A stretch of 39,865 nucleotides of DNA, from the NCBI GenBank assembly GCA_029781095.1, contig JAKOXM010000789.1, positions 1 to 39,865 of the forward strand, written 5' to 3'. Of the stretch, positions 1-39,865 are shown piece after piece. Under the pieces are notes generated by a model that worked only from the letters and a program-made list of their open reading frames with translations, did not search any database and had not been told where the DNA came from. The DNA is from Bacteroidota bacterium. Lineage in GTDB: Bacteria; Bacteroidota; Bacteroidia; Chitinophagales; Saprospiraceae. Position 1 is the stretch's first letter; each line of letters begins with the position of its first letter. A program made the translations under genes and the position numbers.

Positions 1-7
1 TGAAGCA

Positions 8-694
8 ATGACGAACAACGCAATCATCTACGAAGACAACCACCTTCTGGCCATAAACAAGCCGGCGGGGTGGCTGGTTCAGGGCGATCGCACGGGCGAT
101 GCGACATTGACGGATTGGGGCAAGGATTATTTGAAAAAAAAATACGACAAGCCGGGAGCCGTATTTTTACATCCTGTACACCGGATCGACCGCCCGGTGA
201 GCGGAGCGGTGTTATTTGCAAGGACCGACAAAGCGCTGGGGCGCCTCACTACCCTTTTCCGGGAAAAAAAAGTGATAAAAACCTACCTCGCCCTCGTCAT
301 GCGCCGCCCGGAACAGACTGCCGGCGAACTCCGCCATTTTTTGTTAAAAGACGAAAAAAAGAACATCGTAAAAGCCCTGCCCCACCCTTTCGCGGACGCA
401 AAGGAAAGTCTTACGCGCTATGAAACACTCGGCGCCTCCGGCAACTATTTTTTGCTACTGGTTTCTCCACTCACAGGCCGTCCGCACCAGATCCGGGTTC
501 AACTTGCCGCGATGGGTTGCGCGATTGCCGGCGATTTGAAATACGGCGCCGGCGCCGCACTGCCCGATGCTTCCATCGGTCTGCATTGTCGCCAGATGAC
601 GTTTGTGCATCCCGTAAAACAGGAATCTATAACGATTACGGCCGATTTACCGGTTTTGGACATCTGGAATGGTGTACAGCATATGATCCGTTAA
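8..694 (+). CDS. RluA-family pseudouridine synthase (TruC-like)
   Basis: This 228-residue protein belongs to the RluA/TruC family, which converts uridine to pseudouridine in tRNA or rRNA. The family signature is visible as HRIDRPVSG near residues 58-66, with Asp61 as the expected catalytic aspartate. The N-terminal IYEDNHLLAINKPAGWLVQ stretch and the later GRPHQIRVQLA motif are both typical of the fold. There is no S4 RNA-binding domain, which fits the short TruC-like branch better than RluC/RluD. The exact target uridine cannot be read from sequence. The ATG at 8 follows TGAAGCA, a string that also precedes the start codon at 5809. The gene converges with the DUF1361 gene across a hairpin array. 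Confidence 0.9.
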   Translation: MTNNAIIYEDNHLLAINKPAGWLVQGDRTGDATLTDWGKDYLKKKYDKPGAVFLHPVHRIDRPVSGAVLFARTDKALGRLTTLFREKKVIKTYLALVMRRPEQTAGELRHFLLKDEKKNIVKALPHPFADAKESLTRYETLGASGNYFLLLVSPLTGRPHQIRVQLAAMGCAIAGDLKYGAGAALPDASIGLHCRQMTFVHPVKQESITITADLPVLDIWNGVQHMIR

Positions 695-712
695 AGATGC
701 CTGTGGAATAGC

Positions 713-897
713 GCAATGTACCGCGAAACACCAGTTTCGCACGGCAGTACCGCGAAACACCAGTTTCGCACGGCGGTACCGCGAAACACCAGTTTCGCAA
801 GGGCGGTACCGCGAAACCCCAGTTTCGCACAGCAGTACCGCGAAACACCAGTTTCGCACGGGCGGTACCGCGAAACTGGTGTTTCGCGGTACATTGC
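713..897. repeat. Array of six hairpin units closed by a perfect 28-bp inverted repeat
   Basis: Six copies of the 18-mer GCGAAACACCAGTTTCGC (or close variants) lie at 723-740, 752-769, 781-798, 811-828 (one change), 840-857 and 870-887. They are spaced 29-30 bp apart, and the last is inverted. Each unit is itself a hairpin with stem GCGAAAC, loop ACCA and stem GTTTCGC. The outer copies extend to a perfect 28-bp inverted repeat, 713-740 against 870-897, so the block can fold as six small hairpins or be closed by one long stem. It fills the gap between two convergent genes and ends one base before the stop codon of the DUF1361 gene. It may act as a bidirectional terminator or be an expanded REP-like repeat; the function is inferred. 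Confidence 0.9.
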
Positions 898-898
898 T

Positions 899-1627
899 TC
901 AGGAGCGCCGGCGGTCAAGCATTACCGACAGCAATCCGTAGCCGACAAGCAGGATGCAGGATAAAAGAATGGAAACGCTTGCCGCATGCATCAGTTCGTG
1001 CCGGGTCGTAAAGGTCTCGGCGATGTCGCGAAACAGGGCTTCGGGCCGCGTCACGATATCCCAGGAGTTCCATCGCTGAAACCGCCCCAGCCAGACGCCA
1101 AAACCGCAAAGCCCCATCGACAGGAAGATCAGAAAAGCGGCAAAAGACTTCGAAAACCAGCGCTTGAATATCAAATGAATCTCATAAATGGAGAGCAGAC
1201 CCAGGGTCAGTCCAAGGCTGGCCGTGGTAAAAAACAGGATCAGGTCGTACCAGAACGGCACGGGAGGAAGGTGCCGGAAATGCACGAAATCCGTGATGAT
1301 ATAGGGCGCGTTCGGCAAAAAAACCAGCCAGACCAGCATCCAGGCGACCATCGCGAACCTGCCTGCTCCCAGTCTTCTCAGGCGATCGATCTTCAAGGCA
1401 ACCAGATAAGGTATCCAGGCCAGAAACAGGTTCCACAACAGGAAAATGAAGGTAATGTCCCGGGACCAGACCACCTCCCGCAATGAATTGATTTCCTGCA
1501 GATTATAACGGTTCATATAGATGCGGCCGGCTACCAGCAGGCCGCAGAAAAACGAAGCGAGCACAAGCATGCCAAACAGGCGGAATTGCTGGCGGTCGCG
1601 AAAGCGGGATCTTAGAATCGAAAACAT
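899..1627 (-). CDS. DUF1361 family membrane protein
   Basis: This integral membrane protein has about six hydrophobic segments. It carries the DUF1361 hallmark FLPNAPYIITDFVHF in the middle, followed by the conserved WYDL segment and a GRFQRWNSWD loop. The biochemical function of the family is unknown. The start is uncertain. The longest frame begins at 1678 and would overlap the upstream radical SAM gene by 38 bp; an in-frame ATG at 1657 also overlaps it. The ATG at 1627 lies 13 bp beyond that gene's stop and places the first membrane segment at a normal distance, so it is preferred. The gene is probably co-transcribed with the radical SAM gene. Confidence 0.85.
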   Translation of the reverse strand: MFSILRSRFRDRQQFRLFGMLVLASFFCGLLVAGRIYMNRYNLQEINSLREVVWSRDITFIFLLWNLFLAWIPYLVALKIDRLRRLGAGRFAMVAWMLVWLVFLPNAPYIITDFVHFRHLPPVPFWYDLILFFTTASLGLTLGLLSIYEIHLIFKRWFSKSFAAFLIFLSMGLCGFGVWLGRFQRWNSWDIVTRPEALFRDIAETFTTRHELMHAASVSILLSCILLVGYGLLSVMLDRRRS

Positions 1628-1640
1628 TGGTATATCGTGT

Positions 1641-3065
1641 TTAAGTTGTTTGTTCATGCAAAGCGACAGTGCCCTCAACGGACTGATCGCTGTTTTCCTT
1701 GTGTCGGTTACATACTTTTGACAAAACCGCTTCCAGTACGGGCAGGGTGTTGTTCAACTGTTTTGTTTTGATGAGAAAATTCCAGACAGCTTCAAATTTT
1801 TTCCAGCCTCCGGCATAAGCCCAGTGTTTAAACATGTGTTTCGGCGCTTCGTGTTGCAAACCCGCCTTGAAAATGTTCGACCAGCTGTAAAAGTCCCTGT
1901 ACGCCCGGTCATAACCTCGTTTCAGTTCATCTGCCGACAGATTGCGCGTCTCATAAACTACATGGCGGGTGTCGTAGAGATCCCAGTTGCGCGTTTTGAT
2001 CCGCCCTTGCCGTTCCATATCGGCATACAACCGGGTGCCGGGGTATGGCGTCAGAATATGAAAAGTTGCGGTCGTAATGCCGTTCGCAACTGCCCAGTCC
2101 ACCGTCGTTTTAAAAACGTCCGGATGATCATCGTCGAGGCCGAAGACAAAACTGCCGTTGATCATAACGCCCAGGTTATCAAGTCGTTGAATGGCTTTTT
2201 GATAATCTTTTCCAAGATTCTGTTTTTTATTGCTGCTTCGCAAATTCTCTTCGCTGAGGGTTTCGAAGCCGACAAAAAGGCTGCGCAGTCCCGCTTCCGC
2301 CGCTTTTTCGATCAGGTTTCCGCGCAATATGGCGTCTACGGTAGAAGCCCCCTGAAACACCCGGTTCATGCCCCGCATTCCCTCAAACAAGGCTGCGGCA
2401 AATTTGGCATTGCCAAGGAGGTGATCGTCGAGAAAGTACAGATGCCGGCCAGGCAAACGCTCTATTTCGGCCAGGGCATCGTCCACGAGCTGGGTATAAA
2501 AGGATTTTCCGCCCTGAAAAAAGGCATCCTTGTAACAAAAATCGCAGTGGTGCGGGCAACCCCGCGACACGACGATTGAGTTCGGAACAAGGTATAAACG
2601 CCTGTTAATCAAATCTCTCCGCACTTTTGGCATGCCCGCAAGCGAGCGTTCGAATGAAACGTAGACCTCCTTTGCCTTTTTCGACCGGAAATCGTCGAGG
2701 AACTTCGGGAAGGTGTCCTCGCCGGGTCCGATAAAAATCGCATCCGCGTGGGGTTTGGCTTCTTCCGGCAATGAAGTGACGTGCAGGCCGCCCAGGCAGA
2801 CAAATATCCCTCGTTTTCGATAGGAATCGGCGATCCGGTAGGCGCGGTACGCATTGGTGATATATACCTGAATCACCACCAGATCGGGCCGGTCGTCCAG
2901 CCGGAGTTCTTCCACGTGTTCGTCCTGAATCCAGGCCTCATCGTCGACTTGCAAATACCCGGCCAGTGTGGCCAGCCCCAGTGGCGGGAAGAGCGAATAT
3001 TTTATCGGACGCCAATAGGGACCCCTGGCCTCCGTCAGCGCCGGAAGAATGAATTTGACACGCAT
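1641..3065 (-). CDS. B12-binding-domain radical SAM protein
   Basis: This 474-residue protein combines an N-terminal cobalamin-binding-like domain (PPLGLATLAGYL near residue 27; a Rossmann-like section to about 125) with a radical SAM core. The iron-sulfur cluster motif CxxxCxxC is Cys170, Cys174 and Cys177 within SRGCPHHCDFCY. The SAM-binding region FLDDHLLGN and the later PYPGTRLY segment are also present. Members methylate or rearrange unactivated carbons in lipids and natural products; the substrate here cannot be assigned. The C-terminal 80 or so residues match the tail seen in BchE/Hpn-like relatives. It lies 52 bp after the winged-helix regulator gene and overlaps or abuts the DUF1361 gene, suggesting an operon. 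Confidence 0.9.
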   Translation of the reverse strand: MRVKFILPALTEARGPYWRPIKYSLFPPLGLATLAGYLQVDDEAWIQDEHVEELRLDDRPDLVVIQVYITNAYRAYRIADSYRKRGIFVCLGGLHVTSLPEEAKPHADAIFIGPGEDTFPKFLDDFRSKKAKEVYVSFERSLAGMPKVRRDLINRRLYLVPNSIVVSRGCPHHCDFCYKDAFFQGGKSFYTQLVDDALAEIERLPGRHLYFLDDHLLGNAKFAAALFEGMRGMNRVFQGASTVDAILRGNLIEKAAEAGLRSLFVGFETLSEENLRSSNKKQNLGKDYQKAIQRLDNLGVMINGSFVFGLDDDHPDVFKTTVDWAVANGITTATFHILTPYPGTRLYADMERQGRIKTRNWDLYDTRHVVYETRNLSADELKRGYDRAYRDFYSWSNIFKAGLQHEAPKHMFKHWAYAGGWKKFEAVWNFLIKTKQLNNTLPVLEAVLSKVCNRHKENSDQSVEGTVALHEQTT

Positions 3066-3117
3066 TTTAGTATAACTTATTGAAAATAAAATCGTTGGCT
3101 ATCCATTGCAATCTGAG

Positions 3118-3426
3118 TCAGTCATCGTCCCGCCCCATTTTCACGAGGGCCTCCAAAGCATCGAGATGCGCCCTGAACGCCGCTTTCCCGGTTTCGGAAA
3201 CCGCGTATGTCGTCTGGGGTCTTTTACCCACAAATTGCTTCCGCACAATGATGTATTCGCTGGCCTCCAGCGGTTTGATATGACTGGCGAGGTTGCCGTC
3301 GGTCAGGTCGAGCAGTTCTTTCAGGGTATTGTATTCCACCCAGTCATTCACCGCCAGAATGGACATGATGCCCAGCCGGTTGCGGTGGTCGAAAACAGGA
3401 TTGATCTGGGTGAGAATTTCTTTCAT
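3118..3426 (-). CDS. Winged-helix transcriptional regulator (HTH_34 type)
   Basis: This 102-residue protein is a single winged-helix domain of the PF13601 (HTH_34) type. The recognition region is LLDLTDGNLASHIKPLEASEYI, followed by a wing with KQFVGKRPQTTYAVSETGK. Such one-domain regulators often sit beside small membrane protein genes in Bacteroidota, as here with the gene at 3572-4225. It probably represses its own gene cluster. No effector domain is present, so the signal is unknown. No clear TAnnTTTG box was found directly upstream, so it may be read from the promoter near 4716. Confidence 0.85.
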   Translation of the reverse strand: MKEILTQINPVFDHRNRLGIMSILAVNDWVEYNTLKELLDLTDGNLASHIKPLEASEYIIVRKQFVGKRPQTTYAVSETGKAAFRAHLDALEALVKMGRDDD

Positions 3427-3571
3427 TTTCCCTTTTCAGGTTATGAGTTATGTTATTTATAATCAATTACTTGTAAAAAAATTTCTAAAAATTGGAAGCA
3501 ATGAAAAATCTCCAAAATTCTGATTTCATGTCAAATTTTATCACTCACCACTCATAGCTCATAACTCATCA
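3427..3571. repeat. AT-rich spacer with ATGAGTTAT/ATAACTCAT inverted pair
   Basis: This 145-bp gap between two same-direction genes holds no ORF. Its ends carry short inverted copies: ATGAGTTAT at 3443-3451 and ATAACTCAT at 3561-3569. The right end also contains repeated ACTCAT/ATCACT words like those at 35254-35297. No promoter or terminator could be assigned. Confidence 0.5.
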
Positions 3572-4225
3572 CTAAAAACCTCTGTCGTATTTAAAATACA
3601 TCCAAAGACCATATGCAATATGCAGAACGCCAAAGCCAAGCGACCAGATTTCCAGTCCATAGCCAGGATAGAAAACGCCCAGCAATCCGAGTACGGCCTG
3701 TGAAAGTCCCAGGTATTCCACATCCCTAAGCGTGTATTTGCTCCCGTTTACCAGTGCCAACCCATAAAAGATCAAAGTGCAGGGCGCCAGCAAACTTACG
3801 TACCCCCTAAACAAAAGTGCGAGGCAAAATACGCCCCCGGTGAATAACGGAATGGCCAGGGCCACCAAAAGGCGCCTCGAAGTGGCGTCCCAGATCCTTT
3901 CGCCGCGCAAACGGGCTTTACGGGCGGTAAAATACCAGCCGCCCGCAAGCGCCGCTGCTAACACCATTATAGCGATGAGGAGGAATACACTTTTGTAATC
4001 CATGCCCCATTTATTCGTATTGATCGCCTTTTCATAGTAAAAAAACTTCCCCTCGGTCGAAAAGGGCGACATTTCAAGAAAAGAGTATACCACGGCAACG
4101 CCGGCAAGCGCGCAAAGGCCCGCCCACACGCCCGAGAGGCCGCTCAGGCTCAGAAATCGGGTGCTGCGCTCCATCAGCGCGCGTATCTCGGAAAGATGCT
4201 GTAGATGTTTATTGTTTTCAGTCAT
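3572..4225 (-). CDS. Small integral membrane protein of unknown function
   Basis: This 217-residue protein begins with a charged segment (HLSEIRALMERSTRFLSLSGLSGV) followed by about six predicted membrane spans. It resembles the uncharacterised membrane proteins commonly encoded next to HTH_34 regulators in Bacteroidota, and the regulator lies 145 bp downstream. The ATG at 4223-4225 overlaps the stop codon of the preceding gene by 4 bp (ATGA), indicating translational coupling. No catalytic motif was recognised. Confidence 0.75.
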   Translation of the reverse strand: MTENNKHLQHLSEIRALMERSTRFLSLSGLSGVWAGLCALAGVAVVYSFLEMSPFSTEGKFFYYEKAINTNKWGMDYKSVFLLIAIMVLAAALAGGWYFTARKARLRGERIWDATSRRLLVALAIPLFTGGVFCLALLFRGYVSLLAPCTLIFYGLALVNGSKYTLRDVEYLGLSQAVLGLLGVFYPGYGLEIWSLGFGVLHIAYGLWMYFKYDRGF

Positions 4226-4692
4226 GATAAGCGGAGCGTTTGTTCAGTGTGGTTGTCATGCAGGCTGGAATCCGGCGGCGAAAAGGGATATATAATTATG
4301 CCGGCCCAGACGCCAAGCCAATATGGTAAAATAAAGGTCAATATGTTCCTGCGCCATATATCCCCTTCAAACAGAAAATAGAAAGGAAGTACGGTTAAAA
4401 TGGTCGAAACGATCAGGATCAGAATTTTTCCTGCCCATATCTGCAATTCCGTAAGACTGACAAGGGCAACCAAAACCCACAACAGGAAAAAACTCGGAAC
4501 CGACAGGAGAACGCCGATGACAAGCGAGAGAAAAAAGATTCCCCAAAACGAAGTTAAATCATTCCAAAAAGCATCAAATCCGTTCAGTTTATACCTTGTC
4601 CATAAAAAATCAAGGCTTATCACCGCTGGCCCGCCGATCGCTGCGGTGAGCCACACTTTCAGTGCATAGTCCCTGGATAGAGAAAAATTCAT
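4222..4692 (-). CDS. Hypothetical four-span membrane protein
   Basis: This 156-residue protein is mostly hydrophobic, with about four membrane spans and a polar C-terminal tail (PPDSSLHDNHTEQ). A longer frame extends to 4809 but would run through the promoter and overlap the divergent rlmB start. The ATG at 4690-4692 lies just downstream of a good Bacteroidota promoter, so it is preferred. Its stop overlaps the start of the next membrane protein gene, and the two are probably produced together. No family was recognised. Confidence 0.7.
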   Translation of the reverse strand: MNFSLSRDYALKVWLTAAIGGPAVISLDFLWTRYKLNGFDAFWNDLTSFWGIFFLSLVIGVLLSVPSFFLLWVLVALVSLTELQIWAGKILILIVSTILTVLPFYFLFEGDIWRRNILTFILPYWLGVWAGIIIYPFSPPDSSLHDNHTEQTLRLS

Positions 4693-4715
4693 TTCTATAA
4701 AAGTACTTTGAGACG

Positions 4716-4746
4716 CAAAGTTACTTTTAAGTTTCAAATCTCCAAA
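4716..4746 (-). promoter_or_regulatory. Bacteroidota-type promoter for the leftward membrane-protein group
   Basis: On the minus strand TTTG (4743-4746) is followed by a 19-bp spacer and TAACTTTG (4716-4723), a perfect match to TTTG-N19-TAnnTTTG. Transcription would start near 4710, about 18 bp before the ATG at 4692. It could drive genes from 4692 down to 899. Confidence 0.7.
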
Positions 4747-4760
4747 CCGCCGGGAAAAAT

Positions 4761-4768
4761 TAATTTTG
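4761..4768 (+). promoter_or_regulatory. -7 box of the rlmB promoter
   Basis: TAATTTTG matches TAnnTTTG and lies 39 bp before the preferred rlmB start at 4808. No good -33 element was seen. The box sits inside the longer rlmB frame that begins at 4766, which argues against that longer start. Confidence 0.5.
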
Positions 4769-4807
4769 CGCTGTGACGCTGACCTCCGGTCGGCGAATCC
4801 CTCATAC

Positions 4808-5548
4808 ATGACAGATTCAAACCTTATTTACGGTCACCATCCGGTTACGGAGGCCATTCGCGCGGGCAAAGCGGTGGAAAAAGTGTATTTCCAGCAAGGC
4901 GTTCGCGGCGACCTCGAAAAAGAAGTGCGCCACCTGACGAAGGAATACGGCATTCCCTTACAGGTAGTGCCCCGCGAAAAACTCAATAAAATGACCAAAG
5001 GAGCGCACCAGGGCGTAGTGGCATACCTCGCCCTGGTGGAATTTCTGTCGCTGGAAGACGTACTGCCTTTTATATTTGAACAGGGCGAAACGCCTTTGCT
5101 TGTTATGCTCGACGGCATTACAGACGTACGCAACTTCGGCGCCATTTGCCGTTCCGCGGAATGCGCGGGTGCGCATGCGGTTATAATTGGACAATCCGGC
5201 TCGGCTCCTGCCAACGAAGAAGCCATGAAAGCCTCCGCAGGCGCCCTTGCGCGGGTGCGCATCTGCCGGGTGCGCAGCCTGTTCAGTACCGTGGAATTGT
5301 TGCAGGAATCAGGCGTCCAGGTGGTTGCCACAGCCTTAAGCGACCGTTCCAGGCCGGTTTTTCAAGCGGATTTTACCCTGCCCACAGCCATTTTGATGGG
5401 ATCGGAAGGGGAAGGCGTCCATACCAAACTCCTGAAAATGGCCGACGAGGTCGTCAAAATTCCCCAGGCAACCGATTTCGACTCTTTCAACGTCAGTGTG
5501 GCGACCGGGATCGTGTTGTATGAAGCGATGCGCCAGCGCCTGGTGTGA
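4808..5548 (+). CDS. rlmB: 23S rRNA (guanosine-2'-O)-methyltransferase RlmB
   Basis: This 246-residue TrmH-family SPOUT methyltransferase is of the RlmB type, which methylates the ribose of G2251 in 23S rRNA using S-adenosylmethionine. An N-terminal substrate-binding domain (YGHHPVTEAIRAG near residue 7) precedes the SPOUT domain. The three SPOUT motifs are visible: LDGITDVRNFGAICRSAE, ILMGSEGEGV and IPQATDFDSFNVSVATGI, the last forming the knotted SAM site. The longer frame from 4766 adds 14 residues (MRCDADLRSANPSY) that do not look like the family and would overlap the promoter, so the ATG at 4808 was chosen. It is transcribed divergently from the small membrane proteins. Confidence 0.93.
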   Translation: MTDSNLIYGHHPVTEAIRAGKAVEKVYFQQGVRGDLEKEVRHLTKEYGIPLQVVPREKLNKMTKGAHQGVVAYLALVEFLSLEDVLPFIFEQGETPLLVMLDGITDVRNFGAICRSAECAGAHAVIIGQSGSAPANEEAMKASAGALARVRICRVRSLFSTVELLQESGVQVVATALSDRSRPVFQADFTLPTAILMGSEGEGVHTKLLKMADEVVKIPQATDFDSFNVSVATGIVLYEAMRQRLV

Positions 5549-5808
5549 TTGCTTCATTGCCGGATTGCTGGAGGTCCATTGCGGGCGTCCGGGATATGTT
5601 GCTGTCTATATCTGGCAATCATAGTTGTTTGCAAGCTGGCCGGCAATAAAATGTGGTCGTTCAAAAATGCATATTTTTTTTGCAAAATACTGATAATCAT
5701 AACCTTAAATAAAACCTTCCGCAATACCCCCCATACGGTTCCCAGCATCGCGCAACAATGCAACAATCCCAACAATCCCAACAATGAATCAATGACCGCA
5801 ATGAAGCA
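5549..5808. other. Intergenic region with CAATCC/CAATGA microrepeats
   Basis: This 260-bp gap holds no convincing gene. Its right end is low-complexity, with tandem CAACAATCC units (5753-5784) and then CAATGAATCAATGA and AATGAAGCAATGA words up to the next start codon. The reverse complement of the CAATGAATCAAT word recurs at 26636-26660. A cobalamin riboswitch was looked for because of the downstream BtuF-like gene, but no B12 box was found. Confidence 0.5.
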
Positions 5809-6609
5809 ATGACCACTTCCGATCAACTCAACCGTAGCATCACTCTTCATTCGTGGCCGCCCAGGCGCATTGTATCGCTTGTGCCGTCACAAACGGAGTT
5901 GTTGTACGATCTGGGACTGAAAGATGAAGTGGTGGGCATTACGAAGTTTTGCGTTCGTCCGGATACATGGTTTCAATCAAAAACCCGGATTGGAGGCACC
6001 AAAACACTCAATATCCCGAAAATAGCAGCCCTTCAGCCCGACCTGATCATCGGGAACAGGGAAGAAAATGACCGCGCTCAAATCGAAACCCTGGCAGAAC
6101 GATTTCCCGTATGGATGAGCGACATTCGAACGCTGGCCGATGCATATGACATGATACGGCGTGTGGGTGAACTAACCGGCAAAGACCGGGAAGCGGGCGA
6201 CCTCGTCCAAAAAATACAAACCGGATTAACCGGTTCCCCGTATCCGGCTACCGTTGGGGATATGCCGTCTGCGGCGTACCTGATCTGGCGAAAACCCTAC
6301 ATGGCAGCCGGTGGAGATACGTTTATTCATGAAATGATGCACGTGGCCGGTTTTGAAAATGCATTCGCGCACAAAAACCGGTACCCCGAAATTTCACCGG
6401 AAGAACTTTCCAAAACCCGGCCCGATGTAATCCTGCTTTCGTCGGAACCCTATCCGTTTGCGGAAAAGCACACAAACACAATCAGGGACTTGTGTCCGGG
6501 AGCGCGGGTGCTGCTGGTCGACGGTGAAATATTCTCCTGGTACGGCAGCCGCCTGCTTCACGCAGGAAAATATTTCAGGGAACTGCGAAAATCTTTAAAT
6601 TTGGCCTGA
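5809..6609 (+). CDS. BtuF-like helical-backbone metal-receptor protein without signal peptide
   Basis: This 266-residue protein has the fold of periplasmic cobalamin/iron-siderophore-binding proteins. It opens with RRIVSLVPSQTELLYDLGL (residues 19-37), followed by IGGTKTLNIPKIAALQPDLII and late ISPEELSKTRPDVILLSSEP, which are typical of the BtuF/FhuD-like domain. Family members usually deliver cobalamin or chelated iron to an ABC importer from the periplasm. Here residues 1-18 are polar and lack a signal peptide. An in-frame TGA at 5785-5787 rules out an upstream extension, so the protein appears cytoplasmic. No permease or ATPase gene is nearby. Its ligand is unknown. Confidence 0.85.
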   Translation: MTTSDQLNRSITLHSWPPRRIVSLVPSQTELLYDLGLKDEVVGITKFCVRPDTWFQSKTRIGGTKTLNIPKIAALQPDLIIGNREENDRAQIETLAERFPVWMSDIRTLADAYDMIRRVGELTGKDREAGDLVQKIQTGLTGSPYPATVGDMPSAAYLIWRKPYMAAGGDTFIHEMMHVAGFENAFAHKNRYPEISPEELSKTRPDVILLSSEPYPFAEKHTNTIRDLCPGARVLLVDGEIFSWYGSRLLHAGKYFRELRKSLNLA

Positions 6610-6723
6610 TTTTAACAATTTCCCGGCGCCGGAAGCCCAACTTTTTTGTTCATTAAACCTTTCTTTGAGCGTACAATCCTATACATCAATTCTCCGCCCA
6701 TTCAAACACACAATTCGGACTAC

Positions 6724-8367
6724 ATGAAATTTATCCTGTACACACTGCTTCTACTCCTGCCGGTCCGCAATTCTTTCGGCCAGGCCATCGCTGAAAGTTC
6801 AAAAACCGCCGCTCCGGAACGCCGGCCCGGCGAAATAGTGATACAACTCGAAAGCACGGCCGATCTTTCCCGGTCGCTTGCCCTTTTGAATGAAGCCGGC
6901 CTTGGCACGGTTTCTCTGGAAAAATCTATCGCGCCCGACTGGCACATGCACCTGCTCAAATTCGACGAAAATCGCGTGGATCCCCTGCAGTTTCTTGCTG
7001 CGGCACGCCATACGCCGGGTATTCGTTTCGCCCAATGGAACTGCCGTGTACCCGATCGCAGCACCGAGCCCAACGACCCCGACTGGTGGCGACAGGGTGA
7101 TATGCAACTCATCGGAGCTCCCGACGCATGGGATGTCTCTACCGGCGGGCTCACGCCGGCGGGTGACACGATCGTGGTTGCCGTGCTGGAAAAAGGCGCC
7201 CTGCTCAGCCACCCGGAACTTGCCCCGAACCGCTGGCACAACTGGGGGGAAATTCCCGGAAACAATATTGACGACGACAATAACGGATATGTCGATGATT
7301 TTGGAGGCTGGGATGCCCGTAACGGAGGGGACGACCCGGGCAGCAGCAACCACGGCACCGCTATCAACGGCGTTATCGGCGCACGCGGCAACAACGGCGT
7401 CGGCATTACCGGAGTCAACTGGGCCGTACAACTGATGAATATTTCCAACACCGAATTTGAATCGGAAATCATCGCCGCCTATTATTATGTAGGCAAGATG
7501 CGCCGTTTGTACAACCAGACAAACGGCGCAAAAGGCGCCTTTGTCGTAGCGACCAACGCTTCATTCGGACTTGACCGCGAATTCGGGGACGATCATCCGC
7601 TTTGGTGCGCCACCTACGATTCACTGGGACAGGTGGGAATTCTGGGCGTGGGCGCCACAACAAACGGCAATATCAACGTAGACCTGGAAGGCGACATGCC
7701 TACCACCTGCAAAAGTGAATTCCTGATTTCGGTGAACAACACCAACCAACTGGGCGCCAAAATGCCATCTACGGGCACAGGATCCGCATCCATCGACCTG
7801 GGCGCGCCGGGCAACGACACCTACACAACAGGAGGCTCAAACTCACCCACATACGGAACCCTCGGGGGCACTTCGCTGGCCACGCCGCACGTAACAGGTT
7901 CCGTTGCCCTGCTTTACAGCATGTCGTGCGACAAGCTGGCCAGCGACGCACTCACCAATCCGGCAGGTTGTGCACGCAGGGTGCGCGATATCATTTTAGA
8001 TAACGTAGAGCCCGAACCCAGCCTGCAGGGAGTTACCAAAACCGGTGGTTACCTCCAGATCGCCAAAGCCGTAGATGCCGTGCGTACCCTGTGCGATGGT
8101 CTGGTCGGCCCCCTGAACATCCTGGAATTCAGAACATCTGCCGATAACAATCAAATTGACATGTACTACCAGACGCCCAATTTCGAACCGTACCAATTCA
8201 GGGTATTCAACATGCTCGGCCAGTTGATGCACGAAGAGACGGTCCGGCCCCAGCAATTCGGCGTTAACTACGTCACATTTGATGCCACCGACCTGCCGCG
8301 CGGAGTATATGTCGCCAGCCTAGGACGCAACAAAGTGCTGGTCTCCAGAAAATTTCCAAAAATTTAA
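6724..8367 (+). CDS. Secreted S8 subtilisin-like protease with T9SS sorting domain and altered catalytic Asp
   Basis: This 547-residue protein has a signal peptide (MKFILYTLLLLLPVRNSFGQ), a pro-region to about residue 125, an S8 peptidase domain and a C-terminal T9SS type A sorting domain from about 470 (YQFRVFNMLGQLMHEETV, then LPRGVYVASLG). The catalytic His210 (NHGTAINGVIGA) and Ser384 (GGTSLATPHVTG) are present. The position that normally holds the catalytic Asp (VIDTG) reads VLEKG, giving Glu156. The N-terminal frame extends to 6646, but the ATG at 6724 begins a textbook signal peptide. It is probably exported and anchored at or released from the cell surface. With Glu in the triad the activity may be reduced or lost. 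Confidence 0.88.
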   Translation: MKFILYTLLLLLPVRNSFGQAIAESSKTAAPERRPGEIVIQLESTADLSRSLALLNEAGLGTVSLEKSIAPDWHMHLLKFDENRVDPLQFLAAARHTPGIRFAQWNCRVPDRSTEPNDPDWWRQGDMQLIGAPDAWDVSTGGLTPAGDTIVVAVLEKGALLSHPELAPNRWHNWGEIPGNNIDDDNNGYVDDFGGWDARNGGDDPGSSNHGTAINGVIGARGNNGVGITGVNWAVQLMNISNTEFESEIIAAYYYVGKMRRLYNQTNGAKGAFVVATNASFGLDREFGDDHPLWCATYDSLGQVGILGVGATTNGNINVDLEGDMPTTCKSEFLISVNNTNQLGAKMPSTGTGSASIDLGAPGNDTYTTGGSNSPTYGTLGGTSLATPHVTGSVALLYSMSCDKLASDALTNPAGCARRVRDIILDNVEPEPSLQGVTKTGGYLQIAKAVDAVRTLCDGLVGPLNILEFRTSADNNQIDMYYQTPNFEPYQFRVFNMLGQLMHEETVRPQQFGVNYVTFDATDLPRGVYVASLGRNKVLVSRKFPKI

Positions 8368-8374
8368 AACCGTG

Positions 8375-8407
8375 TTTGGTTTTTTGGGTTGCCAGGTTCT
8401 ATCTTTG
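8375..8407 (+). promoter_or_regulatory. Promoter of tRNA-Arg
   Basis: TTTG (8375-8378), a 21-bp spacer and TATCTTTG (8400-8407) match the Bacteroidota promoter consensus. The predicted start is near 8413, about 18 bp before the mature tRNA. It lies immediately after the protease stop codon. Confidence 0.75.
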
Positions 8408-8430
8408 CACCCCGAAACCAAAAATGGTAT

Positions 8431-8503
8431 GGCTCCGTAGCTTAATGGATAGAGCATCTGACTACGGATCAGAAGGTTAGAGGTTCGAGTCCTCTCGGAG
8501 TCA
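8431..8503 (+). tRNA. tRNA-Arg (anticodon ACG)
   Basis: The 73-nt sequence folds as a cloverleaf. The acceptor stem GGCTCCG (8431-8437) pairs with CGGAGTC (8496-8502) with one G-U pair, and the discriminator base is A. The anticodon stem TCTGA/TCAGA encloses loop CTACGGA, giving anticodon ACG, which reads CGN arginine codons after A34 deamination. The T arm is AGAGG-TTCGAGT-CCTCT. The 3' CCA is not encoded and must be added by the CCA enzyme. Confidence 0.96.
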
Positions 8504-8540
8504 CTACAATTAGAAGTGTTTGATTATGTACTGGTTAAGC

Positions 8541-8636
8541 AGGTTTCGGGTTAGCAGGTTGACGGGTCTCGGGTGTTCTTCAATAATGCAATTTATTCAG
8601 GAAGAACCCGAAACGCATCAACCCGAAACCCGAAAT
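8541..8636. repeat. Imperfect long inverted repeat between tRNA-Arg and rpmB
   Basis: The left arm (8541-8581) and right arm (8601-8636) are imperfect reverse complements built from TTTCGGGTT-like words, with a 19-nt loop. The closest part of the stem is GTTCTTC paired with GAAGAAC. A T-rich stretch (CTCTTTTTC) follows. It could terminate the tRNA transcript before rpmB; no TAnnTTTG box was found between this hairpin and the rpmB start. Confidence 0.6.
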
Positions 8637-8700
8637 CTCTTTTTCAGTTGCATACTCATTTTTTGAAAACCATTCAATCAGAACACTCAAATTCAAATTT

Positions 8701-8964
8701 ATGTCTAAAATATGTGACCTGACGGGCAAGAAGCCGATCACCGGCAACCACGTCTCACACTCCAATCGCAAAACGAAACGCCGCTTTTACCCGAACCTGC
8801 AGACGAAGAAATTCTTCATGCCGGAAACCGGCGAGTGGGTGACGCTGAAAGTAAGCACCTCTGCAATGCGCACGATCTCCAAACTGGGTTTGTACCAGTA
8901 CATCAAAAAACTGGAGAAAAAAGGCGAGATTGTCTATCACGGTACGGGCCCCGAAGGCTGCTAA
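8701..8964 (+). CDS. rpmB: 50S ribosomal protein L28
   Basis: This 87-residue protein of the large ribosomal subunit has the L28 opening MSKICDLTGKKPITGNHVSH, the NRKTKRRFYPNLQ segment and the WVTLKVSTSAMRTISKLGL core. The length is normal for Bacteroidota. It is first in the L28, L33, DUF4295 order that is conserved across the phylum and probably shares one transcript with them. L28 contacts 23S rRNA and is needed for late 50S assembly. Confidence 0.97.
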   Translation: MSKICDLTGKKPITGNHVSHSNRKTKRRFYPNLQTKKFFMPETGEWVTLKVSTSAMRTISKLGLYQYIKKLEKKGEIVYHGTGPEGC

Positions 8965-9058
8965 CCGATTTCAAAAAAATACCTGTTTCACACATCATAT
9001 TGTTGGGTTCGTCTCAAACGAAAAGGTGTAAAACGCAACCAATAACAGTTTTTTACCA

Positions 9059-9247
9059 ATGGCAAAGAAAAGCAAAGGCAATCGCATCCAGGTGATTCTC
9101 GAATGCACCGAGCATAAAACCAGCGGTCTGCCGGGAACTTCTCGCTACGTTACGCAGAAGAACCGTAAAAACACGCCGGACCGCATGGAGTTGAAAAAAT
9201 ACAACCCCATTATGCGCAAATACACGGTTCACCGTGAAATCAAGTAA
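9059..9247 (+). CDS. rpmG: 50S ribosomal protein L33
   Basis: This 62-residue basic ribosomal protein has the L33 pattern: [19 protein letters not shown], then [22 protein letters not shown] and a C-terminal HREIK. The zinc-binding cysteine pairs of the C+ form are absent; only one Cys remains, so it is the C- (zinc-independent) type. It lies 94 bp after rpmB and 34 bp before the DUF4295 gene. Confidence 0.96.
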
Positions 9248-9281
9248 ACCATCATTCTCTCACTCGTAAACCGCAAGGGTT

Positions 9282-9461
9282 ATGGCTAAGAAAGTTTCCA
9301 AAAACGCCCGTGTTGCCCAGCGTGCTGCCAACGCGGGTTCCGGCAAAGACCACGTGAAAGTGGTGAAAGCCGTGAAGGACCCGGTTACGGGCAAATACAC
9401 TTACAAGCAAATGATCGTTCACAAAGACAAGGTGAAAGATTTTTTTGCTGATGTAAAATAA
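9282..9461 (+). CDS. DUF4295 small basic protein, Bacteroidota ribosomal-cluster companion
   Basis: A 59-residue lysine-rich protein is encoded from the ATG at 9282 to the TAA at 9459. It begins MAKKVSKNARVAQRAANAGS and ends with YTYKQMIVHKDKVKDF plus a few residues, matching the DUF4295 family (PF14128). The family is restricted to Bacteroidota and is found directly after L33. The function is unproven, but small size, strong positive charge and fixed position suggest a ribosome-associated protein. It ends 27 bp before a strong bidirectional terminator hairpin. Confidence 0.93.
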   Translation: MAKKVSKNARVAQRAANAGSGKDHVKVVKAVKDPVTGKYTYKQMIVHKDKVKDFFADVK

Positions 9462-9488
9462 GTACCTGTTTATCAGGAATTTATCTTA

Positions 9489-9522
9489 AAACGGGTTCGA
9501 GGCTGCCGCTTCGAACCCGTTT
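9489..9522. terminator. Bidirectional terminator hairpin
   Basis: AAACGGGTTCGA (9489-9500) is perfectly complementary to TCGAACCCGTTT (9511-9522), with a 10-nt loop. The arms carry A on one side and T on the other, so it can terminate both the rpmB-rpmG-DUF4295 transcript and the converging gene at 9544. Confidence 0.85.
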
Positions 9523-9543
9523 CCGTTATTGGCATGGGCCAGG

Positions 9544-11469
9544 TTATTCGCGTACCAGCTTTCCGGAAATGACCTTTCCGTTTATTCCTGCTCGATAGAA
9601 ATACATCCCGCTCGCCGGCAGTTCGGCAGCATCGATGGAAAATGTGTGATATCCGGCATCCACATCCTGAAGTCTTCCAAGTATCCTTTTCCCGGAAATA
9701 TCGAATACTTCGAGTCGAAGCTGTCCGGCAAACTCCGATACCACGCCGAACGACGCCCGATCGCGGAACGGATTGGGACTGGGCGGGAATATGGTTGATC
9801 CCGTCTCCTGATTTTCGTCGAACAAAAGCAGCAGCGGGCGCCTGTCGGCTGCTGCAGGATAGGCTTCCGATGCAAGCGCATCCGGCAGCGGTATTACGGC
9901 ATTCGACAGGTATCCCGGCTGCAATGCCCTGATCTTTAATTTGAATACAGATTCGTTTCTGGCAAATTGCTTTCCGGCGGGGTCAAACCAAAGCAGGCGA
10001 AGTTTCCCTCCCTGCAAATGGTAATCCTCGGAAGGAAGTCCCTCGACGGCAAGCAACTCCAGTTTTGAAGGGTCAATGGAAAGTGCCGTTTGCCAGCCTT
10101 CCAGAATGGCATCGGATGACATACGTACCGGCAACGTCAGTTCTTCTCCTGCATCAACGAGCCGGTCATCCATCGTCATCACCAGCGGCGAGCGATCCAG
10201 CGGGTCTCCGGCAAATGTGGCGGAGAGATTGACATCCCCCATTTTGATTCCGACGAAGTCGAGCCCTCCGAATGCCGTATCAACCGCAAGGTTTGGAAGC
10301 ACGATCTGGTAGGTATCTTTTACTGCGCTCATGAAATTGCCGGGGTTGGCAAGAGGCCGGACGAATCGCCAGGACTGAACCGCCGGGAAGGTGTCGTATA
10401 TGCCGAGGATGAGTTTCCGTGTTTCTACAATATCAAAAGTGGTGACGCTGCCGCTCTGGTTGACATCGGCTGCAAGCCACTGATACAGCGACTGAAAAGG
10501 CTGTATGTTCAGGATATGCTTGGTGATCTGCAGCAGATCGAGGGTGGAAACACCCAAAAGAGGGTTGTCGTTGCGCTTGCCGCGAACCGTCAGATGGTAG
10601 TCAAAATCCGGCGGCAGCGCATGAAACGCGGTGCTGTAACAGGAGTCGGCAAAATCCTCCTGCAGGGGCAGAAGCGTCTGCGGCCCGCCTTGTACCGGCG
10701 TCGCCAGCAGGTCGCCGCGGATCGCATACTGGCTCATATGCTGGCCATTTGCAGCATGCAGGCACCCCTGCAATCCAATATCGTTATCGCCGGATCCGTT
10801 AAAACAGTCACAATTACTCGCATTGTCCTGCACGACAATGTTGCTGACGCATTTATTCTTCAAACCGTTTTCATCCTTTACCCAGATTTCCAGGTTGTGG
10901 GTACCCAGATCACAGGCATCAAAAACGAGGCTCGTCTCGGTTGGAAAACCCGTGCCCATGCCCACTTCCCGCATACCATATACCAGCATACTGTCGGGCG
11001 TACAGTTGTCCGACACATTCAGCACAAAATCCTCAACATGGGCGGTCGTGGTACAGGAAAGTTCCAGGTTTTGCGACAGGCTGTTGATACACAGCAAATT
11101 AGGCGCGAAACAATCCTTGATCGTAAACAGGTAGGTGCACTGGATAACATTTCCGCAGTTATCATTGGCGCGCCAGGTAATTTTATGAGTACCGAGCGGG
11201 AACGGACCGCTCACGGCAGCGTCGCTGGCCTGTATATCGATACCGCCATTGTTGAACAGGTCTATTTTATACAGGTAACTGATCAGCGGGCCGTTTAAGC
11301 AGCTTGTCACGGCCTCTTCCGACAGGCTGACATCCCCCTCCGTGCAGCTGTTCTGGTTGAGACAGAAGGTCTTATCCGAGCACGCACTTATCCAGGAGAT
11401 AGCCTGTCCCTGCAAAGTCCGGGAGGCAAAAAGTAGTATGAGCAGTAGTAATCGGTTCATAAACAACAA
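9544..11469 (-). CDS. Large T9SS-exported protein with HYR-like, dockerin-like and cohesin-like regions
   Basis: This 641-residue secreted protein has a signal peptide (residues 1-22; the ATG at 11460 is an alternative start) and a HYR-like segment at about 60-130 (FPLGTHKITWRANDNCGN). A second Cys-rich repeat lies at about 130-220. A dockerin-like calcium-binding stretch follows near 345 (AADVNQSGSVTTFDIVETRK). Next comes a beta-rich cohesin-like region (DAGEELTLPVRMSSDAILEG onwards). A C-terminal T9SS type A sorting domain (PNPF, LEVFDISGKRI, LPASGMYFYR) ends the protein. It is probably displayed on the cell surface and may scaffold or bind other secreted proteins through calcium; that role is inferred. 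A -7 box lies 40 bp upstream. Confidence 0.85.
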   Translation of the reverse strand: MLFMNRLLLLILLFASRTLQGQAISWISACSDKTFCLNQNSCTEGDVSLSEEAVTSCLNGPLISYLYKIDLFNNGGIDIQASDAAVSGPFPLGTHKITWRANDNCGNVIQCTYLFTIKDCFAPNLLCINSLSQNLELSCTTTAHVEDFVLNVSDNCTPDSMLVYGMREVGMGTGFPTETSLVFDACDLGTHNLEIWVKDENGLKNKCVSNIVVQDNASNCDCFNGSGDNDIGLQGCLHAANGQHMSQYAIRGDLLATPVQGGPQTLLPLQEDFADSCYSTAFHALPPDFDYHLTVRGKRNDNPLLGVSTLDLLQITKHILNIQPFQSLYQWLAADVNQSGSVTTFDIVETRKLILGIYDTFPAVQSWRFVRPLANPGNFMSAVKDTYQIVLPNLAVDTAFGGLDFVGIKMGDVNLSATFAGDPLDRSPLVMTMDDRLVDAGEELTLPVRMSSDAILEGWQTALSIDPSKLELLAVEGLPSEDYHLQGGKLRLLWFDPAGKQFARNESVFKLKIRALQPGYLSNAVIPLPDALASEAYPAAADRRPLLLLFDENQETGSTIFPPSPNPFRDRASFGVVSEFAGQLRLEVFDISGKRILGRLQDVDAGYHTFSIDAAELPASGMYFYRAGINGKVISGKLVRE

Positions 11470-11508
11470 TTTTGGTTAAAATTGTCCTGAAAACGACCTG
11501 ATACCCTG

Positions 11509-11516
11509 CAAAAATA
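11509..11516 (-). promoter_or_regulatory. -7 box upstream of the T9SS cargo gene
   Basis: On the minus strand the sequence TATTTTTG matches TAnnTTTG, about 40 bp before the start at 11469. No -33 element was recognised. Confidence 0.5.
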
Positions 11517-11557
11517 ATTCCTAAATTACCTTTCCCTGTGAAAATCCTCCAGAGGGC

Positions 11558-13021
11558 TCAGCCGGCGAGCCGTTCCCTTCGCTTTTGCCAAAAATAAACC
11601 GGGATGCCGAGCAGCACGATAAATACACCTGACCACGTATTTTGCGGCTTGGTGACCAGCAAAATGACGCATATGGCTCCTGCGATCAATATATACAACG
11701 CAGGTAAAAAAGGATAGCCGACTACCCGGTAAGGGCGTTCGGCATCGGGTTCCTTGCGACGCAGAACAAAAACACCCATAATGGTAACGATGTAAAACAT
11801 CAGCGAGGCAAACGTGGCGTAGTCAAGCAAATCGCCGTAGGTGCCGGAAAGGCAGAGAACACTCGCCCAGACAGCCTGCGTCAGCAAGGCGAAACCGGGC
11901 ACCCCGCTTTTATTCAGTGTGGCGGCTTTTTTGAAAAACAGTCCTTCCTGAGCCATGGCGTAATACACCCTTGCTCCGGCAAGGATTAGTCCGTTGTTGC
12001 AACCAAAAGTAGATACCATGATGAGTCCGGCCATGAGGGCCGCCGCGACACTGCCGAAAATCATGGACGCCGCCGCCGTTCCGACCCGATCGGTGCCGCC
12101 GCCCGCAAACTGTATTCCCTGTCCCAGCACATCCGTCGCATGCGGGTCTCCCTTGACAGGCAGCAAGGAGAGGTATGCTACATTCGCCAGTATATACAGC
12201 GCGGTCACGATACAGGTGCCGAACAGCAAACTGAGCGGTATATCGCGCCGCGGATTTTTCATCTCTCCGGCGATAAAAGTTACGTTATTCCAGGCGTCGC
12301 TCGAAAACAAAGGCCCTATAATGGCGGTACCGAAGGCCATCAAAAGCGCAAATCCGGTGATGGACGTCGTGATCCAGGCCCCGTCTACAAGGGAAGTTTG
12401 ACTTGCCTGCCAGGCATTTTCCCAGTTTTGGGCAAACACGTCGCCTTTCAGACCGACGGCCAGGCCGACCACAACGAGTGCGAGAAGTGCCAGCAATTTG
12501 GCGGAGGTAAACACCAGCTGGATAATCTTGCCATTTTGTATTCCCCGGCTGTTGACTATCGTCAGCAAAACGATCATGGCAATGGCAAAAATCTGGCTGG
12601 CGGCAATTTTGAATTTCCCAGCGGTCAGCAGCACATTATCCGGGCTCAGCATTGGAAAAAAATAACCGGTAAATTTTGCAAATGCCACCGCTACTGCGGC
12701 TATCGTGCCGGTCTGAATAACCGTAAATACCGTCCAGCCGTATAAAAATGCCGGCAGTTGCCCGTATGCCCGTTCGATATAAACAAACTGGCCGCCCGCT
12801 TTCGGCATCATGCCTGCCAGTTCGCCGTAACTCAGCGCTGCAGTGATGGTGATCGCTCCGGCGACGAGCCAAAGCAACAGCATCCATCCGGATGACCCCA
12901 CCACACGGGAGCAATCGGCGCTAACGATAAAAATACCCGAACCGATCATGCCGCCTGCCACAAGCATGGTGCCGTCGAGCAAACTGAGTGACCGGTGAAA
13001 TTGAGCCTTTGTGTTTTCCAT
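11558..13021 (-). CDS. APC-superfamily amino-acid permease (LAT-like)
   Basis: This 487-residue protein with about 12 membrane spans belongs to the APC superfamily of amino-acid transporters and resembles the LAT/YkbA-like branch. The substrate-binding signature GGMIGSGIFIV lies in the first span near residue 22-32, and SYGELAGMMPKAGGQFVYIERAYG follows. It should import or exchange amino acids across the inner membrane; the specificity is unknown. The longer frame to 13057 adds 12 residues and would overlap the intergenic hairpin, so the ATG at 13021 is preferred. It follows a second APC permease gene in the same direction. Confidence 0.9.
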   Translation of the reverse strand: MENTKAQFHRSLSLLDGTMLVAGGMIGSGIFIVSADCSRVVGSSGWMLLLWLVAGAITITAALSYGELAGMMPKAGGQFVYIERAYGQLPAFLYGWTVFTVIQTGTIAAVAVAFAKFTGYFFPMLSPDNVLLTAGKFKIAASQIFAIAMIVLLTIVNSRGIQNGKIIQLVFTSAKLLALLALVVVGLAVGLKGDVFAQNWENAWQASQTSLVDGAWITTSITGFALLMAFGTAIIGPLFSSDAWNNVTFIAGEMKNPRRDIPLSLLFGTCIVTALYILANVAYLSLLPVKGDPHATDVLGQGIQFAGGGTDRVGTAAASMIFGSVAAALMAGLIMVSTFGCNNGLILAGARVYYAMAQEGLFFKKAATLNKSGVPGFALLTQAVWASVLCLSGTYGDLLDYATFASLMFYIVTIMGVFVLRRKEPDAERPYRVVGYPFLPALYILIAGAICVILLVTKPQNTWSGVFIVLLGIPVYFWQKRRERLAG

Positions 13022-13043
13022 GGCTGAAACAGTGGAGAAAGGC

Positions 13044-13098
13044 TGTTCGGGCAGCACAGGGCAGGGAACTCAATCACCGACGCTGTGCCGCCCGAACA
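13044..13098. repeat. Hairpin between the two permease genes
   Basis: TGTTCGGGCAGCACAG (13044-13059) and CTGTGCCGCCCGAACA (13083-13098) pair with a single mismatch around a 23-nt loop. On the minus strand it sits after the stop of the first permease gene and 22 bp before the start of the second. It could be a terminator or a processing or attenuation site; there is no clear T tract. Confidence 0.7.
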
Positions 13099-13124
13099 AT
13101 CATTCGCGATCCTATTTTGAACTA

Positions 13125-14609
13125 TTACTGCAGTTTGCTGTGAAAGCGGCTGTAACTGAAATAAATGACCAAGCCAACGACCATCCACACAGCTGCGGTG
13201 AGCTGTGTCTGGCTGTCGAGGCCATAGATCATGGCAGCGCATACAAGCATGCCGAGGATCGGTACCAGCGGCACCAGCGGCGTGCGGAACGGACGCGGTG
13301 TGACGGGGTCCATCCGGCGCATGATCCAAACGCCTGCGCTTACCAGCACGAACGCAAAAAGCGTACCTATGCTGGTCAGGTTGCCCGCTACATAGCCGGG
13401 CACAAATGCAGCAAACAGGCCTACAAAAAGGAACAGAATCCAGTTGGATTTAAAAGGCGTGCGATATACCGGATGCACCTCGGCAAATACCTTTGGCAGC
13501 AAACCGTCGTTCGCCATCGAATAGAACACCCGGCTCTGGCCGAGCAGCATCACGAGGATAACCGAAGAAAAACCGGCCAGGATAGCGATGGTAACAGCCG
13601 TAGCAAGCCAGCCGTAGCCAGTCATCGCCTTGGTGATGGCAAAAGCGACCGATGCTTCGCGACCTTCGCGAACAAAATCGGTATAGGGTACCAGCCCGGT
13701 AAGCACATGTGAGAACAAAACGTACAGGACCGTGCATATTACCAGCGAACCGAGGATGCCGATAGGCATGTCGCGACTCGGGTTTTTAGCCTCCTGTGCT
13801 GCCGTAGAAACGGCATCGAAGCCGATAAATGCGAAGAAAACGATGCCCGCGCCTGCGAGTACGCCGCCCCAGCCGTGGCGGAACGGATCGGCATAACTGT
13901 AAGTGGTGCCGTCGGGCTGAATGGCGTCGGGAGCATTGGCAGGTATCATGTAGGGAACGTGCAGCTCCGGATTTATGAACTGCCATCCTAAAATGATGAA
14001 TGCCAGTACAATCGCTACTTTTACAAATACGATAACCACATTCACGGCTGCCGAGCCTTTCGTACCCCGCACCAGCAGCATGGTGAGCGCCAGCAGGATG
14101 AAAAGCGCCGGAATATTCATTATACCGGTGTGCAGCACATTCTCTTTGTCGAGCGCTGACTCCAATGGCGAATGGCACCACTCGTAAGGAATTGCACCTC
14201 CCAGCAACAGGTTCAGGTACTCGCTCCAGGCAATAGAAACCGTCGCCGCTCCGAGTGCGTACTCAAGTACCAGCGCCCAGCCAATGATCCAGGCAACCAG
14301 TTCGCCCATTGTAGCGTAGGCGTACGTGTAGGCGCTGCCTGCAATCGGGATCATGCTGGCGAATTCCGCATAACACAATCCCGCAAAGGCGCAGCCCAAA
14401 GCCGCGATCAGGAATGAAATGGTAACCGCAGGGCCTGCGTGTTCGCCGGCTGCCGCTGCTGTACGCACGAACAAACCTGCACCGATAATAGCTCCAATGC
14501 CGAGCGCAATGAGATTGTATGCGCTCAGGGTACGTTTCAGGCCCGTGTCAGAATCAGATGCCGTTGACAGCAATTGCGACAGGGGCTTTTTTACCCATAA
14601 ATTAGCCAT
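13125..14609 (-). CDS. APC-superfamily cationic-amino-acid-type permease
   Basis: This 494-residue transporter resembles the CAT/YfnA branch of the APC superfamily. It has a cytoplasmic N-terminus (KRTLSAYNLIALGIGAIIGAG, with the first-span binding loop) and LCYAEFASMIPIAGSAYTYAYATMGE in span 3. FFAFIGFDAVSTAAQEAKNPSRDMP follows, marking the CAT group. About 12-14 spans are predicted. It probably imports cationic or neutral amino acids. It is the first gene of a permease pair and has an imperfect -7 box (TATCTTTC on the minus strand, 14652-14659) upstream. Confidence 0.92.
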   Translation of the reverse strand: MANLWVKKPLSQLLSTASDSDTGLKRTLSAYNLIALGIGAIIGAGLFVRTAAAAGEHAGPAVTISFLIAALGCAFAGLCYAEFASMIPIAGSAYTYAYATMGELVAWIIGWALVLEYALGAATVSIAWSEYLNLLLGGAIPYEWCHSPLESALDKENVLHTGIMNIPALFILLALTMLLVRGTKGSAAVNVVIVFVKVAIVLAFIILGWQFINPELHVPYMIPANAPDAIQPDGTTYSYADPFRHGWGGVLAGAGIVFFAFIGFDAVSTAAQEAKNPSRDMPIGILGSLVICTVLYVLFSHVLTGLVPYTDFVREGREASVAFAITKAMTGYGWLATAVTIAILAGFSSVILVMLLGQSRVFYSMANDGLLPKVFAEVHPVYRTPFKSNWILFLFVGLFAAFVPGYVAGNLTSIGTLFAFVLVSAGVWIMRRMDPVTPRPFRTPLVPLVPILGMLVCAAMIYGLDSQTQLTAAVWMVVGLVIYFSYSRFHSKLQ

Positions 14610-14731
14610 AAGTTGTTAATTCGTTTTTAGAAAGATGTTGTTTTTCGGGGGGAAAGATAGAACGGTTTTCGGATTTGAGGTTTTTGATTTGGGATTTTGC
14701 CGTTGATGCGAAATTTTTTGCCCCGAACGCA
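14610..14731. other. Intergenic upstream region of the CAT-type permease
   Basis: This 122-bp AT-rich stretch lies before the permease start. The only recognisable signal is TATCTTTC on the minus strand at 14652-14659, one mismatch from TAnnTTTG. Nothing else was seen. Confidence 0.4.
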
Positions 14732-14890
14732 TTAATGAGCCACGATAACTTTCTGCACCGTTCTTGTTCCCGACTCGTCAATGATTTCGAGAAAACAGAT
14801 GCCGGCCGGCAAGTCTTTTACCCGCAGCTTTACATCGAAAATATTCCGCTGCCAATAACCGCTTTCACCTGTTTTAACCAAAAGTCGGGT
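14732..14890 (-). pseudogene. Stranded T9SS C-terminal sorting domain (gene remnant)
   Basis: Read on the minus strand, the last 45-50 residues of an open frame look like the end of a T9SS cargo protein. The segment GESGYWQRNI is followed by KLRVKDLPAGICFLEII and then GTRTVQKVIVAH before the stop at 14732. This is the usual pattern of a type A sorting domain (turn, LPAGxYxL strand, basic end). Nothing upstream resembles the body of such a protein: the frame runs antisense into hemD and has no signal peptide. The simplest reading is a deletion or rearrangement that left only the tail. The left boundary is exact; the right boundary is approximate. Confidence 0.65.
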
Positions 14891-14903
14891 TCTCCAAAAC
14901 CCA

Positions 14904-14911
14904 TACCTTCG
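14904..14911 (+). promoter_or_regulatory. Possible -7 box directly before hemD
   Basis: TACCTTCG differs from TAnnTTTG at one base and ends 4 nt before the hemD ATG. If used, the transcript would begin at or inside the start codon. No -33 element was seen. Confidence 0.35.
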
Positions 14912-14915
14912 CTCC

Positions 14916-15596
14916 ATGACCGCATTTATTACCCGGATATTGGACACCGGCTCCAGATTTAAAGAACTGCTCGTCAAGGCCGGCTGGGAGGTAACCGGGG
15001 TGTCGCTGGTTGAATTTATGCCCCTTTCCTTCCGGCAAATCCCCGCCTCCGACTGGATTTTTTTCACCAGTCAAAATGCCGTGCGGTTTTTCTTCGAAAA
15101 TGTGGAAAATCAAAAACTGGCAGTGCCGAAATGCAAATGGGCGGCCCTGGGAGAGGCAACTGAAAGCGTCCTGGCAAAGTATATCGGCAAGGTCGATTTT
15201 ACCGGCACCGGCGATCCCGCGACAACGGCAACGGCATTTCGGCAACATGCCGGCACGCATGCGGGCGAGGTCGTTCTTTTCCCGGCGGCCCGCCACTCCC
15301 GGCAAAGTTTGCAACAACAGATCGAGCCCGATTTTAAATGTATTCGCCTGGAGATTTACGACAACGGGGCCGTTTCCGACCCGCCATTTTCAGGCGCGGA
15401 TGTCCTCGTTTTCACCAGCCCCATGAACGCAGAAGCGTACTTTTCAAAACACAGTTTACAGGAGCATCAACGGCTGATAGCCATTGGCCGCACGACCGCC
15501 GAAGCGCTCGGGCAGCTTGGGCTGACAGATGTACGGGTAGCCGCCGGGCCCTCCGAACAGGCCCTTGCAGAAGCGGTGCTTCATTTGAAGGATTGA
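14916..15596 (+). CDS. hemD: Uroporphyrinogen-III synthase
   Basis: This 226-residue protein has the two-lobed HemD fold, which closes hydroxymethylbilane with inversion of ring D to give uroporphyrinogen III, the common precursor of haem, sirohaem and cobalamin. The family is weakly conserved, but DWIFFTSQNAVRFFFENV, CKWAALGEATESVL, VVLFPAARHSRQSL, ADVLVFTSPMNAEAYF and LIAIGRTTAEAL are its characteristic segments in order. The length is normal. It stands apart from other haem genes here. The 5' end abuts the T9SS sorting-domain remnant on the other strand. Confidence 0.88.
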   Translation: MTAFITRILDTGSRFKELLVKAGWEVTGVSLVEFMPLSFRQIPASDWIFFTSQNAVRFFFENVENQKLAVPKCKWAALGEATESVLAKYIGKVDFTGTGDPATTATAFRQHAGTHAGEVVLFPAARHSRQSLQQQIEPDFKCIRLEIYDNGAVSDPPFSGADVLVFTSPMNAEAYFSKHSLQEHQRLIAIGRTTAEALGQLGLTDVRVAAGPSEQALAEAVLHLKD

Positions 15597-15601
15597 ATTT
15601 A

Positions 15602-15609
15602 TACTTTTG
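15602..15609 (+). promoter_or_regulatory. -7 box for the TPR membrane protein gene
   Basis: TACTTTTG matches TAnnTTTG and lies 31 bp before the ATG at 15641. It begins 5 bp after the hemD stop. No -33 element at proper spacing was found. Confidence 0.5.
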
Positions 15610-15640
15610 CGGGTCGATACAACTTTATCATTGATCCATT

Positions 15641-17677
15641 ATGGCGAAAAGACCGAAACCCGGAAAAGTACAACAACGCCCGCAAGTGCGGCCGCAGGAA
15701 AGAAAAGCACGCCCGTCGGCTGCCAGTCAGGAAGACCGCGCGCCATCCGGCTGGCTCACCTATGCCCTCGTCGCAATGGCGATCACGGCACTTTGCTATA
15801 TTCCCTCGCTTTCCAACAAACTCGTAAACTGGGACGACGACCCGAACATTACTGAAAACCGCAACCTGCAACGCATCAATGAAGACGGGCTGATGCACGC
15901 CATCCCGAATATTTTTGATCTTGAAAAAGGTTCTGTGATCGGCAACTACAACCCGCTGCCCATCCTTACGTTCGCTATCGAAAAGGCGATTGCAGGTGAT
16001 TTCAACACCACGCTGATACACTTCACGAACCTGCTTCTGCACCTGTTAACGGTGTTTTTCGCGATGAAACTGCTCACCGGCATGGGTCTGGGCAACTGGG
16101 GATCATTCGCCGGGGGATTGCTGTTCGGCATACACCCGATGCGTGTGGAGTCGGTGGCCTGGGCCACCGAGCGCAAGGACGTGCTGTTCGCCGTGTTCTT
16201 TTTCGCAGCGCTTGTTTATTATGTCAGGTGGCTGAAACAGGAGGAGCGCGGAGAAAGCCGCACCGGAACGTATATCGCCATGATCGTGCTCGCCCTGCTT
16301 TCATGCCTGTCGAAAGTTCAGGCTGTTACGCTTCCCCTGTCCATGCTTGCCCTGGACTACTGGTTCAGGCGCCCCCTCAGTTTCAAATTGATTTTGGAAA
16401 AAGCCCCTTTCTGGGCGCTTTCACTGGCCTTTGGTCTCATTAACCTGTACACCCTCAAACAGCAGGGCTCGACGGAAGACGATCTTACAAATTTTACTTT
16501 CTTGGACCGTCTCTGCATCGGTATGTACTCTTTTTGCGTGTATCTGTACAAACTGGTACTACCCTACCCCATGTCGCCGCTGTACCCCTATCCCAAACCC
16601 CTCCCGGCCGAAGTATATGTAGCGCCTTTGTTTTTTGTTGCCGTCTGGGCCGGCATCTGGTGGCTCTGGCGCAAGGATCGCCGCATCTGGGTATTCGGTA
16701 TGCTGTTCTTCTTTTTCAATGTGATGTTTCTTTTGCAGGTATTGGGCGCCGGACAGGGCTATAAGGCCGACCGCTTCACCTATGTCCCGTATTTCGGCTT
16801 TTTTGCCGTTGCCGCCTGGTATTTTGAGCAATATTATCGAAAAGAACAAAGTCGCAGCCTCGTACAGGTTATCGCAGCCATCGCATTCCTCATTTTTGCC
16901 GTATTGACCGTCAGGCAAATCGGCGTCTGGAAAAACGGCGAATCGCTCTGGACGCACGTCATCAAATTTGAAGGCAAAAGCAATTCATTGCCTTACTGGA
17001 ACCGGGGGCAGTACTACCGCTCAAACGGCGACTTCAACAAGGCCTTGCAGGACTATTCGCAGGCTGTAGCGATAGAGCCCCAAAACCCCGAACTGTACAA
17101 CAGTCGCGGGAAAACCTATTTTGACATGGCGATGTCGGGGAAATACGAGTCCCAGTCCAAAGAACTGGTGCAAAAAGCGCTCAAGGATTACACCCAGGCG
17201 CTGAGTATTCCCACGGTCAAGCCCAAATCCAAAGCGGAGATACTCATCAACCGGGGTGCGGCGAACGGCTCGCAGCAAAATTTTCAGCAATCAATTCAGG
17301 ATATCACGGAAGGTCTGAAGATCGACCCGACAAACGAAAACGGCTATTTCAACCGCTCAATCGCCTATTATACGGTAGGGCAACTAGATAATGCGCTGTC
17401 CGATTACAATGAATACCTGAAATTCCAGCCAAACAACGCCAACGTATGGTATGAAAGCGGTATGATTCTGCGGGCCAAAGCCCGGAATCAGGAAGCCATA
17501 GAACGACTTACCCGAGCCGTACAACTTGATCCCGGAATGGGTATCGCGTTTGTGGAGCGCGCCCGCGCATACATACAGGCAGGCGACAAAGCCTCTGCCC
17601 GGCAGGATTATCAAAGGGCGCTGCAACTTGGTATCAGGCTGTCGGAGGCGGATATCAAGATGATGAACGGGCAGTAG
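15641..17677 (+). CDS. TMTC-like polytopic membrane protein with C-terminal TPR repeats
   Basis: This 678-residue protein starts with a basic, Pro/Gln-rich cytoplasmic tail (residues 1-37). About ten membrane spans follow up to residue 435. At least five TPR units at about 445-670 (NRGQYYRSNGDFNKALQDYS, NRGAANGSQQNFQQSI) complete it. The first extracytoplasmic loop has NWDDDPNI and is followed by GIHPMRVESVAWATERKDVL, the hallmark of the bacterial relatives of eukaryotic TMTC O-mannosyltransferases (GT-C fold). The Asp cluster after span 1 is the expected catalytic/metal site. It probably glycosylates or modifies an envelope substrate, with the TPR domain binding a partner; both are inferred from family resemblance. 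Confidence 0.85.
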   Translation: MAKRPKPGKVQQRPQVRPQERKARPSAASQEDRAPSGWLTYALVAMAITALCYIPSLSNKLVNWDDDPNITENRNLQRINEDGLMHAIPNIFDLEKGSVIGNYNPLPILTFAIEKAIAGDFNTTLIHFTNLLLHLLTVFFAMKLLTGMGLGNWGSFAGGLLFGIHPMRVESVAWATERKDVLFAVFFFAALVYYVRWLKQEERGESRTGTYIAMIVLALLSCLSKVQAVTLPLSMLALDYWFRRPLSFKLILEKAPFWALSLAFGLINLYTLKQQGSTEDDLTNFTFLDRLCIGMYSFCVYLYKLVLPYPMSPLYPYPKPLPAEVYVAPLFFVAVWAGIWWLWRKDRRIWVFGMLFFFFNVMFLLQVLGAGQGYKADRFTYVPYFGFFAVAAWYFEQYYRKEQSRSLVQVIAAIAFLIFAVLTVRQIGVWKNGESLWTHVIKFEGKSNSLPYWNRGQYYRSNGDFNKALQDYSQAVAIEPQNPELYNSRGKTYFDMAMSGKYESQSKELVQKALKDYTQALSIPTVKPKSKAEILINRGAANGSQQNFQQSIQDITEGLKIDPTNENGYFNRSIAYYTVGQLDNALSDYNEYLKFQPNNANVWYESGMILRAKARNQEAIERLTRAVQLDPGMGIAFVERARAYIQAGDKASARQDYQRALQLGIRLSEADIKMMNGQ

Positions 17678-17723
17678 CAGCAGTTGCTGAAATTGGGAAA
17701 AGGCTGGTGCCGGTTCCATTATA

Positions 17724-17771
17724 TATGCAGATGCCGCAGATTTCTTATCGAATATCTGCGGCATCTGCATA
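17724..17771. repeat. Perfect 18-bp inverted repeat (hairpin)
   Basis: TATGCAGATGCCGCAGAT (17724-17741) is exactly complementary to 17754-17771 around a 12-nt loop. It stands 46 bp after the stop of the TPR protein gene and could terminate that transcript, although no T tract follows. It directly abuts the next inverted-repeat element. Confidence 0.85.
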
Positions 17772-17774
17772 ATA

Positions 17775-17933
17775 AGCCTATCCGGAAACCTCGCACGAGC
17801 CGAAAGGGCTGAATTTGGAGATCAGCCCAGGCAAATTTGAGGTTCGTAGCCGGGCGCCTTCGGGCCGAAAATTTAACGCCGGCTGATTTTCAAGGGCAGG
17901 TCTTGCAGGCCAGGTGAGGTTTCCGGATAGGCT
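17775..17933. mobile_element. 159-bp structured element with perfect 18-bp terminal inverted repeats
   Basis: AGCCTATCCGGAAACCTC (17775-17792) and its exact reverse complement (17916-17933) bound a 159-bp non-coding block. Inside are further pairings: GGGCTGA with TCAGCCC, AGCCGG with CCGGCT, and GAAAAT with ATTTTC. The whole element could therefore fold into a multi-stem structure. No transposase frame or target-site duplication was seen. It may be a MITE-like repeat or a structured RNA element located between convergent genes. Copy number elsewhere in the genome is unknown. Confidence 0.6.
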
Positions 17934-17937
17934 CTAA

Positions 17938-17951
17938 GCGGGAAATCCCGC
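17938..17951. terminator. Small hairpin at the end of the tonB-like gene
   Basis: GCGGGAAATCCCGC forms a 5-bp stem with a 4-nt loop, 5 bp past the tonB-like stop on the minus strand. It is short and lacks a U tract, so a terminator role is only possible. Confidence 0.35.
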
Positions 17952-17956
17952 AACCT

Positions 17957-18928
17957 TTATTTCAATATAAAATTAAAGTCTATCCAGCCGCACTGTGTGT
18001 CGGCGCCGGGAGAAGATTCAAACTTCCATTTCCTGGCAGCGGCGGTGGCCGCAGCACGTAATTGCCCGTCTGCGGTAGTTGAACCGCTTTGAGTGGCCTC
18101 GGCGCTCGTTACTACCCCCTGGCTGTTGATGCAGACCTTTACCCGCACAGTGCCCTGTTTTTGCGAATTGTCCACGGCAGCCACTTTTTGGAGCACGCGG
18201 CGGTCGCCTATACCGCCACCGACCGAGCCACCCGCTCCGGTACCCGCGCCCCCTCCGGTACCACCGCCCGTGCCGGCGCTTTTACCGAACGGATTGTCGC
18301 CGGTGCCGCCGGGGATGCCCTGGTTTCCGGGTTTGCCGGTATTGCCCTGCCCGCCGCCGCTGCCATTGCCAAACGTGCTCCCGAATTTTCCTTTTTTGGC
18401 TTCGCGATCCGCTTTTTCTTTTTGAGCTTGGGCCGCCGCTTCCTGCCGTGCGCGCTCAGCCTCGGCCGCAATACGCCGCTGTTCTTCCTGTTGCTGGCGA
18501 ATGCGATCCTGTTCTGCCTGCTGCTTGCGTTTGGTTTCTTCCTGCGCTTTCTTGATGGCTGCTACGTTGGGGTCTTCCGTTGTGGGGATATTAGGTGCGC
18601 TGGGTTTGCTTTGAGCAGGGGGAGGCGTGCTTGGCGGCGCCGGGGTCGGCTTGGCCGCGGGTTGTTCAGCCGCTTCCGTGCTGGAAGGGTCCTCCATCTG
18701 CTGGCCTTGCGGTGCAGGGTTGCTGCCCTGGCCGCGGTCGGGTTCGCCGGCAGCAGCATTATCGCCGCCGCCGCCGAGGTCGATTGAAATAGGCGGAGGC
18801 ACATCCTCCACCGTATCGGGCGCTGCGAAACGATATAAAAAGATCAATGCCAGCAGCGCGGTATGAAATATCAGGCTGGTAATGATCGCCTTGGTGCGGT
18901 CTTCTTCGCGATGAACAATGGCTTTCAT
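17957..18928 (-). CDS. TonB-family energy transducer protein
   Basis: This 323-residue protein has a short cytoplasmic start, one membrane span (residues about 15-37), a long Pro-, Gln- and charge-rich periplasmic spacer, and a TonB-type C-terminal domain (about 235-323). The spacer includes a predicted coiled coil (EETKRKQQAEQDRIRQQQEE and following) and a Gly-rich repeat section. The C-terminal domain reads VRVKVCINSQGVV and later AATAAARKWKF, the usual TonB pattern. It follows tolQ- and tolR-like genes and should carry proton-motive energy to outer-membrane receptors, or act as a TolA analogue. Two Cys in the C-terminal domain could form a disulphide. Confidence 0.87.
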   Translation of the reverse strand: MKAIVHREEDRTKAIITSLIFHTALLALIFLYRFAAPDTVEDVPPPISIDLGGGGDNAAAGEPDRGQGSNPAPQGQQMEDPSSTEAAEQPAAKPTPAPPSTPPPAQSKPSAPNIPTTEDPNVAAIKKAQEETKRKQQAEQDRIRQQQEEQRRIAAEAERARQEAAAQAQKEKADREAKKGKFGSTFGNGSGGGQGNTGKPGNQGIPGGTGDNPFGKSAGTGGGTGGGAGTGAGGSVGGGIGDRRVLQKVAAVDNSQKQGTVRVKVCINSQGVVTSAEATQSGSTTADGQLRAAATAAARKWKFESSPGADTQCGWIDFNFILK

Positions 18929-18994
18929 ATCAAATGTCAGTTTGCGATTGGGGATGAAATATGAACCCGAATTACATAAAAAAACAAGAAAATC

Positions 18995-19414
18995 TTATTT
19001 ACCCTGCTCTTTGGGGCTGGTCGCCAGGATCGTTTTTACTTTCAGACGGTTGGCAATATCCAGTACGAATACCACGTCCTCGATCGGCACGCCCTGCTCT
19101 GCTGCGATGGTCACCGTGACCTCCTTGGGGTCTTTTTTCTCCAATGCCACCTTCGATCTCAGTATGGCTTCAAGCCCCGGCCCCGACACCCTGTCTTTAC
19201 CAACGAAATACTGACCCAGTTTGTTGATAGAAACGGACAACGATGTAGACGCCATCGGAGATGAAGAACTGCTCGACGGCAATTGCAGGTTGAGCGAGTT
19301 CGTGGTGACGAAGTTGGAGGTCAGCATGAAGAACATCAGCAAGAGGAAGATGACGTCGATCATAGCGGCAAGGCTGAACTCCGGCTTTACGTGCATTCTT
19401 CGTTTAAGTCCCAT
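18995..19414 (-). CDS. ExbD/TolR family protein
   Basis: This 139-residue protein has a short cytoplasmic N-terminus (MGLKRRMHVKPEFSLAAMID) and one membrane span (about 15-35) with the conserved Asp of the proton path in AAMIDVIFLLLMFFML. A periplasmic ExbD-like domain follows. It forms the proton-driven motor with the TolQ/ExbB protein encoded 53 bp upstream and energises the TonB-like protein encoded downstream. The serine run at about residues 52-57 is a low-complexity linker. Confidence 0.92.
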   Translation of the reverse strand: MGLKRRMHVKPEFSLAAMIDVIFLLLMFFMLTSNFVTTNSLNLQLPSSSSSSPMASTSLSVSINKLGQYFVGKDRVSGPGLEAILRSKVALEKKDPKEVTVTIAAEQGVPIEDVVFVLDIANRLKVKTILATSPKEQGK

Positions 19415-19467
19415 GTATCGTTGAAATGGTTGTTGTTATTGGATTTGGTTGAAAAGGTGGCCGGGAA

Positions 19468-20178
19468 TTACCGCGAAGGCTCCTGGAGCAGGTCCATAAA
19501 CTGCATGGCGGTATTCTCCATTTTGAAGATAACCTCGTCGAGTTTGTTGACCAGAACGTTGTAGCCCGCCATGGCGATGATGGATACAAACAGACCCATT
19601 GCGGTAGCCGTAAGGGCGTGGTAGATACCGCTGGACAGCGTTTGGGCGGTAATGGTGCCCTTTGCGTTGGCCATGTCCTGAAACGATATGATAAGACCGA
19701 TAACGGTACCCAACAAACCGATCATAGGCGCGATACCGGAGATTGATGCCAGGGTGGAAAGGTTTTTTTCCAGCTTCAGCAGTTCGAGGTTGCCCACGTT
19801 TTCGATGGATTTATTGATGTCGTCGAGGGGTTTGCCGATGCGGTCGAGGCCTTTTTCCACCATGCGCGCCATCGGCGCGTCAACGCTTTGGCAAAGGGCT
19901 TTGGCAGCCTGCAGGTTGCCGTTTTCCACGCTGGCCCGGATGCTGTTCATGAAGTTCTGATCTACTTGTCCGGCGCGACTGAGCGTTAAATAACGTTCAA
20001 AAATGATATACACAGCCACGATGGACAAGGTAAAAAGAACTGTAATCACAACCAAGCCCGACACGCTACTACCCATGATGATATCAAACAGGCTTTTTGA
20101 TTCGGTAGTCGTCGCGCCCTCTTTTGTCGTCACCAGTTGCAGGAAGAAAAAAGAGGTCAGAAAGGCGTTAAGTGTCAT
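19468..20178 (-). CDS. MotA/TolQ/ExbB proton-channel family protein
   Basis: This 236-residue protein has an N-terminal hydrophobic segment and three main membrane spans at about 38-58, 140-165 and 185-210. The conserved core contains LSTLASISGIAPMIGLLGTVIGLIISFQ and GIYHALTATAMGLFVSIIAM, typical of ExbB/TolQ. It assembles as a pentamer around the ExbD/TolR helices to form a proton channel. It is the first gene of a three-gene operon with tolR- and tonB-like genes, preceded by a -7 box at 20237-20244. Confidence 0.93.
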   Translation of the reverse strand: MTLNAFLTSFFFLQLVTTKEGATTTESKSLFDIIMGSSVSGLVVITVLFTLSIVAVYIIFERYLTLSRAGQVDQNFMNSIRASVENGNLQAAKALCQSVDAPMARMVEKGLDRIGKPLDDINKSIENVGNLELLKLEKNLSTLASISGIAPMIGLLGTVIGLIISFQDMANAKGTITAQTLSSGIYHALTATAMGLFVSIIAMAGYNVLVNKLDEVIFKMENTAMQFMDLLQEPSR

Positions 20179-20236
20179 AAAACGATGCTGTTAGTTGGTG
20201 AAACCGATTGTTTTCTTTTTGTGCTGTAGCGAACGC

Positions 20237-20244
20237 CAAAAGTA
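20237..20244 (-). promoter_or_regulatory. Promoter -7 box of the tolQ-tolR-tonB operon
   Basis: On the minus strand TACTTTTG matches TAnnTTTG. TTTG at 20262-20265 lies 17 bp upstream and may serve as the -33 element, slightly closer than the usual 19-21 bp. The predicted start is near 20231, some 50 bp before the tolQ-like ATG. A small hairpin (ATTTTGT/ACAAAAT, 20249-20267) overlaps the spacer. Confidence 0.6.
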
Positions 20245-20436
20245 GCGCATTTTGTATTCGACAAAATCTTTTCCTTAACATTTTTCAGATTTTCACTGTT
20301 GTTTTGGCAGGAAAAAGACAAATATCAGGTATTGAAAATGAAAGTGTTACAAAAAACGCGCTTTCAAACCGCCCTGTCGGGCCATTCCGAAATAATCAGT
20401 TTTAAATTTGTCTTAAAATCCTTACCCCTGCCATTA

Positions 20437-20444
20437 TATCTTTG
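20437..20444 (+). promoter_or_regulatory. -7 box of the lipoprotein/GT-C operon
   Basis: TATCTTTG matches the Bacteroidota -7 consensus and lies 19 bp before the lipoprotein ATG at 20464. TTTG at 20407-20410 is 26 bp upstream, too far for an ideal -33. It lies within the longer open frame that begins at 20299, which argues against that longer start. Confidence 0.6.
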
Positions 20445-20463
20445 TAGAACAATCCTTTTTCAC

Positions 20464-21909
20464 ATGAAGACCGATTTCCTCCTCTACACTTCCCTGCTGA
20501 TCCTGACCGCATGTGGAAGTGAAACGCCCAATAACACAGGCGTTCCACCCGCATCATCTTCCCAGGCCGCTCCCGCAACACCCGACGACCGGCCCATCGT
20601 TTACCTGGAAGGTTTGTACGCCACTTCCAGCACCCTCGGCAGGGAAGTGTTCGACCTCTTTGACAACGACCCGGCCACCGGCTGGCAGACGAGGCTGGGC
20701 GCAGGACCGGATGAAGGTATCATGCTTTATTTTTCCAATGCGTTGCCGCTCGGCGCCGTCAGGGTAACGGCAGGCGAATCGAGTTATCACGGCGACGGCA
20801 ACTTTGTGCTCACCTACGTGAACGGCGCCCCGGGAAAAAGCGGCAAGCCGGGCGACACCATCGCTTTGGGCGACAAACCGGTGAAAGCCTTGTACCTGCG
20901 CTTTATCAAAACGGGTATGGAACAGTCGGTTACAAGGCAAAAAGGCGACGCGGAAGTGGTATTAGAGAGCTTTCCGCAAGATGCCTCTGTTGTTATAAAG
21001 GAACTTACTGTATTCAACGATAAAGGGAAACCGATGCGATTGATGCCCCCAAAACGGATACACGGAACGATCACCGCTTCTTCCACCCTCGCCCCCGAAT
21101 CGGCATACAGCCCCTCCAACCTGTTCGACGCCCGGAAGGAATTCGTATGGGTGGAAGGCAATAAGGACAAATCCGGTGAAGACGAAGTCATTACGTTCGA
21201 ATTCATGGAAGAAGTAAATATGAGCGCCCTTCAAATCTGGGATGGCTACCAACGCTCCGACGAACATTTTGCAGCCAACGCCCGCGTTCGGGATTTTGAA
21301 TTCGGGTTAAAGGACGGCCCGAAGGCCACTTACACCCTTCGCGATACGAAAGCAGGGCAAAAAATAGACCTTCAGACAGCCTTAAAAGGGCAGGTTTTTG
21401 AACTGAAGATCAAAAGTATTTATCCCGGCAGAAATTACAAAGACCTGGCAATCAGTGAAATGCTGTTTTTTGACGGCGAAAAACCTTTCACGCTTGCAAC
21501 CGAATTATCCCGCCAATACGTGGGCGAATTGCACCGAAAAACGGTTACAACGCCGCTGGCAAAAATTCTGGACAGACGCATCAGCAACGTCGTGGAAGAA
21601 GCCGACGTCCTGACGCATCAGTCGCTCATACTGCGTTCCGACGGTACTTTTGTCATGTACAGCTCCAACAAGTTGCCGACCGATACCGAAAGCCAGACGC
21701 TCGCCGACGGCAACTGGGAACTGTTGCGCGCCGACGGCGCCGGAGCCGTTTTAAAAGTTTTCGGCAAATGGAACAACGTTTCCGACTTTGTCGAGCTCTA
21801 CCAGGGCAAAACGACCAGGGATATTACCCGCATTTTCAGCGACGAACTCACCGTCGATGCCAATACCATAAAAGGAAAAAAAATGATCGAGACATTTTAT
21901 GTCCGGTAA
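20464..21909 (+). CDS. Lipoprotein with two F5/8-like (NADase-type glycan-binding) domains
   Basis: This 481-residue protein begins MKTDFLLYTSLLILTACGS, a lipoprotein signal with lipobox LTAC, so it should be lipidated and sent to the outer membrane. A low-complexity linker follows. Two beta-sandwich modules come next: one at about 45-155 (STLGREVFDLFDNDPATGWQ) and one at about 200-345 (SAYSPSNLFDARKEFVWVEG). Both show the NADase-type glycan-binding/discoidin pattern with a WQT or WVEG motif. A third beta-rich C-terminal domain has the sequence LILRSDGTFVMYSS and no recognised family. It is followed after 3 bp by the gene for a GT-C-like membrane protein, so the two are probably co-translated. 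Confidence 0.82.
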   Translation: MKTDFLLYTSLLILTACGSETPNNTGVPPASSSQAAPATPDDRPIVYLEGLYATSSTLGREVFDLFDNDPATGWQTRLGAGPDEGIMLYFSNALPLGAVRVTAGESSYHGDGNFVLTYVNGAPGKSGKPGDTIALGDKPVKALYLRFIKTGMEQSVTRQKGDAEVVLESFPQDASVVIKELTVFNDKGKPMRLMPPKRIHGTITASSTLAPESAYSPSNLFDARKEFVWVEGNKDKSGEDEVITFEFMEEVNMSALQIWDGYQRSDEHFAANARVRDFEFGLKDGPKATYTLRDTKAGQKIDLQTALKGQVFELKIKSIYPGRNYKDLAISEMLFFDGEKPFTLATELSRQYVGELHRKTVTTPLAKILDRRISNVVEEADVLTHQSLILRSDGTFVMYSSNKLPTDTESQTLADGNWELLRADGAGAVLKVFGKWNNVSDFVELYQGKTTRDITRIFSDELTVDANTIKGKKMIETFYVR

Positions 21910-21912
21910 GAC

Positions 21913-23463
21913 ATGCGGCGTCTGATCATCGGAAAGCGGACAATCGGTCATTTTTTGACGGGAGCGGCGCTCTGCGCACTGTCGGCCGCATTGCGCTATA
22001 ATTCCCTGGCACAAACTCCCTTTGCCAACGGCTGGGACGGGTATTTTTACCTGGTACAATTGAAGTCATGGGTGGAAACCGGCCGAATGCACAGCCCGGA
22101 GGCGTCGCTTATATATCCGTATTTGCGCGCATTTTACTGGCTTACAGGCGATTATGTAACAGCACTTAAACTGGGAGCCTCCATACTGGCCGGTTTGTTT
22201 ACCTGGACGATATATGCCCTGGCTGCTGGCAGCGATGAAAAGGAGCAATCCCTGTTCCCGGCCGTACTCCTTGCCTCCTTTTCCGTTTTTTCACCGCAGC
22301 TCACGTATTTCGCAGCGCAGTTTCCCAAGAATCTGTTGGGTGTAATACTCTTCACGGCATTTGCCGGAAGTCTGTCGCGCCTTCGTGATTCCGGGGAACC
22401 TCGCCCGGGCAAAACCTGGATATTGCCGGCCATACTATTGATTATCAATTATTTCGGGCACCGAATGACCTTCGTCCTTGCCGTGATGTTTCTGGCATTC
22501 AGACTGCTATTCGTGCTGTGGAGAAATTGGCGCCAATTGTATGGAGGTCCTTTGCGGGTTTTTGTGTGGCTGACATTGGCAGGTTCGGCGGCATTTGTGG
22601 TCGCAGGGCAATTTTTCCCCCGTTTATTTCATATATCGGATTTCGGCAGGTTAGACGGGGTATTTTCTCCCGTACCGAAATTTGCGCCATGGGCATTTGC
22701 AGGCCTGTTTGGCAGGGAGCGGCTTTCCGGCTGGTGGGTGGCGGAAATCGCTTTTGCAACGGCCTGCTGGGTGCTGACCGCGGCCCGGTTGCTCGTCCGA
22801 AAGCCGCGATTTTCGACGCCCGGCTTCCATCTGCCATTGTGGTGTCTTTGCACGCTGATGATCTTTCCGTTTCTGGAATGGTCGCTGACAGGCATTGCCT
22901 ATCGCCTGTTTCTGGTATTCGTATTGATTACACCACTTTTGGTAATTGATCTTACATTTGTCAAAAACAGGCGAACCGGCGTGATTTTTGCTGCATTTTT
23001 GCTCATCAGTTCATTCTTTTCCCGGAAAAGTTACCAACCGCGATGGCACGATCCTGATTACGGGATGTTTTCCCGAACCACCGCAAATGCCCGGCAATAT
23101 CTTTCGGACAAATCGCCTGAATTGATAATTGCACAAAACGGGCTTGCCGAATTTTTTACCTTCACCACCGGTACCGACGCAATGCCATGGCTGCCGGAAT
23201 ACGCCATCGATTCTTCGCGACTATGGCGCATCGCTGCGGAAATATCACCGCAGACCGTACGTTATTACGCCGGCACAGCGTATGAAAATGAGATCAAACC
23301 AATCGGCTACCGGTATGTTCTTCTGCCGGAATACGTTTGGCAGGTGGCGCTGAATCGGGCCAGACAGGAAAAAGATGAGGGATTTTTGGCCGATGCAGGC
23401 AATTGGCGCAATCCTTCCCGAATCCGGCCGGTTTGGTTACTGCACAGAAATAGAAAGTATTAA
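21913..23463 (+). CDS. GT-C-like polytopic membrane protein
   Basis: This 516-residue protein has about eleven membrane spans up to residue 370 and a soluble C-terminal domain of about 130 residues. The first extracytoplasmic loop contains FANGWDGYFYLVQLKSW. The WD pair and surrounding aromatic residues resemble the catalytic loop of GT-C glycosyltransferases such as oligosaccharyltransferase and dolichyl-phosphate-dependent enzymes. No exact family could be named. It overlaps the lipoprotein operon with a 3-bp gap, suggesting a shared role in envelope glycan assembly or modification. Confidence is high for membrane topology and moderate for the GT-C assignment. Confidence 0.65.
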   Translation: MRRLIIGKRTIGHFLTGAALCALSAALRYNSLAQTPFANGWDGYFYLVQLKSWVETGRMHSPEASLIYPYLRAFYWLTGDYVTALKLGASILAGLFTWTIYALAAGSDEKEQSLFPAVLLASFSVFSPQLTYFAAQFPKNLLGVILFTAFAGSLSRLRDSGEPRPGKTWILPAILLIINYFGHRMTFVLAVMFLAFRLLFVLWRNWRQLYGGPLRVFVWLTLAGSAAFVVAGQFFPRLFHISDFGRLDGVFSPVPKFAPWAFAGLFGRERLSGWWVAEIAFATACWVLTAARLLVRKPRFSTPGFHLPLWCLCTLMIFPFLEWSLTGIAYRLFLVFVLITPLLVIDLTFVKNRRTGVIFAAFLLISSFFSRKSYQPRWHDPDYGMFSRTTANARQYLSDKSPELIIAQNGLAEFFTFTTGTDAMPWLPEYAIDSSRLWRIAAEISPQTVRYYAGTAYENEIKPIGYRYVLLPEYVWQVALNRARQEKDEGFLADAGNWRNPSRIRPVWLLHRNRKY

Positions 23464-23517
23464 CCATAACAAAACTCGCTTATTCGACCGTTTTCTCTAA
23501 AAATCAGGCCGTTTCCT

Positions 23518-23546
23518 TGTCGGTTCTGAAATTTCTTGTACCTTTG
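23518..23546 (+). promoter_or_regulatory. Promoter of the double-glycine peptide gene
   Basis: TTG (23518-23520), an 18-bp spacer and TACCTTTG (23539-23546) form a near-consensus Bacteroidota promoter. The predicted start near 23552 leaves a leader of about 33 nt before the ATG at 23586, and it shows that the open frame beginning at 23517 is not the true start. Confidence 0.65.
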
Positions 23547-23585
23547 ACACTATCTTTCGCACACCTTAAACTAGGCTTCCGTCCC

Positions 23586-23792
23586 ATGATTTTTCCTTTT
23601 GGCAAAAAAAGAGACATTCACGCCGACGACGAGCAAGACAACAAAAAAAGCAAGCTCGACGAAATTGAGGCTGATCTCACCGTTCTGGATAAGGACGAGA
23701 TGAACAAAGTGGAAGGCGGCAAGACGAGTTCCAACTCGTTTGGCAGCCTGAGCGACCTCCGCGACAGCCTCGGCGGCACCATTCCTTTATAA
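23586..23792 (+). CDS. Small double-glycine leader peptide, possible RiPP precursor
   Basis: This 68-residue peptide has a highly charged, acidic leader and the motif VLDKDEMNKVEGG (residues 33-45). That fits the double-glycine leader (Lxx.E[ML]xxIxGG) of Bacteroidota natural-product precursors of the TIGR04149 type. Cleavage after Gly45 would release a 23-residue core beginning KTSSNSFGSL. The core has seven Ser/Thr and no Cys, so it is not a lanthipeptide of the usual kind. The gene has its own promoter and a strong terminator. No modification enzyme, C39 peptidase or dedicated exporter is encoded in the window. It could be an orphan precursor matured by machinery elsewhere, or a small unmodified secreted peptide. 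Confidence 0.7.
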   Translation: MIFPFGKKRDIHADDEQDNKKSKLDEIEADLTVLDKDEMNKVEGGKTSSNSFGSLSDLRDSLGGTIPL

Positions 23793-23815
23793 TCAATTAC
23801 CGCCCCATACTTCGG

Positions 23816-23850
23816 AAGCCTTCTGTCGCTACGGGCAACAGAAGGCTTTT
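23816..23850 (+). terminator. Rho-independent terminator of the peptide gene
   Basis: AAGCCTTCTGT (23816-23826) pairs perfectly with ACAGAAGGCTT (23838-23848) around an 11-nt loop, and further T residues follow. It isolates the peptide gene from pnuC, whose start is 12 bp beyond. Confidence 0.85.
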
Positions 23851-23857
23851 ACATTTG
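23850..23857 (+). promoter_or_regulatory. -7 box directly before pnuC (possible leaderless mRNA)
   Basis: TACATTTG matches TAnnTTTG and ends 4 nt before the pnuC ATG. Transcription would begin at about the A of the start codon. No -33 element was recognised. Confidence 0.45.
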
Positions 23858-23861
23858 CCCC

Positions 23862-24482
23862 ATGGATATTCATCTTATCTGGCAGCAACTCCTGGAAGGC
23901 TTGCGCGCCACGACCTGGCTCGAATATATTGCCGTGTTTTTCGGCATCGCCAGCGTCATTTTCTCCCGACTCGAGAACATTTGGGTCTACCCGACCGGCA
24001 TCGTCAATACGACCGTTTACATCTACCTGAGCATCGTCGCCGGACTCTACGCGGAAGCGGGCGTCAATTTTTATTACACGGTCATGAGTATCGTTGGCTG
24101 GGTGCTTTGGGCGCAAAAGAAGGAAGGTGAAAAAGTATTGCACATCACACGGTCCTCCAGACGGGAGTGGCTGATCGCGCTGGCGTTTTTTGCAAGTTGC
24201 TGGCTCGTATTGTGGTGGGTATTAAGAAGTTACACCAACAGTACGGTGCCTTTGGCCGACGGCTTCGCGTCTGCCGCCGCCTATACCGGCATGTGGCTCA
24301 TGGCCCGCAAAAAACTGGAAAACTGGTTGTGGTGGATCGTCACCAACATTGCGTCCATTCCCCTCTATTTTATCAAAGGATTCGTTTTTACCAGTTTCCA
24401 GTACCTGGTCTTTCTCGTGCTGGCGGTGATGGGGTACGTTGAATGGCGAAGAAAAGCGGTCAAAGGCGGTAGCAGAGGGTAG
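23862..24482 (+). CDS. pnuC: PnuC-type nicotinamide riboside/mononucleotide transporter
   Basis: This 206-residue membrane protein has about seven spans and the PnuC pattern: WLEYIAVFFGIASVIFSRLENIWVYPTGIV near the N-terminus, YAEAGVNFYYTVMSIVGWVLW in the middle, and NWLWWIVTNIASIPLYFIKG towards the C-terminus. It takes up nicotinamide riboside by facilitated diffusion for NAD salvage. The ATG at 23862 begins the conserved region, leaving almost no room for a leader after the terminator of the preceding gene. The gene converges with cdsA; the stops are 19 bp apart. Confidence 0.93.
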   Translation: MDIHLIWQQLLEGLRATTWLEYIAVFFGIASVIFSRLENIWVYPTGIVNTTVYIYLSIVAGLYAEAGVNFYYTVMSIVGWVLWAQKKEGEKVLHITRSSRREWLIALAFFASCWLVLWWVLRSYTNSTVPLADGFASAAAYTGMWLMARKKLENWLWWIVTNIASIPLYFIKGFVFTSFQYLVFLVLAVMGYVEWRRKAVKGGSRG

Positions 24483-24501
24483 TTGGCAGGAGCATTTGCA
24501 T

Positions 24502-25305
24502 TCACAATATTTGAAGGGCCAGCCAGTAAAACGGGAGGGCGAAAACAAAGGCGTCGAAACGGTCGAGCATGCCGCCATGCCCCGGCAGCAGATTGCCCGA
24601 GTCTTTTACGCCGGCGCTGCGTTTGAGCATGCTCTCCACGAGATCGCCGAGTGTGCCGAAAACGGCAGCCACGGCGCCGAGCGCCAGCCATTCTGCTGTG
24701 GAAAAATCCTGAATAACATGCGACAAACCCCAGGCAATCAGCACAGTACATATTCCGCCGCCGAGCGTGCCTTCCCAGGTTTTTTTGGGCGAAATGCGCT
24801 CGAAAAGTTTGTGTTTTCCAAATTGAGAGCCTACAAAATATGCCATGGTGTCGTTGCTCCAGACCAGCAGCAGCAGCCCGAAAACGCGGCCGGGAGAATA
24901 GCCGCCGATATCCGTGGTAACCATCCAGTTCAGGAAAACGAAAGGAAAACAGATGTAAAAAAAACCGAGCAGATAATACGCTATGTTCTGAAACGGGCTC
25001 TTCGATGATAAAAACAACTCGACGATAAAACTGGTAAATGCAAGAAATACAAGGACATAAATCATCCCCGGCTGGGAATAAAACACGTTCTCGACAATCG
25101 GAAGCAATGGAACCATAGCCACAGCAATACCCCATATCCTCCGGAATTTTTTCCCCGGCTCATCGGGGAGCAAAATACCGAACAGTTCCCACAGGCAGCC
25201 GGCGATAATGACTCCGCACAGGATCGTAAACGACGCTTTCCCTCCATACACTCCTCCCAGCATAATTGCAGCAAAAAAAATCGCGGTTATAACGCGCTGA
25301 CGCAT
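24502..25305 (-). CDS. cdsA: Phosphatidate cytidylyltransferase
   Basis: This 267-residue integral membrane enzyme makes CDP-diacylglycerol from phosphatidate and CTP, the branch point of phospholipid synthesis. The C-terminal signature SMLKRSAGVKDSGNLLPGHG followed by GMLDRFDAFVF is complete, and the preceding WSNDTMAYFVGSQFGKHKL and SPKKTWEGTLGG motifs are intact. About seven spans are predicted and the length is normal. No clear promoter box was seen in the 94-bp gap upstream. Confidence 0.95.
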   Translation of the reverse strand: MRQRVITAIFFAAIMLGGVYGGKASFTILCGVIIAGCLWELFGILLPDEPGKKFRRIWGIAVAMVPLLPIVENVFYSQPGMIYVLVFLAFTSFIVELFLSSKSPFQNIAYYLLGFFYICFPFVFLNWMVTTDIGGYSPGRVFGLLLLVWSNDTMAYFVGSQFGKHKLFERISPKKTWEGTLGGGICTVLIAWGLSHVIQDFSTAEWLALGAVAAVFGTLGDLVESMLKRSAGVKDSGNLLPGHGGMLDRFDAFVFALPFYWLALQIL

Positions 25306-25399
25306 TTCGATGACTTTAATAACGAATGACGAATGACATACCGCCTTCGCTTCAGGCTATAGCGGGTAAAAAACGATACAAAACCAATCATTACGAAAC

Positions 25400-26635
25400 C
25401 TATCTCCCTTTAATACGCTCCCACAATTCGCCGAACGACCGTTTGCTGGTTTTTACGCTGCTCCGGTTCCGGTTATTCTGAGCCGCATCCCATTCACCTT
25501 TTCCGTTTTTGAAAAGCAAAAAGGGAAATACATAATTGTTATCCCGAAGCGAATCGCCCAGCAACCCGAACCGCAGGTCAGTCACTTGCAGCGTATCGCC
25601 GTTATATGGTTTTACGCTGTAATAACCGTTTGAAAACCAGCGCAGGAAATGGTAGGCGCGGTCATTCCCGGGAATCCCGTCGAGCAATTCGTGCCGTTTG
25701 GGGATCGTCGACAGTGGTGCAAATACCTCCGAGCGGTCGTTGAATCCGTACATGCCGTAAATAAACGAGCTGTCCGTTTCCGCAATTCCGTACCAGGCGA
25801 TGTTGTTAAAGATCGATGGATTGGTCATATATCGTTGATAATGAACACCCTTTTCCTGCAAGGTTTGTTCGAAAATTCGATCTGCCTGTATTTTATGCCA
25901 ACCGGCGTACAGGCATATATAACCACAGAACCAGGCAATCCCGGCCCAGTTGAATACAACCCTCTGCCGGGCCGATTGCGAAAACCGGGAAGCGATGATC
26001 AGGCAGATGGCAAAGGGAATGGTAGCCAGCGGGTCCACTACCGAAATCGTGTTCCATTGTACCCGGTAGTCGCTGAAAGGTTGCCAGATCTGCGTGCCGA
26101 AATTGGTAAAACAATCGAGGATCGGGTGGGTGAAAATGCTCCAGAAAAACAGCAAAACCCAGGTCATATAAGGCGCTTCCACGAGAGAAAGATCCCTGCG
26201 CCAATACTCTTTCCAGAGTTTCCAGGCAAACCAGGCACCGAGCAAAACCGTCGGGATGAGTATGTATAAACTGATTCCGTGCCCAACCAGAACCGGAATA
26301 AAATTGATGGCCGCCAATGCCGCCATGAAGAACAGCAGCCAGATCAGCATTGCCCATAACTTATAACCCCGCAGTTTATAGATACCGTTGTGGTAAAACC
26401 ACTGGGTGAGTTTGGCCAGACCCCACGGCGCCAGTGCAGCAAACAAAAAGGAATGCATAAACCCTCGGTGAAAGGACGTGCTGTTGATCTCGTTTGTAAA
26501 AAACACGGCAAATACGTCCAGATCGGGGATTGTGCCCCCCACAGCCCCCCACAACATGGCCCGGTTGCCGAGTTTTCTGCCCGCTATCGCTTCGCCGCAG
26601 GCCGCTCCCAGCACGATTTGAGTTAGTGAATCCAT
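25400..26635 (-). CDS. YdjM-like membrane-bound metal-dependent hydrolase (DUF457)
   Basis: This 411-residue protein begins MDSLTQIVLGAACGEAIAG and has GGTIPDLDVF, HRGFMHS and FTHPILDCFTNFGTQ, the Asp/His-containing motifs of the DUF457/YdjM family of inner-membrane metal-dependent hydrolases. About eight spans cover residues 1-240, and a 170-residue soluble domain follows, which is longer than the minimal family. The substrate is unknown. It lies 20 bp after the gene for a small secreted protein and is probably in the same operon; the gap holds repeated CATTGATT words. Confidence 0.85.
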   Translation of the reverse strand: MDSLTQIVLGAACGEAIAGRKLGNRAMLWGAVGGTIPDLDVFAVFFTNEINSTSFHRGFMHSFLFAALAPWGLAKLTQWFYHNGIYKLRGYKLWAMLIWLLFFMAALAAINFIPVLVGHGISLYILIPTVLLGAWFAWKLWKEYWRRDLSLVEAPYMTWVLLFFWSIFTHPILDCFTNFGTQIWQPFSDYRVQWNTISVVDPLATIPFAICLIIASRFSQSARQRVVFNWAGIAWFCGYICLYAGWHKIQADRIFEQTLQEKGVHYQRYMTNPSIFNNIAWYGIAETDSSFIYGMYGFNDRSEVFAPLSTIPKRHELLDGIPGNDRAYHFLRWFSNGYYSVKPYNGDTLQVTDLRFGLLGDSLRDNNYVFPFLLFKNGKGEWDAAQNNRNRSSVKTSKRSFGELWERIKGR

Positions 26636-26655
26636 TGTTTCATTGATTCATTGAT
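26636..26655. repeat. CATTGATT microrepeat
   Basis: Tandem ATTGATTC words fill the 20-bp gap between two genes. The reverse complement of the same word occurs at 5783-5793. Confidence 0.45.
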
Positions 26656-27195
26656 TCATTGTCGCTTGAGTGTCGCCCGCTGAAAAACGCTGAACGGATA
26701 GGTTTTTACTTCCGGAATGTCTTCCTCTCCCTGTTTGGTGTTGCCCGTGCTGCTCGCTTCTTTCTCCATGCCCGACATCACTTCAAATACCATCGTTTGG
26801 TCGTCCGTTTTTTCATAGGTACACAGCACACGGCTGCCTTGCACCACAAACCAGCACATGAGTTTCGGACCGCACAAATAACTTTCCATGACAATGGAGT
26901 TCTTTTCGTCCACTTTCCATATGCCTTTTTCGGGTGCGACAGGCACCAGTTCATAAGGCCGCCAGTCCTTTTCTTTGGAGTCATAAACAAGCCCGAAGGT
27001 ATAACGCCCCTCCTTCGAGGTGTCAATTTTGTGGATTTCAACGGTCATGGCCACTGACTGGACCTTCCCTTTTCCATTAAAAATATCGAGTGTTCCGGTC
27101 CAGTCGCCCTGCCAGGATTCCGGAAATGTTCCAGGGGTTTGGGCGGAGAGGCATTGCAGACCAAATATTGAAAAGCAGATAATGTAAAATCGCAT
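26656..27195 (-). CDS. Small secreted protein, lipocalin-like
   Basis: This 179-residue protein has a signal peptide (MRFYIICFSIFGLQCLSAQ) and a single beta-rich domain. It reads WQGDWTGTLDIFNGKGKVQS, then KGIWKVDEKNSIVMESYLCG, MCWFVVQGSRVLCTYEK and a final strand. The alternation of strands suggests a lipocalin- or avidin-like barrel, but no family could be named. It should be periplasmic or exported. It precedes the YdjM-like gene by 20 bp. Confidence 0.7.
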   Translation of the reverse strand: MRFYIICFSIFGLQCLSAQTPGTFPESWQGDWTGTLDIFNGKGKVQSVAMTVEIHKIDTSKEGRYTFGLVYDSKEKDWRPYELVPVAPEKGIWKVDEKNSIVMESYLCGPKLMCWFVVQGSRVLCTYEKTDDQTMVFEVMSGMEKEASSTGNTKQGEEDIPEVKTYPFSVFQRATLKRQ

Positions 27196-27238
27196 ATCAA
27201 AGCATATTTGTACCCTGACGAGGTGGCGAAATGAGCGG

Positions 27239-27246
27239 CAAAAGTA
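27239..27246 (-). promoter_or_regulatory. -7 box upstream of the secreted-protein/YdjM operon
   Basis: On the minus strand TACTTTTG matches TAnnTTTG, about 44 bp before the start at 27195. No -33 element was recognised. The divergent DUF4153 gene has no clear box in the same gap. Confidence 0.5.
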
Positions 27247-27339
27247 GACAACAATCTACTCAGGCAGGAAAAATGACTACTTTTCGCCGATTGAATCGAC
27301 GAATTATTCCATTCATCCGAATTACGTACCTGCAAATCT

Positions 27340-29127
27340 ATGAAACTACCTTCACCCGGCTTTCTGCTCGATGCTTTTTCAAGGGCTAGCCGGCGCTTTC
27401 CGGGCGCGATGTTGTGCGCTGTTGCTGGCGTGGCTATGATTATTACCATTATCGACAACCAGGATCGCACCGATGGCGACTGGGTATTGAAAACCTGGCT
27501 GGCCTGCCAACTCGGCCTGCCGTTGCTGACCGGCCTCGTCGCTTTTTCAGAATCGAAAGGCTGGGACGAAAAGCGCGGATGGCTGCTGCAGGGCGCAGGG
27601 CTGCTGGCATCGGCAGCCTACGGTTTTTTCCTCGAACCAAAAGCCGAATCCTTCGAATATGTGGGATTGCCCCGTTTTATCGTTTTGCTCCTCACCGCCC
27701 ACCTGTTCACTGCGGTAGCGCCTTACCTGAACCGGCGGTCGGTCAACAACTTTTGGGAATACAACAGGGAATTGTTTGCCAACATCGTCATCGGCGCCGT
27801 ATTCACCCTGATCCTTTTCGCCGGTTTGTCCGTGGCCATTTTGGCCGTAGATCAGTTATTCGACCTGAAAATCAATTACCGTATTTACCCCAAGCTGTTC
27901 GTATTGCTGGCAGGCATTTTCAATACCGTTTATTTTCTTTTTCATTTTCCGCCGCAATACGAGTTCAGCGAAACGGACACGAGCTACAACGCCCTTTTCA
28001 AGAACCTTTGCAAATACATCCTGATCCCGATCGTAGGTACGTACATCCTGATTCTCTACATATACGGAGGCAAAATCCTCGTTACCTGGAGCCTGCCAAG
28101 GGGCTGGGTATCTTCACTGGTGCTCGGGTTCGCAGTGGCCGGTATTTTTACATACCTGCTCAACTTTTACCTGCCGGAGCACGACGAGAGCGTCTGGGTA
28201 CGCGCTTACAGGCGCTGGTTCTGGTGGATACAATTGCCGCTCACCGCACTGCTGTTCGCAGCCATTGCCCGGCGCATAAGCGATTACGGGGTGACTGAAA
28301 TGCGTTTTCTGGTAGCCCATCTCGGTGTATGGCTGGCGGTTACATGCCTGTATTTTTTGTTCTCCAGACACGACAACATCAAGTTTATCCCGGTTTCACT
28401 GGGGATATTCGCACTGGCATTCGCCTTCGGCCCGCTGAACGCTTTCAGCGTTTCGGAACGAAGCCAGGTTCGGATGCTTGAAAATCTGCTGCAAAAGCAC
28501 GGCCGGCTTGTCAATGGCCGGCTTAAACAGGACAGTTCGGCAGTCGAAATTGCCGATCTGAACAAGATCAAATCCGGGTTTGAATTTCTGGAGCGCCGGA
28601 ATTTGCTCGGTCACATGACCTGGCTGCCCATGCCGCTTGGCAGTTTTCCAAAAATGGGAGGCGTATACACTGATGCCGACAAGGTTGTGGCCTGGATGGG
28701 GATCGGTACGAATGAACAGTATGCGGAAAATGAATATTTACCGGTCAGAAGCACCAAACAGCCTTTTGAAGGAATCGATGTAAAAGGATTTTCTTCTTTC
28801 TACAAAATCGGGCTCAACACCCCGGGAGAAAAAAGGAGCGGTTACTTTTTTAACCTCTCGGAAGACGGTCTGCACATCGACTGGAAACAGGCAAAATCAG
28901 GACGTGTCACCACGATCGAATCTTTCGACCTCGAGCCTACGATTAAAAAATGGCTCTCCATGAAACAATACGGCGACCTCGAATTGGCTCTGGAAGATAA
29001 TTATTTCGATCTGGCGGGGCGAAAAGGCAATCTCCGCGTTTTCCTCATGGAAGCCGTGATCAATCAGGGAGCCGCTAAAAAGAAACTGCAATCCTTTAAC
29101 AGTTACGTGTTTTTAAAAGAAAAGTAA
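27340..29127 (+). CDS. DUF4153 domain-containing membrane protein
   Basis: This 595-residue protein has about twelve membrane spans over residues 20-365 and a 230-residue soluble C-terminal domain. It matches the DUF4153 family by its layout and by segments such as NRELFANIVIGAVFTLILFA, FHFPPQYEF and NLCKYILIPIVGTYILILYI. The family is widespread but uncharacterised. The C-terminal domain (KNLRVFLMEA-like end) has no recognised relatives. It is transcribed divergently from the small secreted protein and is followed 34 bp later by the M1 peptidase gene. Confidence 0.85.
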   Translation: MKLPSPGFLLDAFSRASRRFPGAMLCAVAGVAMIITIIDNQDRTDGDWVLKTWLACQLGLPLLTGLVAFSESKGWDEKRGWLLQGAGLLASAAYGFFLEPKAESFEYVGLPRFIVLLLTAHLFTAVAPYLNRRSVNNFWEYNRELFANIVIGAVFTLILFAGLSVAILAVDQLFDLKINYRIYPKLFVLLAGIFNTVYFLFHFPPQYEFSETDTSYNALFKNLCKYILIPIVGTYILILYIYGGKILVTWSLPRGWVSSLVLGFAVAGIFTYLLNFYLPEHDESVWVRAYRRWFWWIQLPLTALLFAAIARRISDYGVTEMRFLVAHLGVWLAVTCLYFLFSRHDNIKFIPVSLGIFALAFAFGPLNAFSVSERSQVRMLENLLQKHGRLVNGRLKQDSSAVEIADLNKIKSGFEFLERRNLLGHMTWLPMPLGSFPKMGGVYTDADKVVAWMGIGTNEQYAENEYLPVRSTKQPFEGIDVKGFSSFYKIGLNTPGEKRSGYFFNLSEDGLHIDWKQAKSGRVTTIESFDLEPTIKKWLSMKQYGDLELALEDNYFDLAGRKGNLRVFLMEAVINQGAAKKKLQSFNSYVFLKEK

Positions 29128-29161
29128 CCCTCCTGCAAGATATTGACTAACAGTCTTTTCT

Positions 29162-32100
29162 ATGAACAGAACAATGTCGCCCGGTCGGGCATTTCCGGTC
29201 ATTTTCCTTTTACCTGCGCTCCTCTTTTCCCAAAAAACGGAAATATCAAAACCCTACTTCCAGCAGGAAGTCAACTATAAAATTGCGGTAACCCTGAACG
29301 ATACGGCCCATACGGTTAGCGGCAACATAGCGGTCGAATATATCAACCGTTCTCCGGACGCGCTCGACGAAATCTGGATGCACCTGTGGGGAAACGCGTT
29401 CAAAAATCGCCAAACGGCTTTTTGCAAACAAAAACTCCGCGACGGCAGTACGGGGTTTTACTTCGCCGAGGAGAAAGACCTGGGCTATTTTAAAAACCTG
29501 GATTTCACTGTTAACGGTCAGAAAGCGATCTGGAAATACGATCCGCAAAACCCCGACATCGCAGTGATAAAACTTGCGCAACCACTTCTGCCGGGCGATC
29601 ACATCGACATTGCCACGCCGTTTTTGCTCAAAATCCCCGCTTCCTTTTCCCGCCTCGGTCATGTCGGCACCTCTTACCAGATGACCCAATGGTTTCCGAA
29701 ACCGGCCGTGTACGACAACCGCGGCTGGCATGCCATGCCCTACCTCGATATGGGCGAATTTTACTCCGAGTTCGGCTCCTTCGACGTGACCATCACCCTG
29801 CCGGAAAATTATGTGGTCGGCGCGACCGGCACATTACAGACACCTTCCGAACTCGAATTTTTGGCAAAAAAAGAAACGGAATCGCGTGGAAAACTCGCCA
29901 ACGGCGTGGATGAGAAGCACGACCCGTTTCCGGCTTCGAGCACAACCATGAAGACCATCCGGTACACTGCGGAAATGGTGCACGATTTTGCCTGGTTTGC
30001 CGACAAACGTTTTTTTGTCCTCAAAGACACCGCCCGCCTCGCTTCGGGCAGGACGGTGGATTGCTGGGCGATGTTCACGACGTCGGAGGCCGGGTTGTGG
30101 AAAAAAGGCGCTTTTTACGTCCGCCGGGCAGTGGAATTTTACTCCGAAAAAGTGGGCGAATATCCGTGGCCGCATACAACGGCCGTACACTCGGCGCTCA
30201 GCGCGGGTGGCGGCATGGAATACCCGATGATCACTGTGATCGGAAATTCCGGCTCGCCGAAAGACCTCGACGACGTCATCGCGCATGAAGTGGGCCACAA
30301 CTGGTTTTACGGTATCCTTGCTTCCAACGAACGCGATCATCCGTTCATGGACGAAGGCATCAATTCTTACTATGAAAACCGGTACATGAAGCAATACTAC
30401 GACTCTTATGAACCGGTCTCTTTGCCCAAATTTCTTTTCAACCCCGCTCAAAGCGGCTCCCTGCTCGAAAATGGCTATCTTTTACTGGCCCGCGAGCACA
30501 AAGACACCCCTCCGGATACGCACTCCAACGATTTTACACCGCTCGCCTACGGCCTTCAGGTGTACATGAAAACGGCCTTGTGCCTGAACTGGCTGGAAAA
30601 ATCCGTCGGTACGGAACGCCTCGACGCAGCCATGCAGGCGTACTACCGGAAATGGCAGTTCCGGCACCCTTACCCGGAAGATCTGCGCAATACCTGGCAA
30701 GAAGCGGGCATGGACGAGGAATGGTGGTTTGAGACCATTCAAACACAAAAGCAAGCCGATTTCGCGCTGAAAAGCGTCAAAAAGGAAGACGATCACTTTA
30801 CCCTCGAGGTGGGCAACAAAGGCGATCTGGATGCCCCGTTTTCGGTTACTGCGATGAAAGCCGGAAAGCCGCTCGAGACAAAATGGTACTCCGGAAAAAT
30901 AGGCCCGGGACAGGATTTTCGAATCATTTCCCACGAGATGGAGGCCGACGCATTCGTCATAGACCACGACCACGATGCGCTGGACGTCAACCGGAAAAAC
31001 AACACGCGCCGGGTGAAAGGTCTTCTGCCGGGCTTTGAACCGCTGGAAATAAAGGGCATTGCAGCGTTTGAGCATCCCGACCGCAGTACCATCGCCCTGC
31101 TCCCCTGGCTGGGCTGGAACAACTACGACAAAATGATGCTCGGTGTTTTGTTGTACAACCCGCCCGGTCCGACGCGCGCTTTTCAGTATTATATCGCACC
31201 GGGTTTTGCCACGGGCTCCAAACAATTCACGGGGCTGGCCGATCTGCGCTGGAAATTATATCCAGGCGGCTTGTTTCCGCGCATTACCGTAGGTTTGAGT
31301 GCAAAAACCTTCGATTTTGATTACAACTGGAAGGACGATTATTACCTGAAATTTTACCGTTTTGTACCGCAGGTCCGCGCCGAGTTGCGCGATCGTTCCA
31401 TATCGTTCCGGCACGCCCTGAATTTTCGGGTCCTGTTTATCGGAAAACAAAATGATGTTCGCACGGATGGCGTATTCACCGGAAAAGAGTACGACCGGTA
31501 CACGATTTCCGAACTGCGCTACGAAGCCGAACAGCGAAAAGCCCCCAACCCCTTCAGACTTGTCACCGCCCTCGAATGGCAAAATGGCCGCGACGCTTTC
31601 GGCGATCAGGGTAAGTACCTGCGCAGTTCCCTGGAATGGCAGCAAAAGTATTTTTACGCTCCCGGCAGAAAGATCACCCTGCGCGCATTCGCCGGTGTTT
31701 TTCTGCAAAATGACCGCCGCCATGATGGCATCATCGCCGGGGACCCGGCGCAGGCTTCCTTTGCGCTAAACCCGCAAGGATTTAATGATTACCGTTTTGA
31801 CGGATTGTTCCTCGACCGGAATGGCACGGAAGGAAAACTTGCCCGGCAGGTAAGCCAGACGGAGGGCGGCTTTAAAGGCGCCTTCGGTTCGCCGTTTGCC
31901 GGCTTCGTCGGGAACTCCAACAATTATATCCTTGCCCTCAACCTGAAAGCGGATCTGCCGCGTCGCCTGCCGCTCGGAATCCCGCTCAAACCCTGGTTCG
32001 ATATCGGCTATTTCGACGACGCAACGCCTTTGGGCGCAAATCGCCCGAAAAGCGAGCAGTTACTGTGGAGCGGCGGCCTGATGTTTGAATTTTTCAATGG

Positions 32101-32284
32101 CAGCGTGGAAGTGTATCTCCCGCTGGTAAATTCCAAAACACTGAAGGACAGGTATTGCGAAGCCGGTGGCGGCAGCAACAATTCAGCGCTGTTTTGCGGC
32201 GGCAATTACCTGAAGTGGATTTCGTGGAGCATTCGGCTTCCGAGGCTCGACCCTTCGGAGGTTCTGGAAAGTCTGGCGCGGTGA
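29162..32284 (+). CDS. M1 family metallopeptidase with barrel-like C-terminal region
   Basis: This 1040-residue secreted protein has a signal peptide (residues 4-22) and an N-terminal beta domain. The M1 catalytic domain carries the zinc site H375-E-V-G-H379 with Glu398 after 18 residues. The GxMEN motif reads GGMEY (350-354), so the usual Asn that binds the substrate amino terminus is Tyr. From about residue 655 to the end the sequence changes to alternating aromatic/polar strands (FQYYIAPGF, ITVGLSAKTFDFDYNW), resembling an outer-membrane barrel of the BamA/D15 kind. It may therefore be an outer-membrane-anchored peptidase; the barrel assignment is inferred. Confidence 0.85.
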   Translation: MNRTMSPGRAFPVIFLLPALLFSQKTEISKPYFQQEVNYKIAVTLNDTAHTVSGNIAVEYINRSPDALDEIWMHLWGNAFKNRQTAFCKQKLRDGSTGFYFAEEKDLGYFKNLDFTVNGQKAIWKYDPQNPDIAVIKLAQPLLPGDHIDIATPFLLKIPASFSRLGHVGTSYQMTQWFPKPAVYDNRGWHAMPYLDMGEFYSEFGSFDVTITLPENYVVGATGTLQTPSELEFLAKKETESRGKLANGVDEKHDPFPASSTTMKTIRYTAEMVHDFAWFADKRFFVLKDTARLASGRTVDCWAMFTTSEAGLWKKGAFYVRRAVEFYSEKVGEYPWPHTTAVHSALSAGGGMEYPMITVIGNSGSPKDLDDVIAHEVGHNWFYGILASNERDHPFMDEGINSYYENRYMKQYYDSYEPVSLPKFLFNPAQSGSLLENGYLLLAREHKDTPPDTHSNDFTPLAYGLQVYMKTALCLNWLEKSVGTERLDAAMQAYYRKWQFRHPYPEDLRNTWQEAGMDEEWWFETIQTQKQADFALKSVKKEDDHFTLEVGNKGDLDAPFSVTAMKAGKPLETKWYSGKIGPGQDFRIISHEMEADAFVIDHDHDALDVNRKNNTRRVKGLLPGFEPLEIKGIAAFEHPDRSTIALLPWLGWNNYDKMMLGVLLYNPPGPTRAFQYYIAPGFATGSKQFTGLADLRWKLYPGGLFPRITVGLSAKTFDFDYNWKDDYYLKFYRFVPQVRAELRDRSISFRHALNFRVLFIGKQNDVRTDGVFTGKEYDRYTISELRYEAEQRKAPNPFRLVTALEWQNGRDAFGDQGKYLRSSLEWQQKYFYAPGRKITLRAFAGVFLQNDRRHDGIIAGDPAQASFALNPQGFNDYRFDGLFLDRNGTEGKLARQVSQTEGGFKGAFGSPFAGFVGNSNNYILALNLKADLPRRLPLGIPLKPWFDIGYFDDATPLGANRPKSEQLLWSGGLMFEFFNGSVEVYLPLVNSKTLKDRYCEAGGGSNNSALFCGGNYLKWISWSIRLPRLDPSEVLESLAR

Positions 32285-32297
32285 GGTGGCCTGGGTT

Positions 32298-32376
32298 GAT
32301 GGCACACGGATTAAACGAATTGAACACGGATCGAATTTGAAAATCCGTGTCCAATTCGTTTAATCCGTGTGCCATC
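32298..32376. repeat. 34-bp-stem hairpin repeat
   Basis: The arms 32298-32331 and 32343-32376 are reverse complements with a single mismatch and enclose an 11-nt loop. The arms contain CACGGATTAAACGAATT, a word of the type seen in interspersed repeats of many bacteria. It lies between the convergent M1 peptidase and efflux-transporter genes and may terminate both. Confidence 0.9.
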
Positions 32377-32435
32377 TTCGAACATCAGGCCTGACCAAAT
32401 CACACCCATACCCTTTCCTTATCGGATAGCAATAC

Positions 32436-34019
32436 TCAATGCGCCTCTTCCATAGCCGCTACTGCCGCAGCGTCCGGTTTTTGCGGTTTTCTAACTTTGA
32501 TAAAGAATACCAGCGGGAACACGACGATGAAAAAAACAGCGATGAGGCGGAAGGTATCGAGGTATGTCAGCAAATACGCCTGCCTTTCCACCATATAATT
32601 CAACTGCTTGTAGGCCATTTCCGTAGCGTCGGAAAGCGTTGCGCCGGTGCGGCTGATCATTCCCTGTACCATCGTATTCAGCCTTTCATCGAAGGCGGGA
32701 TTGCCCGGGACGGTATTGGCGACGAGATCGCTTTTATGCTGTGCGAAGCGATGGGCCATGTAATTGTTGGAAACCGCAATCCCGAAAGCGCCGCCGATTT
32801 GCCTGATCATGTTGTTCAGTGCAATGCCGGAGGGATAATCTTTGGGCTGCAACCCGGCCACTGCCTGGTTGATCAGCGGCAACTGCACCATGGTGATCCC
32901 GATCGCCCGCAAGGCCAGCGGAAAGAAAAAATCCCATTTGCCGGCCTGGGCGTTCACCCCGGCACTCGTCCATCCAAAAACGATAAAGAGGATAAATCCT
33001 GTGATGACAAAAGGCACCGGTGACACGCCTGAGGCCATTCGCTTGCCGATAATAGGCATCATAACGACCCCTATTGCCGTGGCGGGCAGCAGTGAAAGCC
33101 CCGTTTCAAGGGGCGTCATGCCCAGCACCCGCTGCGCAAGAATGGGGTATATATAGACCGAAGTGAACAGCCCGAGACCAACAACAAATGTGAATACGGT
33201 TGTCAGTGCCAGCGTGCGGTTGCCCATGACTTTCAGGTTGACGGCCGGGTGCGGCGTAGTCAGTTCGCGCCAGATAAAACCCACGACGCCGACTGTCGCC
33301 GCCACCGCGAGGATGCGTATATTTTCGCTGGCAAACCAGTCTTCGGTTTCCCCCCGTTCCAGTACGTACTGCATCGAGCCGATGCCGACGGCAAGCAGCG
33401 CGATACCGGGGTAATCGATGACAAACCCTTCTTTTTTCTTGCCTTCTCCTTCCTTCCGGTCTATGAAAACAATGGACAAAACGGTTGCGATGATCCCGAT
33501 CGGGATATTGACCGTAAAAATCAACGGCCATTCCGCATTATCCAGAATATAACCGCCTACCGTAGGTCCGAGTGTAGGGCCGAGGATGATGCCCATGCCA
33601 AACAAACCACTGGCAATCGGCCGGTCTTTCGGTTCGAAAGCATCGAACAGGATCGCCTGGGAGGTGGAAAGCAGCGCTCCGCCGCCGATGCCCTGCACAA
33701 AACGCCAGAATACCAGTTCGCCAAGCCCCGTCGATGTACCGCACAACCAGGAGGCCACGGTGAAAAGGATCATGGAAAAGACGTAGTAATTCTTGCGCCC
33801 GAAATACTCGCCCAGAAAACCGGTCATGGGTATAATGATCACGTTTGCAATGGCATACGACGTGATAACCCAAGAAATGTCTTCAATAGTGACACCCAGG
33901 CTCCCTGCCATTTGCGACAAGGCCACGTTGACGATGGAGGTATCCACCAATTCCATGACCGCCGCGGAAACGGTGGTGATGACTATAATAGCCTGGGCAA
34001 AACCCTTTAGTGCCGCCAT
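32436..34019 (-). CDS. DHA2-family drug efflux MFS transporter (EmrB-like)
   Basis: This 527-residue transporter has 14 predicted spans and the DHA2 motifs: span 1 AVMELVDTSIVNVALSQMAG, motif A FLGEYFGRKNYY, motif C GIILGPTLGPTVGGYILD and a late NNMIRQIGGAFGIAVSN. It should pump drugs or bile-salt-like compounds out, driven by protons. It is the last gene of a tetR-tolC-emrA-emrB-like operon and would form a tripartite pump with the HlyD-type and TolC-type proteins encoded upstream. Confidence 0.94.
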   Translation of the reverse strand: MAALKGFAQAIIVITTVSAAVMELVDTSIVNVALSQMAGSLGVTIEDISWVITSYAIANVIIIPMTGFLGEYFGRKNYYVFSMILFTVASWLCGTSTGLGELVFWRFVQGIGGGALLSTSQAILFDAFEPKDRPIASGLFGMGIILGPTLGPTVGGYILDNAEWPLIFTVNIPIGIIATVLSIVFIDRKEGEGKKKEGFVIDYPGIALLAVGIGSMQYVLERGETEDWFASENIRILAVAATVGVVGFIWRELTTPHPAVNLKVMGNRTLALTTVFTFVVGLGLFTSVYIYPILAQRVLGMTPLETGLSLLPATAIGVVMMPIIGKRMASGVSPVPFVITGFILFIVFGWTSAGVNAQAGKWDFFFPLALRAIGITMVQLPLINQAVAGLQPKDYPSGIALNNMIRQIGGAFGIAVSNNYMAHRFAQHKSDLVANTVPGNPAFDERLNTMVQGMISRTGATLSDATEMAYKQLNYMVERQAYLLTYLDTFRLIAVFFIVVFPLVFFIKVRKPQKPDAAAVAAMEEAH

Positions 34020-34053
34020 GAACTGTCTTTTTAAGAATTGCTGGTTGATTTTA

Positions 34054-35208
34054 TCACTTCGTCGGCACGATCACTTCTACGCTCATGCCCGCACGAAGGG
34101 GCATTTCCGGGTCGGGAGTATCCGTGAGTACCACCCGTACCGGAATACGCTGCACGACCTTTACAAAATTGCCGCTGGCATTGTCGGGCGGCAAAAGGCT
34201 GAACTTGGCTCCTGTTGCAGGGGAGATGCTTTCGATCTTGCCGTTGAAGATTTTGCCTCCGTAGGCATCCACTTTCACCTGTACCGGTTGACCGGGGCGC
34301 ATTTTACCCACCTGTGTTTCTTTGAAATTGGCCGTTATCCAAAGGTTTTTGTCGCTGACGATGCTGCACAGGGGACTGCCGATATTGGCGAGTTGGCCAA
34401 GCTGGCCGTTTTTCTTCGCTACAAAACCACTTACCGGCGCCGTGATGACCGTATATGACAGGTTCAGCCGTGCATTTTCGAGATCGAGCCGGCGTTGTTC
34501 TGCCTGCGTCCGCGCGATCGCCACATTTTTTCCGGCGGCAGCAGCCTGGGTTTGATAGGCCGCTTTTTGGCTCGCGCCGGCATTCGATTGGCGTCGCGAG
34601 ACTTCTACCTGGCGTCGTGCGGTTTCCAGCTGACTCTGGGCGGCCAGGAGACCGGCTTGCGCGCTTTCCATGTTCGCTTTGGCAGCATCATATTGTTGCT
34701 GCGTGACAGCGCGCTGCGGCAGTAATGCAGCATAGCGATTAAAGTCCTGCTTTGACTGCCAGGCGCGTGACTGGGCGGCGTCAACATTCGCCTGTGCCGT
34801 TTCCACGGAGCTGACAGCCGTTTCCACGCCCGCAGCAGAGGTTTGAAAATTCGCTTCTGCCGTACCTACGTTGGCGCCGGCGGACGTTGCGTTCGCAGCG
34901 ACATAACCGACATTGGCTTCGGCGTTTTGCAGCGCCGCCTCCGATTGCAACACGCGAAGTTTAAAATCGCGGTTATCGAGTATAAAAAGCGTATCGCCGG
35001 CCTTGACGTATTGATTCTCCTGCACCAGCACCTTGTCAATATACCCCTGCACTTTAGGCGATACAGACACGATATCTGCTTCGAGGTAAGAGTTTTCGGT
35101 GTCTTCGTGCGTCATCAGGTAGCGGATTTTGGTAAAACCAAAAATACCGCCTACAAGCAACACACCGCCGAGGATAAATGGGAGGGCCCTGTTTTTTTTC
35201 TTTTCCAT
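34054..35208 (-). CDS. HlyD-family membrane fusion protein (EmrA-like)
   Basis: This 384-residue protein has a single N-terminal span (residues about 9-27), a biotinyl-lipoyl-like domain (SVSPKVQGYIDKVLVQENQY, then AGDTLFILDNRDF) and a long helical hairpin at about 80-235 rich in Ala and Gln. A second lipoyl half and a beta-barrel domain follow (VITAPVSGFVAKKNGQLG onwards). It bridges the EmrB-like pump and the TolC-type channel. The open frame extends to 35367, but the 53 extra residues come from repetitive GATGAATGATGAG DNA, so the ATG at 35208 is preferred. Confidence 0.93.
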   Translation of the reverse strand: MEKKKNRALPFILGGVLLVGGIFGFTKIRYLMTHEDTENSYLEADIVSVSPKVQGYIDKVLVQENQYVKAGDTLFILDNRDFKLRVLQSEAALQNAEANVGYVAANATSAGANVGTAEANFQTSAAGVETAVSSVETAQANVDAAQSRAWQSKQDFNRYAALLPQRAVTQQQYDAAKANMESAQAGLLAAQSQLETARRQVEVSRRQSNAGASQKAAYQTQAAAAGKNVAIARTQAEQRRLDLENARLNLSYTVITAPVSGFVAKKNGQLGQLANIGSPLCSIVSDKNLWITANFKETQVGKMRPGQPVQVKVDAYGGKIFNGKIESISPATGAKFSLLPPDNASGNFVKVVQRIPVRVVLTDTPDPEMPLRAGMSVEVIVPTK

Positions 35209-35253
35209 GATTTGATAAACAATGAGGGTATTTGAAATGAACCGAGGAAGTTG

Positions 35254-35297
35254 GGAGTGATGAGTGATGAATGATGAGCGATGAATGATGAGTATTA
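35254..35297. repeat. GATGAATGATGAG microrepeat
   Basis: Tandem GATGA/GAATGAT words lie upstream of the HlyD-type gene, between it and the tolC-type gene. They resemble the ACTCATCACT words at 3541-3571. Confidence 0.5.
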
Positions 35298-35407
35298 ATT
35301 GATAATCAACACTTTGAAAAATACGCATTACCTGATAATAACGACTGCCGTATTTTGAATGCGACACGAAATGACGTTAATGACAACAACCCATCCATTC
35401 ATTGCCT

Positions 35408-36727
35408 TTACAATCTCGCCGCGCTTCTGAGCAATTTCAGATAAGCCAGGCGGGCGTCGGCTTTTGCAGAAACCCGGCTGATTTGCGCCTGCAACAGCAG
35501 CGCGTCGGCATCCAGCAGATCGGTTACGGAAGCAATTTGCTGTTCAAAGCGAAGTTTTGTAATATGCTGGTTTTCAAGCGCTTGCCGGACCGATTTTTCA
35601 GATAGCGCGATCTTCTGGGTAGCCGTCTGCCAGGCGTAATAATTGGATGCGATTTCCGAGCGGGCGGCGTCCGAAATCTGATCGCGAAAGGAAGCCGCCT
35701 GCACGAGATTCAGTTTTGCCTCCTGTACGGTGTACTTCGACGTAAGCAGATTACTGATATTCCATGATACGGAAATGCCTGCATCCCAGGTAGTTATAAG
35801 CCTGTCCTCCAGCGGAAACTGGCGCTGGTTGGGATTATTTGAATAGAGGTTGGCGCCAACGGTCACAAGGGGGAAATAGGCGCCTTTCCCGATCGACACC
35901 TGTTTTTCGGAAGCGAAGACGCGCTGGGTAGCCGCTTTCACATCGGCGCGTTGAAGGTTGCCGTTCATAAAAACATCCAGGGCTTCAGGGGCAACAGGCG
36001 CCACGATGGATGCCGAATCGATTTGCAGAACCGTTTCAACCGGGAGTCCAAGCAGAAGGTTCAGGGTGTATTGCCCGGCCGCAGCGGCATTTTCGGTCTC
36101 GATCCGGGCCGTTTCGATCTGGGTAACAGCCAGATCGGCTTTCAGGACGTCGTTGTCGAGTGCAAGTCCCTGCGCCTGAAGATTCCTGGTATCGGTCAGC
36201 CTGTTATTTGCCGTGGCCAGGTTGGAGTCGAACACTTTCAGCGCTTCCTGTAATTTGTACAGGTTAATGGCCGCGCCGAGCAGGTTCAACTGCACTTCCT
36301 TTTTGTCCCTTTCCAGGTCGAACCGGGCGGCGTTTTCCAGAAACTCCGTGGCGCGAATGGTGTTGAGCGCGCGCAGGCCCGTAAAAACCGGTTCGGAAAT
36401 GGAAATGCGGCTGAGGGTCTGGTTGAGCAGCACCGGAATAGTAAAAGCGGGCGTTTCGAAAGGGGTGATATTGTCGCTCAGGCGGTAATACGAACCGGTG
36501 TAATTCAGACTTGGAATGGTGGTGGCACGGGTCTGACGCGTCCGCGCATGGGCGGCCTCCGCCCGGGCAGTCGATACCTGCAACTGCTTGCTGTTTGCCA
36601 TGCCGAGGCTGATTACCTCGTCGAGTGTGAGCGTCCGGGCCGGCGACTGCCCGTAGCCCGCAGAAATCGGCATCCAAAAAAGCGCTGCGACAATAATTGT
36701 TTTTGAGAATGGGTTTGCCATGTTCAT
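35408..36727 (-). CDS. TolC-family outer membrane channel protein
   Basis: This 439-residue protein has a signal peptide (residues 1-27, ending near SAGYGQ) and the TolC fold: two similar halves of long helices and strands, each starting with a LTLDEVISLGMANSKQLQV-like segment. It forms the outer-membrane exit duct of the efflux pump. The start at 36727 (MNMANPF) follows an operator; the second Met at 36721 is an alternative. It is the second gene of the operon, after tetR. Confidence 0.92.
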   Translation of the reverse strand: MNMANPFSKTIIVAALFWMPISAGYGQSPARTLTLDEVISLGMANSKQLQVSTARAEAAHARTRQTRATTIPSLNYTGSYYRLSDNITPFETPAFTIPVLLNQTLSRISISEPVFTGLRALNTIRATEFLENAARFDLERDKKEVQLNLLGAAINLYKLQEALKVFDSNLATANNRLTDTRNLQAQGLALDNDVLKADLAVTQIETARIETENAAAAGQYTLNLLLGLPVETVLQIDSASIVAPVAPEALDVFMNGNLQRADVKAATQRVFASEKQVSIGKGAYFPLVTVGANLYSNNPNQRQFPLEDRLITTWDAGISVSWNISNLLTSKYTVQEAKLNLVQAASFRDQISDAARSEIASNYYAWQTATQKIALSEKSVRQALENQHITKLRFEQQIASVTDLLDADALLLQAQISRVSAKADARLAYLKLLRSAARL

Positions 36728-36736
36728 TCAGTGTTG

Positions 36737-36756
36737 AATCAAACGTTTGTTTAAAA
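36737..36756. promoter_or_regulatory. Probable TetR operator upstream of tolC
   Basis: AATCAAACGTTTGTTTAAAA contains the perfect decamer palindrome CAAACGTTTG and is identical to the site at 37488-37507. It sits 10 bp before the tolC-like start. A near -7 box, TATATTTC, lies just upstream on the minus strand (36762-36769). Confidence 0.75.
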
Positions 36757-36799
36757 ATCGGGAAATATAACACCCTCCTGCTGCGATGCCGGGCGCGGG

Positions 36800-37438
36800 T
36801 CAGGTCTTGCCGGCGATCATCAGATGCGCCTGCACCAATGCCTTGAGATGGTTTTTGAAGCGATTCTTGAACTGTTCATTATATATGTTGTCGTCGGATT
36901 CCTTCATCACGGCACACATCAACGGGCGATTGTTGATGACCGTGGAAAGCGAACCGAATATGGTGGCGATGGTAAGTTCGATATCCACATAACGGAACAT
37001 GCCCTTTTCCTGTCCTTCCACAATAAAACTGCGAATAAATTCCATATTGCCGGCCATATAACCGGTGATGAGTTTGACGTGTTCCGGGCGTTGTTGCAGC
37101 GACATTTCACGCATAACTACGCGGTGGAAGGCTCTTCCGGTAAAAAATTTGTCTGCGTACAGGTCTATTACCTGCGACAGTTTTTCCCAGGGGTTGAGGT
37201 TTGAAGCGGCCAGGTCCTGCAGGCGTTCGCGGGTTTTCGGTATTTTGCTTTCAATAAGCGCTTCGAACAATTTGTCCTTGGATCCGAAATAATAACCCAC
37301 CATCGCCACGTTGACGCCCGCCTCGGAAGCCAGCTTTCGAATGGATACTGCCTCGTACCCTTCCTCGGCAAAGAGACGCTCCGCTACATCGAGAAGTTGC
37401 TGGCGACGGTCAATTTTTTCAGAAAATGTATCCGACAT
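36800..37438 (-). CDS. TetR/AcrR-family repressor of the efflux operon
   Basis: This 212-residue protein has a TetR helix-turn-helix at residues 13-60 (RLFAEEGYEAVSIRKLASEA, then GVNVAMVGYYFGSKDKLFEAL) and an all-helical ligand-binding C-terminal domain. It is the first gene of the efflux operon. Two identical palindromic sites, one overlapping its own promoter and one before tolC, make it likely that it represses both and is released by a pump substrate. Confidence 0.93.
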   Translation of the reverse strand: MSDTFSEKIDRRQQLLDVAERLFAEEGYEAVSIRKLASEAGVNVAMVGYYFGSKDKLFEALIESKIPKTRERLQDLAASNLNPWEKLSQVIDLYADKFFTGRAFHRVVMREMSLQQRPEHVKLITGYMAGNMEFIRSFIVEGQEKGMFRYVDIELTIATIFGSLSTVINNRPLMCAVMKESDDNIYNEQFKNRFKNHLKALVQAHLMIAGKT

Positions 37439-37461
37439 TTCAGGTTGCGAATTTGAGACGG

Positions 37462-37494
37462 CAAAGTTATGGGTACTGGAATAAAATAATCAAA
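37462..37494 (-). promoter_or_regulatory. Promoter of tetR
   Basis: On the minus strand TTTG (37491-37494), a 21-bp spacer and TAACTTTG (37462-37469) match the Bacteroidota promoter. The -33 element lies inside the palindrome of the operator, so repressor binding would block it. Confidence 0.7.
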
Positions 37495-37507
37495 CGTTTG
37501 TTTAAAA
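37488..37507. promoter_or_regulatory. Probable TetR operator upstream of tetR
   Basis: This second exact copy of AATCAAACGTTTGTTTAAAA overlaps the -33 box of the tetR promoter. It is about 110 bp upstream of the kdsA start and probably does not control kdsA. Confidence 0.75.
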
Positions 37508-37563
37508 TTAATGTAAAAAAATTCTGACACCCATCCTTCGCCTTTACTTTTCGTTTCCCGGCA

Positions 37564-37571
37564 TACCTTTG
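37564..37571 (+). promoter_or_regulatory. -7 box of kdsA
   Basis: TACCTTTG matches TAnnTTTG, 45 bp before the kdsA ATG at 37617. No convincing -33 element was seen. It overlaps the longer open frame that starts at 37569, which supports the later start. Confidence 0.55.
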
Positions 37572-37616
37572 GCGCCGGTTTTCAATTCCACAACCGGCCA
37601 AACAACATCCTGTAAT

Positions 37617-38429
37617 ATGAACATCAATATCCCCCGCATACAAAATACTGACTCCGGCAATTTCTTCCTGATCGCCGGCCCCTGCGCCATTGAAGGCGAG
37701 CAAATGGCCTTCGATATCGCCGGCCAGGTCAATGATATCTGCCGGAGACTCGGCATACCATATATATTCAAGGGCTCTTACCGAAAGGCCAACCGCAGCA
37801 AGCGCGATTCCTTTACCGGTATCGGCGACGAAAAAGCACTTGGAATACTCCGGGCTGTGGGCGCCCAGTTCGGCATCCCCGTCACAACGGATATCCACAC
37901 CGATCCTGAGGCCGCCATGGCCGCGGAATACGTGGATGTGCTGCAAATTCCGGCCTTTTTGTGTCGCCAGACGAGCCTGCTCGTGGCCGCTGCGCAGACC
38001 GGGAAAGTCGTGAACATCAAAAAAGGGCAGTTTGTCAGTCCCGAGGCCATGCGTTTTGCCATGGAAAAAGTGCAGGAAGAAGGCAATCCGAACGTCATAC
38101 TGACCGAACGCGGCACCACTTTCGGATACCAGGACCTGATCGTCGATTTCCGCGGCCTGCCAGTGATGCAATCCTTCGGAGCGCCTGTCGTGCTCGACTG
38201 CACACACTCCCTGCAACAGCCCAACCAGAGCAGCGGCGTCACGGGCGGGCGCCCGGCGCTGATCGAGACCATCGCGCGCGCGGGCATCGCCGTCGGCGCG
38301 GACGGGCTTTTCATAGAAACGCACCCCAAACCCTCGGAAGCGAAATCGGACGGCGCGAATATGCTGCCGCTCGACCGGCTGGAAGGTTTGCTGGAACGTC
38401 TGGTGCGGATTCGGGAAGCGATCCGCTGA
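37617..38429 (+). CDS. kdsA: 3-deoxy-8-phosphooctulonate synthase
   Basis: This 270-residue enzyme condenses arabinose-5-phosphate with phosphoenolpyruvate to give Kdo-8-phosphate for the lipopolysaccharide core. FLIAGPCAIEGE opens the barrel and is followed by FKGSYRKANRSKRDSF, TTDIHTDPEAA, QIPAFLCRQTSLL, NIKKGQFVSPEA, TERGTTFGY and FIETHPKPSEAKSDG, all matching KdsA. Cys23 in AGPC is the metal ligand of the metal-dependent class, whereas E. coli KdsA has Asn there. The start at 37617 was chosen because the upstream residues do not match the family and would precede the promoter. Confidence 0.96.
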   Translation: MNINIPRIQNTDSGNFFLIAGPCAIEGEQMAFDIAGQVNDICRRLGIPYIFKGSYRKANRSKRDSFTGIGDEKALGILRAVGAQFGIPVTTDIHTDPEAAMAAEYVDVLQIPAFLCRQTSLLVAAAQTGKVVNIKKGQFVSPEAMRFAMEKVQEEGNPNVILTERGTTFGYQDLIVDFRGLPVMQSFGAPVVLDCTHSLQQPNQSSGVTGGRPALIETIARAGIAVGADGLFIETHPKPSEAKSDGANMLPLDRLEGLLERLVRIREAIR

Positions 38430-38440
38430 TTGCCGGGCGG

Positions 38441-38653
38441 TTTTAACACCACGACGAACGGGTCGGATATTTACACCGCTGGCGGGTTTAACACCACGAC
38501 GACACGACGTGCAAAATTTTCAACATCAATCAATTACGTCGTGTTTCGTCGTGTCGTCGTGGTCCTCATTTGGCCCTCATCTATCAAACCAGGTGAGGCG
38601 GTGACTTGAAGTCACTAAGTCAACGTCGTGTTTCGTTGTGTCGTCGTGGTCCT
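38441..38653. repeat. CCACGACGACACGACG repeat cluster
   Basis: Two direct copies of a 31-bp repeat lie at 38536-38566 and 38623-38653 with one substitution between them. An inverted 17-bp part (38493-38509) pairs exactly with 38547-38563, and a partial copy starts at 38445. The cluster fills most of the 231-bp gap between convergent genes. Confidence 0.8.
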
Positions 38654-38660
38654 ACCCATT

Positions 38661-39395
38661 TTACCTCAATTTTTTCAGCAATGCCTGCGCCTGTTCGAAG
38701 TGGTCGTCGCCTTCCCGGAGGCGTTGCAGCGACGCACGGCAGTTATTGTTGTCCTTTTCCTTCAGATAACTCAGCGCCACGTACCAGATCGCTTCTGCCC
38801 GCAGCGCGGACGCGCCTTCGGCGACCGGCGTCAGCACCGACCGGGCTTCGGCGCCGCGATCCAGTTCGATCAGACAAATGCCCTTGTACAATTGGGCCGT
38901 CAAAAGATCAGGCTGAGCCGCCAACAATTGGTCGAGCGCAGCAAGAGCGCCCGCGTAATTATGCGCATTGAAATCGGACTCGGCTTTTGATGCAGCCTCG
39001 TCGGTAGCCCCCCGAACGGTAAGGGAGAGCGGGGTATGTTGCGCGTACCGGCTGTAGCTCGGCTCCGACTGCTGCATAAACCAGACGGCCGCTCCGACCA
39101 GCAATAAAGACGCCGCCACGGCCATCCAGCGGCGCCAGTTGACTTTTGCGGTCAGGTTCGGGCTGCCCGCCGCCTCGGTTTCCTTAAAAAAATCGGCGCC
39201 TGTGGCTGCAAGTTGGTCGGCAAGGACCTTTCGCCGGGCGTCGCGGCGGGGAAATTCCTCCATGTGCTGCCGAAGTTCGAATTCGCGAGCGAACTCGCCA
39301 CCGGCTGCCGCGCGCGACCGAACGGATTCCGCCTGCTCGGGCGAAAGAAGTCCGTTGAAATAGTCGTTCAAGAGTGTGATATCCTGTTCATTCAT
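38661..39395 (-). CDS. Membrane-anchored anti-sigma-like protein with TPR-like domain
   Basis: This 244-residue protein has a cytoplasmic N-terminus (MNEQDITLLNDYFNGLLSPE; residues 1-90) with a helical anti-sigma-like zone. A single span follows at about 92-108 (MAVAASLLLVGAAVWFM). A periplasmic helical domain at about 130-244 contains TPR-like pairs (HNYAGALAALDQLLAAQPDL). It ends a two-gene operon with the sigma factor gene, and the gap of 14 bp supports coupling. It probably holds the sigma factor at the membrane until a periplasmic signal; this is inferred from position and layout. A longer frame to 39449 overlaps the sigma gene and is less likely. Confidence 0.72.
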   Translation of the reverse strand: MNEQDITLLNDYFNGLLSPEQAESVRSRAAAGGEFAREFELRQHMEEFPRRDARRKVLADQLAATGADFFKETEAAGSPNLTAKVNWRRWMAVAASLLLVGAAVWFMQQSEPSYSRYAQHTPLSLTVRGATDEAASKAESDFNAHNYAGALAALDQLLAAQPDLLTAQLYKGICLIELDRGAEARSVLTPVAEGASALRAEAIWYVALSYLKEKDNNNCRASLQRLREGDDHFEQAQALLKKLR

Positions 39396-39409
39396 GGCTA
39401 TGGTCGGGT

Positions 39410-39865
39410 TTAGAGTTCGAGATAAATCGCGCGCCAGCGCTCCGTGCATGCGTTTTTGCGCCGGTAGAGGGTGTCCACACCGTTCATTTGGAGCATTTCG
39501 GCAGCCAAACGGGGGGCGGTACCTTCCGACAGCAGGCTGAGCAACCGGCGGCAGAGATCGCTGATCTGTTCGAATGCCTTTTTCAGTTTTTCCTGCCGCG
39601 TCTGCTCCGCAAGGGCTTCTTCGGCGATGGAAAGGGCATCATCAGCGACTTCAGCCATATATCGCAACTCCTCTTCATTTCTTACCCCGGCCTCCTTGCC
39701 TTTTTGCCGAAGGCGGTCGACCCATTTGCGCGAGCAGATCACGTGCAGCAAGGCCCCGAGCGGACAAGTAAGCACAAAATCAGCGTTTTGCGCTTTTTCG
39801 AACACTGCGATCAGGGCCTCCTGAAAAATATCGCGCGCGTCGTCGGCAGAGCCCCCGCGCGACAC
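39410..39865 (-). CDS. Sigma-70-family (ECF-like) RNA polymerase sigma factor, 5' truncated by window
   Basis: The last 151 residues of a sigma factor are visible. Region 2 shows DARDIFQEALIAVFEKAQNA and LLHVICSRKWVDRLRQKGKE, and a region 4-like helix-turn-helix is at the end (EGTAPRLAAEMLQMNGVDTLYRRKNACTE is weaker than usual). The frame is open to the window edge, and its first codon GTG is not a real start. With the anti-sigma-like gene downstream it forms a regulatory pair. The region 4 spacing is short, so target specificity cannot be judged. Confidence 0.85.
   Translation of the reverse strand: MSRGGSADDARDIFQEALIAVFEKAQNADFVLTCPLGALLHVICSRKWVDRLRQKGKEAGVRNEEELRYMAEVADDALSIAEEALAEQTRQEKLKKAFEQISDLCRRLLSLLSEGTAPRLAAEMLQMNGVDTLYRRKNACTERWRAIYLEL

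Follow-up and report, generated by a model that had tools for sequence, protein, structure and literature searches.

A double-glycine peptide of Saprospiraceae is probably a component of a signalling system with genes that have become separated in its genus

A 68-residue double-glycine peptide, encoded in a 39,865-nucleotide stretch of Bacteroidota DNA that we call the window, probably belongs to an undescribed bacterial signalling system, the genes of which have become separated from one another in the window's genus. From comparison of sequences, we consider it fairly likely that the peptide is the precursor of a signal that is read by a soluble TPR histidine kinase and relayed to a LytTR response regulator. 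We give about an even chance to the more specific proposal that, in this Gram-negative family, the kinase itself acts as the receptor for a C39-exported peptide whose C-terminus is nearly invariant, and that the system works though scattered in one genus. The peptide gene and its flanks comprise:

23487..23516, plus strand: conserved upstream element with two direct repeats, ACCGTTTTC and GCCGTTTCC; from the genus alignment, LytTR-like by spacing and core
23517..23546, plus strand: Bacteroidota-type promoter, TTG-N19-TACCTTTG; from the consensus match and genus conservation
23586..23792, plus strand: double-glycine peptide gene, 68 residues plus stop; from the ORF, homologues and dN/dS
23586..23720, plus strand: leader, residues 1-45, ending in VEGG, with L-15, L-12, M-7 and V-4; the matching positions are hydrophobic in homologues
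23721..23789, plus strand: predicted core, residues 46-68, KTSSNSFGSLSDLRDSLGGTIPL; placed by the GG site and alignments
23772..23789, plus strand: C-terminal motif GGTIPL, counterpart of (C)GGI(V/L)PQ; Pro is second from the end in all distinct tails
23814..23850, plus strand: intrinsic terminator stem-loop; from folding

On the sequence evidence, ORF 23586-23792 is a real gene and not a chance reading frame, because it is encoded in 37 of the 42 genus genomes, the window's own included (33-90% identity in the others), and has a dN/dS of 0.06-0.13 against its four closest relatives (dN 0.05-0.10, dS 0.69-1.17). Its translation agrees with the original prediction, made from the DNA letters alone, of a 68-residue product whose leader ends in DEMNKVEGG and whose core is Ser-rich and free of Cys: KTSSNSFGSLSDLRDSLGGTIPL has 23 residues, 6 of them Ser. 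We rejected a lanthipeptide identity, as the core contains no Cys.

The gene also appears to be transcribed independently, as had been proposed, with its own promoter and terminator. The near-consensus promoter predicted at 23518-23546 is found as TTG-N19-TACCTTTG at 23517-23546, and the terminator predicted at 23816-23850 as a stem-loop at 23814-23850 (-22 kcal/mol, z -3.8). The promoter pattern occurs three times in the window against 0.33 expected. PMC6414381 gives TAnnTTTG as the promoter consensus of Bacteroidota, and TTG-N19-TAnnTTTG lies upstream of the peptide in 33 of 37 genus loci despite their differing neighbours. Judged by eye, genomes G134, G127, G113 and G114 have the same terminator stem and G133 and G121 a different one. 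We rejected an operon with pnuC or with the upstream gene, since the peptide has its own promoter and terminator and its neighbours differ across the genus; pnuC is near the peptide in 9 of 37 genus loci. Both flanking genes had been named in advance. The pnuC assignment holds (PF04973, E 1e-54), but the 516-residue ORF at 21913-23463, previously called GT-C-like, has no Pfam match. Elsewhere in the genus, a propeller-type histidine kinase is found near the peptide in 11 of 37 loci (L039, L040, L048, L049, L050, L052-L055, L063 and L065), with a YceI gene between them in most and a LytTR regulator within the sequenced stretch in 5; the Pfam domains of the L040 kinase are Reg_prop and Y_Y_Y.

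A profile built from 21 homologues (A1) was searched in 248 genomes of the window's family, Saprospiraceae. It matches 89 of them, from 49 of 112 genera, a count that includes one match with internal stops (G155); 86 of the 89 genomes have a single match. A further profile, A3, matches 49 of 298 genomes of the order, every one in the family, and 1 of 295 genomes of the class, the window's own. Because of this distribution, the peptide family looks restricted to the window's family at this search sensitivity.

Peptides from outside the genus are in most cases shorter, at about 48 residues, with the consensus MGKxxKKxLxDLKKDLKxLxKxDMxKIxGGK...WNxGCGGIxPQ. The homologues have in common a C39-type leader and a constant C-terminal end, frequently GCGGI(V/L)PQ, which in the window reads LGGTIPL. 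All 78 distinct tails collected by BLAST or profile have Pro as the penultimate residue (PQ in 57, PL in 17, PS in 4). With the first GG taken as the cleavage site, a hydrophobic residue is present at -15, -12, -7 and -4 in 77, 86, 78 and 82 of 91 homologues, respectively. Val-4, Leu-7 and Leu-12 of the leader contact the protease in the account of PMC6363468, and the homologues here display the C39/PCAT leader pattern, in which GG or GA precedes the cut and positions -4, -7 and -12 are hydrophobic. The core is 13-29 residues long, with a median net charge of +2 and Cys in 99 of 143 cores, in a set chosen partly by the C-terminal signature and with GG sites picked to favour the pattern. In the homologues the GG segment is retained and the core does not form part of a longer protein, the opposite of what the original prediction had named as arguing against a precursor peptide.

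The leader does not belong to the family to which it had been assigned. We rejected membership in TIGR04149 (curated cut-off 25 bits) because the window peptide has no match to the model at E<=1; the best TIGR04149 match of its genome lies elsewhere. The nearest leader models, both weak, are Bacteriocin_IIc (PF10439, E 0.0065, below the cut-off) and TIGR01847 (E 0.06). Among the 40 homologues from A3, the best NCBIfam E-value is 2e-4 and 18 touch the TIGR04149 leader model weakly, in a search for which scores are available for one member only. No family cut-off was reached by any peptide whose scores were inspected. The radical SAM-modified RiPP precursors of TIGR04149 and the pinensin-type leaders are likewise double-glycine leaders of Bacteroidota; the window peptide differs from them in having no match at E<=1 and no maturase beside its gene. 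A separate orphan double-glycine peptide, which matches the pinensin leader model (NF038180, 47.9 bits, cut-off 24), is encoded at 9898-10161 of L074, on contig C829 of the same genome, where its neighbours are a 514-residue ORF and an ORF at 11898-12335 with LytTR similarity.

Listing the neighbours in relatives, a check that the original prediction had proposed, revealed that the peptide gene shares a conserved operon with genes for a LytTR response regulator and a TPR histidine kinase, which points to signalling. We compared one locus each from 62 of the 85 non-genus genomes with a profile match; the rest are mostly weaker matches. The regulator lies at most 0.7 kb upstream on the same strand in 56 of the 62, a kinase of about 640 residues at most 0.7 kb downstream on the same strand in 48, and both partners are present in 44. 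The kinase count is too low, as ORF calling missed the kinase beside the peptide in, for example, G001 and G239. The Pfam domains are Response_reg and LytTR for the regulator, and TPR_12, His_kinase and HATPase_c for the kinase.

Using the TPR part of the kinase as the query, we fetched 80 named loci, mostly from Saprospiraceae, Lewinella, Phaeodactylibacter and Flavilitoribacter. A kinase ORF is present in 78, a double-glycine peptide with the C-terminal signature lies upstream in 61, and the complete trio of regulator, peptide and kinase occurs in 53. The cultured strains Flavilitoribacter nigricans DSM 23189 (L243), Lewinella cohaerens DSM 23179 (L272) and Phaeodactylibacter luteus KCTC 42180 (L289) carry the operon. 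As a control, the same peptide rule was applied to the 71 of these 80 loci with a called kinase and at least 1.7 kb of upstream sequence; a peptide was identified upstream at 56 of the 71 loci, never on the reverse strand (0 of 71) and never downstream (0 of 57). At L284 (positions 4269-4412 and 4655-4813), and also at L211, two tandem double-glycine peptides stand between the LytTR regulator and the TPR kinase; these are perhaps two pherotypes.

The presence of the peptide in a genome is associated with that of the kinase. In raw counts that ignore kinship, 86 of the 248 family genomes have both, 3 have the peptide only (G155, whose match contains stops, G168 and G210), 36 have the kinase only and 123 have neither (Fisher 3e-33). 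Of the 20 kinase-only genomes examined, 11 encode a double-glycine peptide that the profile had missed, one of them as a tandem pair; at the other 9 loci there is no peptide by the criteria used for flagging, and one of these has a looser candidate. A C39 peptidase is found in 87 of the 89 peptide genomes versus 67 of the 159 others, again as raw genome counts. By eye, no C39, exporter or immunity-like cluster is seen among the 12 most frequent neighbour clusters.

The window's own genome keeps one of each part on four contigs: the peptide on C118, the kinase on C436, the regulator on C293 and the C39 exporter on C573. The exporter, a C39-peptidase ABC transporter of the kind that the original prediction had proposed to look for elsewhere in the genome, lies beside an HlyD gene; it has 731 residues with C39, ABC_membrane and ABC_tran domains and is the sole C39-ABC exporter of this genome. 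The kinase (639 residues, E 1e-137) is also the only one of its kind, with the same Pfam domains as in relatives. The regulator, with Response_reg and LytTR domains, stands out at 52% identity, the next best being 35%, and has an SRP54-type ftsY-like gene on one side and a transglycosylase gene on the other.

Of the 42 genus genomes, 37 retain the TPR kinase, and the regulator is absent from all 30 genus kinase loci inspected (about 1.4 kb on each side). The presence of the peptide does not track that of the kinase within the genus: 33 genomes have both, 4 have only one of the two, 4 only the other, and 1 has neither. From this distribution, one of each part, unlinked, and an operon in relatives, the window gene appears to have become an orphan secondarily, its operon having broken up in the genus. 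In some distant genomes (G165, G238 and G051 among them) the kinase is present and not beside the peptide, so separation of the genes occurs beyond the window's genus as well.

The window itself had been described as having no maturation enzyme, C39 peptidase or exporter. A Pfam scan of 28 of the 30 ORFs of at least 150 residues detects no C39 peptidase, but the description is too strong for maturation enzymes and exporters. A B12-binding radical SAM protein is encoded at 1641-3065 on the minus strand, some 20 kb away from the peptide gene, and positions 32436-36727 hold an MFS-HlyD-OEP efflux cassette. By eye, no radical SAM gene stands out among the recurring neighbours of relatives, a minority of which were Pfam-scanned. 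With its TetR gene, the minus-strand region 32436-37438 (MFS, HlyD, outer-membrane efflux, TetR) is a cassette of the EmrAB-TolC type.

The kinase has no membrane segment: the highest 19-residue hydropathy is below 1.6 in 44 of 45 kinases, and the remaining one has its peak of 1.71 in the ATPase domain, at residue 543. An AlphaFold2 model of the TPR part, computed for the F. nigricans kinase with 41 relatives, has a pLDDT of 93 and 19 helices. The top 40 Foldseek matches of this model include RapI, Rap-CSF, RapF-peptide and phage Rap-pheromone entries, a likeness that is general to TPR superhelices (TM about 0.5), with designed TPRs and LGN complexes ranking first. Even-numbered helices are more conserved on average (0.63 vs 0.49), H16 being an exception, and we take them as the TPR A helices lining the groove. 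N78, N119, R152, D188, R231, W234 and N238 are invariant in 42 kinases, genus members included, and the invariant Asn, Arg, Asp and Trp are on or beside even-numbered helices. The modelled fold and its conservation are what a peptide-binding groove looks like, and we regard it as a candidate site. Co-divergence of the TPR part with the core, beyond that of kinase and regulator, is weak (partial r 0.18, p 0.012; 52 of 53 trios, one identical kinase having been dropped). It is stronger between regulator and core (0.28), so co-divergence does not single out the TPR domain.

Upstream of the promoter in the genus we observe two direct repeats resembling CC(G/T)TT(C/T)C, with a period of 21 bp in the window and 20 bp in most relatives. 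The repeats flank an A-tract, and the second abuts the -33 box. The element carries 26.7 bits over 30 positions (31 distinct genus sites), and none of 33 sites departs from AA at -18/-17 or C at -8. Loci left out of the repeat matrix also score (L067 27.2, L047 19.0), and the best unrelated site in 1.12 Mb of genus sequence, counted strand-wise, reaches 15.7; among the 31 genus peptide sites, one scores 15.1, below the unrelated site, and one lacks the repeat (-1.9). A search for a regulon in 800 kb of the 5.9-Mb genome of the relative G127 found the peptide promoter alone (31.8, next best 16.9). The repeat was not found before regulator, kinase or C39 genes among the genus sequences scanned, nor upstream of the distant peptides at 62 loci, where a search for TTG-N18-20-TAnnTTTG fits only 8. 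According to PMC6193735, the repeats used by LytTR regulators are separated by 11-13 bp and lie immediately upstream of -35, and for this reason the geometry in the window fits LytTR; the second repeat is nearer the -33 box than is usual for LytTR sites. By spacing and core, the genus element is a LytTR-like direct repeat and a putative regulator site.

Based on these observations, we propose the following sequence of events. The C39-ABC transporter would cut after VEGG and export the core, whose C-terminus (GGI(V/L)PQ or GGTIPL) would be the recognised end and would bind in the concave groove of the TPR superhelix. The core could bind once it has re-entered the cell, or else before it is exported; in the latter case the kinase would gauge the peptide backlog. 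The kinase would then alter the phosphorylation of the LytTR regulator, which may act at direct repeats, probably including those before the peptide gene, thereby providing feedback.

If the cytoplasmic TPR kinase sensed only the precursor before export, the system would measure export capacity or precursor level and not neighbours. This reading suits a kinase without a membrane segment by hydropathy, and a C39 peptidase that co-occurs with the peptide yet is absent, by eye, from the 12 most frequent neighbour clusters. We think it unlikely, as the C-terminus of the core is the most constant part, which is expected of a processed ligand; leader conservation does not separate a gauge from a secreted signal, because C39 recognition explains it. 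The peptide might instead be bacteriocin-like, with its production under the LytTR system and the kinase sensing something else. Its leader resembles class II bacteriocin leaders, although the PF10439 match is below the cut-off, and the positive median charge and the frequent Cys, from a partly signature-selected set, are in line with such a product. A single match in 86 of 89 genomes, a near-constant C-terminus, purifying selection and, by eye, the lack of an immunity-like or exporter cluster in the top 12 neighbours make this quite unlikely.

In the genus, the peptide could have been re-wired to the neighbouring propeller-type (Reg_prop, Y_Y_Y) histidine kinase and LytTR regulator, which stand near it at 11 and 5 of the 37 loci. 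The propeller kinase is absent at the other 26, the window's included, whereas 37 of 42 genus genomes retain the soluble TPR kinase, with its groove residues invariant where aligned; re-wiring is thus very unlikely. Finally, the original prediction saw in the gene an orphan natural-product precursor, of a new family matured in trans. The double-glycine precursor with its machinery elsewhere stands, but the family is not an orphan one, given the LytTR/TPR-kinase operon of the relatives, and none of our findings links the peptide to a modified product. A RiPP modified in trans would accord with the double-glycine leader, the weak contacts of 18 of 40 homologues with TIGR04149 (best E 2e-4) and the B12-binding radical SAM gene 20 kb away. 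Against it, the window peptide lacks a TIGR04149 match at E<=1, neighbours vary across the genus and the recurring partners of distant peptides are regulatory. We consider this explanation highly improbable.

A peptide signal read by the TPR kinase, the reading we prefer, would have several consequences. A row of double-glycine peptide, TPR kinase and LytTR regulator across Saprospiraceae would give Bacteroidota a means of communicating by peptides, and it offers a defined ligand of 13-29 residues, a candidate receptor and a promoter that are testable in cultured type strains. We found no description of the peptide family or operon in the open-access PMC literature. The text of PMC10352776 describes Bacteroidales RiPP clusters with TPR genes and one kinase/regulator pair.

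The proposed system can be compared with two known classes. RRNPP systems (Rap-Phr, Rgg-SHP, PlcR-PapR) are described from Gram-positive Firmicutes and their mobile elements, with a propeptide of 10-100 residues, an adjacent TPR receptor of 250-500 residues and secretion through Sec/PptAB as the criteria given (PMC10075063). The peptides described here are of similar size (45-71 residues with the chosen start codons, inside that range), lie beside a cytoplasmic TPR receptor in 48 of 62 distant loci, though unlinked in the window, and have a conserved C-terminal end; the TPR model also resembles Rap structures. Unlike an RRNPP receptor, the kinase is a LytS-type histidine kinase of about 640 residues with a LytTR partner, the leader is of the C39 double-glycine type and the host is a Gram-negative member of Bacteroidota.

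ComC/ComD/ComE and Blp/Sil-type systems combine a double-glycine pheromone, a histidine kinase, a LytTR regulator and a direct-repeat promoter, and their kinases are multi-pass membrane receptors. The double-glycine peptide, LytTR regulator and histidine kinase recur here, as the trio at 53 of 80 named loci, but the kinase carries a TPR sensor in place of membrane segments, and the exporter gene is unlinked. The proposed system would resemble RRNPP and ComCDE in its working, and we place it in neither, because the size of its receptor sets it apart from RRNPP and the missing membrane receptor from ComCDE. If our interpretation is correct, it would couple intracellular peptide sensing of the RRNPP style with a two-component relay.
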